A stretch of 64,000 bases of DNA from Agrococcus sp. Marseille-P2731 (GTDB lineage Bacteria > Actinomycetota > Actinomycetes > Actinomycetales > Microbacteriaceae): NCBI RefSeq assembly GCF_900117395.1, contig NZ_FPEG01000003.1:930001-994000 (forward strand), in the 5' to 3' direction. Below, piece after piece: positions 1 through 64,000 of the stretch. Position 1 is the first letter of the stretch; every line of letters begins with the position of its first letter. A program made the translations under genes and the position numbers. The notes beneath the pieces are model-generated. The model was not told the DNA's origin. It was given only the letters and a program-made list of their open reading frames with translations, and made no database searches.

Positions 1-1268
1 ATCTTCGGCAGCGACATGCTCGTCATCTCGCGGCACAGGTACATGGCGATCTGGCGAGCGAGCGCGATCGTCTGCGACCGCGATGAGCCGTGCAGGTCGT
101 CGACCGTCAGCTTGAAGTAGGCAGCGGTGTGGCTGATGATGTCGCTCGGCGACACGGGTGCCTCCTCGTCGAACGAGAAGAGGTCCTTCAGCACCGTCTG
201 CGCGAGCTCCATCGTGACCGGCAGCCGGTTGAGGCTCGCGAACGCGGTGACGCGGATGAGCGTGCCCTCGAGCTCGCGGATGTTCGACTGCACCTTGTCG
301 GCGATGATCGAGAGCACCTCCGGGGGGATCTGGATGCGCTCGGCCTCCGCCTTCTTGCGCAGGATCGCGATGCGCGTCTCGACATCCGGCACCGTCACAT
401 CTGTGATGAGACCCCACTCGAAGCGGCTCACCATGCGCTCCTCGAAGCCCTGCAGGTGCTTGGGCGCGACATCCGAGGTGATCACGACCTGCTTGTTGTG
501 ATCGTGCAGTGTGTTGAAGGTGTGGAAGAACGCCTCCTGCGTGGACTCCTTGCCGCGCAGGAACTGGATGTCGTCGATCAGCAGCACGTCGACCTCGCGG
601 TACCGCTGCTGGAACGACTGGTTCAGGTTGTTCGCGATGGCGTTGATGAAGTCGTTCGTGAACTCTTCGCTCGAGACGTAGCGCACCCGGATCCCCGGGT
701 ACATCCCCTCGGCGTAGTGACCGATCGCGTGCAGGAGGTGCGTCTTGCCGAGGCCCGAGTCGCCATAGATGAACAGCGGGTTGTAGGCCTTGGCCGGCGT
801 CTCGGCGACCGCCAGAGCGGCAGCGTGTGCGAAGCGGTTCGAGCCGCCGATGACGAAGTTGTCGAAGGTGTACTTCGGGTTGAGCCGCGAGTCGACACGC
901 CGCTGGTTCTTCTCGCCCGGCTCGCGCTCGTAGCTCGTGACGGGTGCGACGACGGGGTCCGAGGCGGGGTCGTCGATGAGGTCCGGCAGCGGCTCCTCGC
1001 GCTCGAGCTGCGGGTTCACGACGATCTTGAACTGCGAGATCTCCACAGCGTTCTCCACAAGGGCTTCCGTGACCGGGAGCCGGAGGCGCTGCTCGAGCAT
1101 GTCGCGCGTCAGGTCGTTCGGGACGTCGAGGTAGAGCACCGATCCCATGACGCCCTGCGGCTCGACGAGGTCGAGGAATCCGCGCAACGACGGGGGAATC
1201 CGGTTGTCGACCTCGAGGGTCGCCAGGACGGAGGACCAGAGGTGTCCGGTGCTGTCGTCCGGGGCCAT
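1..1268 (-). CDS. dnaA: Chromosomal replication initiator DnaA, C-terminus cut by window edge
   Basis: DnaA is the AAA+ ATPase that binds DnaA boxes and opens the origin. About 422 codons are visible, from ATG at 1268 leftward to the edge. Domain I occupies roughly residues 1-85, followed by an acidic, proline-rich linker. The ATPase domain has Walker A GDSGLGKT at 169-176 and Walker B VLLIDDIQ at 228-235. The frame leaves the window inside domain IV, so the DNA-binding signature is not seen. The start follows a GAGAGGA ribosome site. rpmH is divergent, which is the usual actinobacterial order, so dnaN and the main origin should lie to the left. Confidence 0.97.
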
Positions 1269-1308
1269 CGGATGCGGTTCCTCTCCGAGAACAGTCGTGT
1301 GACGGGTG

Positions 1309-1343
1309 CTATCCACACCATTATCCACAGGATGTGTGGATGA
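1309..1343. promoter_or_regulatory. Three DnaA-box-like 9-mers upstream of dnaA
   Basis: A perfect consensus box TTATCCACA lies at 1321-1329. CTATCCACA at 1309-1317 and TCATCCACA (minus strand, 1335-1343) each differ from it by one base. They sit 40-75 bp before the dnaA start codon and overlap a GATAAT that could be its -10 element, which would fit autoregulation. Autoregulation is inferred from the position. Confidence 0.7.
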
Positions 1344-1474
1344 GAGGTCCGCTCGCACCGACGCTCGAATGGCACCTTGCGTGACGCGGATCAGTCGAGT
1401 CTGCACGCATAGACCATCCCGTGCAAGTCTCGCTGGCACCCGAGCGGCGTGGCGCGGATCAGACCTCCGCTCCG

Positions 1475-1503
1475 TTGACCGGGGCTCGTGCTTCGCGTAT
1501 GCT
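1475..1503 (+). promoter_or_regulatory. Probable housekeeping promoter for rpmH-rnpA
   Basis: TTGACC at 1475-1480 and TATGCT at 1498-1503 are separated by exactly 17 bp, a close match to the main sigma factor consensus. It lies about 100 bp before rpmH. The rest of the 333-bp gap between dnaA and rpmH holds no gene. Confidence 0.65.
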
Positions 1504-1601
1504 CGTCAGGTTGCCGCGCCCGCAGTGCGGCGCATCGTCGAGCCCGTCGGCTCGCCACCATGACTTGCGGCGCGAACTGCGCCGGACCACGGGAGAACAC
1601 C

Positions 1602-1739
1602 ATGAGCAAGCGCACGTTCCAGCCGAACAACCGCCGCCGCGCCAAGAAGCACGGCTTCCGCCTCCGCATGCGCACGCGCGCCGGCCGCGGCATCCTGGCG
1701 GCACGCCGTCGCAAGGGCCGCACCGAGCTCTCGGCGTAA
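1602..1739 (+). CDS. rpmH: 50S ribosomal protein L34
   Basis: A 45-residue, very basic protein beginning [20 protein letters not shown], the invariant L34 pattern, and ending with an arginine/lysine tail and KGRTELSA. Length is typical for the family. It is part of the large ribosomal subunit. ATG is chosen because the match to the family begins there. rnpA follows after 11 bp, so the two are probably co-transcribed from the promoter at 1475-1503. Confidence 0.98.
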
Positions 1740-1750
1740 GACCGAGCGAG

Positions 1751-2074
1751 GTGCTCGCGAAGGCGAACCGGATCGTGCGCGGCGATGACTTCCGTCGCAT
1801 CGTGCGCACCGGTCGCCGCGCGGGCTGCGAGCTCGCGGTGGTGCACCGCGCGAAACCCGAAGCGGCAGTCGCCCGCTTCGGGTTCATCGTGTCCAAGAAG
1901 GTCGGCAACGCCGTGATCCGCAACCGAGTGAAGCGACGCCTGAGCGAGGTCGTGCGCGCCGAGCTCGGCGACATCGAGACGGCCGACATCGTCATCCGGG
2001 CCCTTCCTGCGGCAGCCATAGCCGACCTGGCTACACTGAGGGCCGGCATCGCGCCGCTGCTGGTGCGCCGGTGA
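1751..2074 (+). CDS. rnpA: Ribonuclease P protein component
   Basis: Protein subunit that helps RNase P RNA bind and cleave precursor tRNAs. 107 residues from a GTG start (VLAKANRIVRGDDFRRIVRT). The family signature is the basic helix KKVGNAVIRNRVKRRLSE around residues 50-67. The frame is open further upstream, through rpmH in another frame, but homology starts at this GTG. The stop overlaps the GTG of yidD (GTGA), suggesting coupled translation. Confidence 0.96.
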   Translation: MLAKANRIVRGDDFRRIVRTGRRAGCELAVVHRAKPEAAVARFGFIVSKKVGNAVIRNRVKRRLSEVVRAELGDIETADIVIRALPAAAIADLATLRAGIAPLLVRR

Positions 2075-2361
2075 GGAGCCTCATGCTCCTGCCGCGCAAC
2101 GTCTGCGTCGCGATCCTCGTCGCCTACAGGGCAGTGATCTCACCGCTCTACGGCGACGTGTGCCGCTACTACCCCAGCTGCTCGCGATACGCCATGCAGG
2201 CGATCCAGCAGCACGGGGTGGTGCGCGGCATCTGGTTCGGCGCCAGGCGCCTGCTCCGCTGCCACCCGTGGGCGGCAGGCGGGGTCGACGACATCCCAGA
2301 GCCGCGAGAGCGGTTCGCAACGACTCGGGCGGGATTCGTGCTCGCCCACAAGGAGCAGTGA
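2071..2361 (+). CDS. yidD: Membrane protein insertion efficiency factor YidD
   Basis: Small membrane-associated helper of the YidC insertase. 96 residues with the diagnostic YPSCSRYA (the family carries YxPxCSxYA) and the LLRCHPWAAGGVDDIP block. An N-terminal hydrophobic or amphipathic helix is present. GTG at 2071 overlaps the rnpA stop by 4 bp; an ATG at 2083 is an alternative start. yidC follows 4 bp after the stop. Confidence 0.95.
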   Translation: MRSLMLLPRNVCVAILVAYRAVISPLYGDVCRYYPSCSRYAMQAIQQHGVVRGIWFGARRLLRCHPWAAGGVDDIPEPRERFATTRAGFVLAHKEQ

Positions 2362-2365
2362 CAGC

Positions 2366-3328
2366 TTGGACATCTTCGCCCTGCTGATGTGGCCCATCAA
2401 GTGGGTCATCGAGGCGATCCTGGTCGGATTCCACTGGGTGGTCACCAGCCTCGGCGGTGACCCCGGCTCCGGCCTCACCTGGGTGCTCTCGATCGTGGGC
2501 CTCGTGCTCGTGATCCGCAGCGCGATGATCCCGCTGACCGTGCGCCAGATCGTCTCCTCGCGCAAGTCGCTCGAGATCCAGCCCGAGATCCAGCGCATCC
2601 AGAAGAAGTACAAGGGCAAGAAGGATCAGTTCTCCCGCGAGGCGATGCAGCGCGAGACCATGGAGGCCTACAAGAAGGCGGGCACCAACCCCTTCGCCTC
2701 GTGCCTCCCGCTGCTCGTGCAGATGCCGATCTTCCTCGGCCTGGTGCAGGTCCTGACCGATGCCAACGCTGTGAAGCCCGGCGTGGGCCTGCTGACGATC
2801 GATCTCGCACGGCTGTTCAGCGAGTCCACGCTGTTCGGCATCGTCCCGCTGCACATGACGATGCAGGCGGGCTTCGCCACCGGCAGCATCCCCGTGATCA
2901 TCACGGCGATCCTGCTGACGCTCATCATGTGCGCGACGCAGTTCTACACGCAGCTGCAGATCATGACGAAGAACCAGACGCCGGCGATGAAGGAGTCGCC
3001 GATGTACAAGCAGCAGCGCATCCTGCTGTACATCATCCCGGTGTTCCTGCTCGTGTCCGCGTGGCTCTTCCCGCTCGGCACGATGTTCTACTGGCTCGTC
3101 TCCAACATCTACACGCTGGTGCAGCAGCTCATCATCATCAACAAGCTGCCGACGCCCGGCTCCGAGGCCGCGCTCGCGCGCGAGGCGCGGTTGGCTCGCA
3201 AGCGGCAGCGCATGGGCCTCCCGGCCGTCGACGAGGCGAAGCCCGGCGAGACGCAGGCAGAGATCGACATCCGCACCCAGCGGCAGCAGCCGCGCGGCAA
3301 GCGGCCGAAGTCGCAGCGAGAGGGCTGA
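2366..3328 (+). CDS. yidC: Membrane protein insertase YidC/Oxa1
   Basis: Inserts and folds inner-membrane proteins, alone or with SecYEG. 320 residues from a TTG start that follows yidD by 4 bp. Hydrophobic segments lie near residues 5-25, 33-55, 105-130, 170-195 and 215-250. A conserved arginine in the first core helix (VIRSAMIPLTVRQ) fits the hydrophilic groove of the family. The C-terminus is arginine-rich (RQQPRGKRPKSQRE), as in ribosome-contacting Gram-positive members. There is no large periplasmic P1 domain, as expected for Oxa1-type proteins. Confidence 0.96.
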   Translation: MDIFALLMWPIKWVIEAILVGFHWVVTSLGGDPGSGLTWVLSIVGLVLVIRSAMIPLTVRQIVSSRKSLEIQPEIQRIQKKYKGKKDQFSREAMQRETMEAYKKAGTNPFASCLPLLVQMPIFLGLVQVLTDANAVKPGVGLLTIDLARLFSESTLFGIVPLHMTMQAGFATGSIPVIITAILLTLIMCATQFYTQLQIMTKNQTPAMKESPMYKQQRILLYIIPVFLLVSAWLFPLGTMFYWLVSNIYTLVQQLIIINKLPTPGSEAALAREARLARKRQRMGLPAVDEAKPGETQAEIDIRTQRQQPRGKRPKSQREG

Positions 3329-3330
3329 GC

Positions 3331-3816
3331 ATGACGGAGCAGGACACGTCCGTGCGGGACGAGCACGCCGAGGTCGACGAGGGCGAGATCGCCGCCGACT
3401 ACATCGAGGGCCTGCTCGACATCGCCGACTTCGACGGTGACATCGAGATCGACCAGTCGGATGCGCGCACCACGATCGTCGTCGGCGAGGCCGGCGACGA
3501 CCTCGGCGGGCTCTCGAAGCCCGAGGTGGTCTCGGCGCTGCAGGAGCTGACGCGACTGGTGGTGCAGCAGCAGACCGGTGAGTTCTCTCGCCTGGTGCTC
3601 GACGTGGCCGGTTCGCGCGACGCCAGGGCCGAGGAGCTGCAGGCGATGGTCGACGAAGCGGCGACCGCGCTGGAGGACGGGGCGGAGCGTATCGCGCTCG
3701 AGCCCATGTCTTCCTACGAGCGGAAGCTGGTCCACGACCTCATCCGCGATCGCGGACTGTCGAGCGAGTCCGAGGGTGAGGCGGCCGACCGCCACATCGT
3801 CGTGCTCCCTGCCTGA
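3331..3816 (+). CDS. jag: Jag/KhpB-type RNA-binding protein (R3H domain)
   Basis: 161 residues. An acidic N-terminus is followed by a degenerate KH-like region (LGGLSKPEVVSALQELTRLV, about 63-82) and a C-terminal R3H domain with SSYERKLVHDLI near 130-141. The family binds RNA and affects cell elongation and envelope growth in Gram-positives. It starts 2 bp after yidC, its conserved partner (SpoIIIJ/YidC-associated). ATG is the first start after the yidC stop. Confidence 0.93.
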   Translation: MTEQDTSVRDEHAEVDEGEIAADYIEGLLDIADFDGDIEIDQSDARTTIVVGEAGDDLGGLSKPEVVSALQELTRLVVQQQTGEFSRLVLDVAGSRDARAEELQAMVDEAATALEDGAERIALEPMSSYERKLVHDLIRDRGLSSESEGEAADRHIVVLPA

Positions 3817-3830
3817 ATCCTGTCACCACG

Positions 3831-4574
3831 GTGTCGCACGACGAGCGCCCCGACCGGCAGATGCCGCGTGCCGCCGCTGATGCGGATCGAGATGGTGTTG
3901 CTGTGCCGACAGCTGCAGCACCCACTCCCCCGCCGACTGCACCCTTGCTCGAGGAGGAGCCCGCTGCAGCGGTCGCGCTGTTCGGGGACCGGATCGCGCT
4001 GGCACGCTCGTACACCGCGTCGCTCGCGGAGCACGGCGAGACGCTCGGCCTGATCGGACCGCGCGAGCTGCCACAGCTCTGGAGTCGACACATCCTCAAC
4101 TCTGCGCTCGTCGCACCGCTGCTGCACGGGCGTGTGGGCGATGTCGGGTCGGGTGCCGGCTTGCCTGGCCTGGTGCTGGCGATCGCTCGGCCAGACGTCG
4201 AGCTGACGCTGATCGAGCCGATGGAGCGTCGCACCGATTGGCTGCAGAGCGAGGTCGACCGGATGGGTCTGACCAATGTCACCGTCTTGCGAGCTCGGGC
4301 CGAGGAGCTGCACGGATCGGGGCTGCTGAAGCCCCTGGACCAGATCACTGCGCGAGCGGTGTCCGCTCTTCGCACCTTGATCCCCCTCACCGCTCCCCTG
4401 GTCCGCAGTGGCGGGCAGCTGGTGCTGCTCAAGGGCGGTCGTGCCGAGGAAGAGATCGCCGCTGCGCAGAAGGTGATCCGCAAGCATCGGTTGCATGACG
4501 TGGAGGTCCTGGACCTCGGTGCTGGGCACGGCCTCGACACGACGCGCGTGGTGCGGGCGGTCGTCGACCCCTGA
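3831..4574 (+). CDS. rsmG: 16S rRNA (guanine-527-N7)-methyltransferase RsmG
   Basis: Methylates the N7 of a guanine in the 530 loop of 16S rRNA using SAM. 247 residues. A low-complexity Ala/Pro N-terminus of about 45 residues precedes the fold. The SAM motif VGDVGSGAGLPGLVLA lies near 102-117, with the second-strand acidic residue in LIEPMERR. WSRHILNSA is the family motif just before it. GTG at 3831 is favoured because the next in-frame starts lie inside the variable tail. It is the last gene before the parS block. Confidence 0.95.
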   Translation: MSHDERPDRQMPRAAADADRDGVAVPTAAAPTPPPTAPLLEEEPAAAVALFGDRIALARSYTASLAEHGETLGLIGPRELPQLWSRHILNSALVAPLLHGRVGDVGSGAGLPGLVLAIARPDVELTLIEPMERRTDWLQSEVDRMGLTNVTVLRARAEELHGSGLLKPLDQITARAVSALRTLIPLTAPLVRSGGQLVLLKGGRAEEEIAAAQKVIRKHRLHDVEVLDLGAGHGLDTTRVVRAVVDP

Positions 4575-4659
4575 GCGTCGGCTCTCCCCGTAGGAGTGCT
4601 GCGGGCAGCCGGTGCACTTCGGTGGGCGTCAGGACGATGCCGGCTCGCGGACTCCGGGC

Positions 4660-4673
4660 GTTTCACGTGAAAC
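4660..4673. promoter_or_regulatory. parS site 1
   Basis: Exact 14-bp palindrome GTTTCACGTGAAAC, the chromosomal ParB loading site. It lies 86 bp after rsmG. Confidence 0.93.
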
Positions 4674-4952
4674 ACGCGTGTCGGAGCCCGTCGCGGTGAG
4701 CGGATGGTGCCGCGGCTCTCGCCGCACGGTGCACGTGCGCGGTGCCAGCGGCGCCCGCGCTCCGACGCTGGATTCTCACTGCGAGCGGGTTGCTTTGCGG
4801 GTGCGGCGCGCCTCGGGTGCCCTAATGGGGGTTTCGCTGAGAGCCGAGCGGCGTCACCTGCGAGTATGACAGCACCGCTGTTCGCGAGATCGGCGGAGTC
4901 AGGCAGAGATGCTGCCCACGCGATGATTGTGCGTAGGCGTGGCTCGACCGGC

Positions 4953-4966
4953 GTTTCACGTGAAAC
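4953..4966. promoter_or_regulatory. parS site 2
   Basis: Exact GTTTCACGTGAAAC, 293 bp from site 1. Confidence 0.93.
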
Positions 4967-5091
4967 GGAGGCTGAATCTCACGTGCTGGTTCATCCAGAC
5001 GACGGCATGGTCGGCCCGGCCGGTCGTGCACCTCTCGGCGAGGACACGCGCGGCGAGTCGTCATTCCGTCGGTGCGCGCCCAGCGCCGCGT

Positions 5092-5105
5092 GTTTCACGT
5101 GAAAC
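5092..5105. promoter_or_regulatory. parS site 3
   Basis: Exact GTTTCACGTGAAAC, 139 bp from site 2, within the extended palindrome TGTTTCACGTGAAACA. Confidence 0.93.
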
Positions 5106-5220
5106 ACCGGCTTCGGTAACGCGCGGAGCACCGGTGGCGGCGGGTGGTCCTGGGGTGGCTCAGCGTCAGGAGATGCGCTCGATCCGTGCCGAGGCTCGTA
5201 GATACTCGATCTGCCGCGGT

Positions 5221-5234
5221 GTTTCACGTGAAAC
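5221..5234. promoter_or_regulatory. parS site 4
   Basis: Exact GTTTCACGTGAAAC, 129 bp from site 3. Confidence 0.93.
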
Positions 5235-5327
5235 GCCTGCGAGACGCAGGAGGACGGAACGATGCAGCCCGAGCTGCGCGCGCGAGCGCACGCTGCTGGG
5301 GGCGCGCGTGGCTGAGGCGACGGCACT

Positions 5328-5341
5328 GTTTCACGTGAAAC
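5328..5341. promoter_or_regulatory. parS site 5
   Basis: Exact GTTTCACGTGAAAC, 107 bp from site 4, again extended to TGTTTCACGTGAAACA. Confidence 0.93.
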
Positions 5342-5710
5342 ACCGGTCGTCGAGGCTGGCGAGGGCGCCGATGCCATCGCGCATTCCGAGGGGGCCGTAG
5401 TAGCGCGGCAGCATAATGGGGCGCATCAGGGCAAGGTCAGAAGGAGCGCGCTGATCGCGCTGCACTCCGCATGCACCTCGGAGCTGAGGCTGCAGTGCGG
5501 AGGTGCGGCAGGCGCGGCCGTTTGCGACGAGCGCTCGACTCATGTGAGAACGATCCGGCGCGGGCCGTGGGCCCCGCTACCGCTGAGCGAGCCCGATGAG
5601 GGCGCTGCGCGTTCGAGTGAACCTCGAGATCGAGCAGTGTTGCTGGCGTACTGGGCCGGTGCGGGTCCTCCACGCCACGTGGTCGTTCGTAACAGCGGTC
5701 GGGGGCCGCC

Positions 5711-5729
5711 TGTGGAGAACTGTGGACAA
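5711..5729 (-). promoter_or_regulatory. Tandem DnaA-box-like pair
   Basis: On the minus strand, TTCTCCACA (5711-5719) and TTGTCCACA (5721-5729) are 10 bp apart start to start. TTGTCCACA is the preferred box form in GC-rich actinobacteria. Function is inferred from sequence alone. Confidence 0.55.
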
Positions 5730-5780
5730 CTGCGTCGCGCACGGCACGTGCGTAGGCGATGGCAGCGCTCGGGCTAGGTG

Positions 5781-5808
5781 CAACTTCCGCGGAAACTCGC
5801 GGAAGTTG
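5781..5808. repeat. Perfect 11-bp inverted repeat upstream of parA
   Basis: CAACTTCCGCG (5781-5791) is repeated inverted at 5798-5808 with a 6-base spacer. The left arm overlaps a second palindrome, TTCCGCGGAA (5785-5794). There is no T-run, so a protein-binding site or structural element is more likely than a terminator. Confidence 0.6.
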
Positions 5809-5853
5809 GCGTGTACCCCATAAGGCTCACCTCCGCGTTGAGGTCCAGTGGAG

Positions 5854-5885
5854 TTGTCCACAGGCGAGGTCTGCCGTGTGGACAA
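5854..5885. promoter_or_regulatory. Inverted pair of DnaA-box-like 9-mers
   Basis: TTGTCCACA on the plus strand at 5854-5862 faces a second copy on the minus strand at 5877-5885, giving convergent boxes 23 bp apart. They lie 155-190 bp before parA. Confidence 0.6.
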
Positions 5886-6007
5886 GTCACGCGCCACCCG
5901 ACGGGCGTGGCCGTGGCCCTGCGTGAGTGGCTGCGGACTTTGCGAATCGGCGCGCGCGGTCCAGACTGGATACCGCATCCCACTCGGCTCGTCGCGCTCG
6001 GCGCGAT

Positions 6008-6021
6008 GTTCCACGTGAAAC
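6008..6021. promoter_or_regulatory. parS site 6, directly before parA
   Basis: GTTCCACGTGAAAC fits the relaxed parS consensus GTTNCACGTGAAAC and differs from the five upstream copies at one base. It ends 19 bp before the parA start, so ParB bound here could affect parAB expression. Confidence 0.85.
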
Positions 6022-6040
6022 ATCATTCAGGAAGGCACGC

Positions 6041-6925
6041 GTGACCACGGGAAAGTTCGATACGACTCCGATCGCCCGGGAGCTCGCCGCCATGGCGCGC
6101 CGCCGGCAGGCGCTCTCGGCGCAGCAGCTGCCACTGCCCTCACGGACGCGCATCTTCACCGTGGTGAACCAGAAGGGCGGCGTCGGCAAGACCACGACCG
6201 CCGTCAACCTCGCTGCTGCCCTCGCGCAGGGCGGTGCGCGCGTGCTCGTGCTCGATCTGGATCCCCAGGGCAACGCATCCACCGCGCTCGGCATCGATCA
6301 CCACGCCGACGTCATGAGCACGTACGACGTGCTCATCGACGGCGAGTCACTCACCGATGCGATCGCCATCAGCCCGCAGAGCAAGCAGCTGCAGGTCGTG
6401 CCGTCGACCATCCACCTCGCTGGTGCCGATCTTGAGCTCGCAGGCATGGAGCGACGCGAGCACAGGTTGCGAGAGGCGCTGGACGCGCACCTCTCGACGA
6501 CGGGGGAGCCCCCCCACTACGTGTTCATCGACTGTCCGCCATCCTTGGGGCTGCTGACGATCAACGCGTTCACCGCCGCGACCGAGGTCCTGATCCCGAT
6601 CCAGTGCGAGTACTACGCGCTCGAGGGCGTCACGCAGCTGCTCGACACCATCGGTCGGATCCAAGCGCACCTGAACCCCAAGCTCGACGTGAGCACCGTG
6701 CTCCTCACGATGTTCGACGGCCGCACGCTGCTGTCACGGCAGGTCGTCGACGAGGTGCGGGCGCACTTCCCCGAGCAGACCCTCGAAGCGGTCATCCCCC
6801 GCTCGGTGCGCGTCTCGGAAGCCCCGGGCTACGGCCAGACGGTGATCGCCTACGACCCCAACTCACCCGGAGCGCTCTCGTATCGCGAGGCTGCCACGGA
6901 GATCGCACGCAGAGGAACCGCATGA
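6041..6925 (+). CDS. parA: Chromosome-partitioning ATPase ParA
   Basis: Walker-type ATPase that binds DNA non-specifically and moves ParB-parS complexes during chromosome segregation. 294 residues from GTG at 6041, behind the site CAGGAAGG. The deviant Walker A NQKGGVGKTTT covers about 43-53 with the signature lysine, followed by DLDPQGNAST and DCPPSLGLLT. The first 35 residues are a basic/polar extension (MARRRQALSAQQ) that could contact DNA. The frame stays open 114 bp upstream, but that crosses parS site 6. The stop overlaps the parB start (ATGA). Confidence 0.97.
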   Translation: MTTGKFDTTPIARELAAMARRRQALSAQQLPLPSRTRIFTVVNQKGGVGKTTTAVNLAAALAQGGARVLVLDLDPQGNASTALGIDHHADVMSTYDVLIDGESLTDAIAISPQSKQLQVVPSTIHLAGADLELAGMERREHRLREALDAHLSTTGEPPHYVFIDCPPSLGLLTINAFTAATEVLIPIQCEYYALEGVTQLLDTIGRIQAHLNPKLDVSTVLLTMFDGRTLLSRQVVDEVRAHFPEQTLEAVIPRSVRVSEAPGYGQTVIAYDPNSPGALSYREAATEIARRGTA

Positions 6926-7995
6926 GCAAGAAGGCAGGGCTCGGGCGCGGCATCGGCGCGCTCATCCCCACTGGTCCGTCGGTCATCGAGGGCGCACCCG
7001 ACACGTCCCCGGATCCAGCCTCGGAGCGCACGACCTCTGACGGCTCGCGGACGCCGCCCAGCGACACCGCCCCGGCACGCCGCCGTCGGCCATCCAAGGC
7101 GGGATCTCGACCCGTCGACGTGTTCTTCTCAGGCGAGGAAGAGGATCAGCCGCTGCTGGAGGTGCCGGGTGCGACGCTCATCGCGGTCGCCCCCACGGCC
7201 ATCCGCCCGAACGCCAGCCAGCCGCGCACGGTGTTCGACGAGGACGATCTCAGTGAGCTCGAGCACTCGATCCGCGAGTTCGGTGTGCTGCAGCCCATCG
7301 TGGTGCGGCCCGCGGCCCTCGGCGAGGATGGCACGCAGTACGAGCTCATCATGGGGGAGCGGCGCTGGCGAGCGAGCCAGCGCGCCGGTCTCGAGACGAT
7401 CCCGGCGATCGTCAGGGACACCGCCGATGACGCCATGCTGCGCGATGCACTCCTCGAGAACCTCCACCGCGCGCAGCTCAACCCGCTCGAAGAGGCATCG
7501 GCGTACCAGCAGCTGATGGAGGACTTCGCGATCACGCAGGAGGAGCTGTCACGGCGCATCGGGCGCAGTCGTCCGCAGATCTCCAACACCATCCGGCTCC
7601 TGAAGCTCCCGGAGGGCATCCAGACGCGCGTCGCCTCAGGGGTGCTCTCGGCTGGCCATGCGCGCGCGATCCTGTCGCTCTCCACGGTGGAGGCTCAGGA
7701 GCAGCTCGCCGCGAAGATCGTCAATGAGGATCTCTCAGTTCGGGCTGCGGAGGCCGCCGCAGGGCTCGTGCAGACGCGCAGCCCGCGCAAGGCGCCGACG
7801 AAGGGCGCGCTCCAGCACGGGCTGGACGAGATCGCAGTGCGCCTCGAGGACCGCCTCGACACGCGCGTCAAGGTGACGCTCGGCCGCTCGAAGGGCCAGC
7901 TGACGATCGACTTCGCGACCGTCGCCGACCTGAACCGCATCCTGGCGCAGCTGGGGGAGCAGGGATTCGGATCCGAGGAGCCGGCCGCCGAGTGA
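6922..7995 (+). CDS. parB: Chromosome-partitioning protein ParB
   Basis: Loads at parS and spreads as a CTP-dependent clamp. 357 residues. The N-terminal ParA-contact stretch (KKAGLGRGIGALIP) is followed by a disordered Ser/Pro region. The CTP-binding domain carries GERRWRA near residue 145 and ENLHRAQLNPLEEA. The helix-turn-helix is TQEELSRRIGRSRPQISN, and a C-terminal dimer domain closes the protein. ATG overlaps the parA stop by 4 bp. Its target sites lie 0.9-2.3 kb upstream. Confidence 0.97.
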   Translation: MSKKAGLGRGIGALIPTGPSVIEGAPDTSPDPASERTTSDGSRTPPSDTAPARRRRPSKAGSRPVDVFFSGEEEDQPLLEVPGATLIAVAPTAIRPNASQPRTVFDEDDLSELEHSIREFGVLQPIVVRPAALGEDGTQYELIMGERRWRASQRAGLETIPAIVRDTADDAMLRDALLENLHRAQLNPLEEASAYQQLMEDFAITQEELSRRIGRSRPQISNTIRLLKLPEGIQTRVASGVLSAGHARAILSLSTVEAQEQLAAKIVNEDLSVRAAEAAAGLVQTRSPRKAPTKGALQHGLDEIAVRLEDRLDTRVKVTLGRSKGQLTIDFATVADLNRILAQLGEQGFGSEEPAAE

Positions 7996-8035
7996 GCGAC
8001 GGAGCGCGCCGCCGCACGATGCGGCTGCCGCACGA

Positions 8036-8071
8036 GTGAGGGCCCCCGGAACGCATCCCGGGGGCCCTCAC
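8036..8071. terminator. Bidirectional hairpin between parB and trxA
   Basis: Stem GTGAGGGCCCCCGG (8036-8049) pairs with 8058-8071 over an 8-base loop. No T-run follows on either side. It sits between two convergent operons. Confidence 0.75.
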
Positions 8072-8085
8072 GCATGCGTGCGCGC

Positions 8086-8397
8086 TCAGAGGAACTTCGC
8101 GAGCTCCTGCTCGATCGCGGGCTTCGGGCGCGCGCCGATCAGCTCGTGCACGACCTCGCCGCCCTGGAAGACCTTCATCGCCGGGATCGACGTGATGTTG
8201 TAGCGCATGGCCAGGTCGGGCTCCTGGTCGACGTTCACCTTGACGACGTCGAGCTTCTCGGTCTCGTCGTTGATCTGCTCGAGGATCGGGCTGACCGCGC
8301 GGCACGGGCCGCACCAGGCAGCCCAGAAGTCCACGACGACGGGCTTCTCAGACTTCAGCACGTCCTGCTCGAACGATGCGGTGGTGACTTCCTTCAC
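8086..8397 (-). CDS. trxA: Thioredoxin
   Basis: 103-residue thiol-disulfide reductant with the active site WCGPC at residues 28-32 (Cys29, Cys32) and the cis-proline loop TSIPAM. The GTG start overlaps the trxB stop (GTGA), so the reductase and its substrate are translationally coupled. Nothing is missing compared with classical Trx. Last gene of the minus-strand operon that starts with the DUF6049 protein. Confidence 0.97.
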   Translation of the reverse strand: MKEVTTASFEQDVLKSEKPVVVDFWAAWCGPCRAVSPILEQINDETEKLDVVKVNVDQEPDLAMRYNITSIPAMKVFQGGEVVHELIGARPKPAIEQELAKFL

Positions 8398-9368
8398 AGT
8401 GCTGCCTCCGTAGGTGCGGTTGCGAGAGCCGGCACGGCGTGCGCGGCCAGGTAGTGCTGGGCGTCGAGCGCCGCCACGGTGCCGGAGCCCGCTGCGGTGA
8501 TCGCCTGCCGGTAGGTGGGGTCGATGACGTCGCCCGCGGCGAAGACACCGGCGACCGAGGTGCGTGACGTGCGGCCGTCGACCGCGATCGTGCCCTCGGT
8601 GGTGAGGTCGAGCTTGCCGTGCACCAGGTGGGTGCGCGGGTCGGAGCCGATCGCCACGAAGACGCCGTCGATCGGCATCTCCCAGGTCTGGCCCGACGTG
8701 GTGTCGCGCAGCGTGACCGCGGAGACCTGCTGCGTGCCGTTGACGTCGGTGCCGGTGATCTGCTCGACCACCGCGCCCGTCAGGAACTCGATCTTCTCGT
8801 CGGCGCGCGCGCGGTCGAGCATGACCTCGCTGGCGCGGAAGCGGTCGGAGCGGTGCACGATCGTCACCTTGTCGGCGAACTTCGTCAGGAACGTCGCCTC
8901 CTCCATCGCGGAGTCGCCGCCACCGACGACGATGAGCTGCTTCTGCTTGAAGAAGAAGCCGTCGCAGGTCGCGCACCACGAGACGCCGTGGCCCGACAGG
9001 GGCTCCTCGCCGGCGACGCCGAGCTTGCGGTAGGCAGAGCCGGTCGCGAAGATCAGCGTGCGCGTCTCGAGCACCTCGTCGCCCACGTGCACCCGCTTGA
9101 CCTCGCCGTCGAGCTCGAGCTCGGTCGCATCCTGCATGCGCACGTCGGCACCGAACCGCTCGGCCTGCTGCTGCATCGCGAACATGAGGTCGGGGCCCTG
9201 CACGCCGTCGGGGAAGCCCGGGAAGTTCTCGACCTCGGTCGTGGTCATGAGGTCGCCGCCCATCTCGACGCTCGAGGCGAGCACGATCGGCTGCAGATTG
9301 GCGCGCGCTGCGTAGATCGCTGCCGTGTAGCCGGCCGGCCCGGAACCGATGATGATGACGTCGTGCAC
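8394..9368 (-). CDS. trxB: Thioredoxin-disulfide reductase
   Basis: NADPH- and FAD-dependent enzyme that reduces thioredoxin. 324 residues. FAD motif IIIGSGPAGYTAA at 5-17, redox pair CATC at 132-135, NADPH motif VVGGGDSAMEEA next, and the C-terminal FAD segment GVFAAGDV. GTG at 9368 sits behind AGGAGGTCTC. Located immediately upstream of trxA with a 4-bp overlap. Confidence 0.97.
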   Translation of the reverse strand: MHDVIIIGSGPAGYTAAIYAARANLQPIVLASSVEMGGDLMTTTEVENFPGFPDGVQGPDLMFAMQQQAERFGADVRMQDATELELDGEVKRVHVGDEVLETRTLIFATGSAYRKLGVAGEEPLSGHGVSWCATCDGFFFKQKQLIVVGGGDSAMEEATFLTKFADKVTIVHRSDRFRASEVMLDRARADEKIEFLTGAVVEQITGTDVNGTQQVSAVTLRDTTSGQTWEMPIDGVFVAIGSDPRTHLVHGKLDLTTEGTIAVDGRTSRTSVAGVFAAGDVIDPTYRQAITAAGSGTVAALDAQHYLAAHAVPALATAPTEAAL

Positions 9369-9412
9369 GAGACCTCCTGGGTCATGGCGGGTTGCTCCCG
9401 AGACAACCGATT

Positions 9413-9787
9413 CTAGGTCGTCGGCATTCCCCGGAGCTCGGTCAGCAGGTCGCCCGTCGCGGCGTCCACGACGATCAGCCCGTCGGCGGGCCACTCCGGC
9501 GTGCGGCGCACGACCGGCTGCACGACGCGGTCGCGGATGCGTCGATCCCACGAGTCGACGAGGCGCGCGGTGTCGGCGTCCACGATGAGCACCGCCGGGT
9601 GCGCGTGCGCGAGCGAAGAGGAGGCATCCGACGACCACCAGCCCTCGACCGCGAGCGGCCGAGACGGTGCGGCGAGCTCGCGCTGCTGCTCGCGCTCGCG
9701 CGTGAGGCTGCCGGCGACGATCGCGCCGACGCCGGCGAGCGCGCCGACGAGCAGCGGTGCCGCGATGCGGATGAGCGGACTCGCCAT
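9413..9787 (-). CDS. Small membrane-anchored protein of unknown function
   Basis: 124 residues from ATG at 9787, which follows AGGAGGCGTGC. One N-terminal transmembrane helix (RIAAPLLVGALAGVGAIVAG, residues 6-25) is followed by a soluble domain with VLIVDADTARLVDSW and GLIVVDAATGDLLTELRG. No family is recognised. It lies between murJ and trxB in the same direction, 44 bp before trxB, so it is probably in the same transcript. The two similar V-D-A strands hint at a small repeated beta unit. Confidence 0.7.
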   Translation of the reverse strand: MASPLIRIAAPLLVGALAGVGAIVAGSLTREREQQRELAAPSRPLAVEGWWSSDASSSLAHAHPAVLIVDADTARLVDSWDRRIRDRVVQPVVRRTPEWPADGLIVVDAATGDLLTELRGMPTT

Positions 9788-9898
9788 GCACGCCTCCTGA
9801 CGTCCCTGCGTGGTCGTGAGAGGCATCCGCCCCCGACCGATCGCCATGCTAGAGGGCGAGCGTGTGCACCGCCTCTGCGTCGGCGGAGCACCACCCGT

Positions 9899-11560
9899 TC
9901 AGGCCGGGTCGGTCCCGGTGGGCGGGAGGCCGCCGCCACGGCCGCCGCGGAGCTTGCCGACCACGATGGCGACGGTGGCGCGGAAGTCCGGGTTGCGCGT
10001 CAGGTAGAGCAGGCCGAAGTAGATCACGGCGATGACGACGCCTGCCGTGAGCGAAGTGGTGATCGCCCCGGCGAAGTTCAGCGTGCCGAAACCACCGGGC
10101 CGATAGCCACCCATCGCCCACACGGTCGCGGCGCCTGCAGCAGCCGCAGGCAGGGCGAAGGCGAGGTACTGCAGGTGGCGCAGCGCGATGAGCTTGAAGC
10201 CGAAGGGGCCGATCTTCCGGCGCACGAGGATGAGCCAGATGGAGCAGGAGATCAGGTTGGCGCCCGAGACCGCGAGCGCGGTGCCGACGATGATCCACTC
10301 GCCGGGCAGGGTCGAGGCCGCCCACAGGAGGGCGAAGGTGACGAACATGCCGAAGCAGGCGTAGAAGAAGGGGGTGCGCGTATCGCCGAGCGCGAAGAAG
10401 ACGCGCTGGATGACGTACTCGGCGCTGAACGCCACGAGGCAGATCAGGAAGGCCCAGATGACCTGCGCCATCGCGAGCATCAGCTCGAACTCGGGGTCGA
10501 GCAGGCGGGCGAAGGGCACCGCGATGACGGCCACCGCGAAGGCCGAGATCGTGGTGAGCATGCCGACACCGCGGAGCGCCGAGGAGAGGTCGGTGCGGAT
10601 GCCCGCCATGTTCGACTCGCTCGCGTGATGGGACATGCGGGTGAAGTAGGCGATCGCGATCGACACGGCGATGATCGAGTGGGGGAGCGAGAACACGAAC
10701 CAGGAGTTCTGCATCGTGGCGATGTTCGCCACCTCACCCATCGAGGCGACGCGCGACTGCACGACGCCCTTGATCTGGCCGATGATGACGATGCCGAAGA
10801 GCCACAGCGCTGCCTTGCCGGTGGCGCGCAGGCCCACGCCGCGCCAGCCGAAGTCGAGCCGGAAGCGCATGCCCGTCTTGCGGAAGAAGAGCACCAGCAC
10901 GAGCGCCTGCACCGCGACGCCGGCGGTGGTGACGATGCCGAGGATGGCGATGCGGTCGGCATCCCAGACCTGGACGGCGCGGTTCACCCGCTCGCCGCCG
11001 AACAGCAGGATGAAGGCGCCCAGGCCCGCGATCGAGACGACGTTGTTGACGACCGGCGCCCACGTGTAGGGGCCGAACTGGCCGCGCGCGTTGTAGATCT
11101 CGCCGAGCAGCGTGTAGATCGCGTAGAACAGGATCTGCGGCATGCACCAGTAGGCGAGCGCGGTGGCGAGCGCCATCTGCTCGTTCGTGAAGCCGAGCCC
11201 GCCATCGCCCGCACTGACCGCGTAGAGCTGCACGAGCCAGGGGGCGGCGACCGTCGCGATGGCCGCGAGCAGCAGGAACACCGTGCCGCCGAGCGTCAGG
11301 ATCTTCGAGACGTACGACTCGCCACCATCGGCAGCCTTCGACGCCCTGACGATCTGTGGCACGAGCACAGCGCTCATGACGCCGCCGGCGACGAGCGCAT
11401 AGACGTTGTTGGGCAGCTGGTTGGCGAGGCCGAAGGTCTCAGCGGCAGCCGAGCCCGACTGGCCGATCGCGGCCGCGAGCACGACCATCTTCACGAAGCC
11501 GAGCACGCGCGACACCATCGTGCCCGACGCGATGATCGCGCTCGCCCTGCCAGCGTTCAC
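9899..11560 (-). CDS. murJ: Lipid II flippase MurJ (MviN family)
   Basis: Moves lipid-linked peptidoglycan precursor across the membrane. 553 residues, 14 or so hydrophobic helices. The N-terminus (ASAIIASGTMVSRVLGFVK) and the charged FRLDFGWRG loop fit the MviN/MATE-like fold. The mycobacterial pseudokinase extension is absent: the protein ends shortly after the last helix with a Gly/Arg tail. GTG at 11560 overlaps the stop of the upstream DUF6049 gene by 4 bp, the conserved neighbour in Actinobacteria. Confidence 0.94.
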   Translation of the reverse strand: MNAGRASAIIASGTMVSRVLGFVKMVVLAAAIGQSGSAAAETFGLANQLPNNVYALVAGGVMSAVLVPQIVRASKAADGGESYVSKILTLGGTVFLLLAAIATVAAPWLVQLYAVSAGDGGLGFTNEQMALATALAYWCMPQILFYAIYTLLGEIYNARGQFGPYTWAPVVNNVVSIAGLGAFILLFGGERVNRAVQVWDADRIAILGIVTTAGVAVQALVLVLFFRKTGMRFRLDFGWRGVGLRATGKAALWLFGIVIIGQIKGVVQSRVASMGEVANIATMQNSWFVFSLPHSIIAVSIAIAYFTRMSHHASESNMAGIRTDLSSALRGVGMLTTISAFAVAVIAVPFARLLDPEFELMLAMAQVIWAFLICLVAFSAEYVIQRVFFALGDTRTPFFYACFGMFVTFALLWAASTLPGEWIIVGTALAVSGANLISCSIWLILVRRKIGPFGFKLIALRHLQYLAFALPAAAAGAATVWAMGGYRPGGFGTLNFAGAITTSLTAGVVIAVIYFGLLYLTRNPDFRATVAIVVGKLRGGRGGGLPPTGTDPA

Positions 11561-13599
11561 GCGGTCTCCTCCTGGGTCGTGCCGGGGGTGCTGCCGCTCT
11601 GGTCTCGGCTCGCGAGGTCGATGTCGCCGCGAGTCTCGCCGCGGCGGCGCTTCTGGATCGAGCGCAGGATGCCGAACCCGAGCAGCAGCACGATCGCCGC
11701 GCCGAGCGCCCAGGCGACCGCGACCTCGATCGTGGGCTGCGCAGAGACGCTCATGCGCTCGGTCTGCCCGAGCGGCACGCCGTCGGGGGTGTAGAGCTGG
11801 GTCAGGACGAACAGGCCGCCGGTGCCGACGACGTCGATCGGCACCTGCACGCGCTGCTGGCTGCTCGGGGCGATCGTCACCTCGACGCGCGGCTGGTCGA
11901 CGCTCACGAGCGCGTTCGTCGGGCGGAGCGTCAGCACGACGTTCGCCGGCACGTCGAGCGTGTTCGTGATCGTGACGGGCAGGCCGACGCTCTCGCCGAC
12001 CGCGCGGATCGGGCTGCCGGGCACGATCTGCACGGCGTTGCGCACCTCGTTCAGCGTGCCGGCGAGGCTCGCGATCGCTGTGCGGTCGGCGTCGGTCACG
12101 GGGGTGCCGGCATCGGGGAGGGCGACGAGCAGCGCGAGGCGCAGCTCGGCCAGCAGCGTGCTGGGCTCGTCGACGATCGAGGCGATGCTCGCGACCGCCG
12201 CCTCCTCCTCGAGCGCCTCGGAGACGAGCGCCGCGCCGTCGCCGAGCGCCGGCTCGTCGACCGGCGCGAGCGCGGCCTCGCGCGCGGGCCCTTCGAGCGC
12301 TGCATCGAGGTCGGTGGTCTCGACGAACTGCGCCCCCGCGAGATCGTCGAGCAGGGCGGATGCGTCGCCGCGCGTCACCGGCGGCAGCACGGCCGCGAGG
12401 ATGCGCGGATCGCTCGGCCGCTCGCGCGTGACGGTGGCCAGCAGTGCGAGGACCTGCGCGCGCACGGCGGACGCCTCGAGCGGATCGGTGGAGGCGGACT
12501 CGACGACCAGCTGCTGCAGCTGCGCGTCGGCGGCGAGCAGGCGGACCCCGTCGATCTCGACGCCGGCGCTGGGCGTCGCGCCGCCGAGCTCCTCGTCGAG
12601 CATCCCGGTGGAGAGCACGAGCGTGCCGGCCTCGGTGAGCGAGGCGAGCTCCGCCTGCTGCACGCTCGTGCTCGTGGCGTCGATCACGGGCTCGCGGCTG
12701 CCGGTGGAGCCGAACGACGCAGGCAGCGGGCGACGGCCGTCTGCGCGCGGGATGCCGAGGGGCTCGAGCGGGTAGGTGTCGGCGCGCAGCTGCGCGAGCG
12801 GGTCGGCGTTGCCGTAGAGCAGCGGATAGGTCTCGCGGGTGTCTGCGCGCTCGAGCCACTCGACCGCGGCCTCCGGCGCATCCGCCCCCAGCGCCTCGAC
12901 GCTGGTGCCGAACGCCGGATCGATGCCGATCGTCGCGCCCGCGTCGAGCGCCGCGTCGAGCGCGCCGTAGGCGCCGCCGCCGAAGTCGGTCTCCGCCTCG
13001 AGCGCTGCTGCGTCGAGCAGGCCGGTGGCGTCGACGCCCGAGTCGATCGGGGCGGCGAGCGCGAGGGTCGTCGGCTGTGCCTCGCCAGGGACGTCGCGCA
13101 CCACGACGCTGTTCGCGCCACCGTAGGTCTCGGTCGCCGCGGCGATGCCGTAGGCGCCCCACGCGCGACCATCGAGCCCCAGCTGCTCAGCGCTGATCGT
13201 TGTGCGCATGGCGTGGTCGTCGTCGGCGCCGAGCGCCGGCACGTTGACCGTCGCGACGACCGAGCTGGCCAGGAACCCCTCGCCGGCGAACCAGCGGCTC
13301 AGGCTGTAGCGGGTGCTGATCGGCGCGGAGGTCAGCAGCACGTCGACGGTCGAGGCGGCGGTGGGCTCCTGGCCCGCGTTGTCGAACTCCAGCTCGACCA
13401 CGAGGCCCTCGCCGTCGCCCACGAGCGGGTCGACGGGGGCGATGCGCACGGTGGGCACCTGCTGCGCCGTCTCGTCCGGCACGCCCGTCGCCGAGGCCGC
13501 TGCGGGGGCCAGCAGGGGTGCGGCGAGCGCCGCGGTCGCGAGCAGGGCGACGGCGCACGAGGTCGCGCGCCGGCGCGCGAGGCGACCTCCCGACAGCAT
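11557..13599 (-). CDS. Secreted, membrane-anchored DUF6049-type protein
   Basis: 680 residues. A signal peptide (TSCAVALLATAALAAPLLAP, about 12-31) leads a long extracellular part. A single transmembrane helix near the C-terminus (VAVAWALGAAIVLLLGFGIL) is followed by a basic cytoplasmic tail. A domain before the helix looks like an Ig-like fold. It belongs to the large actinobacterial protein always found next to murJ; its role in the cell wall is unknown. ATG at 13599 has no clear ribosome site and may be leaderless. pcnA diverges 66 bp away. Confidence 0.85.
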   Translation of the reverse strand: MLSGGRLARRRATSCAVALLATAALAAPLLAPAAASATGVPDETAQQVPTVRIAPVDPLVGDGEGLVVELEFDNAGQEPTAASTVDVLLTSAPISTRYSLSRWFAGEGFLASSVVATVNVPALGADDDHAMRTTISAEQLGLDGRAWGAYGIAAATETYGGANSVVVRDVPGEAQPTTLALAAPIDSGVDATGLLDAAALEAETDFGGGAYGALDAALDAGATIGIDPAFGTSVEALGADAPEAAVEWLERADTRETYPLLYGNADPLAQLRADTYPLEPLGIPRADGRRPLPASFGSTGSREPVIDATSTSVQQAELASLTEAGTLVLSTGMLDEELGGATPSAGVEIDGVRLLAADAQLQQLVVESASTDPLEASAVRAQVLALLATVTRERPSDPRILAAVLPPVTRGDASALLDDLAGAQFVETTDLDAALEGPAREAALAPVDEPALGDGAALVSEALEEEAAVASIASIVDEPSTLLAELRLALLVALPDAGTPVTDADRTAIASLAGTLNEVRNAVQIVPGSPIRAVGESVGLPVTITNTLDVPANVVLTLRPTNALVSVDQPRVEVTIAPSSQQRVQVPIDVVGTGGLFVLTQLYTPDGVPLGQTERMSVSAQPTIEVAVAWALGAAIVLLLGFGILRSIQKRRRGETRGDIDLASRDQSGSTPGTTQEETA

Positions 13600-13665
13600 G
13601 GTGGCAAGTGTAGGCCGCTCGCCTACGACCGCTGCCCGCCGCCCGACCTGCCAGAATGATGCGTC

Positions 13666-15123
13666 GTGACCGACATGGCTGAGGCGACCGCGCGACTGCA
13701 CGCGCTCGTCGCGACCGCGCCCACGACGCAGCTCGCGGCTGCGTTCACCGCTGCCGGGCACGAGCTCTCGCTCGTCGGCGGTCCCGTGCGCGACGCCTTC
13801 CTCGACCGGCCCGTCACCGACCTCGACTTCGCCTCGAGCGCGAGCCCCGACGAGATCCTGCGGATAGTCGCGCCGCTCGCCGACGCCACCTGGGATGTCG
13901 GGCGCGAGTTCGGCACGATCGCCGCGCGCATCGGCGACGACACGATCGAGATCACCACCTACCGGGCCGACACCTACGACGGCGTCTCCCGCAAGCCATC
14001 CGTCGCCTTCGGCGACTCGCTCGAGGGCGACCTGGTGCGGCGCGACTTCACCGTCAACGCCATGGCGCTGCGGGTGACGCCGCTGCGCGGCGATCAGGCG
14101 GCGGATGCGTCGCCGCAGCTCGTCGACGTCGGCGGCGGCCTCGAGCACCTGCTGGCGGGCATCCTCGACACCCCGCAGGCAGCGGAGCAGTCGTTCGACG
14201 ACGACCCGCTGCGCATGATGCGCGCCGCGCGGTTCGCGGCCCAGCTCGGCTTCGACGTCGCGCCTCGCGTCGTGACCGCCATGACCGAGCTGGCCGACCG
14301 CATCCGCGACATCTCTGCCGAGCGCGTGCGGGACGAGCTGAGCAAGCTGCTGCTGACGGGCGACCCGGTGCCGGGGATCCGCCTGCTGACCGACACCGGC
14401 ATCCTCGACCGCGTGCTGCCGGAGGTGCCGGCCCTGCGCCTGGAGGCCGACGAGCACGCGCACCACAAGGACGTCTACGAGCACTCGCTCACCGTGCTGC
14501 AGCAGGGGATCGAGCTCGAGGCCCTTCGCCACCCGGGCGCCGCCCCTGATCTCGTGTCGCGGCTCGCGGGGCTCCTGCACGACATCGGCAAGCCCGCCAC
14601 GCGCCGCATCGAGGGGCGAACGGTCACGTTCCACCAGCACGACCTCGTCGGGGCGCGGATGGCGAAGAAGCGGCTCAAGGAGCTGCGCTTCGACAACGAC
14701 ACCATCAAGGCGGTCGCGCGGCTGATCGAGCTGCACCTGCGGTTCTACGGCTACGGCGAGCAGGCGTGGACCGACTCCGCCGTGCGGCGCTACGTGCGCG
14801 ACGCCGGGCCGGTGCTCGAGCGCCTCCACGTCCTCACCCGCTCCGACGTCACCACGCGCAACCGCCGGAAGGCCGAGCGGCTCGAGTTCGCCTACGACGA
14901 CCTCGAGCAGCGCATCGCCGAGCTGCGAGAGCAGGAGGAGATGGAGGCGGTGCGCCCCGACCTCGACGGCGAGCAGATCATGGCGATCCTGGGGCTGCGA
15001 CCGGGACGCGAGGTGGGAGAGGCCTACCGGATGCTGCTCGAGCAGCGCCTCGAGCACGGTCCGCTCGGCGCCGAGCGCGCGGAGGCCGTGCTGCGCGAGT
15101 GGTGGGCAGCCCGCCCGGCCTGA
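13666..15123 (+). CDS. pcnA: CCA-adding tRNA nucleotidyltransferase
   Basis: Adds or repairs the CCA end of tRNA. 485 residues from GTG. The class II polymerase head has the motif LVGGPVRDAFLDRPVTDLDF near 36-56, whose DxD carries the metal ions. RRDFTVNAMA and the DPLRMMRAARF motif follow. A C-terminal HD domain (LLHDIGKPATRR) is typical of the actinobacterial type. Gene order with DUF6049-murJ on the other strand is conserved. Confidence 0.96.
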   Translation: MTDMAEATARLHALVATAPTTQLAAAFTAAGHELSLVGGPVRDAFLDRPVTDLDFASSASPDEILRIVAPLADATWDVGREFGTIAARIGDDTIEITTYRADTYDGVSRKPSVAFGDSLEGDLVRRDFTVNAMALRVTPLRGDQAADASPQLVDVGGGLEHLLAGILDTPQAAEQSFDDDPLRMMRAARFAAQLGFDVAPRVVTAMTELADRIRDISAERVRDELSKLLLTGDPVPGIRLLTDTGILDRVLPEVPALRLEADEHAHHKDVYEHSLTVLQQGIELEALRHPGAAPDLVSRLAGLLHDIGKPATRRIEGRTVTFHQHDLVGARMAKKRLKELRFDNDTIKAVARLIELHLRFYGYGEQAWTDSAVRRYVRDAGPVLERLHVLTRSDVTTRNRRKAERLEFAYDDLEQRIAELREQEEMEAVRPDLDGEQIMAILGLRPGREVGEAYRMLLEQRLEHGPLGAERAEAVLREWWAARPA

Positions 15124-15244
15124 TCGCGGCGTGCAGCGGTCGGCTGCGCCCTAGCGCGGGGTGACCGCCTGCGGTAGGCTTCACAGGTTGCGCTCTGCGC
15201 TGCTCGTCTTCGAGCGGCCGCCGCGCACCATGCATACCCTCCTG

Positions 15245-15261
15245 CTGCAGACCGTCTGCAG
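15245..15261 (+). promoter_or_regulatory. Hairpin in the rpsF leader (possible S6:S18 site)
   Basis: CTGCAGA (15245-15251) and TCTGCAG (15255-15261) form a perfect stem whose loop is CCG, 30 bp before the rpsF start and just ahead of its strong AAGGAGGTGGG site. S6:S18 leaders in other bacteria display a CCG. That this hairpin works the same way is speculative. The rest of 15124-15291 shows no gene. Confidence 0.35.
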
Positions 15262-15291
15262 CCGTTCTAGTCCGAAGGAGGTGGGTGAAGC

Positions 15292-15738
15292 ATGCAGGAA
15301 TACGAACTGATGGTGATTCTCGACCCGGAGGTTGACGAGCGCACTGTCGCTCCGTCGCTCGACAAGTTCCTCAACGTCGTCCGCAACGACGGCGGCACGA
15401 TCGACAAGGTCGACATCTGGGGCCGTCGTCGCCTGGCCTATGAGATCGACAAGAAGTTCGAAGGCATCTACGCCGTCGTCAACTTCTCGGCCGAGCCCGC
15501 GACCACGACCGAGCTGGACCGTCAGCTGGGCCTGTCCGAGGCCGTGATGCGCACGAAGGTGCTCCGCGCCGAGGTCGCCGTCTCGCAGACGAGCCTCTCG
15601 CGTCGTCAGGCAGAGGCGAAGGCCACGAAGGCAGCTGAGGCTCCCGCCGCTGCCGCCGCTCCGGCCACGACCGACGCGAAGCCGTCCGACGCGAAGCCGT
15701 CGGACGCACCGACGCCCGCAGAGGCAGAGGCGAAGTAG
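15292..15738 (+). CDS. rpsF: 30S ribosomal protein S6
   Basis: 148 residues. The S6 ferredoxin-like core spans 1-100 ([16 protein letters not shown], then [20 protein letters not shown]). It is followed by an extra tail of about 45 residues made of Ala, Pro, Lys and Asp, containing a tandem [13 protein letters not shown]6 binds 16S rRNA with S18, encoded two genes downstream. ssb starts 2 bp after the stop. The long tail is common in high-GC Actinobacteria and probably disordered. Confidence 0.97.
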
Positions 15739-15740
15739 CA

Positions 15741-16292
15741 ATGGCTGGCGAGACGACCATCACGGTGGTCGGCAACCTGACTGCCGACCCGGAGCTGCGC
15801 TACACGCAGAACGGCCTCGCCGTCGCGAACTTCACGATCGCGTCGACCCCCCGCACGTTCGACCGACAGGCCAACGAGTGGAAGGACGGCGAAGCGCTGT
15901 TCCTCCGCGCGTCGGTGTGGCGCGAGTTCGCCGAGCACGTCTCGCAGAGCCTGCAGAAGGGCAGCCGCATCATCGCGCAGGGCCGCCTCAAGCAGCGCTC
16001 GTTCGAGACGCAGCAGGGCGAGAAGCGCACGGTCATCGAGCTCGAGGTCGATGAGATCGGCCCCTCGCTCCGCTACGCGACCGCGCAGGTCACCCGCACC
16101 ACGGGTGGCGGCGCAGGGCGCAGCTCGGGCGGCAACCAGGGCGGCGGCGGCTTCGGCCAGCCGCAGCAGGTCGCCGACGAGCCGTGGGGTCAGCCGCAGT
16201 CGCAGGCCGGTGGCCAGCAGGCCAGTGGCCAGCAGGGCGGCGACGTCTGGGGTGCCCCCGGCACCTCGTACAACGACGAGACGCCCTTCTAA
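15741..16292 (+). CDS. ssb: Single-stranded DNA-binding protein
   Basis: 183 residues. OB-fold over about 1-110 ([33 protein letters not shown]), then a Gly/Gln-rich linker, then the acidic tip YNDETPF, a variant of the usual DDDIPF end that recruits replication partners. Lies in the conserved rpsF-ssb-rpsR-rplI operon. Confidence 0.96.
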
Positions 16293-16349
16293 GCCTCTCG
16301 CACTCACCATTCTCCCGGGACGGCAGTCCCGAGCATGAAAGAAGGACAC

Positions 16350-16604
16350 ATGGCTGGCAAGCCGCAGAACCGCAAGCCGCGGGGCCCGAAGGGCGGCAAG
16401 AACGTCGCCCCGGCGAAGGCGATCAAGGTCGGCGTCATCGACTGGAAGGACGTCGCGACGCTCAAGAAGTTCATCTCGGAGCGCGGCAAGATCCGTGCCC
16501 GTCGCATCACCGGCGTGTCGGTGCAGGAGCAGCGCCTGATCGCGAAGGCGATCAAGAACGCGCGAGAGATGGCGCTCCTGCCCTACTCGGGCGCCGGACG
16601 CTGA
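16350..16604 (+). CDS. rpsR: 30S ribosomal protein S18, cysteine-free form
   Basis: 84 residues with the S18 core ([39 protein letters not shown]). There is no cysteine, so it is the non-zinc form. ATG at 16350 is chosen because GAAAGAAGG stands just before it; an in-frame ATG at 16335 lacks a site. A basic N-terminal extension ([15 protein letters not shown]) precedes the fold. Confidence 0.95.
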
Positions 16605-16616
16605 GGGGGCTGAACG

Positions 16617-17069
16617 ATGGCAAAGCTCATTCTCACGAACGAGGTCTCCGGCCTCGGCTCCGCTGGTGACGTGATCGAGGTCAAGAACGGCTTCGCTCGC
16701 AACTACCTCGTGCCCCAGGGCCTGGCTGTCGCGTGGACGCGCGGCGGCGAGAAGCAGGTCGAGTCGATCAAGGCAGGCCGCGTCGCACGCGAGCACGCCA
16801 CGATCGAGGAGGCGCAGGACCTGCGCGCCCGCCTCGAGGCGAACCCCGTCACGCTGTCGGCCAAGGCCGGCGCTGAGGGCCGCCTCTTCGGCTCGATCCA
16901 GACGAAGGACATCGCTGACGCCGTCGAGGCAGCCGGTCACGGCTCGATCGACAAGCGCGTCATCGAGATCGCGACGCCGATCCGCTCGGTCGGCGACTAC
17001 CAGGCGACCGCTCGCCTGCGCGACGAGATCGTCGCGACGATCACCCTCAAGGTGGTCGCCGCGAAGTAG
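16617..17069 (+). CDS. rplI: 50S ribosomal protein L9
   Basis: 150 residues. The N-terminal RNA-binding domain is [20 protein letters not shown] followed by [16 protein letters not shown], then a long connecting helix and a C-terminal domain ([16 protein letters not shown]). Last gene of the rpsF operon, closed by the hairpin at 17082-17118. Confidence 0.97.
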
Positions 17070-17081
17070 TCGCGACACTGC

Positions 17082-17118
17082 ACGAAGGCCCGCATCCCAC
17101 CCGGATGCGGGCCTTCGT
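17082..17118 (+). terminator. Hairpin terminator of the rpsF-rplI operon
   Basis: Perfect 16-bp stem: ACGAAGGCCCGCATCC (17082-17097) pairs with 17103-17118 over the loop CACCC. It is followed by CATGTG rather than a T-run. Confidence 0.8.
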
Positions 17119-17446
17119 CATGTGCGCGGCGGGGGTCGGATGTGTGTCAAATCGCAGTGGGGGACAGGAACCTTCAACGTGCACTTCAGGGATGCTTCTC
17201 CCCACCGGGTGTGGAAACGAAAATGCCCGGTCAGAGCCGCTTTCGGGGGGAATCCTCATCCGCATTCCACAGATCTGTGCACAGGCGTGCGGAGTGTCGA
17301 GGCGGCGATGCGGCGGCGTTGTCCCCAGGTCTCCACAGATCTCTCCACAGGGCGATTCGACGCCGGGTCTCGCGGCTTCTAGCCTGTGCGAGGCTCCCTC
17401 ATCTCGTGTGGGTGGAGTGCGGCATCGTCGAGTCGGAGGGGGCACC
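17119..17446. other. dnaB upstream region with CCACA motifs
   Basis: 328 bp without a credible gene. It holds the palindrome CACAGATCTGTG (17268-17279), a second CCACAGATCT at 17333-17342, and CTCTCCACA at 17341-17349, which resembles a DnaA box. The dnaB promoter must lie here but no clear -35/-10 pair is seen. Confidence 0.5.
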
Positions 17447-18907
17447 GTGACGAATCTGGCTGAGATCGGCATCGACGAGAGCCGCTACAGCGAGCGCACG
17501 CCGCCGTTCGACATGCTCGCGGAGCAGTCGGCGATCGGCGGCATGCTGCTGTCGAAGGACGCGGTGGCCGACTGCCTCGAGACGGTGCGCGGCGTCGACT
17601 TCTACCAGCCGAAGCACGAGATCGTCTACGAGGCGATCCTCTCGCTCTACTCGCGCGGCGAGCCGACCGACGTCATCACGGTCTCCGACGAGCTCACGAA
17701 GACGGCGATGCTCTCCCGCGCTGGCGGCGTGGAGTACCTGCACTCGCTGACCTCGATGGTGCCGACGGCGGCGAACGCCGGCTTCTACGCAGAGATCGTC
17801 GCCGAGAAGGCGGTGCTGCGCCGCCTCGTGGAGGCCGGCACCCGCATCGTGCAGATGGGCTACGCCTCCGAGGGCGAGGTCACCGACCTCGTGAACAACG
17901 CGCAGGCAGAGATCTACGCCGTCATGGGCGACGACCAGTCCGAGGACTACGTGCCCCTCAGCATCGCCGTCGAGATGGCGATCGAGGAGATCGAGGCCGC
18001 GAAGGGCCTCGACGGAGTCATGACGGGCGTGCCCACGGGCTTCCGCGAGCTCGACGAGCTGACCAACGGCCTGCACCCCGGGCAGCTCGTGGTCATCGCC
18101 GCTCGCCCCGGCCTCGGCAAGTCGACGCTCGCCATGGACCTCGTGCGCTCGGCGTCGATCAAGCACGACATGCCCTCCGCGTTCTTCTCGCTCGAGATGG
18201 GGCGCACCGAGATCGCGATGAAGCTGCTCTCGGCCGAGTCGAACATCCTGCTGCAGAAGCTGCGCAAGGGCTCGATCGAGGGTCGCGACTGGACGACGCT
18301 CGCGCAGGTGCGGGGCCGCATCAACGACGCGCCGCTCTACATCGACGACAGCCCCAACCTCACGCTGGTCGAGATTCGCGCCAAGTGCCGCCGGCTCAAG
18401 CAGCAGGCAGGCCTGAAGATGGTCGTGGTCGACTACCTCCAGCTCATGACGAGCGGCAAGAAGGTCGAGTCGCGCCAGCAGGAGGTCTCGGAGTTCTCAC
18501 GATCGCTCAAGCTGCTCGCGAAGGAGCTGCAGGTGCCCGTCATCGCGCTCTCGCAGCTCAACCGTGGCCCTGAGCAGCGCGGCGACAAGAAGCCGGCGAT
18601 CAGCGACCTGCGCGAGTCGGGCTCGATCGAGCAGGATGCCGACATCGTGATGCTGCTGCATCGCGAGGACGCCTACGACCGCGACATCCGGCCGGGCGAG
18701 GCAGACATCATCGTCGCGAAGCATCGCGGTGGCCCCACGAAGACCATCCCGGTCGCGTTCCACGGCCACCTGGCGCGCTTCGCCGACATCGCTCCGGGCA
18801 TGGGCCCGAGCGACGGCGGCGGCATGTCGGCCATGCCACCGGGCGGCACGCCCTTCGGCGGCTCCCCCTATGGTGCACCGCAGGAGCCGCCGCCCGTCGA
18901 GGGCTGA
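17447..18907 (+). CDS. dnaB: Replicative DNA helicase DnaB
   Basis: Hexameric helicase that unwinds the fork. 486 residues from GTG at 17447, preceded by GGAGGGGGCACC. N-terminal DnaG-contact domain, linker, then a RecA-like motor with Walker A ARPGLGKST, Walker B MVVVDYLQLM, and the arginine-containing SDLRESGSIEQDADIVMLLHR segment. No intein interrupts the motor, unlike in many mycobacteria. The tail is Gly/Pro-rich. Confidence 0.97.
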   Translation: MTNLAEIGIDESRYSERTPPFDMLAEQSAIGGMLLSKDAVADCLETVRGVDFYQPKHEIVYEAILSLYSRGEPTDVITVSDELTKTAMLSRAGGVEYLHSLTSMVPTAANAGFYAEIVAEKAVLRRLVEAGTRIVQMGYASEGEVTDLVNNAQAEIYAVMGDDQSEDYVPLSIAVEMAIEEIEAAKGLDGVMTGVPTGFRELDELTNGLHPGQLVVIAARPGLGKSTLAMDLVRSASIKHDMPSAFFSLEMGRTEIAMKLLSAESNILLQKLRKGSIEGRDWTTLAQVRGRINDAPLYIDDSPNLTLVEIRAKCRRLKQQAGLKMVVVDYLQLMTSGKKVESRQQEVSEFSRSLKLLAKELQVPVIALSQLNRGPEQRGDKKPAISDLRESGSIEQDADIVMLLHREDAYDRDIRPGEADIIVAKHRGGPTKTIPVAFHGHLARFADIAPGMGPSDGGGMSAMPPGGTPFGGSPYGAPQEPPPVEG

Positions 18908-18933
18908 CGCTCCAACCCCCGGCCGCAGCGCGA

Positions 18934-18966
18934 AGCGGGGCCCCGGCATCGTGCCGGGGCCCCGCT
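18934..18966. terminator. Hairpin between dnaB and the convergent HesB-like gene
   Basis: AGCGGGGCCCCGGCA (18934-18948) pairs perfectly with 18952-18966 over a 3-base loop. No T-run. Confidence 0.75.
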
Positions 18967-18988
18967 CCGCTGTGCTGCTGCGCTTCGA

Positions 18989-19270
18989 TCAGCCCTGCTG
19001 GCCGATGGCGAAGTCGACGCGCCCGTCGGGCTGCGCGGATGCGTCGAGGATCTTGTCGTCGAGGGTCTCGGCGGCCTGCGGGTCGAGGAAGACCTTCGCC
19101 CCGGCGGACTCGACCACCTGGTCCTCGGCCTCCGGCTGGTTCGCGACGGCGACGTTAAGACCCGCGCCCTCGAGGTCCTGCGAGATGCGGATGCCGCCGG
19201 TCTGCGGCGCCTGCGCACCGTCGACGATGCCGGTGATGACGGTCTGGGCGTTCTCGGTCAGGGTGAGCAT
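18989..19270 (-). CDS. HesB/IscA-fold protein lacking all cysteines
   Basis: 93 residues beginning MLTLTENAQTVI, the start pattern of A-type Fe-S carriers, with GGIRIS and the VFLDPQAAETLDD segment in the expected places. True IscA proteins bind iron or Fe-S with three cysteines; this one has none, so it cannot do that chemistry in the usual way. ATG at 19270 follows GGAAGGAGCGCC. Stand-alone gene, convergent with dnaB. Proteins of this cysteine-free type are found in related Micrococcales, often under misleading names. Confidence 0.8.
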   Translation of the reverse strand: MLTLTENAQTVITGIVDGAQAPQTGGIRISQDLEGAGLNVAVANQPEAEDQVVESAGAKVFLDPQAAETLDDKILDASAQPDGRVDFAIGQQG

Positions 19271-19406
19271 GGCGCTCCTTCCGTTGGCGAGCAGGCCACG
19301 ATGCCGGTCCCGCGCCGACGATGCAAGCCGATCAGGGGGCTCGGGCGTGTCGCCGGGTGCGCACCGCGCGGCGCCTCGAGCGAGTTCGCCTGACAGACTG
19401 GCTGGC

Positions 19407-20489
19407 ATGCCCACTGATCTCGAGGCGCGCGTCGCCGTCTACATCGACTTCGACAACATCCTCATCTCCCGCTACGACCAGCTGCACGGTCGGGGCGCCT
19501 TCCACGCCGACAAGGTGCGCACGCTGCACGCCGACGGCGGCCGCGAGTCGAAGGCTCGCACCCGCTTCCAGCAGGCCACGGTCGACCTCGGCGCGATCAT
19601 CGACTACGCCTCGAGCTTCGGCTCGATCGTGCTGAGTCGCGCCTACGCCGACTGGTCCGTGCCGGCGCACGCCGCCTACCGCGACCAGCTGCTCGCGCGC
19701 GCGGTCGACCTCGTGCAGATGTTCCCGACGACGCGCGCGCTGAAGAACGGCGCCGACATCCGCCTCGCGGTGGACGTGGTCGAGGACCTGTTCCGCCTCG
19801 ACGCGATCACGCACGTCGTGATCGTCGCGGGCGACAGCGACTACATCGCCCTCGCGCAGCGCGCGAAGCGGCTCGGCAGCTATGTCGTCGGCATCGGCGT
19901 CGCCGGCAGCACCTCGAAGTCGCTCGCGGCCGCGTGCGATGAGTTCGCCGACTACGACGCGCTGCCGGGCATCGACCCCGTGCAGCTCGACGAGCTCGAG
20001 CCCGAGCCCGAGGCGGCGGCAGCCGCTGCGCCTGCGGCGTCGAAGCGCCGCTCGAAGCGCGGCACCAAGTCGGAGGCGAGCGCCGAGGCCGCGGCGGCGG
20101 AGGACGAGCAGGCAGCGGATGTCGCGGCCGAGCCCGCCTCGGAGCAGGTCGCCGAGCCCGAGCCCGCCCGGCCGCCAGCCCGACGCAGCCGCCGTGCGAC
20201 GAGCGCTTCGGTCGCGGCCGAGCAGGATGAGGTGGCGATGACGCCCGACCAGCGCGGCGATGCCGCGACGGGCCTCCTCGAGCGCGCCATGCGCATCCTG
20301 CACCAGAAGACCGACGACGAGTGGCTGCACGCCAACGTCGTGAAGGAGCAGATGAAGCGCATGGACCCGGTGTTCAACGAGAAGTCGCTCGGCCACAAGT
20401 CCTTCTCCGACTTCGTGACCGCGCGCGGCGACCTCGTCGACATGCGCGAGGAGGGGCAGGCGCGCCTGCTGCACCTCAAGGACGCCTAG
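19407..20489 (+). CDS. NYN-domain (PIN-like) protein with C-terminal OST-HTH/LOTUS domain
   Basis: 360 residues. The NYN nuclease-like domain (about 5-190) has acidic residues in VAVYIDFDNILIS, NGADIRLAVDVVEDL and IVAGDSDYIALAQRAK, which fit a metal-dependent ribonuclease site. A low-complexity Ala/Glu/Pro linker (195-280) leads to a C-terminal OST-HTH/LOTUS domain (MRILHQKTDDEWLHANVVKE to the end), an RNA-binding module. The family is thought to act on RNA; the target is unknown. ATG at 19407 is the first good start. Single gene ending in a strong palindrome. Confidence 0.85.
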   Translation: MPTDLEARVAVYIDFDNILISRYDQLHGRGAFHADKVRTLHADGGRESKARTRFQQATVDLGAIIDYASSFGSIVLSRAYADWSVPAHAAYRDQLLARAVDLVQMFPTTRALKNGADIRLAVDVVEDLFRLDAITHVVIVAGDSDYIALAQRAKRLGSYVVGIGVAGSTSKSLAAACDEFADYDALPGIDPVQLDELEPEPEAAAAAAPAASKRRSKRGTKSEASAEAAAAEDEQAADVAAEPASEQVAEPEPARPPARRSRRATSASVAAEQDEVAMTPDQRGDAATGLLERAMRILHQKTDDEWLHANVVKEQMKRMDPVFNEKSLGHKSFSDFVTARGDLVDMREEGQARLLHLKDA

Positions 20490-20492
20490 CCC

Positions 20493-20540
20493 GACAGCAG
20501 CGAGGCTCCCCGTCGATCGACGGGGAGCCTCACTGCTGTC
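20493..20540. terminator. 48-bp near-perfect palindrome, shared terminator
   Basis: The centre (20502-20531) is a 30-bp perfect palindrome built from GAGGCTCCCCGTCGA and its complement. Outer arms GACAGCAG (20493-20500) and CTGCTGTC (20533-20540) extend it after one mismatch. It lies between convergent genes. Confidence 0.8.
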
Positions 20541-20551
20541 GTGGGGGTGGT

Positions 20552-21028
20552 TCAGCCGTTCGAGCCTGCCGAGCCGGCGGATGCGGCGGAGACCGGCGAT
20601 GCAGGCGTCTGGACCGAGGCGGGTGACGGAGCCGATGCCGGTGACGGAGCGCTGGCGGGGCTGGACGCGGATGCCTGCTGCTGCGCCTGCACCTGCTGCG
20701 CCTGCGCCTGCGGCGCCGGCGCCGGTGCCGCGGCTGCCGAGAGCGCCGAGGCGGGCGAGCTCGCCACCGGCGAGGTGGCCGACTGCGTCGCGGACGGCGC
20801 CGAAGCGACGGGAGCCGATGCGGCAGAGACGACGGATGCGTGGGCACCGCTCGTCGTGATCTCGACCGCACCGCGGGTGGTGATGTCGCCGGTGATCGCT
20901 GCGCCCTGCACGACCGCGCCGTCGGCGCCGCGCAGCTCGACCGCGCTCGCGACGGTCGCGGCGCTCGCGGCGATGGCGCCGAGGCCGAGGGCGGAGATGG
21001 TGCTGATGGCGATCCACTTGGTCTGCAT
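20552..21028 (-). CDS. Secreted Ala/Ser/Pro/Gln-rich low-complexity protein
   Basis: 158 residues. A signal peptide (ISTISALGLGAIAASAATVA) is followed by a short beta-rich segment (ELRGADGAVVQGAAITGDIT) and then about 95 residues of Ala, Ser, Pro and Gln with QAQAQQVQAQQQ and three repeats of the form SPASAP. No family is recognised. Such tails usually form extended surface or wall-spanning stretches. Codon-position GC and the signal peptide support a real gene. Confidence 0.6.
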   Translation of the reverse strand: MQTKWIAISTISALGLGAIAASAATVASAVELRGADGAVVQGAAITGDITTRGAVEITTSGAHASVVSAASAPVASAPSATQSATSPVASSPASALSAAAAPAPAPQAQAQQVQAQQQASASSPASAPSPASAPSPASVQTPASPVSAASAGSAGSNG

Positions 21029-21172
21029 GGTGAGGCTCCCGATCCTGGTGCGTGCTGTTCGTGTGCGTCGTTCGCGTTGCCATCACTCTCTCGAGCAGCG
21101 GTGAGGCGCAGAGGAGGGCTGGGTGAGAGGCCTCTCATGGAGCGTGTCGGCGGTACGCGGCACACTGGACCC

Positions 21173-22096
21173 ATGCCGGAGCTGCCGGAGGTCGAAGCGC
21201 TGGCGACCGATCTGCGCGCACGCCTGGTCGGCCGCACGATGCGCCGCGTCGACGTGCCGTCGATCTCCGCGCTCAAGACCTTCGACCCATCCGTGGACGC
21301 ACTGCGCGGCACGACGGTCACCGCAGCGGGCCGGCGAGGCAAGCACCTCGTGCTGACCGTCGACAGCGGGCTGCACCTGGTGATCCACCTCGCCCACTCG
21401 GGATGGGTCAGGTGGCGCGAGGCGTCGCCGCGCCCGACGGCCGGTCGAGGCCGCGGGCCCCTGGCAGCGCGCGTCGTGCTGGAGGCGCCAGCCGGCGACG
21501 GCGAGCGCGGCGACGGCGAGCGCGGGGGCGACGAGCTGGGCGGCGACGGCTTCGACCTGACCGAGCAGGCGACGCAGAAGCGGCTCGCGCTGCACGTCGT
21601 GCGCCACCCCGAGCAGGTGATGTCGATCGCGACGCTCGGGCCCGAGCCGCTCGATGCAGCCTTCACCGAGGAGCGGTTCGCCGCGATCCTCGCCCACGCC
21701 GGCAGGGCGCAGATCAAGGGGGTGCTGCGCGATCAGCAGCGCATCGCCGGCATCGGGAACGCCTACTCCGACGAGATCCTGCACGCCGCGCGCATGTCAC
21801 CGTTCCATCCTGCGTCGATGCCGGCTGCCGACGTGCAGCGCCTGTACGCGGCGCTGCGACAGGTGCTCGGCGAGGCCGTGGAGCGCGCTCTGAGCGTCAG
21901 CGCAGCGTCGCTCAAGGCCGAGAAGCGGCAGGGGATGCGCGTGCACGGCCGCAAGGGCGAGGCCTGTCCCGTGTGCGGCGACACGGTGCGACAGGTCATC
22001 TATGCCGAATCGACCTTCGAGTACTGCGCCACGTGCCAGACGGGCGGCAAGCCGCTCGCCGATCGCGTGCTGTCACGGCTCGGCGTGCGGCGATAG
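21173..22096 (+). CDS. Fpg/Nei family DNA glycosylase-lyase
   Basis: Removes oxidised bases and nicks the backbone. 307 residues starting MPELPEVEALA; Pro2 and Glu3 are the catalytic residues after Met removal. GRRGKHLVLTVD carries the conserved lysine loop and IKGVLRDQQRIAGIGNAYSDEI is the H2TH domain. A C-terminal zinc finger has CPVCG and CATCQ. An insertion of about 25 residues rich in Gly, Asp, Glu and Arg (GDGERGDGERGGDE) sits near residues 103-125, absent in most relatives. Single gene, convergent with the YciI gene. Confidence 0.93.
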   Translation: MPELPEVEALATDLRARLVGRTMRRVDVPSISALKTFDPSVDALRGTTVTAAGRRGKHLVLTVDSGLHLVIHLAHSGWVRWREASPRPTAGRGRGPLAARVVLEAPAGDGERGDGERGGDELGGDGFDLTEQATQKRLALHVVRHPEQVMSIATLGPEPLDAAFTEERFAAILAHAGRAQIKGVLRDQQRIAGIGNAYSDEILHAARMSPFHPASMPAADVQRLYAALRQVLGEAVERALSVSAASLKAEKRQGMRVHGRKGEACPVCGDTVRQVIYAESTFEYCATCQTGGKPLADRVLSRLGVRR

Positions 22097-22123
22097 CCCA
22101 GGGCTCCGGCCGGCGAGGAGCCG

Positions 22124-22405
22124 TCAGCTCGACGGGCCAGGGATCCCGCCGGTCGCGATCGTCCACGGCTGCGCGGTGACCACCCGCACGCCGGGCGCCG
22201 AGTAGTAGGGGTCGTCGGCGATGGCAGCCTCGACGGCAGCCATGTCGTCGGTGCTGAACAGCAGCAGCGCCCCCGACTGATCCTCGAAGGGGCCGCCGGC
22301 CAGCAGCAAGCCCTGCTCGTGGAGCGCGGCGGCGCGCTCACGGTGCGCGGGACGCAGCTCGAGGCGGGCGGGGTCGTCGGAGAACGAGAGGATGACGGCG
22401 ATCAT
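22124..22405 (-). CDS. YciI-like protein
   Basis: 93 residues with a ferredoxin-like dimeric alpha-beta fold pattern. RPAHRERAAALHEQGLLLAGGPFED holds the conserved histidine, and DDPYYSAPGVRVVTAQPW is typical of the YciI/YCII family. Members are small enzymes or accessory domains of unclear substrate. ATG at 22405 follows GGAGCC. Convergent with the glycosylase gene, 27 bp apart. Confidence 0.85.
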   Translation of the reverse strand: MIAVILSFSDDPARLELRPAHRERAAALHEQGLLLAGGPFEDQSGALLLFSTDDMAAVEAAIADDPYYSAPGVRVVTAQPWTIATGGIPGPSS

Positions 22406-22456
22406 GGCTCCAGCCTAGGCACTGCCAACGGCTCGCCTCCGACGAAGCCCGAAGGC

Positions 22457-23032
22457 CTAGGCCGCGACGAGCTCCTCGGCAGCCGCCGAGACCAGCAGCT
22501 CGACGCTCTCGCGCAGCGCTGCCTCGGAGCGGCCGACGAACGCGGATGCGTCGATCATGCGCATCGACTCGTCGAAGTCGGTCGACGCGAAGGGCATCTG
22601 CACGCCCTCGCCCTGCAGCGCGAGCCCGATGTAGCCGAGCACGGCGCTGAGCTGCGCGGCGGCCGAGCGGCCGCCCGCCCAGCCGTAGGAGACGACGATC
22701 GCGGGCTTGGCGACCCACTCGGACTTCAGGTAGTCGATGGCGTTCTTGAGGGCCGCCGGGTAGCCCGAGTTGTAGTCAGGGGTGACGAAGACGACGCCGT
22801 CGAGGGCCTCGATCCGCCCGGCCCACGCGATGGTGTGCGGCTCGGTGCGCACGCCGGATGCCGGCGGCATCGCCTCGTCGAGCAGCGGCAGCCGGATCTC
22901 GGCCAGGTCGAGCATGACCGCGTCGGCTCCGGCCGACTCGAGCAGGGCGACGAGCTCGTCGGCGACGGGCCTGCCGACGCGGACGGGGCGGGTGCTGCCG
23001 ACGATGATGCCGATCTGCGGGCGTGCAGACAT
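22457..23032 (-). CDS. NADPH-dependent FMN reductase
   Basis: 191 residues of flavodoxin-like fold. IGIIVGSTRPVRVGRPVADE binds the FMN phosphate and VVFVTPDYNSGYPAALKNAID is the family signature. Likely reduces quinones, azo dyes or metals with NADPH. ATG at 23032 is preceded by GAGGAGC; the frame runs 54 bp further but without a site. Close to, but not overlapping, the YciI gene in the same direction (51 bp). Confidence 0.9.
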   Translation of the reverse strand: MSARPQIGIIVGSTRPVRVGRPVADELVALLESAGADAVMLDLAEIRLPLLDEAMPPASGVRTEPHTIAWAGRIEALDGVVFVTPDYNSGYPAALKNAIDYLKSEWVAKPAIVVSYGWAGGRSAAAQLSAVLGYIGLALQGEGVQMPFASTDFDESMRMIDASAFVGRSEAALRESVELLVSAAAEELVAA

Positions 23033-23154
23033 GATGCTCCTCAGGGTCTGGGGTGGGTGCTGGCGCGCCTCGACGCGGCGCCGCAATCAGACAACGCGGC
23101 GCGCGCGCCGCTATTCCGAGCAGTGCGGCCGCGGCGGCCGGGCTCGAGCGCGCC

Positions 23155-24375
23155 CTAGGCGAGGAAGGCGCGCGCCGCGGCCACCATGGCGGTCGTCGCG
23201 GTGTCGAGCGTGGGCTGCAGCACCGGGATGAAGTCGGGGGAGTGGTTCGACGGCACATCCGCGTCGGCCGTGCCGCGCGCGGTCGCGTCGGCGACGAGCT
23301 GCGGGTCGAAGCCGCCGTAGAACCAGTAGACCGACGGCGCACCCCAGGTGTCGGGCAGGTAGCTGAAGTCCTCCGACCCGAGCACCGGGGTCTGCGGCAG
23401 GTGCCGCTCGCCGAAGAGCGCATCGAACGCTGCGCCCACGGCCGCAGCCGCATCCGCGTCGTTGATCGTGAGCGGCGCCCGCTCACCGGTCTCGATGGTG
23501 GCGGCCGGCGCACCGGCGACCGCGCACTCGCCCTGCACGATGCGCTCGATCGCGGCGATCATGCGGGCGCGCACCTGCTCGTCGAAGGTGCGGATGTTGA
23601 TCTCGAAGCGCGCCGTCTCGGGGATGATGTTCTGCCTCGTGCCCGCGTGGAAGGTGCCGATCGTGAGCACGGCCTGCTCGCGGGGCGCGACCTCGCGCGA
23701 CACGATCGTCTGCAGGCGCAGCACCATGCTCGCCGCGAGCACGATCGGGTCGATCGTCTTCTCGGGCTGCGAGCCGTGGCCGCCGCGCCCCCGCACCGTG
23801 ACGACGAAGTGATCGCTCGCCGCCATGACCGGGCCGCCGGCGGTCAGCACCGTGCCGGCCGCGCCGGGCATCACGTGCTGGCCGAGCGCCACGTCGATGC
23901 CGCCGGGCAGCAGCTCGCGCAGCGCCTCCTGCATGCCGAGCGCGCCGTCCATGGTCTCCTCGGCGGGCTGGAAGAGGGCGATGACCGTCCCCGACCAGTC
24001 GTCCTGGTCGAGCAGGATGCGCAGGGCGCCGTGCAGCGAGGCCATGTGGGTGTCGTGCCCGCACGCGTGCATGACGCCGACCGGCGTGCCCGCGAGATCG
24101 GCCGTCGCGGTCGAGCGGTAGGGCACCTGCTCGACCTCGGTGACCGGCAGCCCGTCCATGTCGGCGCGCAGCAGCACCGTCGGGCCCTCGCCGCGGCGCA
24201 GCACGCCGACGACGCCCGTGGCGGTGCCGACCCGCTCGTGCACCTCGAAGCCCGACTCTCGCAGCAGCTCGGCCATGCGCGCGGCCGTGCGGTGCTCGCG
24301 CGACGAGAGCTCAGGGCTCGCGTGCAGCTCGCGGTAGAGGTCCTCGATGAAGGGGCGGTGGTGCTCGAGCGTCAT
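23155..24375 (-). CDS. M20 family amidohydrolase
   Basis: 406 residues of the M20D metal-dependent amidohydrolase group, which includes N-acyl amino acid and hippurate hydrolases. Metal-binding HACGHDTHMASLHGA near 105, PAEET with the catalytic glutamate near 135, the dimer-domain GRGGHGSQPEKTIDPI, and SEDFSYL near the C-terminus. The exact substrate cannot be read from sequence. Stand-alone gene; ATG is the only sensible start. Confidence 0.92.
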   Translation of the reverse strand: MTLEHHRPFIEDLYRELHASPELSSREHRTAARMAELLRESGFEVHERVGTATGVVGVLRRGEGPTVLLRADMDGLPVTEVEQVPYRSTATADLAGTPVGVMHACGHDTHMASLHGALRILLDQDDWSGTVIALFQPAEETMDGALGMQEALRELLPGGIDVALGQHVMPGAAGTVLTAGGPVMAASDHFVVTVRGRGGHGSQPEKTIDPIVLAASMVLRLQTIVSREVAPREQAVLTIGTFHAGTRQNIIPETARFEINIRTFDEQVRARMIAAIERIVQGECAVAGAPAATIETGERAPLTINDADAAAAVGAAFDALFGERHLPQTPVLGSEDFSYLPDTWGAPSVYWFYGGFDPQLVADATARGTADADVPSNHSPDFIPVLQPTLDTATTAMVAAARAFLA

Positions 24376-24448
24376 GCGGCCAGGCTACGCCGCCGACCGC
24401 ACCGGGGCCCCGCGCCGATAGGATCGATGGCGAACCGTGAGGAGAGCC

Positions 24449-25033
24449 GTGACCGCCACGCCCGTCGCCTCGCAGGAGCTGCAGCACTGGCACCTCCCTG
24501 CGCTGCGCGCCATCCCCGCCCTCGTCGTCGGTCTGCCGCTGCCCTTCGTCCTGCTGCACTCACCGCGCGTCGGGCTGATCGCGCTCGCCGCGCTGCTGCT
24601 CGGCAGTGCCGCGGCGGTGTGGGTCGCGCGCCGTCGCGTGCCGGAGGGCACGGGCGCGTGGCCGACCGTCGTCGCCGTGTGGTCGGGTGTCGTCGGCGTG
24701 GTCGCCATCGCGATGGCGATCATCGCGCCGACACCGGCGGTGCTCGGGCTGACGGTCGCCCTGTGGGCCGTGCCCGCGGGCCTCGTCGAGCTGCAGGGCT
24801 GGGTGCGGATGCGCGCCACCACCGAGCCGCGCACGCGCCAGCTGGCACGCGACTGGCTCGTGGTCGGCGGGTTCACGGTGCTGCTCGGCATCGTGTTCGC
24901 CTTCCTGCGCGATCCCGTCAGCCTCACGGGCTTCATCGGCGCCTACGCCGTCATCGTCGGCGTCTTCCACGCGGTCGCGGCGCTCTCCGCACGCCCGTCC
25001 CGCGCCACCTCGAGCGAGCGGAGCGATGCATGA
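24449..25033 (+). CDS. Integral membrane protein of unknown function
   Basis: 194 residues from GTG at 24449, 5 bp behind GGAGAG (an in-frame GTG at 24437 would add four residues). Six hydrophobic helices in three pairs, with charged loops RRRVPEGTG and RMRATTEPRTRQLARD. The 6-helix pattern resembles small HdeD/DUF308-like proteins, but no motif settles it. First of three genes joined by 4-bp overlaps, a compact membrane/envelope operon. Confidence 0.75.
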   Translation: MTATPVASQELQHWHLPALRAIPALVVGLPLPFVLLHSPRVGLIALAALLLGSAAAVWVARRRVPEGTGAWPTVVAVWSGVVGVVAIAMAIIAPTPAVLGLTVALWAVPAGLVELQGWVRMRATTEPRTRQLARDWLVVGGFTVLLGIVFAFLRDPVSLTGFIGAYAVIVGVFHAVAALSARPSRATSSERSDA

Positions 25034-25296
25034 GCGACGCAGATCCCCAGCGACCCGGCCAGCCCAGTCGACGCCAGAAGCTGAAGCCCTTCGAGTACCT
25101 GGTGTTCGCCGCCGTCGCGGGCGGCTTCATCGGCCTCGTCGTCATGCTGAGCGTGCGCGACGTGACGCTCGCGCTCATCTTCGGCGGCGTCGGCTTCATC
25201 GCCACGCTGCTGCTGACCGCGACCATGATGCTCGCCATCAAGCCGAAGGGCCGCTCGTCGGCCGACCTCGACAAGCGGGACGGCTTCGAGGCGTGA
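25030..25296 (+). CDS. Small two-helix membrane protein
   Basis: 88 residues. A polar N-terminus (MSDADPQRPGQPSRRQKLKP) precedes two hydrophobic helices (YLVFAAVAGGFIGLVVMLSV and LALIFGGVGFIATLLLTATM), followed by a charged tail. ATG overlaps the upstream stop (ATGA) and its own stop overlaps the next start (GTGA). Conserved-looking but without a known function. Confidence 0.75.
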   Translation: MSDADPQRPGQPSRRQKLKPFEYLVFAAVAGGFIGLVVMLSVRDVTLALIFGGVGFIATLLLTATMMLAIKPKGRSSADLDKRDGFEA

Positions 25297-25886
25297 GGCG
25301 CGCGCGGGGGCTGGCAGCGCTGCTGCTGCTGCCGCTCGCGCTCGGGGGCTGCACCACGTTCTCGTCCTCCCTCGAGACCGCGCCGCCGGCCGCGAGCGAC
25401 CACGGCGCGGACCACGGCCCCCATCCCGACGGCCCGCACCTCCTCGCCGAGGGGCGCGCCTTCGATCCCGCGAGGGACGACGTCGACCCCGAGACCGACT
25501 GCGACGGCCGCGGAGGGCGCGAGACGCTCACGACGTTCGACCGGTCGGCCTGGCCGGGTCTCGACGTGACCGCTGGTGACGCGCGCCTGACGTGCGGCAA
25601 CGCATCCGGCGCCGGCTGGCGCCACATCGCCGACGGCCACACGGATGACTTCGGCGAGCTCGCCGACCTGGTCGACGCCGACTGGGAGGACGTCGCGTGG
25701 TTCGCGATCGACCGCGCCCTGGAGCAGCCGACGCGGGTCGAGGAGTACCGCGATGACATCGTGAACTACGACGTGCTGGTCGAGTACGTCGACGGCGGCG
25801 CGGTCGAGCGCTCGTGGATGGTGACGGTCGGGGTCGGGCTCGGCTCAGGGCAGATCATCACCTCGTTCCCCGACGAGCAGCACTGA
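25293..25886 (+). CDS. Putative lipoprotein of unknown function
   Basis: 197 residues from a GTG that overlaps the preceding stop. The signal peptide LAALLLLPLALGGC ends in a lipobox (LGGC, residues 16-19), so the mature protein should be lipid-anchored outside the cell. A His/Asp-rich segment (DHGADHGPHPDGPH) follows. The C-terminal domain contains GAGWRHIADGH, two further cysteines (DCDGRG and LTCGNA) and a final beta strand (VTVGVGLGSGQIITSF). No family is recognised. Confidence 0.72.
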   Translation: MRRARGLAALLLLPLALGGCTTFSSSLETAPPAASDHGADHGPHPDGPHLLAEGRAFDPARDDVDPETDCDGRGGRETLTTFDRSAWPGLDVTAGDARLTCGNASGAGWRHIADGHTDDFGELADLVDADWEDVAWFAIDRALEQPTRVEEYRDDIVNYDVLVEYVDGGAVERSWMVTVGVGLGSGQIITSFPDEQH

Positions 25887-25904
25887 TGCAGGGCCGGCCG
25901 CGCG

Positions 25905-26561
25905 TCAGGGTCTGAGCCCCGCCTCGCGCGCCACGATCGAGGCCTGCAGACGGGTCGAGCACCCGAGCTTCGCGAGCACGCGCGACACGTGCGTCTTCGC
26001 CGTCGCGGCGCTGATACCGAGCCGCTGCGCGAGCTCGGCGTTCGAGAGCCCGTCGCCGAGCGCTGTGAGCACCTCGCGCTCGCGCTCGGTGAGCGCGGCG
26101 ACACCCGGATGCTCGATCGGCTCAGGCGGCTGGGGAGCTGCCGCGAACGCATCGAGCACGCGGCGGGTCACCTCTGGCGCCATGACCCCCTCGCCGCGCG
26201 CGACGCGACGCACGGCGTCGACGAGCGTCGCGGCATCCGCCGACTTGAGCAGGAAACCCGCGGCTCCCGCACGCAGAGCGTCGAAGACGTAGTCGTCGAG
26301 GTCGAAGGTCGTGAGCACGAGCACGTGCGCGAGCCGCTCGGCGACGATCGCGCGCGTCGCCGCGATGCCGTCGGTGCCGGGCATGCGCACATCCATGAGC
26401 ACGACGTCGGGCCGCAGCGCGCGAGCGTTCCGCACCGCGGCGGCGCCGTCGCCCGCCTCGCCGACGACGTCGAGGCCTGCGGCCTCGAGCAGCAGCCGCA
26501 GACCACCCCGGATCGCCTCGTGATCGTCTGCGATGATCACGCGCGTCGCGGCGTCGCTCAC
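25905..26561 (-). CDS. NarL/LuxR-type response regulator
   Basis: 218 residues from GTG at 26561. The receiver domain has Asp12/Asp13 and phosphoacceptor Asp57 ([13 protein letters not shown]), with LTTF and the lysine in GFLLKSA. A C-terminal LuxR helix-turn-helix follows ([20 protein letters not shown]). Its start overlaps the kinase stop by 4 bp, so the pair is translationally coupled. Target genes unknown; nothing adjacent is obviously controlled. Confidence 0.94.
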
Positions 26562-27793
26562 GATCGCAGCGGCAGCGTCGCCCGCACCGTCCATCGCGCA
26601 CCTCCCTCGGTGGTCGCGCCGTCACCGGCGCCGCGGCCGCGACCGTTAGCATCGCCGCGACCGCCGCCGGGATCGATGTCGTCCGGCCCGGCGCTGAGGT
26701 CACCGCCGAGCGCGAGCGCGCGTTCGCGCATCATGCGCACCCCGAGGCCCGCCGAGGGCGGTGCAGCCAGGCGACCGGACACATCCATCGCCGAGTCGAT
26801 TCGGAGCGCCATGGCGCCGCGCGCGTGCGAGATGTGCACGGTGACGGGGGAGCCAGGCGCGTGCTTCATGGCGTTCGTGAGCGATTCCTGCAGGATGCGC
26901 CCCGCTGCTTGGTCGGTCGCCACGGCCATTGCGGGTAGCGTGCCCTCGAGCGAGACCTGCAGACCCCGCTGCCGAGCGCGCTCGACGATGCCCTCCGCGT
27001 CGCTGACCCGGTCGGGTGCCGATGGGGATTCCCCGCCCGAGCGCAGCACCAGGATCATCGAGCGCATCTGCTCCAGGCTGCGCACGCTCGCCGCGCGGAT
27101 GGTCTCGAGTGACGAACGGGGCGCGGTGGGCGCGGCGAGCGCAGCCTCGGTGTGGATCGCGATCGCCGCGAGCTCGCTCGCGATCGCGTCATGGAGGTCG
27201 CGCGCCATGCGGGCTCGCTCCTCGCGCACCACATCCTGCTGCGTCATCGCCGCGAGCCGTTCGAGGTCGTCGGCGCGCGCTGCCTCGAGCGCAGCCCTCG
27301 CACGCTCGCGCTGCACCGCAAGGCCCCACCAGTAGGGCGTGCCGACGATCGCGAACAGCTGCAGCCCCGTGAGCGCCGTCATGCGCAGATCGCCCGTCAG
27401 CGCGAGCACGAGCAGCGTGGCACCGACCGCGAGCCCGGCCACGAGGGCGAGCAGCACTCGCCTGCCGCGGTCGCTCGTGTGCAGCACGGTGCTGTAGATC
27501 GCGTCGATGAGCGCGAGCAGCATGCCGATACCCCCGCCGAGGGCGAGATCGACGCAGCTCAGCACCGCGGTCGCCGCGAGCACCGAGAACGGAGCGCGGC
27601 GCTTGGCGAGCAGCACGAGGCACGCGAGCGCCAGCAGGCCCGCCTGCACCCACGGCACGTGCCCGAGCAGCAGCGGCGGGTCGGAGACGAACGGTGCGTC
27701 GAGCGCGATGAACAGCAGGCCGATCGCGAGCGTGGCCGCAGAGGTCAGCGGGATGCGCCACGCGCGCACGCGTGACGGCAGTGGGCTCGTCAT
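26558..27793 (-). CDS. Sensor histidine kinase (HisKA_3 type)
   Basis: 411 residues from ATG at 27793. Four to six transmembrane helices occupy about 10-155. The dimerisation and phosphoacceptor segment MARDLHDAIASELAAI has the phosphorylated His at 201. The ATPase domain has ILQESLTNAMKHAP (N box) and GLGVRMMRERALALGG (G box). Between G box and the last strand lies a Gly/Asp/Arg-rich insertion (DDIDPGGGRGDANGRGRG), unusual for this domain. No large extracellular sensor is present, so the membrane part itself may sense. Confidence 0.93.
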   Translation of the reverse strand: MTSPLPSRVRAWRIPLTSAATLAIGLLFIALDAPFVSDPPLLLGHVPWVQAGLLALACLVLLAKRRAPFSVLAATAVLSCVDLALGGGIGMLLALIDAIYSTVLHTSDRGRRVLLALVAGLAVGATLLVLALTGDLRMTALTGLQLFAIVGTPYWWGLAVQRERARAALEAARADDLERLAAMTQQDVVREERARMARDLHDAIASELAAIAIHTEAALAAPTAPRSSLETIRAASVRSLEQMRSMILVLRSGGESPSAPDRVSDAEGIVERARQRGLQVSLEGTLPAMAVATDQAAGRILQESLTNAMKHAPGSPVTVHISHARGAMALRIDSAMDVSGRLAAPPSAGLGVRMMRERALALGGDLSAGPDDIDPGGGRGDANGRGRGAGDGATTEGGARWTVRATLPLRS

Positions 27794-27910
27794 GTCCACA
27801 TTCCAGCACGCCGGAGCGCGATAGCCGTCGGCCGAAGGATGCAGTCCGCTCGTCGAGGTCGCACCGTTCGGGTGATGCGCGCGCAGCCGCACCCCCGGGA
27901 GTCTCGAGCC

Positions 27911-28654
27911 GTGGACATTCCCCTGCTGCTCTCCCTCGCTGCGCTCGCACTCGTGGACAGCCTGAGCGTCGGCACGCTGCTCGTGCCGGTGTTCTTCCTC
28001 ATCGCACCTGGCAGCGTGCGCGCCGGCCGCGTGCTGCTCTACCTCGCCGCGATCGCCGGCTTCTACGTCGCCGTTGGGATCGCGCTCGCGAGCGGGGCCG
28101 GCTGGATCGCCGAAGTGCTCGCACCCGTGACCGACAGCGAGCCGGTGCTGTGGCTGCAGCTCGTCACCGGAGCTGCCTTGCTCGCCGGAGCTCTGATCTT
28201 CGGCCGTGCCGCGCCGAAGCCGGGCACCCCCGAGGCGGAAGCGCTGCTGAACCGGCCTTCGCGCCTAGGTCGCTGGCGCGACACGGCGATGGCAGGTGGC
28301 GGTGGCGGCGCGCTCATCGGCATCGCCGTGGCCGCTGGCGCACTCGAGCTCGCGACGATGCTGCCGTACCTCGCAGCGATCGGCATGCTCACCTCGGCTG
28401 CGCTGCCGCTGCCGCAGCTGGTGGCGGCGCTCGCCGGCTACTGCCTCGTGATGATCGTGCCCGCGCTGGCGCTGCTCGCCGGTCGGGTGCTGCTGCGCGG
28501 GCTCGTCGAGCCTGCGCTGCAGCGCCTCGCGCGCTGGCTGCAGCGCAACGGCCCGGAGAACACCGCGTGGATCGTCGGCATCGTCGGGTTCCTCCTCGCG
28601 CGCGACGCCGCTGGCCGGCTCGGCATCGAGGTGCTCGGCGCTTCGTTCGGCTGA
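27911..28654 (+). CDS. GAP family membrane transport protein (LysE-like)
   Basis: 247 residues, six hydrophobic helices, from GTG at 27911 (VDIPLLLSLAALALVDSLSV). DSLSVGTLLVPVFFL in helix 1 is the signature of the actinobacterial GAP/SfLAP family, related to LysE-type exporters and linked to export of lipid-like molecules in mycobacteria. An earlier in-frame start at 27839 lacks a ribosome site. Divergent from the histidine kinase with 117 bp between. Confidence 0.8.
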   Translation: MDIPLLLSLAALALVDSLSVGTLLVPVFFLIAPGSVRAGRVLLYLAAIAGFYVAVGIALASGAGWIAEVLAPVTDSEPVLWLQLVTGAALLAGALIFGRAAPKPGTPEAEALLNRPSRLGRWRDTAMAGGGGGALIGIAVAAGALELATMLPYLAAIGMLTSAALPLPQLVAALAGYCLVMIVPALALLAGRVLLRGLVEPALQRLARWLQRNGPENTAWIVGIVGFLLARDAAGRLGIEVLGASFG

Positions 28655-28720
28655 GGCGACTCGTCGCCAGCGTCTCGCTCCTGCACTGGGGCACTGCGCA
28701 TGCTCTGCCACGATGGGCGC

Positions 28721-29551
28721 ATGCGCGATCTCGTCTCCGTCGACTGGCTGGCCGAGCACCTGGGCGAGGATGACCTGGTCGTCGTCGACGCCTCCATGAG
28801 CCCGCCCGGCTCCGACGCGCCGCTGCCGACCGAGGGCATCCCTGGCGCCGTGCGCTTCGACCTCGAGGGCGCGATGTCCAGGCACGACGAGTCGGATGGG
28901 CTGGGCCCGGTCGGCGTGCACGACATGCCCGCGCCGGCCGACTTCGAGCGCGCGCTGCGCACGCTCGGCCTGCGGGCGGGCGACCGCGTCGTCGCCTACG
29001 ACGCCGCCGGCCTCTTCTCGAGCGCCCGCGCGTGGTGGATGCTGCGTGCCGCAGGGCTCGACGCAGCCGTGCTCGACGGTGGCCTGCCCGCCTGGGTCGC
29101 CGCAGGCCATCCGCGCGCCGAGGTCGGAGCGACCACGGGGCGCCGGGGCGACGTGGCGGTGGTGTGGGACGCGTCGGCGCTGGTCGACGCGGAGGTCACG
29201 GCCGCAGCGCTCCAGTCGGGCGACGCAGCGGTGCTCGACGCGCGCTCCGCGGCGCGGTTCTCGGGCGACGAGCCCGACCCGCGCGAGGGCGTGCGCGCCG
29301 GCCACATGCCGGGCGCTGTCTCGCTGCCGTTCGCCGAGCTTGCCCCCGGCGGCCGCATGCTGCCGATCGAGCAGCTGCGCGAGCGGCTGGGCCAGGCGGC
29401 GGGAGCGCGCCCGATCATCGCGAGCTGCGGCTCGGGCGTGACCGCGTCGGTGCTGGCGCTCGCGGCGACGCTCGTCGGCCGCGAGGCCGCCGTCTACGAC
29501 GGCTCCTGGTCGGAGTGGGGCCACGAGGCCTCGGGCCGACCCGTCGCCTGA
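28721..29551 (+). CDS. Rhodanese-type sulfurtransferase
   Basis: 276 residues with two rhodanese domains. The N-terminal one (VSVDWLAEHLGEDDLVVVDA) is inactive; the C-terminal one carries the catalytic loop ASCGSGVTAS with the persulfide-forming cysteine. It transfers sulfur from thiosulfate or mercaptopyruvate. CGSGVT is the pattern seen in mercaptopyruvate-type enzymes. ATG at 28721 matches the family start; one 21 bp upstream is less likely. Confidence 0.92.
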   Translation: MRDLVSVDWLAEHLGEDDLVVVDASMSPPGSDAPLPTEGIPGAVRFDLEGAMSRHDESDGLGPVGVHDMPAPADFERALRTLGLRAGDRVVAYDAAGLFSSARAWWMLRAAGLDAAVLDGGLPAWVAAGHPRAEVGATTGRRGDVAVVWDASALVDAEVTAAALQSGDAAVLDARSAARFSGDEPDPREGVRAGHMPGAVSLPFAELAPGGRMLPIEQLRERLGQAAGARPIIASCGSGVTASVLALAATLVGREAAVYDGSWSEWGHEASGRPVA

Positions 29552-29626
29552 AGCTGCATCGGGCAGCCGCCCCGACACACCTCGCGCGAGATTTGATCCA
29601 TTCACGATAAGCGCTACGGTGGAGCC

Positions 29627-30049
29627 ATGACCGAGAGCGACACCGAGCTGCTGCGGGGGCGGGGTCTGCGCGTGACGCAGGGCCGGCTCGCGGTGCTCGG
29701 CGCGCTCGAGCGGATGCCGCACGCCGATGCCGACGCGGTGCACCGCGCGCTCGCCGGTGCAGGCTCCGACCTCAGCGTGCAGTCGGTGCACAACGTGCTG
29801 GGCGACCTCACGGCCGCCGGTGTGCTGCGCCGCTTCGAGCCCGAGCGGCAGGCGGCGCGCTACGAGCGGCGCATCGACGACAACCACCACCACGCGGTCT
29901 GCTCGAGCTGCGGCAGGGTCGAGGACGTCGACTGCGTCGTCGGCGCAGCACCGTGCCTGCACGCCGACGCTCCGCCAGGGTTCGCGGTGCGCACCGCCGA
30001 GGTGACGTTCGTCGGCGTCTGCGCCGACTGCGTCGAGGCAGCCGCCTGA
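29627..30049 (+). CDS. Fur family regulator, probably peroxide-sensing (PerR/FurA type)
   Basis: 140 residues. The N-terminal winged helix ([36 protein letters not shown]) leads to the metal-binding dimer domain with [10 protein letters not shown] and GVCADC (structural zinc). It is 143 bp before a catalase gene on the same strand, the arrangement of FurA/PerR repressors that control their adjacent peroxidase. TTGATC (29593-29598) and TACGGT (29615-29620), 16 bp apart, could be its promoter. Sensing of peroxide is inferred from context. Confidence 0.88.
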
Positions 30050-30192
30050 CTGCACCGCACGGCCACCGCACCCGCCCGGGCGACGGAGCCCATCCGCCGC
30101 ATCGCCCGGCAGCACGCAGCGCGGCGCGCTCGCGCCCTCGTGCGACCACCGACCACCAGAGCCTGACCCACGACCGAGACGGAAGAGGATCC

Positions 30193-31698
30193 ATGACGAC
30201 ACCCACCACGAACAGCGTCGGCACCCCCATCGCGAGCGACGCTCACTCGCAGAGCGTCGGCGCCGAGGGCGCCATCGCGCTCACCGATCACTACCTGGTC
30301 GAGAAGCTCGCCCACTTCAACCGCGAGCGCGTGCCCGAGCGCGTGGTGCACGCCAAGGGCGGCGGCGCCTTCGGCACCTTCGTCACGACGCACGACGTCT
30401 CGCAGTACACCCGCGCGGCGCTCTTCCAGCAGGGCGCCGAGACCGAGATGCTCGCGCGCTTCTCGACCGTCGCCGGCGAGCAGGGCAGCCCCGACACCTG
30501 GCGCGACCCGCGCGGCTTCGCGCTCAAGTTCTACACGAGCGAGGGCAACTACGACCTCGTCGGCAACAACACGCCCGTCTTCTTCATCCGAGACGGGATC
30601 AAGTTCCCCGACTTCATCCACTCGCAGAAGCGCCTGCCCGGTAGCCACCTGCGCGACAACGACATGCAGTGGGACTTCTGGACGCTCTCGCCCGAGTCTG
30701 CGCACCAGGTCACCTGGCTGATGGGCGACCGCGGGCTGCCGAAGACCTGGCGCAACATGGACGGCTTCGGCTCGCACACCTACCAGTGGATCAACGCCGC
30801 GGGTGAGCGCTTCTGGGTGAAGTACCGCTTCAAGACCAACCAGGGCAACGACTTCCTCACGCAGGAGGAGGCCGACCAGCTCGCCGGCAGCGACGCCGAC
30901 CACCACATCCGGGACCTGTACACCGCGATCGAGCGGGGCGATCACCCCTCGTGGACCCTCTCGGTGCAGGTGATGCCCTACGCGGATGCGAAGAGCTACC
31001 GCTTCAACCCCTTCGACCTGACGAAGGTGTGGCCGCACGCCGACTACCCGCTCATCGAGGTCGGTCAGATGACGCTGGACCGCAACCCCGAGAACTACTT
31101 CGCCGAGATCGAGCAGGCGGCCTTCAGCCCCGCGCACTTCGTGCCGGGCATCAACGGCAGCCCCGACAAGATGCTGCAGGCGCGCATCTTCAGCTACGCC
31201 GACGCGCAGCGCTACCGCGTGGGCGTCAACCACGCGGAGCTGCCCGTCAACGCCGCGAAGACCGAGGTGCGCTCCTACGACAAGGAGGGCTCGATGCGCA
31301 CGCGCTTCCGCCCCGCGGACCAGCCCGTCTACGCGCCGAACTCCTTCGGCGGGCCGGCGGCGGATGCGGCTGCGGCAGGCGACGACGGCGGCTGGGTGTC
31401 GGACGGCGAGCTCGTGCGCGTCGCCCACACCCTCCACCCCGAGGACGACGACTTCGGCCAGCCCGGCACGCTCTACCGCGAGGTGCTGGATGACGAGGAG
31501 CGCGCACGCCTGGTGGAGAACATCGTGGGCCACGTCGGCAAGACGCGCGTACCCGCGATCCGCGAGCGAGCCATCCAGTACTGGAAGAACGTCGACGCCG
31601 ACCTCGGTGCGCGCGTCGAGGCCGGACTGACGCCCATCGACCACCCGCGCACGCGCCTCGCGGGCGACCCGGAGCCCGCGCCCATCGGCACGACGTGA
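30193..31698 (+). CDS. katA: Monofunctional haem catalase
   Basis: Breaks down hydrogen peroxide. 501 residues, the small-subunit type. Catalytic His53 ([14 protein letters not shown]) and Asn125 ([13 protein letters not shown]) are present, and the haem-ligand tyrosine lies in the [17 protein letters not shown] segment. ATG at 30193 follows GGAAGAGGATCC. Expected to be repressed by the Fur-type regulator just upstream. Confidence 0.96.
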
Positions 31699-31731
31699 TC
31701 GCCGGCGAGCCGAGCGCTCGCCCGTCGCGCT

Positions 31732-31776
31732 GAGCACGAGAGGCCCGCACCTGCACGGTGCGGGCCTCTCGTGCTC
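31732..31776. terminator. 20-bp-stem hairpin between katA and the toxin operon
   Basis: GAGCACGAGAGGCCCGCACC (31732-31751) pairs perfectly with 31757-31776 over a 5-base loop. It serves converging transcripts; no T-run. Confidence 0.82.
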
Positions 31777-31782
31777 GGTGGA

Positions 31783-32451
31783 CTACAGGAGGCCGTGCGC
31801 CCGCACGGATCCGTCTGCCTGATCCACCAGCACGCGGATGTCGTCGCCCTGGATGACCGCTGCGATCCCGGCGGGCGCTGCCGCCGCGCGGACGATCGCC
31901 GGCCGCAGCAGCTGCACCATCCAGGCGGAGAGCTTCTCCTGCTGCTCCGGATCCCAGGTGCCGGGCTCGTCGGCGTGCGGTTCGATGAACCACCCGGAGT
32001 CGCCGGCACCCGGATGCTCGACGCGCGACATCGTGAGGAGCTCGCAGCGCTGCCAACCGGCGACGGCGAGGAAGGTGTCGTCAGAGCGGATGGGCTGTGC
32101 GGGCAGTGCGATCGCCCGTGCGACGCGCTCCCAGGCAGCCTCGATGGAGAGCACGGTCGTCAGATCGGTCGTCCGGCGCTCCAGGGGCTCCGCATCGAAG
32201 TCGGGGACCTCGAGCACGAGGCCCTGCCCGTCGCGTCGAACGGTCAACGGGCTCCAGGGGCGCTCGATCGTGGCTCCGTCGCGCACCGCATCGGCCTGCT
32301 CGGCGAGCTGTGCGAGCAGGGACTCGAGCCGTGGACGCAGCGAAGCCGCCGCACGCCCCCGCACCGCCGCGCCGCCGACCTGCCGGACGACGTCGACGGG
32401 CTGCGGCCCGCGGGGCGGGAGGGTGAAGGAGAACTCCTGACGCGCCGTCAT
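31783..32451 (-). CDS. Unknown protein, last gene of the toxin-immunity operon
   Basis: 222 residues, no signal peptide and no membrane helix. An N-terminal helical part (RPRLESLLAQLAEQADAVRD) precedes an alpha-beta part with GAGDSGWFIEPHADEPGTW and AAVIQGDDIRVLVDQADG. The DSGW motif recalls Imm33/DUF2185-like immunity domains, but the match is too weak to assign. It starts 4 bp after the Tdi1-like gene, so it is translated from the same message. A second immunity protein or a toxin-handling factor is the main hypothesis. Confidence 0.7.
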   Translation of the reverse strand: MTARQEFSFTLPPRGPQPVDVVRQVGGAAVRGRAAASLRPRLESLLAQLAEQADAVRDGATIERPWSPLTVRRDGQGLVLEVPDFDAEPLERRTTDLTTVLSIEAAWERVARAIALPAQPIRSDDTFLAVAGWQRCELLTMSRVEHPGAGDSGWFIEPHADEPGTWDPEQQEKLSAWMVQLLRPAIVRAAAAPAGIAAVIQGDDIRVLVDQADGSVRAHGLL

Positions 32452-32455
32452 GCGG

Positions 32456-33016
32456 TCAGTGCTCGATGCGGCCCTGGAACTCGACCATCATGCGGATGGC
32501 CTCGATCGTCTTGCGCGGCTTCAGGTTCGCGACCTTCTTCTTGCCGCCGAGCGACAGCAGCGGCACGAACACGAAGGACTCGTCGAAGCCGGGCGCGCCG
32601 TGCGCCTGCACCGCCTCCGGGAAGAGGCCCCAGTCGAACAGGAACGCGAGGTGCTTCGCACCGCCGGCGCGGACGGGGGTGAAGAACGCCTGCATCGACG
32701 AGCCCACGCCCCTGAGCCGCTCCTCGCGGTAGATCAGGGCGATGAGGCCGGAGCCGGGCTCCCAGGTGATGAGGTCGCCGAGGCCGGTGACCATGACGGG
32801 GATCGACTCGGTGGAGTCCACCACTCGGCCGATGCAGTCGCCGACGCCGTCCTCGTACTGCTGCGGATCGATGATGCGGATGAAGCCCTCGGCGAAGGTG
32901 CCCGTCCCGTACTGCTCCCAGATCTCGACGAGCTCTGCCGGGACCCGGTCGCGATAGCGCGCGATGACCTCTGGGGCGAGGGGGGCGTGCGCGACGAAGT
33001 CAGGGATCTCGATCAT
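32456..33016 (-). CDS. Tdi1-like immunity protein (GAD-like plus DUF1851)
   Basis: 186 residues. The N-terminal GAD-like part (LAPEVIARYRDRVPAELVEI then WEQYGTGTFAEGFIRIIDP) and the C-terminal DUF1851-like part (FDESFVFVPLLSLGGKKKVA) are the two domains of Tdi1, the antidote to the Tde1 DNase of Agrobacterium type VI secretion. Cytosolic, no signal. ATG at 33016 lies 22 bp after the toxin stop. Presumably binds and blocks the adjacent Ntox15 toxin. Confidence 0.85.
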   Translation of the reverse strand: MIEIPDFVAHAPLAPEVIARYRDRVPAELVEIWEQYGTGTFAEGFIRIIDPQQYEDGVGDCIGRVVDSTESIPVMVTGLGDLITWEPGSGLIALIYREERLRGVGSSMQAFFTPVRAGGAKHLAFLFDWGLFPEAVQAHGAPGFDESFVFVPLLSLGGKKKVANLKPRKTIEAIRMMVEFQGRIEH

Positions 33017-33038
33017 GGTTCCAACCTAGCGAGGGTCG

Positions 33039-33725
33039 TCACGGCAGCTGGGTGACGTTCATGAAGACGGTGGACAGGTCGATGCCGGGGTTGCTCTGCA
33101 CGAAGTCCGCGACCGCGATGTCGATCTGGCGGATGCGCGAGCTCCACTGCCCGCCGATGGACGAGTTGATGCCGCCGGCGCCCAGCCCCGAGATGTCGGT
33201 GACGTTGCCGCCGGCGACGCCGTCGAGCCGATGGAGCGCGGCCTGGCTGCTCATCCAGCTGCTCGTCTGGGCCAGGGCATCGTCGTAGTCGACCCCTGCG
33301 TCGAGGAGCTCGGTCAGGTGATCGATCTCTGCCTGGTCGCGCGCCGCCTGCTGCGCCGCGCGGGATGCGCTGGGCCTGCCGCCGTCGGCGTAGCGACCGC
33401 GGCGCGCGATCCACTCGAGCATCGACATGTCCTGCAGCGTGTCCAGCTGCTCGCGCACCTGGTCGTCGAACTCGCCCTGGTCGTAGCCGCGCCGATTGCG
33501 GAAGCCGGGGATGTCGACGTCGAGCTCGGTGCGGCGGTGCGGCGGCACGTCGTGGCGCCGCACGCGGCTCGCGAGCTCGAGGTCCTTGTCCTTGATCGCC
33601 TTCGACATCGCGACGATCTTCTTCTTCGCGCGCGTCGACTGCCGCGAGACGCCTCGCGCGATCTGCGGCAGCACCTCCTGCAGCGCGTCGACGGCTTGCT
33701 TCGTGATGATCTTGAGCTGCGACAT
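33039..33725 (-). CDS. Ntox15-type nuclease toxin (Tde1 family)
   Basis: 228 residues. A basic N-terminal stretch (1-65) leads into the toxin domain: SMLEWIARRGRYADGGRPSA, then ALHRLDGVAGG with the family's HxxD catalytic motif (His165, Asp168), then GGINSSIGGQW. These blocks match the Ntox15 domain of Tde1, a DNase whose HxxD residues are needed for toxicity. The ATG at 33725 lies in frame with, and one codon beyond, the TAG stop of the delivery gene. GGAG, 6 bp upstream, is a good ribosome site. Confidence 0.87.
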   Translation of the reverse strand: MSQLKIITKQAVDALQEVLPQIARGVSRQSTRAKKKIVAMSKAIKDKDLELASRVRRHDVPPHRRTELDVDIPGFRNRRGYDQGEFDDQVREQLDTLQDMSMLEWIARRGRYADGGRPSASRAAQQAARDQAEIDHLTELLDAGVDYDDALAQTSSWMSSQAALHRLDGVAGGNVTDISGLGAGGINSSIGGQWSSRIRQIDIAVADFVQSNPGIDLSTVFMNVTQLP

Positions 33726-33728
33726 CGA

Positions 33729-34448
33729 CTACTCCGTGAAGATCTGGCAGGAGGAGAGCTGCGTGAGGAAGTCGTCGGCGAGCGCCTCCTGGTCGCTCGC
33801 GTTGCTCTCGAGGTCGTTCGCGGCGGTGTCGAGCGCATCGAGGTCGGCGCCGAACTTGTCGACGTCGCCGACCTGGCCCTCGACGATCGGCGAGTCGAGC
33901 ATCGCCATCACCGCGGGCACCGCCTGGTTGAACAGGGGCTCAATGATCATCGGCAGCAGCTGCTGCGCGAGCTGGTCGATGGCGATGTTCGTCGCGACGT
34001 CGAGCAGCTTCTTGCGCAGCGCGATGATGGCGGCGTTCGCCGCGAGGCTCGCGCCGAGCGTGAAGACCGCGCTCGCTGCCGCGGCAGCGATCTGCGCGGC
34101 GGTGATGACGAGCTCGGCGATCACCTTGACCTTGAGCGCGAAGACGGCGTCGGCCGCGATGTCGACGCCGCTCGCCGCCGGCTCCAGCACATCGATGAGC
34201 TTCTGGATGTTCTGCGACTTGTTGGTGTCCCAGGCGTTGCCGAACGACTGGGCGGCCTGCGCCTTCATCGCGGAGCCGACGTCGTTCTTGATGCGCGAGT
34301 CCGCGACCTCGATGGTTCCCTCGACATCGGCGCAGAACGTGCGGATGATGCCCGCAGCCCGGCGCATCTCGTCCTCGTCGAGCGGAGGCCAGTCGTACCC
34401 GAGCATGTCGAGCACCCAGACGAGCTCACCCGGCAGGTTCATCGCCAT
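33729..34448 (-). CDS. CpnT/WXG100-like delivery module
   Basis: 239 residues. The N-terminus (LPGELVWVLDMLGYDWPPLD, then EDEMRRAAGIIRTFCADVE) is the CpnT-like/WXG100_2 domain found at the head of actinobacterial toxins exported by type VII secretion. A hydrophobic helical stretch follows (about 105-150). The TAG stop is followed in the same frame by TCG and then the toxin ATG, so this looks like the front half of what is usually one fused protein. First gene of the operon; the purB terminator lies just upstream. Confidence 0.82.
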   Translation of the reverse strand: MAMNLPGELVWVLDMLGYDWPPLDEDEMRRAAGIIRTFCADVEGTIEVADSRIKNDVGSAMKAQAAQSFGNAWDTNKSQNIQKLIDVLEPAASGVDIAADAVFALKVKVIAELVITAAQIAAAAASAVFTLGASLAANAAIIALRKKLLDVATNIAIDQLAQQLLPMIIEPLFNQAVPAVMAMLDSPIVEGQVGDVDKFGADLDALDTAANDLESNASDQEALADDFLTQLSSCQIFTE

Positions 34449-34498
34449 GTCACACCACCCCTATCGAACCGATGTGCTCACGCTAGGGCGATCGCCCG

Positions 34499-34534
34499 GC
34501 CGACGCGATGGGCAGAACTACCCGTCGCGTCGGC
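34499..34534 (-). terminator. Hairpin between purB and the toxin operon
   Basis: GCCGACGCGA (34499-34508) pairs with TCGCGTCGGC (34525-34534); a further GGG/CCC pairing lies inside. It stands 25 bp after the purB stop and about 50 bp before the delivery gene start. Confidence 0.6.
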
Positions 34535-34559
34535 GGGGCCGGGTGCAGAGCCGAGCGGC

Positions 34560-35939
34560 CTACGGCAGGCGGTCGACCAGCGCGCTCGCGACCCCCGTGT
34601 AGGCACCCGGCGTGAGGCGGCGCAGGCGCTCCTTCGCCGCATCCGAGATGTCGAGGCCGTCGACGAAGGCGACGAGCTCAGCCTGGCCGACGCGCTGGCC
34701 GCGCGTGAGCTCCTTGAGCTGCGCGTAGGGGTCGTCGATCGACGAGCTGCCGGCGAGCACCTCGGCGCGGATCACGGTCTGGATCGCCTCGGCGAGCACC
34801 TCCCAGTTGCCCTCCAGCGCGGCGTCGAGCGACGCATCCGACACCGCGATCTCGCTCAGCCCCCGGCGCAGGTTGTCGAGCGCGAGCAGCGAGTGCCCGA
34901 GGGCGACGCCGATGTTGCGCTGCGTCGACGAGTCGGTGAGGTCGCGCTGCAGGCGGCTGGTGACGAGCGTCGCCGAGAGCGAGTCGAGCAGGGCAGCGGC
35001 GATCTCGAGGTTGGCCTCGGCGTTCTCGAAGCGGATCGGGTTGATCTTGTGCGGCATCGTCGACGAGCCGGTCGCGCCTGCGATCGGGATCTGCGTGAAG
35101 GTGCCGAGCATGATGTACGTCCACACGTCGGTCGCCAGGTTGTGCAGGATGCGGCCGGCGTGCGAGATCGCTCCGAAGAGCTCCGCCTGCCAGTCGTGCG
35201 ACTCGATCTGGGTGGTGAGCGGGTTCCAGGTGAGCCCGAGCGACTCGACGAAGGCGGATGCGGTGGCGGGCCAGTCGGCGCCGGGCTCGGCCACGACGTG
35301 GGCCGAGAAGGTGCCGGTGGCGCCCGCGAACTTGCCGAGCACCTCGACCGCATCGATGCGCTTCGCCTGCCGCTCGAGGCGCCAGGCCACGACCGCGAGC
35401 TCCTTCCCGAGCGTCGTCGGGGTCGCGGGCTGGCCGTGGGTGAGCGAGAGCATCGGCCGGTCGCGGTGCTCGAGCGCGAGCTCGCGCAGTCGATCGATGA
35501 CGGCGCGGAACGCCGGCATCCAGACCTCGGCCACCGCGGAGCGGATGGTGAGCGCGTAGGAGAGGTTGTTGATGTCCTCGCTCGTGCAGGCGATGTGCAC
35601 CGCCTCCGAGAGGCGCGAGAGGCCCTGCTGCTCGAGCTGGTCGCGCACGAGGTACTCGACGGCCTTCACGTCGTGGCGGGTGACCGCCTCCTTCTCGGCC
35701 AGCCAGTCGATCTGCTCCTCGCCGAACGCCGCAGCCCACTGCCGGAGCGCATCCGCGTCATGTGCCTCGACCGGGGTGGCGCCGAAGAGCCCGTGCTCGG
35801 CGACCCAGAGCAGCCACTCGACCTCGACGTGCACGCGGGCGCGGTTGAGCCCCGCCTCGGAGAGGTGCTCGGCGAGCGCCGAGGTCTGCCGCTGGTAGCG
35901 GCCGTCGAGGGGTGAGAGCGGCTGGATGGGGAGGGGCAT
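34560..35939 (-). CDS. purB: Adenylosuccinate lyase
   Basis: Cleaves SAICAR and adenylosuccinate in purine synthesis. 459 residues. The signature GSSTMPHKINPIRFENAE holds the mobile catalytic loop, preceded by TSEDINNLSYAL and SLTHGQPATPT. Complete. Codons of about residues 14-35 (35834-35900) recur, inverted, at 36559-36625. Followed by the hairpin at 34499-34534. Confidence 0.96.
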   Translation of the reverse strand: MPLPIQPLSPLDGRYQRQTSALAEHLSEAGLNRARVHVEVEWLLWVAEHGLFGATPVEAHDADALRQWAAAFGEEQIDWLAEKEAVTRHDVKAVEYLVRDQLEQQGLSRLSEAVHIACTSEDINNLSYALTIRSAVAEVWMPAFRAVIDRLRELALEHRDRPMLSLTHGQPATPTTLGKELAVVAWRLERQAKRIDAVEVLGKFAGATGTFSAHVVAEPGADWPATASAFVESLGLTWNPLTTQIESHDWQAELFGAISHAGRILHNLATDVWTYIMLGTFTQIPIAGATGSSTMPHKINPIRFENAEANLEIAAALLDSLSATLVTSRLQRDLTDSSTQRNIGVALGHSLLALDNLRRGLSEIAVSDASLDAALEGNWEVLAEAIQTVIRAEVLAGSSSIDDPYAQLKELTRGQRVGQAELVAFVDGLDISDAAKERLRRLTPGAYTGVASALVDRLP

Positions 35940-35948
35940 GGGGCTCCT

Positions 35949-36461
35949 TCAGGGACGCATGGCTGGCTGGATCTGTCGGAACAGCCTGCTGACGGCGGTC
36001 TCGATCTGGTGGAGGACGGTGCCGAAGAAGGCGTCCTCCGAGTAGTAGGGGTCCGGCACGTCGAAGCCGGCCGCCTCGGGGTCGAACGAGAGCAGCAGGC
36101 GGATCTTCGACTCCTGCTCGTCGCTGCGGGCGAGCGAGCGCAGAGCGCGCTCCTGACCGCGGTCGAAGGCGATCACGAGGTCGAAGGAGTCGAGCCACTT
36201 CGCCTTGAACTGCTTCGCGCGGTGCGCGACGGCGTCGTAGCCCGCGTCGGTGAGCGCGACGAGGGTGCGGGGGTCGGCCGTCTCGCCCACGTGGTACTCG
36301 CTGATGCCCGCGCTCGCGACCAGCAGGCGCTCGGCGACGCCGTGCTTCTTGGCGAGGTGCTCGAAGACGGTCGCGGCCATGGGGGATCGGCAGATGTTGC
36401 CGGTGCACACGAAGCAGACGCGGAAGCGCGTCGCGTCGGCGAACTCCCGGTCGATGGTCAC
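35949..36461 (-). CDS. Low-molecular-weight protein tyrosine phosphatase
   Basis: 170 residues from GTG at 36461. The P-loop VCTGNICRSPMA has the CX5R catalytic Cys and Arg, and the general acid sits in DPYYSEDAF. May remove phosphate from wall- or polysaccharide-related tyrosine kinases, but no kinase is nearby. The frame is open further upstream, without family resemblance. Starts 522 bp before purB in the same direction and ends 9 bp from the purB ATG, so the two are probably co-transcribed. Confidence 0.9.
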   Translation of the reverse strand: MTIDREFADATRFRVCFVCTGNICRSPMAATVFEHLAKKHGVAERLLVASAGISEYHVGETADPRTLVALTDAGYDAVAHRAKQFKAKWLDSFDLVIAFDRGQERALRSLARSDEQESKIRLLLSFDPEAAGFDVPDPYYSEDAFFGTVLHQIETAVSRLFRQIQPAMRP

Positions 36462-36558
36462 GGCTCCATTCTGGCGCACGCGCTCGCCCGCAGGTCGAGG
36501 AGCGCGCGGCCCCAGGCCGCTCGCGTCACGAGACCCAGCCCTCCACACCCCCACTTCC

Positions 36559-36625
36559 CGCTACCCGCGGCAGACCTCGGCGCTCGCCGAGCACCTCTCC
36601 GAGGCGGGGCTCAACCGCGCCCGCG
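36559..36625 (+). repeat. Inverted 67-bp copy of part of purB
   Basis: 66 of 67 bases match the purB coding strand at 35834-35900 in the opposite orientation. Translated, it reads RYPRQTSALAEHLSEAGLN followed by RAR, purB residues 14-35 with one change. There is no start or continuation, so it is a gene fragment. The rest of 36462-36668 shows no gene. Confidence 0.92.
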
Positions 36626-36668
36626 GGCCGTGCCATCGTGCGACCCGGCGTCGAGACGAGGTGGCGAG

Positions 36669-36926
36669 ATGACGATGACGGATGCGGTGGCCGCGGCCGC
36701 GAGGGCGAGCGCGGCAGCCGAGGCCCACGTGGCGATCGCGGCGGTGGAGCGCGCGGCTCGTGCGCTCGGTGACGCGGGGTCGCTCGCGGTGCTGCGGGGT
36801 CAGGAGGCGTGGCTCGGCCCCGCACGCGACGCGTTCGACGCTCGCGGGATGGCGCTGCGGGCGCAGCTGCTCGACGAGTCGACCGCGCTGCAGCTGCTCG
36901 CGTCGTCGATCCGGGGCGCGCTGTGA
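36669..36926 (+). CDS. WXG100-like small protein
   Basis: 85 residues, all helical and Ala-rich, with W-L-G at 48-50 (QEAWLGPARDAFDARG) between two long helices. This is the size and hairpin layout of WXG100 proteins, substrates and partners of type VII secretion. ATG at 36669 follows a GGCGAG. The lipase-like gene begins 13 bp after the stop, like esx genes placed before their effector. No secretion machinery is in the window. Confidence 0.75.
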   Translation: MTMTDAVAAAARASAAAEAHVAIAAVERAARALGDAGSLAVLRGQEAWLGPARDAFDARGMALRAQLLDESTALQLLASSIRGAL

Positions 36927-36939
36927 CCGGGCGGGCCTC

Positions 36940-38376
36940 GTGAGCGCGGGCGGTCAGCAGCTGCGGGCCTGGGATCCATCGGTGACGGGCATGGCGTGCG
37001 CGCAGCTGCGCGAGGCGGAGGGCCGCGCGCAGGATGCGCTGCACGCGCTGCGCGCCGCTCCCGACCTGGTGGTGCAGGCCGCTCCCGGCGTCGATGCCGC
37101 CATGCTGCGCATGTGCGGTGCGGCGATCGGCGAGCGCGCGGTCGAGGCGCAGCGGCTCGTCGACGAGCTCGGCCGGCTGCACGACGACACCGCGCTTGCC
37201 GGTCGCTGCTACGAGTGGGCGTCGGATGCCGTGCGGCACATCATCGAGGAGACCGCCGGCAGCGTCGCCTACGCGCTCGGCACTGCCGCGCGCACGGCGC
37301 TGCTCGCCGCGGCACCGTGGGCGGTGGCGCTCGGGCTCGTGGCGGTGCCGCTCGCCGCCCGGCTGCTCCTGCTGCACCCGGCGCTGCTCGCTCGCGTGAC
37401 GGAGGACGGCGCGCGGATCGGCACGGACGTGCAGCGCTTCCTCGACGACACCTCTCGCTTCTGGGAGCGGGCGGGGGAGGCGCTGATGGCGAACCAGGTC
37501 TTCACCGCTGCGCTCGCGCTCGCTGTCGAGTCGACCGACGAGGCGCTCGCGGGTCTGCTCGGCATCCCGGCGCCGATGGCAGCGCAGCTGGAGGCGCGGG
37601 TCGGCGATGATGAGGTGTTCGGGCTGATCGCGCTCGCGGCAGCGGGCGGTGCCGGTCTCGCGACGGGCGGCGGCCGCGTGGAGCCTGCCTTCCGTCGACC
37701 GGTCCCGGTGCCCGATGCGCCGGTGACCGATCCGGCCGAGGCGATGCGCATCATCATTGAGCAGGAGGACCAGGTGACCATCCACGAGCACCGCATGCCC
37801 GACGGCTCTCGTCGCTTCCAGGTCTTCGTGCGCGGCACCGAGTCGATCGGCCCGGATGCGACGACGGGCCTCGACATGCGCGCGAACCTCGAGAACGCGG
37901 GCGACGACGGGTCGCGGCTGCACGGCTCGAGCGCCGCGGTCGCACAGGCGATGCGCGACGTCGGCGTCGAGCCAGGGGACGCGGTCGACCTCTTCGGCTT
38001 CTCGCAGGGCGCCGGCGCGGCGGCGAACGTCGCCGCGTCAGGCGAGTTCGACGTGCAGACCGCGCTGCTCGTTGGCGGCCCGGTCGACGCCGCCGGCATC
38101 CCGCCGCACGTCGCCGTCTTCAGCGTCGCGCACCACGGCGACGTCGTGCCGGCGCTCGACGGCTGGGGCGACCAGAGCGTGCACGCGACGACGATGGTGC
38201 GAAGTGCGGAGGCGCACGGCTCCGGCCCGCTCGCGCGCCACTCCGGGCTGGAGTACGTCGACACGCTCGACGCGCTCGACGACTTCGCCTACGACGCCTA
38301 TCAGGAGCGTCTCGCAGGAGGTGCCGTCGGCGGCATTGGGGTGGCAGGAGTCAGCGTGCACCTGCGAAGGCGGTGA
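36940..38376 (+). CDS. Putative type VII effector with alpha/beta-hydrolase (lipase-like) domain
   Basis: 478 residues from GTG at 36940. Residues 1-240 are mainly helical with a hydrophobic stretch (APWAVALGLVAVPLAARLLL, 125-144), like the export part of WXG/LXG proteins. Residues 265-478 form an alpha/beta hydrolase: FQVFVRGTES, nucleophile elbow GFSQG with Ser355, and candidate acid Asp401 and base His434. A lipase or esterase acting on lipids of rivals or of the own envelope is possible. No obvious immunity gene adjoins it. Confidence 0.72.
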   Translation: MSAGGQQLRAWDPSVTGMACAQLREAEGRAQDALHALRAAPDLVVQAAPGVDAAMLRMCGAAIGERAVEAQRLVDELGRLHDDTALAGRCYEWASDAVRHIIEETAGSVAYALGTAARTALLAAAPWAVALGLVAVPLAARLLLLHPALLARVTEDGARIGTDVQRFLDDTSRFWERAGEALMANQVFTAALALAVESTDEALAGLLGIPAPMAAQLEARVGDDEVFGLIALAAAGGAGLATGGGRVEPAFRRPVPVPDAPVTDPAEAMRIIIEQEDQVTIHEHRMPDGSRRFQVFVRGTESIGPDATTGLDMRANLENAGDDGSRLHGSSAAVAQAMRDVGVEPGDAVDLFGFSQGAGAAANVAASGEFDVQTALLVGGPVDAAGIPPHVAVFSVAHHGDVVPALDGWGDQSVHATTMVRSAEAHGSGPLARHSGLEYVDTLDALDDFAYDAYQERLAGGAVGGIGVAGVSVHLRRR

Positions 38377-38385
38377 CGTAGCGCC

Positions 38386-38790
38386 TCAGCGCTCGCGCGG
38401 ACGCTCCTTGCCGAAGATCGGGCGCGTGACGATCGTGATGAGCCAGGTCAGGAAGGCGATGCAGACGGCGGCCAGCATGCCCCACCAGAAGCCGTCGACC
38501 TGCAGGCCGTAGCCCACGGCCTCCGAGATCCAGTGGACGATCATCAGCAGGAACGCGTTCACGAACAGCGACACCAGCCCGAGCGTCAGGATGTAGAGCG
38601 GGAAGGCGACGATGCGGATCACGTTGCCGATCGTCGCGTTCACGATCGCGAACACGAGCGCGACGCCGAGCGTCGTCAGCGCGACCTGCCACCCCTCCTC
38701 GCCGAAGGGCACGATGTGGATGCCGCCCACGAACAAGGTGACGAGCCAGATCGCGACAGCGGTGAAGATCACTCGGAGCAGGAAGCGCAT
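38386..38790 (-). CDS. Phage-holin-family four-helix membrane protein (PF04020 type)
   Basis: 134 residues with four transmembrane helices: RFLLRVIFTAVAIWLVTLFV, VALTTLGVALVFAIVNATI, PLYILTLGLVSLFVNAFLLM and a C-terminal one. The NVIRIVAFPLYILTLGL block is the hallmark of the mycobacterial-type four-helix family. It is common in chromosomes and not evidence of a prophage. ATG is the only start. Ends 9 bp from the lipase-like gene on the other strand. Confidence 0.88.
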   Translation of the reverse strand: MRFLLRVIFTAVAIWLVTLFVGGIHIVPFGEEGWQVALTTLGVALVFAIVNATIGNVIRIVAFPLYILTLGLVSLFVNAFLLMIVHWISEAVGYGLQVDGFWWGMLAAVCIAFLTWLITIVTRPIFGKERPRER

Positions 38791-38897
38791 ACGGGGATTG
38801 TCGCACCATCTCCTCGGCGCACACCTCGGCGCACACCTCGGCGCGCACCCATATCCCTGCGGCGGCCGCCCGCTCGCAATAGCCTGAGGAGGTGACT

Positions 38898-39950
38898 GTG
38901 CGACTTCGACCCGAGATCGCGGCGGTACCGCCGTACCAGCAGGGGCGGCCAGCGCCGCAGGGGGGCTTCAAGCTCTCCAGCAACGAGAACCCCTTCCCGC
39001 CGCTGCCCGCGGTGGTCGCGGCGGTGCAGCGGGAGGCCGAGCGCGTCAACCGCTATCCCCGGCCCGGTGGCCCCGAGCTGAAGGCGGCGCTCGCGAGCGA
39101 GCTGGGCGTCGACGCCGAGCGCATCCTGATCGGCGACGGCTCCGCCGCGCTCATCCAGCAGCTCATCCACGCCGTCGCCGGCCCCGGCGACGAGGTCGTC
39201 TATGCCTGGCGCTCGTTCGACGCCTACCCGCTGTTTGTGCGGATGGGCGGCGCGTCAGCGATCGAGGTGCCGGTCGACGCCGACCACGCGCACGACCTCG
39301 ACGCGATGGCCGACGCGATCACCGAGCGCACCCGTGCGGTCATCGTCTGCAGCCCGAACAACCCCACCGGCACGATCGTCGATCGCGAGGCGCTCGACGC
39401 CTTCATCGCGAAGGTCCCCGCGGACGTCCTGATCATGCTCGACGAGGCCTACATCGAGTTCGTGCGCGTGCCGACCGTCGACGGGATCGCCTTGCAGCGC
39501 GCGCACGACAACGTCGTCGTGCTGCGCACCTTCTCCAAGGCGCACGGCCTCGCGGGCCTCCGGGTCGGCTTCGCGGTCGGCGACCCCGCGGTGCTGCGCG
39601 GCGCCGACATGGCGGGCGTGCCGCTCTCGCAGACGGCGCTCGGCTCGGCCGCCGCGCTCGCCGCGCTCGAGCACGCCGGCGAGACCTACTCCCGCATCGA
39701 GCGGCTCGCCGAGCAGCGCGACGCGCTCTGGCAGCGCCTCGTCGACGCGGGCGTGCGCGTGCCCCGCCCGCACGGCAACTTCTTCTGGGTGCCCGCGAAG
39801 CCCGGCCAGGAGGAGCAGGTGCACGACATCCTCGAGGCGAACCGCATCGTCGCGAAGGTCTTCCCCGGCGGCGCCCGCATCTCGGTGGGCGAGCCGGAGG
39901 CCGACGAGCACATCCTCGCCGCCGCCGTCGCGATCCAGGCGCTGCAGTGA
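38898..39950 (+). CDS. hisC: Histidinol-phosphate aminotransferase-like PLP enzyme
   Basis: 350 residues of fold-type I aminotransferase. SSNENPFPPLPAVVAAVQRE and RYPRPGGPELKAALA are HisC-type. SPNNPTGTIVD binds PLP, DEAYIEF holds the ring-contacting Asp/Tyr, and the catalytic lysine is in RTFSKAHGLAGLRVG. GTG at 38898 has AGGAGG 5 bp ahead; an in-frame GTG at 38892 is too close to that site. The stop overlaps the E1-alpha start, unusual for a histidine gene; it may serve aromatic or branched-chain amino acids instead. Confidence 0.88.
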   Translation: MRLRPEIAAVPPYQQGRPAPQGGFKLSSNENPFPPLPAVVAAVQREAERVNRYPRPGGPELKAALASELGVDAERILIGDGSAALIQQLIHAVAGPGDEVVYAWRSFDAYPLFVRMGGASAIEVPVDADHAHDLDAMADAITERTRAVIVCSPNNPTGTIVDREALDAFIAKVPADVLIMLDEAYIEFVRVPTVDGIALQRAHDNVVVLRTFSKAHGLAGLRVGFAVGDPAVLRGADMAGVPLSQTALGSAAALAALEHAGETYSRIERLAEQRDALWQRLVDAGVRVPRPHGNFFWVPAKPGQEEQVHDILEANRIVAKVFPGGARISVGEPEADEHILAAAVAIQALQ

Positions 39951-41083
39951 CCGCTGCCGACGCGACCCGGGCGCCGCAGGCAGCCGAGCCCATCCGCCTG
40001 CTCGACGCCGAGGGAGTGCTCGTCGAGAGCGCCGCCACCGAGCAGTGGCAGGCGATCGCAGCGCAGCTGAGCACCGAGGACCGGTTGGCGATGCACGGTG
40101 AGATGGTGCGCACGCGCCGCTTCGACATCGAGGCCGGCCACCTGCAGCGGCAGGGCAAGCTCGGCCTCTGGGTGCCCTCGATCGGTCAGGAGGGCGCGCA
40201 GGTCGGCGCCGCCTGGGCGGCCCGCGAGCAGGACACGATCTTCCCCTCCTACCGCGAGCACCTCATCGCGCTGCACCGCGGCGTCACGATGCACGAGATC
40301 ATCGACATCTTCCGCGGCGCGCGCCACGGCGGCTGGGACCCGCTCGAGACGCGCGGCATGCGCATCTACTCCCTCGTGATCGCCACGCACGCCCTGCACG
40401 CGACGGGCTACGCCATGGGCGTGCGGCTCGACGGCGCGTGCGGCACGGGCGAGGCCGAGCGCGACGAGGCGGTCATCGCGTTCTACGGCGACGGCGCTGC
40501 GAGCCAGGGCGACGCGAGCGAAGGGCTCGTCTTCGCCGCGAGCTACGAGGCGCCGATCGTCTTCTTCGTGCAGAACAACAAGTGGGCGATCTCGGTGCCC
40601 TCCACCCGCCAGAGCCGCTTCCCGCTGCACGAGCGCGCTCGTGGCTTCGGGCTCGACGCCGCCTGGGTCGACGGCAACGACCCGCTCGCCTCCTTCGCGG
40701 TGACGCGGCGGATGCTCGACGCGGCACGGCAGGGCACGCCCGGCTACATCGAGGCGGACACCTATCGGATGGGTGCGCACACCACGAGCGACGACCCCAC
40801 CCGCTACCGCACGAGCGACGAGGAGGAGTCGTGGCGGCGTCGCGACCCCATCGCCAGGCTCGCCACGCACCTGCGCTCGCTCGGCGTCGCCGACGCCGCG
40901 CTCGCGGAGCAGGAGCAGGAGGCGGCCGACCTGGCCGCCGACATGCGCCGCCAGGCGCTGGCTGCCGGCACCGCGATGAGCGACGACATCTTCGACCACG
41001 TCTACGCCGAGCCGCATCCGCTCATGACCGAGCAGAAGCGCGCACTGGCCGAGTTCGAGTCGAGCTTCGGAGGCGACGCATGA
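39947..41083 (+). CDS. bkdA: 2-oxoacid dehydrogenase E1 alpha subunit
   Basis: 378 residues. Thiamine-diphosphate motif GDGAASQGDASEGLVFAA to QNNKWA near 182-205, with RYRTSDEEESWRRRDPI typical of E1 alpha. It decarboxylates a 2-oxo acid with E1 beta. Branched-chain 2-oxo acids are the likely substrates by resemblance; pyruvate is the alternative. GTG overlaps the hisC stop and its own stop overlaps the E1 beta ATG. Confidence 0.92.
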   Translation: MTAADATRAPQAAEPIRLLDAEGVLVESAATEQWQAIAAQLSTEDRLAMHGEMVRTRRFDIEAGHLQRQGKLGLWVPSIGQEGAQVGAAWAAREQDTIFPSYREHLIALHRGVTMHEIIDIFRGARHGGWDPLETRGMRIYSLVIATHALHATGYAMGVRLDGACGTGEAERDEAVIAFYGDGAASQGDASEGLVFAASYEAPIVFFVQNNKWAISVPSTRQSRFPLHERARGFGLDAAWVDGNDPLASFAVTRRMLDAARQGTPGYIEADTYRMGAHTTSDDPTRYRTSDEEESWRRRDPIARLATHLRSLGVADAALAEQEQEAADLAADMRRQALAAGTAMSDDIFDHVYAEPHPLMTEQKRALAEFESSFGGDA

Positions 41084-42087
41084 CCGAGCCTGCTGCTCCC
41101 ACCACCATGCCGATCGCGAAGGCGCTGAACTCGGGCCTGCGCGCCGCCATGCGCGAGGACGACCGGGTGCTCCTGATGGGCGAGGACATCGGCCCGCTCG
41201 GCGGCGTCTTCCGCATCACCGACGGCCTGCACGCCGAGTTCGGCGGCGACCGGGTGCTCGACACGCCACTCGCCGAGTCGGGGATCATCGGCACCGCGAT
41301 CGGGCTCGCGATGCGCGGCTACCGGCCCGTGATCGAGATCCAGTTCGACGGCTTCGTCTACCCGGGCTTCGACCAGATCGTCTCGCAGCTGGCGAAGATG
41401 ACCGCGCGCCACCGCGGCGCCGTGCGGATGCCGGTCGTGATCCGCATCCCCTACGGCGGCCACATCGGCGCCGTCGAGCACCACCAGGAGAGCCCGGAGG
41501 CCTACTTCGCGCACACGGCCGGCCTGCGGGTCGTGAGCCCCGCGACCGCCAACGACGCGCACTGGATGCTGCGGCAGGCGATCGCGAGCGACGACCCCGT
41601 CGTCTTCCTGGAGCCGAAGTCGAAGTACTGGTCGAAGGGCGAGGTGCTCGCCTCGCCCGCCGCGGGCCTCGACGGCGTGACGGGCATGCACCGCGCCGTC
41701 ATCGCGCATCCGGGCACCGACGTGACCCTGATCGGCCACGGCGCGATGGTGCACGTCCTGCTGCAGGCGGCGCAGATCGCCGAGCGCGAGGGCACCTCGT
41801 GCGAGGTCGTCGACCTGCGCTCGCTCTCGCCCATCGACTGGGAGACGCTCGTAGGCTCCGCGCGCCGCACGGGCCGCGTGGTCGTCGCCCAGGAGGCGCC
41901 GGGCCACGTCTCGGTCGGCAGCGAGATCGCCGCCACGATCGCCGAGCGCGCGTTCTACTCGCTCGAGGCGCCGGTGCTGCGGGTGTCGGGCTTCGACACC
42001 CCGTTCCCGCCGGCGCAGCTCGAGGACATCTACCTGCCAGACGCCGACCGCGTGCTCGACGCGGTCGATCGCGCCATGGCCTACTGA
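41080..42087 (+). CDS. bkdB: 2-oxoacid dehydrogenase E1 beta subunit
   Basis: 335 residues: [23 protein letters not shown] at the N-terminus, [20 protein letters not shown] (thiamine pyrimidine side), [20 protein letters not shown], and [13 protein letters not shown] in the C-terminal transketolase-like domain. ATG overlaps the E1 alpha stop by 4 bp. With E1 alpha it forms the alpha2beta2 decarboxylase. Confidence 0.94.
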
Positions 42088-42100
42088 CGGAAGGCGCACC

Positions 42101-43387
42101 ATGCAGGAGTTCCGACTGCCCGATCCGGGCGAGGGCCTGACCGAGGCCGAGATCGTCACCTGGCGGGTGAAGCCCGGTGACACCGTCCACGTCAACGACG
42201 TGCTGCTCGAGGTCGAGACGGCGAAGTCGCTCGTCGAGCTGCCGAGCCCCTTCGAGGGCACCGTCGAGGCGCTGCTCGTCGACGAGGGCCAGACCGTCGA
42301 GGTCGGCTCCCCGATCATCAGGGTGTCGGGGGGCGACGCGGATGCGGTGGAGACCACCCAGGACACCGCCGACACCGTCGAGAAGGACGAGGACGGCGGG
42401 GCCGTGCTCGTCGGCTACGGCGTGCGCGGCGGCGCGGAGACCCGCAGGCGCAAGCCCCACACGGTGCGCTCGGTGCCCGCGCCCACGCAGCCCGTGCGGC
42501 CCGCCTCGGTGCCCGCGGCATCCGCCTCGCCCGTGATCGCGAAGCCGCCGACGCGCAAGCTCGCGAAGGACCTCGGCGTCGACCTCGCCGCCGTGGCGGG
42601 CTCGGGCCTCGCGGGCGAGGTGACGCGCGACGACGTGGTGCAGGCGGCGCAGCAGGCGACCGTGTTCCGCAACCTGCAGGCGCCCGAGTGGTCCGGTGGC
42701 CGCGAGGAGCGGATCCCGGTCAAGGGCGTGCGGAAGGTGATAGCGCAGGGCATGGTCGACTCGGCGTTCACAGCGCCGCACGTGTCGGTCTTCACCGACG
42801 TGGATGCGACGCGCACGATGGAGTTCGTGCAGCGGCTGAAGGCGTCGACCGACTTCGCGGGCGTGAAGATCTCGCCGCTGCTGATCATGGCCAAGGCGAT
42901 CCTGTGGGCGATCCGCCGCTCGCCGCAGGTCAACTCGACCTTCACCGGCGACGAGCTCGTCGTGCACCACTACGTCAACCTCGGCATCGCGGCGGCGACG
43001 CCGCGCGGCCTGCTGGTGCCGAACGTCAAGGACGCGCAGGACTTGTCGCTGCTCGAGCTCGCGACGGCGCTGCAGCAGCTGACGGCGACCGCCCGCGAGG
43101 GGCGCACGCAGCCGGCCGACATGCAGCACGGCACGTTCACGATCACCAACATCGGCGTCTTCGGCATGGACACCGGCACGCCGATCCTGAACCCGGGCGA
43201 GACCGGGATCATCGCGCTCGGCACCATCCGGCAGAAGCCGTGGGTCGTCGACGGCGAGGTGCGGCCGCGCTGGGTGACCACGGTGGGCGGCTCGTTCGAC
43301 CACCGCGCGATCGACGGCGACGTGATCAGCCGCTTCGTCGCCGACGTCGCGGCGATCCTGGAGGAGCCCGCGCTGCTGCTCGACTAG
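42101..43387 (+). CDS. bkdC: Dihydrolipoamide acyltransferase E2
   Basis: 428 residues. One lipoyl domain with the lipoylated Lys42 ([15 protein letters not shown]), an acidic Pro-poor linker, a peripheral-subunit-binding domain ([20 protein letters not shown]), and the catalytic domain ending in [15 protein letters not shown] with the active-site His and Asp. An E3 gene is absent here, so lipoamide dehydrogenase must be encoded elsewhere. The 3' end overlaps nadE by 4 bp, tail to tail. Confidence 0.95.
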
Positions 43388-44226
43388 CTGCGCTCGCCCT
43401 GCCACCAGGCGTCGTCGGGGCCGACCGGCATGCGGCGCTTGTGCTCGGTGGCGTCGTAGCGGGCGATGATCTGGTCGGCGACGCCATCCTCGACCCGCTC
43501 TCCGCGGAGGAATGCGTCGATCTGCTCGTACTGCAGGCCGAGCTCCGCCTCGTCGGTCTGGCCGGGCCTGTCATCGAGCAGGTCGGCGGTGGGCACCTTC
43601 TGCCACAGCCGCTCGGGTGCGCCGAGCTCGCGCAGCAGCTGCTTGCCCTGGCCCTTGGTGAGGCCGGCGAGCGGCAGCACGTCGGCCCCGCCATCGCCGT
43701 GCTTCGTGTAGAAGCCGGTGACCGCTTCGGCGGCGTGGTCGGTGCCGAGCACGAGCAGGCCCAGCTGGCCTCCGACCGCATACTGCGCGATCATGCGCGC
43801 ACGGGCCTTCACGTTGCCCTTGTGGTAGTCGCTGACCGGGCCGATCGCCGCCTCGACGGAGGCCTCGAGCGCATCGACGCCGGGCTTCACGTCCACCGTG
43901 ACCTCGCGGTCGGCCGCGATGAAGTCGAGCGCGAGCTGCGCGTCCTCCTCGTCGTGCTGCACGCCGTAGGGCAGGCGCACGCCGACGAAGGTCGCTTCGC
44001 CGCCGCTCTCTCGCACCCGCTCGACCGCGAGCTGCGCGAGGCGCCCGGCGAGCGTGGAGTCCTGCCCGCCCGAGATGCCGAGCACGAAGCCGCCCGCCCC
44101 CGTCGAGCGCAGGTAGTCGACGAGGAAGCCGATGCGGCGCTCGAGCTCCGCGGGGGGATCGATGCTCGGCTGCGAGCCGAGGGCCGTGGTGATCGCGGAC
44201 TGCCGAATGTCGTTGCTGGTCGCCAT
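43384..44226 (-). CDS. nadE: Ammonia-dependent NAD+ synthetase
   Basis: 280 residues. The N-type ATP pyrophosphatase loop [16 protein letters not shown] and [20 protein letters not shown] are characteristic. No glutaminase domain, so it uses ammonia. Converts deamido-NAD to NAD+. Tail-to-tail with the E2 gene with a 4-bp overlap. Confidence 0.95.
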
Positions 44227-44289
44227 GGAGCGAGCCTACGCGCGCTCTCTGACGATCGCTCGGCTGGTTAGGGTGAGCGCGGAGGCACC

Positions 44290-46119
44290 ATGCGGGATGC
44301 GACGACGAGAGCGCGCTGGCTCGACCGACTGCGGTCCGAGAGCGGCGGCGCGATCATGCTGATCACGGTGACGGCGGTCGCGCTGCTGCTGGCGAACTCG
44401 CCGCTCTCGCACCCGATCGCCCAGTTCTGGGAGACCCCGGTGGCGATCGCGTTCGGCGACGAGCAGCTCGAGCTGAGCCTGCACCACTGGGTGAACGACG
44501 GGCTGATGGTGGTCTTCTTCCTGCTCATCGGCCTCGAGGTGCGGCAGGAGCTCGCCGTCGGGTCGCTGCGCGATCGCTCGCGGGCGCTCGCGCCGCTCGT
44601 GGCGGGCGCTGCCGGGGTGGCCCTCCCTGCGCTGCTGTTCCTCGTCGTCGCCGGCCGCGACGCCCCGCAGGCCTGGGGCGCGGTCGTCGGCACCGACACC
44701 GCGTTCCTGCTCGGCACGCTCGCGCTCGTCGGGCCGCGGATGTCGAACCAGCTGCGCATCTTCCTGCTGACGCTCACCGTGGTCGATGACTTCCTCGCGG
44801 TGCTGATCGTCGGGGTCGTCTACTCCGACGAGGTCCGGGTGTGGCCGCTCGTGGTCGCCGCCCTGTGCCTCGGCCTGCTGTGGCTGCTGGGCAGGCTGCG
44901 CGAGTGGCGCACGGCGCCCTACGTCCTCGTGATCGTGGTGCTGTGGCTCGCGACGCTGCTCTCGGGCATCCACCCGTCGATCGCCGGCATGGCCGCCGGC
45001 CTCCTGATCCCCGCTTTCGCGCCGGAGCGGCAGGGCGTCATGCGCGCGAAGCACCTGTTCGTCTCCTACTGGCAGTCGCCGGAGGCCTCGATGGCGCGGG
45101 ACGCCCAGCGCGGCCTGGCGCGCTCGATCGCGGTCAGCGAGCGCTTCTCGAACGCGCTGCGGACTCCGGTCTCCCTCGTGATCGTGCCCGTGTTCGCGCT
45201 CGCGAACGCCGGCATCGACCTGCGCGGCGATGCGATCCCCGAGGCGCTCGGCTCCACCGTCATGTGGGGCATCGTGCTCGGGCTCGTGGTCGGCAAGCTC
45301 GTCGGCATCGCCGGCGGCACCTGGCTCATCGTGCGGTTCGGCCTCGGTCGCCTGCCCGACGGGGTCGGCTTCGGCAGCGTGATGGGCGGTGCTGCGCTCT
45401 CGGGCATCGGCTTCACGATGTCGCTGCTGATCGTCGGCCTCGCCTTCGACTCGGCAGAGGAGCGCCGCCCGGCGGTCGTCGGCGTGCTGCTGGCGATGGT
45501 GCTCTCCGCGCTGCTGGGCTGGCTGATCTTCCGCGTCGCCAGGCGCCGGTTCGGCGAGACCGCCGCCGACCTGCCGCTGACGCTCACGCCCGCGGTGCAC
45601 GAGCGCGACCACGCGCGCGGGCCGGCGGATGCGCGGCACACGGTCGTCGAGTACCTCGACTTCGAGTGCCCCTTCTGCGCCGAGGCGACGGGCATGTGGC
45701 GCCAGGTGCAGCAGCGCTTCGGGGACCGCGTGCGCTACGTGGTGCGGCACCTGCCGCTCACGGACGTGCACCCCGCTGCCTGGCGAGCGGCGGTCGCGGC
45801 GGAGGCGGCGGGGCGCCAGGACCGGTTCTGGGAGATGCACGACGTGCTCTTCGCCAATCAGGCGACGCTCGAGCCGGGTGACCTCGAGCGCTTCGCCAGC
45901 GAGCTCGGGCTCGACCTCGAGCGCTTCGCCGAGGACTGCGATGACGAGCAGGTGCACGCGCGCGTGCGACGGCACGCCCAGAGCGCCCACGACAGCGGAG
46001 CGCGCGGCACGCCGACCTTCTTCATCGACGGGATGCGCCACCGCGGCCCGCACGATGCGCGCACGCTCATCGCCGCGATCGAGGCGATCGGCGCGCAGCC
46101 GCGCGCGATCGGCGCCTGA
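44290..46119 (+). CDS. nhaA: Na+/H+ antiporter NhaA fused to a DsbA-like thioredoxin domain
   Basis: 609 residues. NhaA part about 1-420: VNDGLMVVFFLLIGLEVRQE, GTDTAFLLGTLALVGPR and VVDDFLAVLIVGV carry the paired aspartates of the ion site. A short charged linker leads to a DsbA/thioredoxin-like domain (about 450-605) with FECPFCAEATGMW and GARGTPTFFIDGMRHRGP (cis-proline). The redox domain should face the cytosol or the outside depending on an odd or even number of helices. Such fusions occur in other actinobacteria; the purpose is unknown. Confidence 0.92.
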   Translation: MRDATTRARWLDRLRSESGGAIMLITVTAVALLLANSPLSHPIAQFWETPVAIAFGDEQLELSLHHWVNDGLMVVFFLLIGLEVRQELAVGSLRDRSRALAPLVAGAAGVALPALLFLVVAGRDAPQAWGAVVGTDTAFLLGTLALVGPRMSNQLRIFLLTLTVVDDFLAVLIVGVVYSDEVRVWPLVVAALCLGLLWLLGRLREWRTAPYVLVIVVLWLATLLSGIHPSIAGMAAGLLIPAFAPERQGVMRAKHLFVSYWQSPEASMARDAQRGLARSIAVSERFSNALRTPVSLVIVPVFALANAGIDLRGDAIPEALGSTVMWGIVLGLVVGKLVGIAGGTWLIVRFGLGRLPDGVGFGSVMGGAALSGIGFTMSLLIVGLAFDSAEERRPAVVGVLLAMVLSALLGWLIFRVARRRFGETAADLPLTLTPAVHERDHARGPADARHTVVEYLDFECPFCAEATGMWRQVQQRFGDRVRYVVRHLPLTDVHPAAWRAAVAAEAAGRQDRFWEMHDVLFANQATLEPGDLERFASELGLDLERFAEDCDDEQVHARVRRHAQSAHDSGARGTPTFFIDGMRHRGPHDARTLIAAIEAIGAQPRAIGA

Positions 46120-46166
46120 GCGGCGTCAGCGCTCCGGCTGCTGCGCGCACGGACTGCAGTGCGACA

Positions 46167-46196
46167 TTGACAATCGTTCTCAGCACCGCGTAGCGT
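46167..46196 (+). promoter_or_regulatory. znu promoter overlapped by a Zur-like operator
   Basis: TTGACA (46167-46172) and TAGCGT (46191-46196), 18 bp apart, form the promoter. TGACAATCGTTCTCA (46168-46182) fits the actinobacterial Zur pattern TGANAATNNTTNTCA and covers the -35 element, so Zur with zinc would block transcription. Confidence 0.72.
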
Positions 46197-46236
46197 GGTG
46201 CGGCACGGCAAGGCGTCGTGCTGAGAAGGAATCGTC

Positions 46237-47333
<1,097 letters not shown>

Positions 47334-47337
<4 letters not shown>

Positions 47338-48143
47338 GTCAGCAGCCCGCCGCGATCGTCGAGATCGAGGACGCCTCCTTCGGCTACGGCGGCGCGCCGG
47401 TGCTGACGGAGGTCTCCTTCCAGCTGCGCGCGGGCGAGGCGCTCGCGCTCATCGGCCCGAACGGTGCAGGCAAGTCGACGCTGCTCACCGGCATCCTCGG
47501 CCTCGCCCGGCACGATGCGCGCGTCTTCCGGGTGCCGAGCGGCCGCGGCGAGATCGGCACGCTGCCCCAGACGAGCGAGATCGACCCGGCCTTCCCCGTG
47601 ACCCTGGAGCAGGTCGTCGCCATGGGCCGCACGCCGCGCCTGGGGCTGCGCTGGCCGGGCAGCGGCGACCGGCGCGTCGTCGCCGATGCGCTCGAGGCCG
47701 TGGGGCTCGAGCAGCTGCGACGCACGCGCTTCGGCGATCTCTCCGGCGGTCAGCGCCAGCGCGGCCTGCTGGCCCGCGCGCTCGCGAGCGAGCCCCGGCT
47801 GCTGCTGCTCGACGAGCCCTTCAACGGGCTCGACCAGGGCTCGCGCGACGCGCTCGTCGAGACGATCCGCTCGCTGAAGGACCGGGGCGTCGCCCTCATC
47901 ATCACGACGCACGACCTCGAGCTCGCCCGCCTCGTCTGCGATCGCACGCTGCTCGTGAACCAGCGCCAGATCGCCTTCGACGACACCGAGTGCGTCCTGA
48001 CCCTCGAGCGCGTCGAGGCTGCCTTCGCGAGCCACGTGATGGAGATCGACGGCCACACCCTCGCGACCACGGAGCACCACGCCACCGAGCACGGCCACCA
48101 CCCGCGCTCCGACGAGCAGCGGGCGGGGCGCGACGCCGGATGA
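47334..48143 (+). CDS. znuC: Zinc ABC transporter ATP-binding protein
   Basis: 269 residues. Walker A IGPNGAGKSTLLTG, signature LSGGQRQR, Walker B LLLLDEPFNGLD, and ITTHDLELAR with the H-loop. A His-rich tail (TTEHHATEHGHHPRSDEQ) is unusual for an ABC ATPase and may bind zinc. ATG overlaps the znuA stop and the stop overlaps the first permease ATG. Confidence 0.94.
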
Positions 48144-49051
48144 CGCCGGCTGCACTCGCGGCACGCGTCGACCTCTCGTCCCTGGTCGACCCGTTCACAC
48201 CGTTCACCGCGCCCTTCCTCGGTCGGCCGCTGCTGCTGCTCGTGGCGCTCGCTGTCGCGGCCGGCACCGTCGGCATGCTCGTGCACCTGCGGCGCCTCGA
48301 GTTCTCGACCGACGGCCTCACGCACGCGGTCTTCCCCGGCCTCGCGATCGGCGCCGCGCTCGGCGGCACGGCGGGCCTGCTGCCCGGCGCGCTCGGCGCG
48401 GCGCTCGCCGCCGCGGTCGTGCTCGCGCTGCTCTCGCGCCGCGGGCAGCCGCGCGACACCGCCGTCGCGATCGTCCTCACCACCTTCTTCTCGTTCGGCG
48501 TCGTGCTGGTCTCGATCGGCGGCGGATCGAGCGGCAGCCTCTCCGACTTCTTCTTCGGCCGGCTGCTCACCATCACCTGGAGCTCGCTCGGCGTCGCGGT
48601 CGCGCTCATCGCCATCGCCGTCGGCCTGATCGTCGCGACCGGGCGCCAGCAGCTGTTCGCCGCCTTCGATCCCGCCGGAGCCCGCCGCGCCGGCCTGCCG
48701 GTGCTCGCGCTCGAGATCGTCGGCACCATCGCGATCGCGCTCGTGGTGGTCGCCGCGTCCGCCTCGGTCGGCACGCTGCTGGCGCTGGCCGTCGTGATCG
48801 TGCCGACGGCCGCCGCCCGGGCGCTCACGCGGTCGCTGCCGGGGGCGATCGCGGTCTCCGTGCTCTTCGGTGCGCTCACCGGCTGGATCGGCCTCTGGAT
48901 CGTCGTGCAGCTCGCCGAGGCGGGCGTGGATGCGGCCCCCGGCGCGACCGTCGCCCTCACGATGGTCGTCGCGTACCTGGTGGCGCTGGGAGCCGGGGCC
49001 CTGCGCGGGCGCGCCGCGCGCATCCGCCCGACCCAGGCGGTGGCGCGCTGA
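48140..49051 (+). CDS. znuB: Zinc ABC transporter permease, first copy
   Basis: 303 residues, about eight to nine helices of the ABC-3 family (FSTDGLTHAVFPGLAIGAAL is the conserved early segment). It has an Arg-rich C-terminus. Shares 4-bp overlap with znuC and a 1-bp overlap with the next permease. Two permeases suggest a heterodimeric channel. Confidence 0.92.
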   Translation: MTPAALAARVDLSSLVDPFTPFTAPFLGRPLLLLVALAVAAGTVGMLVHLRRLEFSTDGLTHAVFPGLAIGAALGGTAGLLPGALGAALAAAVVLALLSRRGQPRDTAVAIVLTTFFSFGVVLVSIGGGSSGSLSDFFFGRLLTITWSSLGVAVALIAIAVGLIVATGRQQLFAAFDPAGARRAGLPVLALEIVGTIAIALVVVAASASVGTLLALAVVIVPTAAARALTRSLPGAIAVSVLFGALTGWIGLWIVVQLAEAGVDAAPGATVALTMVVAYLVALGAGALRGRAARIRPTQAVAR

Positions 49052-49941
49052 TGGCCGGCCTGGACTTCTTCGGCCTCGCCATGGTCGAGGTCGTGCTCGC
49101 GGGCGCGCTCGCGGGTGTCGTCGGCGTGCTGGTGGTGCTGCGCGAGCGCGCCTTCTTCACGATGTCGCTGACGCACGCGACGTTCCCGGGCGCGGTCGCC
49201 GCCGCGATCCTCGGCCTGTCCGTCCCGGCGGGTGCAGCGGTCGCAGCGGTCGCCCTCATCGGCATCGCCGTCGGCATCGGCCGCATCCGCTCGCAGGGGC
49301 CGTCCGTCGCATCCGGCATCATGCTCACCGCCGGCTTCGCGCTCGGCGCCTTCCTGCAGTCGGTGTCGCCGCTCGCGATCGACGTGGAGTCGTTCCTGGT
49401 CGGCCAGGTGCTCGCGGTGACGGGCGCCGACCTCGCGCTCACCGGCGCCGTGCTCGTCGTCGCGCTGGCCGCGTGGGCGCTCTTCGGAGGCCACCTGCTC
49501 TTCTCGAGCGCCGACGAGCAGGGCTACCGCCGCGCGGGCCTCGCACCCTGGCTGCCGGAGCTCGCCTCGCTGGTGCTCATCGCCGGCACCGTCGTGGCGA
49601 TCATGCCCGTCGTCGGTGCGATCCTGGGCGTCGCGCTCATCGTCGCTCCGGCCGCGGCGGCGCGGCTCGTGGTGCGGGACTGGCGATGGATGCTCGTGCT
49701 GGCACCCGCGGGCGGGGTCGTCTCCGGCGCGCTCGGCCTCCTGGCCTCGCGCGCGCTCGACATCGCCGCCGGTGGCGCGATCGCCCTCGTCGCTGCGCTG
49801 CTCTACGCGCTCGCCTGGCTCGCCGGCGGTCGTCGTGGCGCGCCCCGCGCGCCCGCTGCGTCGTCGCCGCGCCCCGCCCGGCGGCTGCCGAGTGGGCGCG
49901 GTGGCGCCGCGCATGCCACTATCGAGGCGAGGAAGCCATGA
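49051..49941 (+). CDS. Zinc ABC transporter permease, second copy
   Basis: 296 residues, same ABC-3 family (FFTMSLTHATFPGAVAAAIL matches the first copy's segment) with a longer Arg/Pro-rich cytoplasmic tail. Starts inside the TGATG at the end of the first permease and overlaps zur by 4 bp. Confidence 0.92.
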   Translation: MAGLDFFGLAMVEVVLAGALAGVVGVLVVLRERAFFTMSLTHATFPGAVAAAILGLSVPAGAAVAAVALIGIAVGIGRIRSQGPSVASGIMLTAGFALGAFLQSVSPLAIDVESFLVGQVLAVTGADLALTGAVLVVALAAWALFGGHLLFSSADEQGYRRAGLAPWLPELASLVLIAGTVVAIMPVVGAILGVALIVAPAAAARLVVRDWRWMLVLAPAGGVVSGALGLLASRALDIAAGGAIALVAALLYALAWLAGGRRGAPRAPAASSPRPARRLPSGRGGAAHATIEARKP

Positions 49942-50333
49942 CCGACACCACCCGCCGCCCCACCCGTCAGCGCGAAGCCGTGCGCGAGGCGCTCGCGGCG
50001 AGCGACGAGTTCGTCTCCGCGCAGGCGCTCCACCAGTCGCTGCGCGGCGCCGGCTCGACCGTGGGCCTCGCGACCGTCTACCGCGCGCTCGCGGCGCTTG
50101 CCGAGGACGGCGAGGCGGATGCGCTGCAGTCGGGCGGCGAGCTGCTCTACCGGGCGTGCACGCCCACGCACCACCACCACCTCATCTGCCGCAGCTGCGG
50201 CCGCACGGTCGAGCTCGAGGCCGCCGCCGTCGAGCGCTGGGCCGGGCAGGTCGCCGCGCAGCACGGCTTCGTCGAGCCGGAGCACGTGGTCGACATCTTC
50301 GGGCTGTGCGCGGCCTGCGCAGCCGCGCGCTGA
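49938..50333 (+). CDS. zur: Zinc uptake regulator Zur (Fur family)
   Basis: 131 residues. DNA-binding RQREAVREALAASDEFVSAQ and LATVYRALAALAEDG, then the metal part HHHHLICRSCGRTVELEA and FGLCAACAAAR (structural zinc cysteines). ATG overlaps the permease stop, so the repressor is in the operon it presumably controls, giving feedback through the site at 46168-46182. Confidence 0.93.
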   Translation: MTDTTRRPTRQREAVREALAASDEFVSAQALHQSLRGAGSTVGLATVYRALAALAEDGEADALQSGGELLYRACTPTHHHHLICRSCGRTVELEAAAVERWAGQVAAQHGFVEPEHVVDIFGLCAACAAAR

Positions 50334-50415
50334 CGCTCTCCACACCCGGGCGCGCGCCGCTGGCGCTGTCCTCGCCGCCCTGTGAGACTGGGCGCATCGA
50401 TCGAGGAGGTCGTCC

Positions 50416-51381
50416 GTGACGAACCCGCCCAGCCCCTACGGCACCCAGCAGTCCGAGGTTCCCGACACCCAGACGGTGCGCCGACCGGCCGCATCCGCGC
50501 CGCGCCGCATCATGGGCATCCAGCCGGTGCTCTTCGTGGGCATGTGCCTGCTGGCGATCGTCACGCTCATCACGGTCGTGCTGATCTTCGTCGGCGACTT
50601 CGAGAGCCAGGCGGCCCGCGTGGTCTGGACGGTGGTGGTCTTCCTGGCCTTCACCGGGCTGCTGGCGCTCGACCTGGTGCTCGCGCGGCGCTCCGCCACG
50701 CCGCTCGTGATCGGTGTCGCCGCGAACACCTACCTGCTCGCGGTGCTCATGATCGCCATCTGGGTGCGCGGCGGGGACACCGGCGAGATGGTCGACGAGT
50801 ACGACTTCGGCTCCGGGTGGTTCTTCGCCGAGCTGCTCGGCATCGTGCTGCTGACGCTGCTGGTGGTGCGCGCCGCCGCTGCCGGTGCGTGGGGCCTCAT
50901 CAGCCTCGGCCACCGCTCCGGCACCCAGTTCGGGCGCGTCCTCGGCCAGATCGCCGCAGCGCTGCTGGGGCTGGCGGGCGTGCTGCTGACGCTGCACTTC
51001 GCGATCGAAGCCTTCGGCATCGAGCTCGGGGAGTGGTACTGGCGAGCCACGGTCGCCGCGATCGTGGTGACGGCGCTCGCGGCATCGGTGACGGTGCTGC
51101 TGTTCTGGAACCGCCGCAACCTCGACTGGCAGGAGGCGGAGGCGCGCGGCGAGCACGTGCGCCCGAGGGTCGCGCCGGGCACGGTGCTGCCGGGCGGCGC
51201 TCAGCAGGGGTGGCCGCAGCAGCAGGCGTGGCCGCAGCAGCCGGCGCCGCAGCAGCCGCAGCAGCCGCCGCAGCAGCAGCCCGACGCGAACGGCCTGCTC
51301 CCTTGGCCGACCTTCCCCGACGGCTCGCCCTACCCGATGGGTCCCGACGGACAACCGGTGTTCCCGCCCAGCGCGCGCTGA
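50416..51381 (+). CDS. Multi-spanning membrane protein with Pro/Gln-rich tail
   Basis: 321 residues from GTG. A Pro-rich N-terminus leads to about six transmembrane helices between 35 and 235 ([20 protein letters not shown] is the first). The C-terminal tail is rich in Gln and Pro ([19 protein letters not shown]) and ends [17 protein letters not shown]. No family recognised. The CAG-rich DNA at 51193-51290 codes for this tail. Stands alone between zur and the ribosomal gene group. Confidence 0.75.
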
Positions 51382-51420
51382 CCGCTCACGCGCTCCGCGC
51401 ATCCGCACTCTGGCTCGGTC

Positions 51421-51450
51421 TTGCCCAGGAGCGCGCGCGTGCCGTAGACT
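51421..51450 (+). promoter_or_regulatory. Candidate promoter for rpmB-rpmG-rpsN
   Basis: TTGCCC (51421-51426) and TAGACT (51445-51450) are 18 bp apart, about 130 bp before rpmB. No Zur-like palindrome is visible in 51382-51578. Confidence 0.45.
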
Positions 51451-51578
51451 CGATCCTTGGTGCGGCTTCGGCCGCGCAGCACACGCCCCCTCCAGCGCCC
51501 GCAAGGGCTCGGCAGTGGCGTGGGCAGGCAAGTGATCTTGGGTGGGCTTCGGCCCACGGTAACCACTCTGGAGGAATC

Positions 51579-51815
51579 ATGGCAGCCGTTTGCCAGGTGA
51601 CCGGAGCCGTCCCAGGCTTCGGGCACAACATCTCGCACTCGCACCGGCGCACGAAGCGACGCTTCGACCCGAACGTGCAGCGCAAGACCTACTTCGTCCC
51701 GTCGCTCAAGCGCAGCGTGACGCTCAACGTGTCGGCCAAGGGCATCAAGGTCATCGACGCCCGTGGCATCGAGTCCGTCGTCCGTGACATGCAGGCACGA
51801 GGGGTGAAGCTCTGA
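51579..51815 (+). CDS. rpmB: 50S ribosomal protein L28, form without zinc cysteines
   Basis: 78 residues. [20 protein letters not shown] then [13 protein letters not shown] identifies L28. Only one cysteine remains, so the zinc ribbon of the other L28 form is absent. ATG is preceded by GGAGGAAT. Its stop overlaps rpmG (TGATG). Confidence 0.96.
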
Positions 51816-51985
51816 TGGCGAAGAAGTCGCAGGACGTCCGTCCGATCATCAAGCTGCGCTCGACCGCGGGCACCGGCTACACCTACGTGACGAAGAAGAA
51901 CCGTCGCAACAACCCTGACCGCCTTGTGCTGAAGAAGTACGACCCCGTCGTCCGCCAGCACGTCGAGTTCCGAGAGGAGCGATAA
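51815..51985 (+). CDS. rpmG: 50S ribosomal protein L33, cysteine-free form
   Basis: 56 residues: [20 protein letters not shown] then [18 protein letters not shown], typical L33 with no CxxC pairs. The stop TAA shares an A with the ATG of rpsN. Confidence 0.96.
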
Positions 51986-52290
51986 TGGCCAAGAAGAGCA
52001 TGATCGCCAAGAACGAGCAGCGGAAGGTCATCGTCGCCCGCTACGCCGAGAAGCGCCTGGCGCTGAAGAAGGCGCTCGTCGACCCCACCAGCACCGATGC
52101 AGAGCGCGAGGCCGCTCGTCTCGGCCTGCAGAAGCTGCCCCGCAACGCTTCGCCGGTGCGCGTGCGCAAGCGCGACGCCATCGACGGCCGCCCCCGCGGC
52201 CACGTCGGCGCGTACGGCATCTCGCGCGTGCGCTTCCGCGACATGGCGCACGCGGGCGAGCTGCCCGGCGTGACCAAGTCGAGCTGGTAA
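51985..52290 (+). CDS. rpsN: 30S ribosomal protein S14, long zinc-independent form
   Basis: 101 residues, the long S14 type: [20 protein letters not shown] then [20 protein letters not shown] and [19 protein letters not shown]. The zinc form is near 61 residues with CxxC motifs, which this lacks. Last gene of the trio, closed by the hairpin at 52302-52339. Confidence 0.96.
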
Positions 52291-52301
52291 GCACCCGCTG
52301 A

Positions 52302-52339
52302 CGAGGAAGGCCCCGACCGGAAGGTCGGGGCCTTCCTCG
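52302..52339 (+). terminator. Hairpin after rpsN
   Basis: CGAGGAAGGCCCCGACC (52302-52318) pairs perfectly with 52323-52339 over a GGAA loop. Confidence 0.82.
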
Positions 52340-52369
52340 CGTCCGCCGCCGGTGTGCGATCGTTGCTGC

Positions 52370-52564
52370 ATGAGCAGCTTCCCCTCCTACCTCGGCTTCG
52401 CCGGTCTCATCGTCCCCGCGATCTGGCTCGTGCTGCTGATCGGCCTCGTGATCGCGATCGTGCTCGCCGTCCGCGCGCTGCGCGGCATCGACCGCTCCCT
52501 GCGCGCGCTCGTCGAGCAGGGCGTCGCGCGCGGCGAGGGCCCGTACGACGGCCCGCCCCGCTGA
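52370..52564 (+). CDS. Small single-span membrane protein
   Basis: 64 residues from ATG at 52370. The segment SSFPSYLGFAGLIVPAIWL, continuing VLLIGLVIAIVLAVRALRG, is one long hydrophobic helix, followed by an amphipathic stretch (IDRSLRALVEQGVARGEGP). No family is recognised. The frame ends 5 bp from the convergent GH13 gene. Coding potential is moderate because the gene is short. Confidence 0.55.
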   Translation: MSSFPSYLGFAGLIVPAIWLVLLIGLVIAIVLAVRALRGIDRSLRALVEQGVARGEGPYDGPPR

Positions 52565-52569
52565 ACCCG

Positions 52570-54249
52570 TCAGACGCGGCGGATGGTCGCGTCCGCGGGG
52601 GAGATCTGCAGCCAGCGCCAGCCGTAGGCGTCCAGGTCGAGCTCGAGTCGGCCCTCGACGCGCATGGACGAGTCGTCGAACCTGTCGATGAGCGTCACCG
52701 GCCCGTCGTCTGCGCTGATCTCGAGCCGCACCGCCTCGCGCCCGTCGCCGAGGTTGTGCAGCGCGAGCATCGCCCAGTCGTCGCCGCGGCAGACGTGCGC
52801 GAGCACCGCGCGCTGGCGCACACCGATCACCTCGAGCTGCGCCCATGCCAGCTCCGGGGTGTCGCGGTAGAGGGTGCTCAGTCGCTGGATGTGTCGCCAC
52901 AGCGATGTCGGGTCGCGCCGCTGGTCGGCGACGTTCACCCGATCGGGCCCGAAGTCGCCACCCGGCAGCGGCCGCGTCCAGCGCCGCTGCGGCGCCGTCG
53001 AGAAGCCGGCCGAGGCATCCGCCTCCCACTGCATCGGGGTGCGCACCGCATAGCGGCCCTCCACCTCGAGCGCCTCGCCCATCCCGATCTCCTCGCCGTA
53101 GAAGAGCACCGGGCAGCCGGGCAGCGAGAACATCAGCGTGTACACCAGGCGCACGGCACGCTCGTCGCCGAGCATCGTCGGCAGCCGACGCCGGATCCCG
53201 CGGCCGTAGAGCCGCATCCCCTCCTCCGGTGCGAACGCCTCGAAGACCTCCTCGAGCTCGTCGGGGGCGAGCTTGTCGAGCGTCAGCTCATCGTGGTTGC
53301 GCACGAAGTTCGCCCACTGCGCCGTCGGAGGCAGCTGCGGCCGGTCGCGGAGCGCCGCGGCCAGCGGATGCGCGTCCTTGCGGGCGAGGGACAGGAAGAG
53401 CTGCTGCATCGAGACGAAGTCGAACTGCAGCTGCAGGCCCGCCGACTTCCCGTCAGCAGAGAACCACTGCAGCTGCTCCTCGTGCGGCAGGTTCACCTCG
53501 CCGAGCAGCAGCGCCTCGCCGTGCCGCATCGTCACGAACTCGCCCAGGCGCCGCAGGTGCTCCGCGCCGCCGTAGTCGCCGGCCGTCTCGGTGCCGTGGC
53601 TCGCGGCTCCGCTGAAGAGATAGGGCACGGCATCGATGCGGAAGCCCGAGACCCCGAGCTGCAGCCACAGCCCCAGGTTGCGCTCGATCTGGTGCTGCAC
53701 GGGCGGATGCGCGATGTTCAGATCGGGCTGGTGCGCCCGGAAGTGGTGCAGGTAGTACTGCCCCGTGCGCTCGTCCTTCGTCCAGGTGGAGTCCTCCTCG
53801 CCGGGGAAGACGGGCGGGTCGGGGTTCGGCGGCGGCGCATCCCGCCAGACGTACCAGTCGCGGTGCGGCGACGCCTTCGACGAGCGCGAGGAGACGAACC
53901 ACGGATGCTCGGCGGAGGTGTGGTTCATGACGAAGTCGACGATCACCCGCATGCCGTGGGCTCGGGCGACGCGAAGCAGCTCGACGAGGTCGCCGAGCGT
54001 GCCGAGCCGAGGGTCGACGGCGAAGAAGTCGGTGATGTCGTAGCCGTCGTCGCGGTCGGCGGTGGGGAAGAAGGGCATGAGCCACAGGCACGTGACGCCG
54101 AGGTCGGCGAGGTAGCGGATGCGCGAGTTCAGCCCCTGGATGTCGCCGTCACCATCGCCGTCGGAGTCCTGGAAGACCTGGATGTCGAGGCAGTAGTAGA
54201 CGGCGTTGCGCCACCACAGGTCGGCCGACTCGATCGGGCGCGGGGTCAC
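52570..54249 (-). CDS. GH13 glycosidase, trehalose synthase/alpha-glucosidase-like
   Basis: 559 residues from GTG. TIM-barrel motifs of family GH13 in order: DFVMNHTSAEHPWF, GFRIDAVPYLF with the nucleophile Asp, LLLGEVN with the acid/base Glu, and FVRNHDELTLDKL. VYYCLDIQVFQDSDGDGDGD fits the TreS group, which interconverts maltose and trehalose. A TreS-like hydrolase is the alternative. GTG overlaps the stop of the upstream flavin oxidoreductase, so the two are co-translated. Confidence 0.87.
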   Translation of the reverse strand: MTPRPIESADLWWRNAVYYCLDIQVFQDSDGDGDGDIQGLNSRIRYLADLGVTCLWLMPFFPTADRDDGYDITDFFAVDPRLGTLGDLVELLRVARAHGMRVIVDFVMNHTSAEHPWFVSSRSSKASPHRDWYVWRDAPPPNPDPPVFPGEEDSTWTKDERTGQYYLHHFRAHQPDLNIAHPPVQHQIERNLGLWLQLGVSGFRIDAVPYLFSGAASHGTETAGDYGGAEHLRRLGEFVTMRHGEALLLGEVNLPHEEQLQWFSADGKSAGLQLQFDFVSMQQLFLSLARKDAHPLAAALRDRPQLPPTAQWANFVRNHDELTLDKLAPDELEEVFEAFAPEEGMRLYGRGIRRRLPTMLGDERAVRLVYTLMFSLPGCPVLFYGEEIGMGEALEVEGRYAVRTPMQWEADASAGFSTAPQRRWTRPLPGGDFGPDRVNVADQRRDPTSLWRHIQRLSTLYRDTPELAWAQLEVIGVRQRAVLAHVCRGDDWAMLALHNLGDGREAVRLEISADDGPVTLIDRFDDSSMRVEGRLELDLDAYGWRWLQISPADATIRRV

Positions 54250-55217
54250 GCCGCCGCTCCGCCGCTGAACGTCGGCAGCACGTGCTCGCCGAAGGCATCG
54301 ATGAACGCGGTCTGCTGCTGCCCCACGTGATGGAGGTAGACGGCGTCGCAGCCCGTGTCGATGATCTCGGCGATGCGCGCCTCGTGCCGGGCGAGGTCGC
54401 TCGAGACCGTGACCACGCCCCTGATCTGCTCCTCCGTCACGCTCGCGGTGCGCCGATCGAACTCCTCGGGGAGGTCGATGTCCCAGGCCTCAGGCGGTGC
54501 GATGATGCCGAAGGCCCACTGGTCGCGCGCGATCGCGAGCGCCTCCCGCTCATCCGGCGCCCACGACAGGTGCAGCTGCGCCGAGACCGGTCCGCGCCCG
54601 CCCGCGTCGCGGTAGGCCGTGACGACCTCGCGCAGTGCCGCGAGGTCGCCTGCCACGGTGATGAGCCCATCCGCCCACCGCGCGTGCGCGGCCGCAGAGG
54701 TCGGCGTGATCGCGGCGCCGATGAGCGGCGGCACCTCGGTCGGCAGCGACCACACCCGCGCGCGGTCGACGGTGATCGCGCCAGCGTGCGACACACGCTC
54801 GCCCGCGAGCAGTCGACGCATCACGTCGACGCTCTCGACGAGGCGCTGCTCGCGCACCGGCTTCTCGGGCCACGCCTCGCCCGTGATGTGCTCGTTGAGG
54901 TTCTCGCCCGAGCCGAGCGCCGCCCAGAACCGCCCCGGGAACATCTCGCCGAGGGTGCCGATCGCGTGCGCGACGACCGCGGGGTGCGCGCGCTGCCCGG
55001 GCGCCGTCACGACGCCGAACCGCAGCGAGGTGGTGGCGAGCGCCGCCGCGAGCCACGACCAGCTGTGGCCGCTGTGGCCCTGCCGCAGGCTCCAGGGCTC
55101 GAGGTGGTCGGAGCACATCGCGGCGTGGAAGCCGGCGCGCTCGGCGTGCTGCACGTGGGCGAGCAGCGCGCTAGGGGGCATCTGCTCGTGGGAGGCGTGG
55201 AATCCGATGACGGCCAT
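54246..55217 (-). CDS. LLM-class flavin-dependent oxidoreductase
   Basis: 323 residues from ATG at 55217. Luciferase-like TIM barrel: MAVIGFHASHEQMPPSALLA, CSDHLEPWS and LGSGENLNEHITGEAWPEK. The family uses FMN or F420. In many actinobacteria a relative of this type neighbours a GH13/trehalose synthase gene, as here. The reaction is unknown. Confidence 0.87.
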   Translation of the reverse strand: MAVIGFHASHEQMPPSALLAHVQHAERAGFHAAMCSDHLEPWSLRQGHSGHSWSWLAAALATTSLRFGVVTAPGQRAHPAVVAHAIGTLGEMFPGRFWAALGSGENLNEHITGEAWPEKPVREQRLVESVDVMRRLLAGERVSHAGAITVDRARVWSLPTEVPPLIGAAITPTSAAAHARWADGLITVAGDLAALREVVTAYRDAGGRGPVSAQLHLSWAPDEREALAIARDQWAFGIIAPPEAWDIDLPEEFDRRTASVTEEQIRGVVTVSSDLARHEARIAEIIDTGCDAVYLHHVGQQQTAFIDAFGEHVLPTFSGGAAA

Positions 55218-55300
55218 CCGACCACGCAAGCGCGGATGCGCGGATGCGTCAAGGGAGCGCACGCCCAGGCAGCGCCGCTATCGAAGCCACCGCGCCCGCA

Positions 55301-56734
55301 TCACACGACGGCGGATGCCGCCAGTCGCGTCGAGTCGGGCAGCTCACCCGCGTGCAGCGCGCGCCAGGCGGCGCCGAGCCGCTCCATCGCGGCGGCCGTG
55401 ACCTCCGGCTCCCAGGTGATGGGGATGCGCGCGAAGCGATCGAGCACGCCGGAGGGCGAGAAGCGCGGCCCGGGCGGCAGCAGCAGGCCGCGGTCGCGCG
55501 CGCCGAGCGAGAGCGAGGTCGACCAGGGTCCGCCGAGGTCGACCCACGCGGCGAGGCCGCCGGGTACGCGCGGCATGGCGACGCCGGGCAGGTGCTGGGC
55601 GATGCCGGCGGCGACGGCAGCGCGACCGGCGGAGAGCCGCTCGCGCGCGCGCTCGAGCAGCGGTGCCATGTCGTCGAGCAGCTCGATCGCGATGCACTGC
55701 TCGAGCACCGGGCTGCCGAGGTCGATCGAGGGCCGCACGGCGAGCAGCCGCGCCGTCTGCTCGGCGCTCGTGGTGCGGATCCAGCCGATGCGCATGCCGC
55801 CCCAGGCGATCTTCGACATCGATCCGATCAGCAGCGCCGGCCCGTGCGCCGCGAAGGGCCGCGGTGTCCAGCCGCGGTCGATGTCGAGCTCTGCACACGT
55901 CTCGTCGACGACGAGCAGCGTGCCGGTGGTGCGCGCGACGGCGGCGAGCCGCGCCCGCTCGAGCTCCGGCATCGTGGCGCCGGTCGGGTTGTGGAAGTCG
56001 GCGATCACGTACGCGAGCGCCGGTCGCTGCGCGCGCAGCGTCTCGATGAGGTGCGCGGCGTCCCAACCGCCGCCCTGACCCTCACCAGCCGCCTGCTCGG
56101 GCGAGACCGGCGTCGGCATCAGCCGGTGGCCGGCGCGGCGCAGCGCCTCGAGCGCGTGCGGGAAGGACGGCTGCTCGACGAGCGCGCCGCGACCGCGCTC
56201 GCCGAACGCTGCGAGCACGACGGTGAGGGCGTGCATCGCGCCGCTCGTCACGACGATCTGGTCGGGGTCGGTCGGCAGGCCTCGCGCTGCGTAGCGGGCG
56301 GCGATGCGCTCGCGCAGCTCCGGCAGCCCGTCGAGCGAGTAGCCGGGGGTGCCGAGCAGCCCGGCGAGCCGGTCGAGGGCCCGCACGGTCGCCGCATGCA
56401 TGCCGGGCGCCGAGCCGACCGAGGCGATCGTGAAGTCGATCACCCCGTCCCCGGCGGCGGCGGGGCGATGGATGCGCTGGGCAGGCAGCGCCGCGCGGGT
56501 CCCGGAGCCGTGCGCTCTGGCGACGTAGCCGCCCGACTCCAGCAGCTCGTAGGCGCGGGCGATCGTGGCGCGAGAGCGGCCGAGCTCCGCGGCGAGCGCT
56601 CGCTCGCTCGGGAGCCGCTCGCCGACGGTGATGCGCCCGTCGAGCAGCAGCATGCGGATGCGGTCGGCGAGCGACTGCGCGACGGCCGTCGTCGCCTGCC
56701 ACTCGCCGAGATGGGTGCCGAGCCGGGATGCCAT
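55301..56734 (-). CDS. MocR-type regulator (GntR DNA-binding plus aminotransferase-like domain)
   Basis: 477 residues. The N-terminal winged helix (DGRITVGERLPSERALAAEL) is GntR-type. A fold-type I aminotransferase domain follows, with VTSGAMHAL, DFHNPTGA and the PLP-binding lysine in IGSMSKIAWGGMRIG. MocR proteins sense PLP or amino-compound ligands. ATG at 56734 is chosen for the GGATGAG just ahead. Divergent from the YczE-like gene, probably its target. Confidence 0.9.
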   Translation of the reverse strand: MASRLGTHLGEWQATTAVAQSLADRIRMLLLDGRITVGERLPSERALAAELGRSRATIARAYELLESGGYVARAHGSGTRAALPAQRIHRPAAAGDGVIDFTIASVGSAPGMHAATVRALDRLAGLLGTPGYSLDGLPELRERIAARYAARGLPTDPDQIVVTSGAMHALTVVLAAFGERGRGALVEQPSFPHALEALRRAGHRLMPTPVSPEQAAGEGQGGGWDAAHLIETLRAQRPALAYVIADFHNPTGATMPELERARLAAVARTTGTLLVVDETCAELDIDRGWTPRPFAAHGPALLIGSMSKIAWGGMRIGWIRTTSAEQTARLLAVRPSIDLGSPVLEQCIAIELLDDMAPLLERARERLSAGRAAVAAGIAQHLPGVAMPRVPGGLAAWVDLGGPWSTSLSLGARDRGLLLPPGPRFSPSGVLDRFARIPITWEPEVTAAAMERLGAAWRALHAGELPDSTRLAASAVV

Positions 56735-56762
56735 GCGCTCATCCTGCCGCACGACGACGCCT

Positions 56763-56804
56763 CAGTGGACTGCTGCGGGCGAGCCACTTCTCATGCAGTG
56801 GTCC
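56763..56804. promoter_or_regulatory. Repeated CAGTGG elements between mocR and yczE
   Basis: CAGTGG occurs at 56763-56768 and again at 56796-56801 (33 bp apart, about three helix turns), with CCACT inverted between them at 56784-56788. MocR regulators typically bind such direct repeats in the shared divergent promoter. Binding here is inferred. Confidence 0.5.
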
Positions 56805-56839
56805 GCCCGCGCGCTCGACCGAGGCGGTGGAATGGAGCC

Positions 56840-57544
56840 GTGCACCGCATCCGTCGTCTCTTCCTGCCCATCGACTCGCTGGGCGCAGCAGACACGAGCG
56901 CGCGCGTCGCGCAGCTCATGGTCGGGCTGTTCCTCTACGGCATCTCGCTCGCGCTGCTCGTGCGGGCGACGCTCGGCGTCGGCCCCTGGGACGTGCTCTC
57001 GCTCGGCATCGCGAACCACCTGCCGATGAGCTACGGCGCCGCGACCGTCGTGGTCTCGGGGCTCGTGCTGCTGCTGTGGATCCCGCTGCGGCAGCGGGTC
57101 GGCGTCGGCACGCTGCTGAACGCCGTGCTCGTCGGCCCGGCGGCCGACCTCGGGCTCTGGCTCATCCCGAGCCCGACTGAGCTCTGGGGCCAGGCACTCA
57201 TGCTCGCCGGCAGCATCCTGCTGCTCTCGGTCGCGACCGGCATCTACATCGCGGCCCAGCTCGGGCCCGGCCCGCGCGACGGGCTCATGACCGGGCTCGT
57301 GCGCATCACCGGCTGGCCGATCTGGATCGTGCGCACGCTGATCGAGGGCTCCGCGCTGCTCGTGGGCTGGCTCCTCGGCGGGCCGGTCGGGGTCGGGACG
57401 GTGATCTTCGCGTTCGGCGTCGGGCCGCTCATCGGGGTGTTCCTGCCCTTCTTCGAGCGGCGCAGGGCGGCCGCCGAAGGGCGCCTGCGGGCTCGGCGGC
57501 TCGCTGCCGCCGCGACCGCCGCGCCGACCGACGACCGCACCTGA
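56840..57544 (+). CDS. YczE/YyaS/YitT-family membrane protein
   Basis: 234 residues from GTG, five to six helices. VQLMVGLFLYGISLALLVRA is close to the usual start (here AQLMVGLF), followed by TLGVGPWDVLSLGIANHLP and AAQLGPGPRDGLMTGLVRIT, the family landmarks. YczE-type genes are often paired with a divergent MocR, and the family is thought to transport small molecules. The C-terminus is Arg/Ala-rich. Confidence 0.9.
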   Translation: MHRIRRLFLPIDSLGAADTSARVAQLMVGLFLYGISLALLVRATLGVGPWDVLSLGIANHLPMSYGAATVVVSGLVLLLWIPLRQRVGVGTLLNAVLVGPAADLGLWLIPSPTELWGQALMLAGSILLLSVATGIYIAAQLGPGPRDGLMTGLVRITGWPIWIVRTLIEGSALLVGWLLGGPVGVGTVIFAFGVGPLIGVFLPFFERRRAAAEGRLRARRLAAAATAAPTDDRT

Positions 57545-57585
57545 CGGCGCAATCTGTACCCCAAATCCGTTCGCAGACCGCGAAA

Positions 57586-57607
57586 ACACGCGGAATTCGC
57601 GGCGTGT
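57586..57607. repeat. Inverted repeat upstream of hup
   Basis: ACACGC and GCGTGT arms (57586-57591, 57602-57607) flank a GAATTC centre. No other element stands out in the 186-bp hup leader, which also carries a strong AGGAGG site before the start. Confidence 0.4.
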
Positions 57608-57730
57608 CGGGGTGTTCCTCCGGCCGATCACGAGCCCCCGGGCTACGTTCATGTGTGGTCGGAGCCTCACGGGCCCCGGCGAATGCCCGCCCCCTCGGCG
57701 GGACGGACATGCCACCACCAGGAGGACATC

Positions 57731-58015
57731 ATGGCTGAGACCATCAACAAGACCACCCTCGCTTCGAAGATCGCCGCATCGACCGACCTCTCGCAGGCGA
57801 AGGTCACCGCGGTGCTCGACGCGCTCTTCGACGAGGTGTCGGAGGCCGTCAAGGGCGGCGACAAGGTCTCGATCCCCGGCTTCTTCAGCGCCGAGCGCAC
57901 CGCGACCGCTGCCCGCACGGGCCGCAACCCGCAGACGGGCGAGGAGATCAAGATCGCTGCCGGCCACCGCGTCAAGCTGACCGCTGGCTCGAAGCTCAAG
58001 GCAGCCGTCAAGTAA
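57731..58015 (+). CDS. hup: HU family DNA-binding protein
   Basis: 94 residues. AETINKTTLASKIAASTDLS opens the helical dimer part; GGDKVSIPGFFSAERTATAA and RTGRNPQTGEEIKIAAG form the DNA-contact arms with the intercalating proline. There is no long lysine-rich tail of the mycobacterial HupB kind. ATG at 57731 follows AGGAGGACATC. Confidence 0.97.
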   Translation: MAETINKTTLASKIAASTDLSQAKVTAVLDALFDEVSEAVKGGDKVSIPGFFSAERTATAARTGRNPQTGEEIKIAAGHRVKLTAGSKLKAAVK

Positions 58016-58031
58016 GACCGCTCCACACAGC

Positions 58032-58070
58032 ACGCGCAGGGCCCCGCCACCTCGGCGGGGCCCTGCGCGT
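58032..58070 (+). terminator. Hairpin after hup
   Basis: ACGCGCAGGGCCCCGCC (58032-58048) pairs perfectly with 58054-58070 over ACCTC. No T-run. Confidence 0.8.
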
Positions 58071-58095
58071 CGTCGGCGGCGACTAGCCTGGTCAG

Positions 58096-60099
58096 GTGCA
58101 GCGCCTCCGTCTCCTCGCGCCGGCACTCGCGATCCTCGCGGGGCTGGTCGCGACGTGGGCGGCGCTCGACTTCGGCGGAGGCGCAGACCCGCTGCCGATC
58201 GCCAGCCAGGATCCGGGCGCCGGCGTCCGCTACGGCGTGCCGATCGCGAGCATGCTGCGCAACATCGCGATCGCCGGCGCGTTCGGCGGCCTCGTGCTCG
58301 CGTGCTTCGCGCTCCGCCCCGGCAGCCGCGACTGGAACCGCACGCTCGACATCGCCGCCGCATCCACCGGCATCGCCGCCGTCGCGCAGGGCTTCCTCGC
58401 CTGGGGCGGCTTCCGCACCGCGGTCACGAACCCCGTCTCGGCGACCAACGAGTTCGGTGCGCTGCTGCAGTTCTACTTCATCCAGGTCGAGACGGGCAGG
58501 CTGCTGCTCGCCACCCTCCTCTCGCTCGCGCTGCTCACGGTCGTGCTGCTCGTGGCGCGAGGGCCCGTCTCGGTGGCGTTCGCGGTGGTCGGGTGGCTCG
58601 TGCCGCTCTGGTTCATCGCCTCGGGCGGCCACGCCGGCGGCACCGCCGGTCACACCCTCGCGGTCTCGTCGCTGCTGCTGCACCTGCTGTTCGTCTCGAT
58701 CTGGCTCGGTGGCCTGCTGCACCTCGGCCTGCTGGTGCGCGGCCGCGACGGCGCGCCCGCTCCGAGCGGGGCCGCGGCGCAGGACACGGCCCCGAACGCC
58801 GCCTACAGCGACGTGCTGCTGCGCTATTCGAGCCTCGCGGCCGTGAGCTTCGGGGTCGTCGCGTTCACCGGCATCGTCTCCTCCTGGGTGCGCATGGAGG
58901 GCGACTGGTTCAGCGACTACGGCATCCTCTCGATCGCGAAGGCCGTGCTGCTCGTGGTGCTCGGCGGCTTCGGCGCCTGGCAGCGGATGCGCCTGCTGCG
59001 CCCCGCGAAGACGCTCGGCGAGCGGGTGGGCGGCCGGGCGATCGCGATGGTGCTCACGCTCGAGCTCGTGGTGATGGGCATCACCGCCGGCGTCGCCGCG
59101 GGGCTCGCGCGCACCGCCACCCCCGTGCCCGAGACGCCGCCGGGCCTCGAGGCGACGCCCGCCGAGATCCTGACCGGCACGCCGCTGCCCCCGCCGTTCG
59201 ACGCCGGGCGGCTGCTCACCGAGTGGTCGCTCGACCCGCTCTGGTCGGTCGTCTGCGCCCTGCTGCTCTTCTTCTACCTCGCCGGCGTGCGGCGGCTGAC
59301 GCAGCGCGGCGACCGCTGGCCCGTGCTGCGCACCGCATCCTGGTCGGCCGGCGTCCTGCTGCTGTGGTGGTGCACGAACGGCGCGCTGAACGTCTACCAG
59401 GAGTTCCAGTTCTCGCTCCACATGCTCGTGCACATGCTGCTCGGCATGGCCGTGCCGGTGCTGCTCGTGCCCGGCGCGCCCATCACCCTCGCGATGCGGG
59501 CCATCGCCAAGCGGCGCGACGGCACGCGCGGCGGCCGCGAGTGGCTGCTCGCGATCGTGCACTCGAAGTACATGCAGGTCGTCGGGCATCCGATCGTCTC
59601 CGCCGGGATCTTCGTGTTCAGCCTCTGGATCTTCTACTACACGCCGATCTTCGGCTGGGCGATGGAGGAGCACGTCGGCCACGTCTGGATGGTCGTCCAC
59701 TTCGTCGGCGCCGGCTACCTCTTCGTGCAGGCGATCATCGGCATCGACCCGGGCCCTGCGCCCCCGCCCTACGCGCTGCGCCTCGTGCTGCTGCTGGGGG
59801 CGATGGTCTTCCACGCCTTCTTCGGCGTCACGCTCATGTCCGGCGAGGTGCTGCTGCTCTCCGACTGGTTCGGCGCGATGGGCGACGGCATCGACGCGCT
59901 GCGCGATCAGCAGGAGGGCGGGGGCATCGCCTGGTCGGTCGGCGAGATCCCGACCGTCATCCTCGCGATCACGACCGTGGTGATGTGGGCGCAGGGCGAC
60001 AAGAAGGAGCGCACGCGCATCGACCGCGCCGCGGATCGCGACGGCGGCGCCGAGCTCGACGCCTACAACGACATGCTCGACAGGATGGGGAAGCGATGA
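58096..60099 (+). CDS. CopD-CtaG fusion membrane protein
   Basis: 667 residues from GTG, about 13-15 helices. The first half (to about 345) resembles copper-resistance CopD (FIASGGHAGGTAGHTLAVSS, HLLFVSIWLGGLLHLGLL). The second half is a CtaG-type cytochrome oxidase assembly domain (FSLHMLVHMLLGMAVPVLLV, PIVSAGIFVFSLWIFYYTPI) with metal-binding His/Met positions. It probably supplies copper to cytochrome oxidase. Stop overlaps the next start (ATGA). Confidence 0.93.
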   Translation: MQRLRLLAPALAILAGLVATWAALDFGGGADPLPIASQDPGAGVRYGVPIASMLRNIAIAGAFGGLVLACFALRPGSRDWNRTLDIAAASTGIAAVAQGFLAWGGFRTAVTNPVSATNEFGALLQFYFIQVETGRLLLATLLSLALLTVVLLVARGPVSVAFAVVGWLVPLWFIASGGHAGGTAGHTLAVSSLLLHLLFVSIWLGGLLHLGLLVRGRDGAPAPSGAAAQDTAPNAAYSDVLLRYSSLAAVSFGVVAFTGIVSSWVRMEGDWFSDYGILSIAKAVLLVVLGGFGAWQRMRLLRPAKTLGERVGGRAIAMVLTLELVVMGITAGVAAGLARTATPVPETPPGLEATPAEILTGTPLPPPFDAGRLLTEWSLDPLWSVVCALLLFFYLAGVRRLTQRGDRWPVLRTASWSAGVLLLWWCTNGALNVYQEFQFSLHMLVHMLLGMAVPVLLVPGAPITLAMRAIAKRRDGTRGGREWLLAIVHSKYMQVVGHPIVSAGIFVFSLWIFYYTPIFGWAMEEHVGHVWMVVHFVGAGYLFVQAIIGIDPGPAPPPYALRLVLLLGAMVFHAFFGVTLMSGEVLLLSDWFGAMGDGIDALRDQQEGGGIAWSVGEIPTVILAITTVVMWAQGDKKERTRIDRAADRDGGAELDAYNDMLDRMGKR

Positions 60100-60848
60100 C
60101 CGAGGATCAGCAGCAGCTGCCGGAGGACCTGGCGGCGATGGCCGAGGGGCGCGCGCTGCGGCTGCGCATCGTGCGGCACGCCGAGACCGAGTACAACGTC
60201 GGCCACCTCATGCAGGGCTGGTCCGACTCGCCGATCACCGACCGCGGCCGCGAGCAGATCGCCGCGGTCGCCGAGCACCTCGCGCGCGAGCGCTTCGACC
60301 TCGCCTTCTGCTCCGATCTGCAGCGCACCCGCACGACGGCCGAGGGCATCCTCGCCCGCCTCGACCCGCAGCCGCCGATCGAGCACACCGAGCTGCTGCG
60401 CGAGTGGAACTTCGGCTCGCACGAGGAGCGACCGGCATCCGAGGTCTGGCGCGAGGTCATCGTCGAGCACGGCTTCGAGGTCGACCGCGAGCTGAGCGCG
60501 CTGCGCACCATCGGCGAGCAGGTGGGCTGGCGCGGGCTGTTCGACACCATCGCGAAGCTCGACTCGAGCGGGCAGGCCGAGCAGGCCGCCGCGACCGTGC
60601 TGCGCGCTGACCGCGCGCTCGAGCGCATCATCACCGCTGCGGCCGCACTGCCCGGCGACGGCGAGGCCGAGGTGCTGATCGTCTCGCACGGCGGCTTCAT
60701 CACGTCGCTCCTGCGCCAGCTCGTGCCCGACGTCACGCCCGACGTGATCCTGCCGAACTGCTCGGTCTCGACCGTGTCGCTGGCGGCCGGCACCCTCGCC
60801 TGGCAGCTCGACGGGCTGGGCGAGACGGCAGAGCACCTGGCAGGCTGA
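60096..60848 (+). CDS. Histidine phosphatase family protein
   Basis: 250 residues. RIVRHAETEYNVGHLMQGW is the RHG-type phospho-histidine motif (here RHAE); CSDLQRTRTTAEGI, LREWNFGSHEE and VSHGGFITSLL complete the site. Could be a phosphoglycerate-mutase-like or broad-specificity phosphatase. ATG overlaps the CopD-CtaG stop. Confidence 0.9.
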   Translation: MTEDQQQLPEDLAAMAEGRALRLRIVRHAETEYNVGHLMQGWSDSPITDRGREQIAAVAEHLARERFDLAFCSDLQRTRTTAEGILARLDPQPPIEHTELLREWNFGSHEERPASEVWREVIVEHGFEVDRELSALRTIGEQVGWRGLFDTIAKLDSSGQAEQAAATVLRADRALERIITAAAALPGDGEAEVLIVSHGGFITSLLRQLVPDVTPDVILPNCSVSTVSLAAGTLAWQLDGLGETAEHLAG

Positions 60849-60852
60849 GGCC

Positions 60853-61245
60853 ATGACGAGCATCCCGGAGCAGTACCGCTACCTGACCGATGCGCCGCTG
60901 TTCGCCCACCTGGCGACGGTGCGGCCGGATGGGTCGGCGCAGTCGAACCCGATGTGGTTCAAGGTGGTGGGTGACGAGATCCGCTTCACGCACACCTCGA
61001 AGCGGCAGAAGTACAAGAACCTGCAGGCGAACCCGACGATGAGCCTGTCGATCACCGATCCCGAGCAGCCGCACCTCTACGTCGAGCTGCGCGGACACCT
61101 GGCCGGGGTCATCGAGGATCCCACGGGCGCCTTCTACGTGGAGCTGCAGAACCACTACGGCAACCCCTCGGAGCAGGCGCCGCCGGACGCCGCGGACCGC
61201 GTCATCCTGCGGATGGCGATCGACAAGGTGACGGGCCGGGTCTAG
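60853..61245 (+). CDS. PPOX-class flavin/F420-dependent oxidoreductase
   Basis: 130 residues of split beta-barrel fold. LFAHLATVRPDGSAQSNPMW and FTHTSKRQKYKNLQANPTMSLS bind the cofactor. Likely uses F420 or FMN to reduce small substrates. Starts 4 bp after the phosphatase gene, probably the same transcript. Confidence 0.9.
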   Translation: MTSIPEQYRYLTDAPLFAHLATVRPDGSAQSNPMWFKVVGDEIRFTHTSKRQKYKNLQANPTMSLSITDPEQPHLYVELRGHLAGVIEDPTGAFYVELQNHYGNPSEQAPPDAADRVILRMAIDKVTGRV

Positions 61246-61249
61246 CCGG

Positions 61250-61735
61250 TCACTCCCGCGAGGGCAGGTGCACCTCGAGCTCGTACAGCGCGCGCGGCTC
61301 GGCCGCATCGGCGCGCTCACCGGCCAGCCCGAGCTTGCGGTAGAACTCGGCAGCGACGTCGAGCGACTGCCACTCGAGCACCCGGATGCGGGTCTGCTCC
61401 TCGGCCCACTGCCGCACCGCGCGGAACAGCGCGGTGCCCGCGCCGCGGCCCCGCGCCTCCGGTGACACCCACAGGTCGTGCATGCGGGCGATCGACCAGT
61501 CGCGCTGCGGCGCCGGGCCGTAGTCCTGCGCGGCGGCATAGCCGAGCAGCTGCCCGCCGGCCTCGGCGACGACGATGTGGTGCGCGTCGTTCACGACCAG
61601 GGCCTCGAGGCGCTCGCGGTAGCGGTCGACCTTCTCGTCCTCCTCGTCGACCGAGCGATGGGCGGCGATCAGCTGCTGCAGCACGGCCGCGTCTGCCGCG
61701 GCCGCTCGCCGGATCGTGATGTCGCCATCGCCCAT
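61250..61735 (-). CDS. GNAT family N-acetyltransferase
   Basis: 161 residues. The acetyl-CoA motif LWVSPEARGRGAGTALFRAV is well formed, with the C-terminal RVLEWQSLDVAAEFYRKLGL. Acetyl acceptor unknown. Tail-to-tail with the PPOX gene, 4 bp apart. Confidence 0.9.
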   Translation of the reverse strand: MGDGDITIRRAAAADAAVLQQLIAAHRSVDEEDEKVDRYRERLEALVVNDAHHIVVAEAGGQLLGYAAAQDYGPAPQRDWSIARMHDLWVSPEARGRGAGTALFRAVRQWAEEQTRIRVLEWQSLDVAAEFYRKLGLAGERADAAEPRALYELEVHLPSRE

Positions 61736-61784
61736 GTCGTCAGCGTAGCCGTCGCCGCGCGGCGCACCGGCCGCAGCCGGAGCC

Positions 61785-62648
61785 TCAGGCGACCGCGACG
61801 TGCTCGGCGCACGCCGGCTCGCACGCGTCGCAGACCGGCACCTGCGTGCGGCACGACCACAGGCGGCAGTTGCCCATGTCGCCCGTCGGCGCCCCGCAGC
61901 TCGCGCACGAGCCGATCACAGCCGCATCCGCCCCGAACGACACCGTCTGGCGCTGGTCGAAGACGTAGAGCGAGCCCTCCCAGAGGCCGCGGTTGCCGAA
62001 GCTCTCGCCGTAGCGGACGATGCCGCCGTCCAGTTGGTAGACCTCCTGGAAGCCGCGCTTCGCCATCAGCGACGACAGCACCTCGCAGCGCACGCCGCCT
62101 GTGCAGTAGGTCACGATCGGCTTGTCCTTCAGGTGGTCGTAGGCGCCGGAGTCGAGCAGGTCGACGAAGTCGCGCGTCGTCTCGACGTCGGGCACGATCG
62201 CGCCCTTGAAGCGCCCGACCTCGGCCTCGAAGCGGTTGCGCCCGTCGAAGAACACCACGTCGTCGCGGCGCTCGACCAGCTCGTGCAGCTCACCCGGCTT
62301 CAGGTGCGTGCCGCCGCCGACGACCCCGTCCGCGTCGACCTCGAGCTCGTCGGGCGCGCCGAAGGTCACGATCTCGTCGCGCACCTTGACGCTCAGCCGC
62401 GGGAAGTCGGCGCCGGTGCCGCTCGACCACTTGATGTCCATGCCACGGAACCCCGAGTACTCCCTGGTGGCGCGCGCGTAGCGCTGCAGCGCATCCGTCA
62501 CGCCGCCGACCGTGCCGTTGATGCCGTGCGGCGAGACGATGATGCGGCCGGTCAGCCCGAGCTGCTCGCAGAGCGCGCGCTGCCACAGCCGCACCGCCTC
62601 GGGGTCAGCGATCGGCGTGAAGCGGTAGTAGAGCAGCACCTTGTGCAT
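61785..62648 (-). CDS. trhO: tRNA uridine hydroxylase TrhO (rhodanese-type)
   Basis: 287 residues from ATG. N-terminal acylphosphatase-like part ([34 protein letters not shown]), then a rhodanese domain with [14 protein letters not shown] holding the catalytic cysteine, then a cysteine-rich C-terminus ([30 protein letters not shown]), probably zinc-binding. TrhO adds oxygen to the wobble uridine of certain tRNAs. Confidence 0.93.
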
Positions 62649-62705
62649 TGTTCGATTCTCCCAAACGACGGCGGATGCTCTGCACGGCTCGGGCAGGATG
62701 CTCAC

Positions 62706-63281
62706 GTGAACATGTGGGTGCAGTGGCTGCTGGCGATGACCGTGAAGAGCAAGGGGCGCCCTGCGCTCGGACTCGACGAGGTGGCGCGCACGCCGTTCGT
62801 GGTGCTGCCGACCGACATCGACCTGCTCGGGCACATGAACAACGGCCGCTACCCCTCGTACATGGATCTCGCCCGCGTCGACATGACGGTGCGCACCGGC
62901 ATGCAGGCGGCGCTCGAGCGAGCGGGCATCTATGCGGTGGTCGGGCAGTCGACGATGGTCTACCGCCGCTCGCTCGACCTGTGGCAGCGCTTCGACATCG
63001 AGACGGCCGTGCTCGGCGCCGACGAGCGGGCCGTCTACCTGCAGCAGCGCTTCGTCGTCGACGGGGAGCTGCACGCGCGCGGCATCGTGCAGGGGCGCTT
63101 CATCGAGAAGGGCGTCGGCACGGCGCCCGTCGCGCGCGTCGTGGAGGTGCTGGAGGCGGCCGGCGTCCGCGTAGCGCTGCCGGAGCTCGACGAGCGGGTG
63201 CGCGACTGGGCCGAGACGAACCGGCTGCCCTCGAACCGCCTGCCCGCGCCCTCGAGCTGGTCGGGCCGCACGCCCCGATAG
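62706..63281 (+). CDS. Hot-dog fold acyl-CoA thioesterase-like protein
   Basis: 191 residues from GTG at 62706 (an ATG at 62712 is possible). [20 protein letters not shown] is the hot-dog motif with the candidate catalytic Asp/Asn, and [20 protein letters not shown] matches the THEM6-like group. Divergent from trhO. Substrate unknown. Confidence 0.85.
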
Positions 63282-63432
63282 CTGCGCGCTGCGCGGCCGC
63301 GACGCTGGCTTCGCCGCGCGGCCCGCGGTCGTTCAACCGGCCCTGCGTGGCGTCGAGCTGATCGTTCGGTCGGGCAACGCTGTCACCGGTTGGAGGACAG
63401 GTGCCCGCGCCCGAGGCGGTCGGCGCGCCGCG

Positions 63433-64000
63433 TCACAGGCGCTCCGCGAGCAGCTCCAGCGCCGCATGGGCGGCGTTGTGGCCACCGATGCCGGAGACCG
63501 CGCCGCCGCGCCGCGCGCCGGAGCCGGCGAGCAGCACGCGCGGGTGGGCCGTCTCGACGCCCCACGCCGCCGCAGGACTCTCGGGCTCTGCCTCGAGCCA
63601 CGGCCAGGACAGCGGCCCGTGGAAGATGTTGCCGCCCGGCATCGCGAGCGCCTCCTCGATGTCGCGCGTCGTCTTCGTCTCGATCGCGCGGCCGGCGCCC
63701 CCGACCCCCTCGAGCAGCAACGGCTCGATGGGCTCGGCGAGCACCGAGTCGAGCGAGGCCAGCGCCGCGCGCTCGAGCTCGGCGCGCATCCGCTCGTTGT
63801 TCTCGCTCGTCAGCAGCCGGTCCGGCACGTGCAGCCCGAAGACGGTGAGCGTGTGGGCGCCGGATGCGCGCAGCTCGTCGCCGAGGATCGTCGGATCGGT
63901 GAGCGAGTGGCAGTAGATCTCGCACGGCAGGGGGGCGGGGATGCCGCCGCCGCTCGCGCTCGCGTGCGCGGCACCGAGCTGCGAGTAGGCCTCGTTGATG
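63433..64000 (-). CDS. FAD-dependent oxidoreductase (phytoene dehydrogenase-like), N-terminus cut off
   Basis: The frame enters from the right edge and ends at 63433; about 188 codons are visible. The C-terminal part has GGNIFHGPLSWPW, VLLAGSGARRGGAVSGIGGH and NAAHAALELL, the substrate-site and FAD-closing segments of CrtI-like amine/carotenoid oxidoreductases. The nucleotide-binding start is outside, so the exact type cannot be set. The 150 bp before it hold no gene. Confidence 0.85.
   Translation of the reverse strand, partial: INEAYSQLGAAHASASGGGIPAPLPCEIYCHSLTDPTILGDELRASGAHTLTVFGLHVPDRLLTSENNERMRAELERAALASLDSVLAEPIEPLLLEGVGGAGRAIETKTTRDIEEALAMPGGNIFHGPLSWPWLEAEPESPAAAWGVETAHPRVLLAGSGARRGGAVSGIGGHNAAHAALELLAERL

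Follow-up and report, generated by a model that had tools for sequence, protein, structure and literature searches.

A phased DnaA-box array ahead of parA in Agrococcus, a candidate control element linking replication initiation and chromosome segregation

To our knowledge, the coupling of replication initiation to segregation is an open question in most bacteria. In Bacillus subtilis, noc is a paralogue of parB, and we take soj-spo0J to follow trmE-noc. As far as the available parts of the cited papers describe it, DnaA is established as a transcription factor outside oriC (PMC4447404, PMC8203912); in B. subtilis it binds upstream of trmE and downstream of jag and seems to repress trmE-noc directly (PMC4447404), and coupling has been described there via protein contact between Soj and DnaA (PMC5319796). 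The same kind of partial sources report DnaA boxes in the centromere region of Caulobacter crescentus, close to its origin (PMC6399470, PMC6667618), and describe joint control of parAB2 by the initiator RctB and ParB2 on chromosome II of Vibrio cholerae (PMC6399470), where the initiator is not DnaA and the replicon is a second chromosome. Escherichia coli datA, DARS1 and DARS2 are non-coding groups of DnaA boxes with conserved spacing, with IHF sites in datA and DARS2 (PMC4585315, available text). Among actinobacteria, IDAP-seq and ChIP-seq in Mycobacterium tuberculosis and M. smegmatis named five DnaA regions, that is oriC, rpmH-dnaA, Rv0010c-Rv0011c, the region upstream of dnaB and Rv3843c-RVnc0040, and one of the sites outside oriC carries a palindrome of two box-like sequences (PMC7738170, available text). 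Within the titles and abstract beginnings searched, a body of literature that most subscription papers lie outside, we found no parAB promoter described with a DnaA array, the lone match for a DnaA box upstream of parA concerning secondary replicons of Deinococcus. The main text of PMC8203912 holds no word starting with "parA", "soj" or "partition", and the same literature, again with most subscription papers outside it, returned nothing linking Agrococcus with DnaA, nor a bipartite origin with a DnaA box and gidB.

The stretch of DNA analysed here (the window, 64,000 nucleotides) is C1:930001-994000 of a 3.02-Mb assembly that is listed with 7.69% contamination. dnaA lies on the minus strand at its left end and is followed rightwards by rpmH, yidC, rsmG, parA and parB. 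The boxes lie 4.4 kb from the start of dnaA, within the 1,466-bp spacer between rsmG and parA, which contains no evident gene:

3831-4574, plus strand: rsmG (gidB), the left edge of the spacer that holds the array
4660, 4953, 5092, 5221 and 5328 (span 4660-5341), no strand assigned: five parS copies
5711-5719, minus strand: DnaA box TTCTCCACA, first of pair 1
5721-5729, minus strand: DnaA box TTGTCCACA, second of pair 1
5781-5808, no strand assigned: palindrome CAACTTCCGCG-GAAACT-CGCGGAAGTTG, centred on 5794.5, at 74.5 bp from one pair centre and 75.0 bp from the other
5854-5862, plus strand: DnaA box TTGTCCACA, first of pair 2
5877-5885, minus strand: DnaA box TTGTCCACA, second of pair 2, inverted
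5940-5967, plus strand: promoter-like TTGCGA-N16-CAGACT, the putative promoter of parA
6008-6021, no strand assigned: parS GTTCCACGTGAAAC with one mismatch, directly ahead of parA
6041-6925, plus strand: parA, with a probable GTG start that agrees with the same-genus alignment
6922-7995, plus strand: parB

All four boxes of the original prediction were recovered at the positions it gave. In the window, TTNTCCACA occurs six times against 0.22 expected, a number attained by 0 of 100 shuffles, and in the whole genome it occurs 26 times (control pattern, 10). Four of these 26 lie inside the 175 bp of 5711-5885, as do three of the six genomic copies of TTGTCCACA, a sequence listed as a high-affinity box of M. 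tuberculosis and Streptomyces coelicolor (PMC4285127, available part). Finding four boxes per 175 bp anywhere in the genome has a Poisson estimate of ~6e-7. The cluster is thus far beyond chance, and a genome-wide check found no equal box density elsewhere. The prediction had placed the boxes between parS and parA. They do lie ahead of parA, but the window holds six parS copies (at most one mismatch) including the one at 6008, so that the boxes are inside the parS field, between its fifth (5328) and sixth (6008) copies. It had also described dnaA promoter boxes at 1309-1343, where the dnaA-rpmH spacer has a single strict box, TTATCCACA at 1321-1329; a further strict box, TTCTCCACA at 1051-1059, is within the dnaA coding region. 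The palindrome and the promoter-like element were absent from it and were found here.

Compared with the systems above, the array resembles the trmE site of B. subtilis, a DnaA-bound region near the origin, outside oriC and adjoining jag, in being a predicted DnaA-binding region of such a kind. It differs in that the cluster in the window stands directly ahead of parA-parB and consists of two phased pairs around a palindrome. Unlike the boxes of Caulobacter, which belongs to another phylum, those of the window stand apart from the parS copies, six in number, and ahead of the promoter-like element of parA. With datA and the DARS sites the array shares box groups with conserved spacing outside oriC, and the palindrome at its midpoint is a candidate for the bending site of those elements; in contrast to them, it sits at a segregation operon. 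Altogether, the array looks like a DnaA regulatory site, and we claim membership neither of datA/DARS nor of oriC.

To describe conservation, we used 24 same-genus (Agrococcus-type) genomes including the window's own, of which 22 had a readable region upstream of parA (G020 and G021 were dropped). The family set consisted of the 80 best DnaA matches and is therefore not random; seven had no parA in the stretch, leaving 73, and 72 once L029 was removed, since the record of G012 (Candidatus Agrococcus pullicola) is identical to L029 and L120. For the order, 40 genomes from 16 other families (of 74) were chosen for spread and contig position, 39 of them with parA. Within 600 bp of parA, 22/22 same-genus genomes had at least one strict box and 19/22 at least two, compared to one or more in 2/72 family loci (two boxes in 1/72, Plantibacter) and 3/39 order loci (two in 1/39). 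When boxes with at most one mismatch were required in both -400 to -201 and -200 to -101 of parA, all 22 same-genus loci had them, compared to one of the 72 other family loci (L087, with two lone near-matches) and one of the 39 order loci (L185, a real array). At least four such boxes between -400 and -101 were found in 20/22, 0/72 and 1/39 loci, respectively. Since 1-4 strict boxes are usual in the dnaA-dnaN spacers of these family loci, the scarcity at parA is not a general scarcity of boxes. As at DnaA-controlled promoters, several boxes lie upstream of the transcription unit and are kept in place relative to gene and promoter, both places before parA being occupied in 22/22 genomes, which as members of one genus are not independent samples; the spacing deviates in G005, G012 and G022. 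Hexamers comparable to those of the promoter-like element were found 101-116 bp upstream of parA in 14 of the 22.

The geometry of the array is kept while the DNA between its elements is not. The fixed-register statistics cover 19 genomes, the same three (G005, G012, G022) being excluded. In 19 of the 22 genomes, pair 1 is made of two direct boxes at a 10-bp distance, the companion box allowing one mismatch. The boxes of pair 2 are usually inverted, with a plus box at the window's position in 15/19 genomes and a minus box in 16/19. Variants of pair 2 are two direct minus boxes 10 bp apart (G010, G011, G016, G018) and two plus boxes 10 bp apart (G007, G008, G014). In the window, the pair centres are ~150 bp apart. 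Counting boxes with at most one mismatch in the 19 genomes, the distance from the second box of pair 1 to the plus box of pair 2 was 141-144 bp in 14 of the 15 having one and 133 bp in the window's own genome, where this box is thus about one helical turn closer to pair 1 than in relatives. The distance to the minus box was 154-157 bp in 14/16, with 165 and 167 bp in the other two, so that shifts of the cluster distance are of ~10 bp, that is one helical turn. The standard deviations of these distances were 2.6 bp (plus box) and 3.7 bp (minus box), compared to 308 bp between rsmG and pair 1 and 11.5 bp between pair 1 and parA. With the register set on pair 1, pairwise identity was 0.88 in the pair 1 boxes and 0.31, that is saturated, outside the elements. 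Identity in this ungapped register was no more than 0.35-0.36 for the pair 2 columns and 0.44 for the palindrome region, since the layouts differ and the elements jitter in place by 1-3 bp. In the three outliers the cluster distance is 96-108 bp and no 10-bp pair 1 is found, and in G012 and G022 the pair 2 boxes are near-matches. Our reading of these data is that selection acts on the sites and on how they are phased, and not on the DNA between them.

The midpoint of the array is occupied by the palindrome. A loose pattern recognises it in 13 of the 19, where it lies 65-67 bp from pair 1 and its centre is 0.2-8 bp off the midpoint, and does not recognise it in the other six; ten have the exact CCGCG-N6-CGCGG, and G007, G008 and G014 a looser form. 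Within 1500 bp upstream of parA, its TT-extended version was found in 1/73 family loci (Plantibacter; one of the 73 is same-genus) and in 0/39 order loci, and we therefore rejected the idea that such palindromes generally accompany parA. The same type of palindrome occurs a second time in the window:

57578-57595, minus strand: palindrome-type copy TTCCGCGTGTTTTCGCGG, 153 bp ahead of the HU-type gene of the window

Palindromes of this type precede the HU-type gene by 151-154 bp in 10 of 18 hand-picked same-genus stretches, the other eight being without an HU gene. Among 11 palindrome stretches from genera other than g50, one had an HU gene, none had parA, and the neighbours in the rest were mixed or unclear. 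By eye, the palindrome type also precedes the start of a dps-like protein in L243 (genus g85).

An array of similar design was found in a second genus of the family. Ahead of parA, the Plantibacter locus L088 (genus g50) carries a pair at -566/-554, a palindrome, and a pair at -248/-236; among the 72 other family loci, it alone has two strict boxes within 600 bp of parA. All five g50 genomes agree with this layout within a few bp. An 800-bp stretch of L088 recurs unchanged in the G195 stretch, on which the naming of g50 as Plantibacter rests. The second box of each Plantibacter pair has one mismatch, the palindrome centre is 1.0-3.5 bp off the midpoint in 5/5 genomes, and the distance between the pairs is roughly double. 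In a DnaA tree, the Agrococcus-type clade is placed next to nearly all other family loci, and Plantibacter is nested deep within the latter (supports 0.873 and 0.986), which implies that the array is either ancestral with frequent loss or was gained twice. In another family of the same order (f4), four extra genomes were fetched after L185 had proved positive and are counted outside the 39. Two box clusters precede parA in four of the five f4 genomes (L185, L223, L224, L225), and such a two-cluster array was not found upstream of parA in the fifth, L226. The distance between the clusters is ~127-147 bp, according to which boxes are taken, their layout is different, and the intervening DNA is AT-rich by eye; judged by its sequence, the f4 array looks like an independent instance. 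Separately, a second DnaA-box array including the palindrome TTCTCCACATTCCTGTGGAGAA was seen beside crgA in two g50 stretches (L156, L157), and palindromes of this type occur in 5/5 g50 genomes searched. We considered this palindrome as a parA element and rejected it, as it is near crgA and not parA. The crgA-side array is reminiscent of the mycobacterial Rv0010c-Rv0011c site, Rv0011c presumably being crgA.

From these data we propose, with a probability of about 0.6, that 5711-5885 is a DnaA-binding, loop-forming control element of parAB and of the surrounding parS field that couples initiation to segregation. DnaA would occupy both box pairs, held in a fixed helical relation, and either a putative factor bound to the central palindrome or this palindrome alone would fold the DNA such that the two DnaA groups meet. 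The DnaA complex would then set the expression of parAB, the state of the partition complex, or both, by the amount of free DnaA, and by reading free DnaA it would tie segregation to initiation. As for the sign of control, we lean weakly, at slightly better than even odds, to activation or timed release, because the predicted sites are clear of the promoter-like element, at a good distance upstream. The boxes begin 229 bp and end 54 bp upstream of this element, and the latter distance from the -35-like hexamer makes simple promoter occlusion unlikely. In plasmid par operons, ParB-type proteins feed back on their own operon, and ParB on the parS at 6008 could add feedback here, in the manner described for chromosome II of V. 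cholerae (PMC6399470). A broader model is more doubtful: a three-part switch in the centromere (DnaA pair, palindrome-bound factor, DnaA pair) might read DnaA and license parAB and segregation, with the same palindrome before the HU gene tying in nucleoid packing, the whole having been retained, or assembled in parallel, in at least two genera of the family, and a further family of the order having a DnaA array analogous to it.

The original prediction had offered a second DnaA hub tied to ParA, a DnaA sink, or part of an extended origin; in the sequence comparison, conservation favours the hub. That the array is instead a reservoir or activity switch of DnaA near oriC, as datA or the DARS sites are, with its position by parA incidental, is unlikely in our view. 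It would fit the 4.4 kb to the dnaA start and the DNA without an evident gene, and the two box groups around a central site resemble datA and DARS2, with their IHF sites among boxes of conserved spacing (PMC4585315, available text); a high box density near the origin of E. coli has also been linked to titration (PMC12371093, available text). However, the place before parA is common to two genera, a comparable array exists in f4, and bare titration requires neither fixed spacing, nor a central palindrome, nor this place. An action of DnaA on the centromere and not on transcription, licensing ParB-parS movement, would by analogy be suggested by the boxes inside the parS field, since DnaA of Caulobacter binds the parS region and low DnaA lets the centromere move without replication (PMC6399470, PMC6667618, available parts). 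It is improbable, as it needs no position near the promoter-like element of parA and the Caulobacter array is different. Against the proposed control element itself counts the mycobacterial mapping, as none of its five named regions is at parA in the available text (PMC7738170).

Part of an extended or second origin might be expected from the oriC-like cluster of boxes in this origin region, where strict boxes are denser (4 per 175 bp) than in the dnaA-dnaN spacer (1 per 530 bp). Yet an adjacent easily melted element was not found at the parA array. As judged from energies only, and with the array stretch (-360 to -100) being shorter, which favours the spacer, the weakest 50-bp stretch of the dnaA-dnaN spacer was weaker than that of the array in 18/20 genomes. 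The same 18/20 was obtained against the whole rsmG-parA spacer, the exceptions being G001 (parA side weaker) and G018 (a tie). The dnaA-dnaN spacer lies beyond the window; across the genus it shows blocks of conservation and has its own motifs, one of them (ACCTTCAACGTGCACTTCA, below) shared with dnaB and not with the array. Since this origin is conserved and softer, a second origin is very improbable, and this part of the original prediction is disfavoured. Finally, a chance cluster or a by-product such as a terminator hairpin is scarcely credible. The palindrome could fold as an RNA hairpin and, by eye, related palindromes adjoin tRNA-like sequences in two stretches of other genera (L236, L242), but the 91-nt RNA fold at the palindrome is weak (z = -1.36), and the boxes and their spacing are kept in 19 genomes with saturated spacers. 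With this fold, and with no match at gathering score in an Rfam scan of window positions 1-12000, we rejected an RNA element. Returning to the loop-forming control element, a DnaA array with strict geometry before parAB would make the coupling directly testable via base changes and via 5-bp compared to 10-bp insertions, and it points to a putative factor at the palindrome. The arrangement suggests that commitment to chromosome replication is wired to the segregation machinery.

The motif mentioned above lies upstream of dnaB in the window:

17170-17188, plus strand: 19-bp motif ACCTTCAACGTGCACTTCA, an exact copy, common to oriC

It occurs with one mismatch in the dnaA-dnaN origin (G000:C1:929714-929732), and the two other matches in the genome have three mismatches. 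The best matches in the 22 parA arrays have 6-9 mismatches, the same level as in the dnaA-dnaN spacers of the family (6-9 in 79/80, and two in L029, which is same-genus), and we thus rejected ACCTTCAACGTGCACTTCA as a mark of the parA array. DnaA binding upstream of dnaB is reported in mycobacteria (PMC7738170, available text), and boxes occur upstream of dnaB in the Agrococcus-type genus as well. In the window, the DnaA boxes upstream of dnaB, at ~17319-17349, are near-matches only. At least one strict box was seen upstream of dnaB in all 11 stretches of relatives with dnaB (L163, L164, L166-L169, L173-L175, L177 and L178), several of which had been chosen because of a strict-box match.
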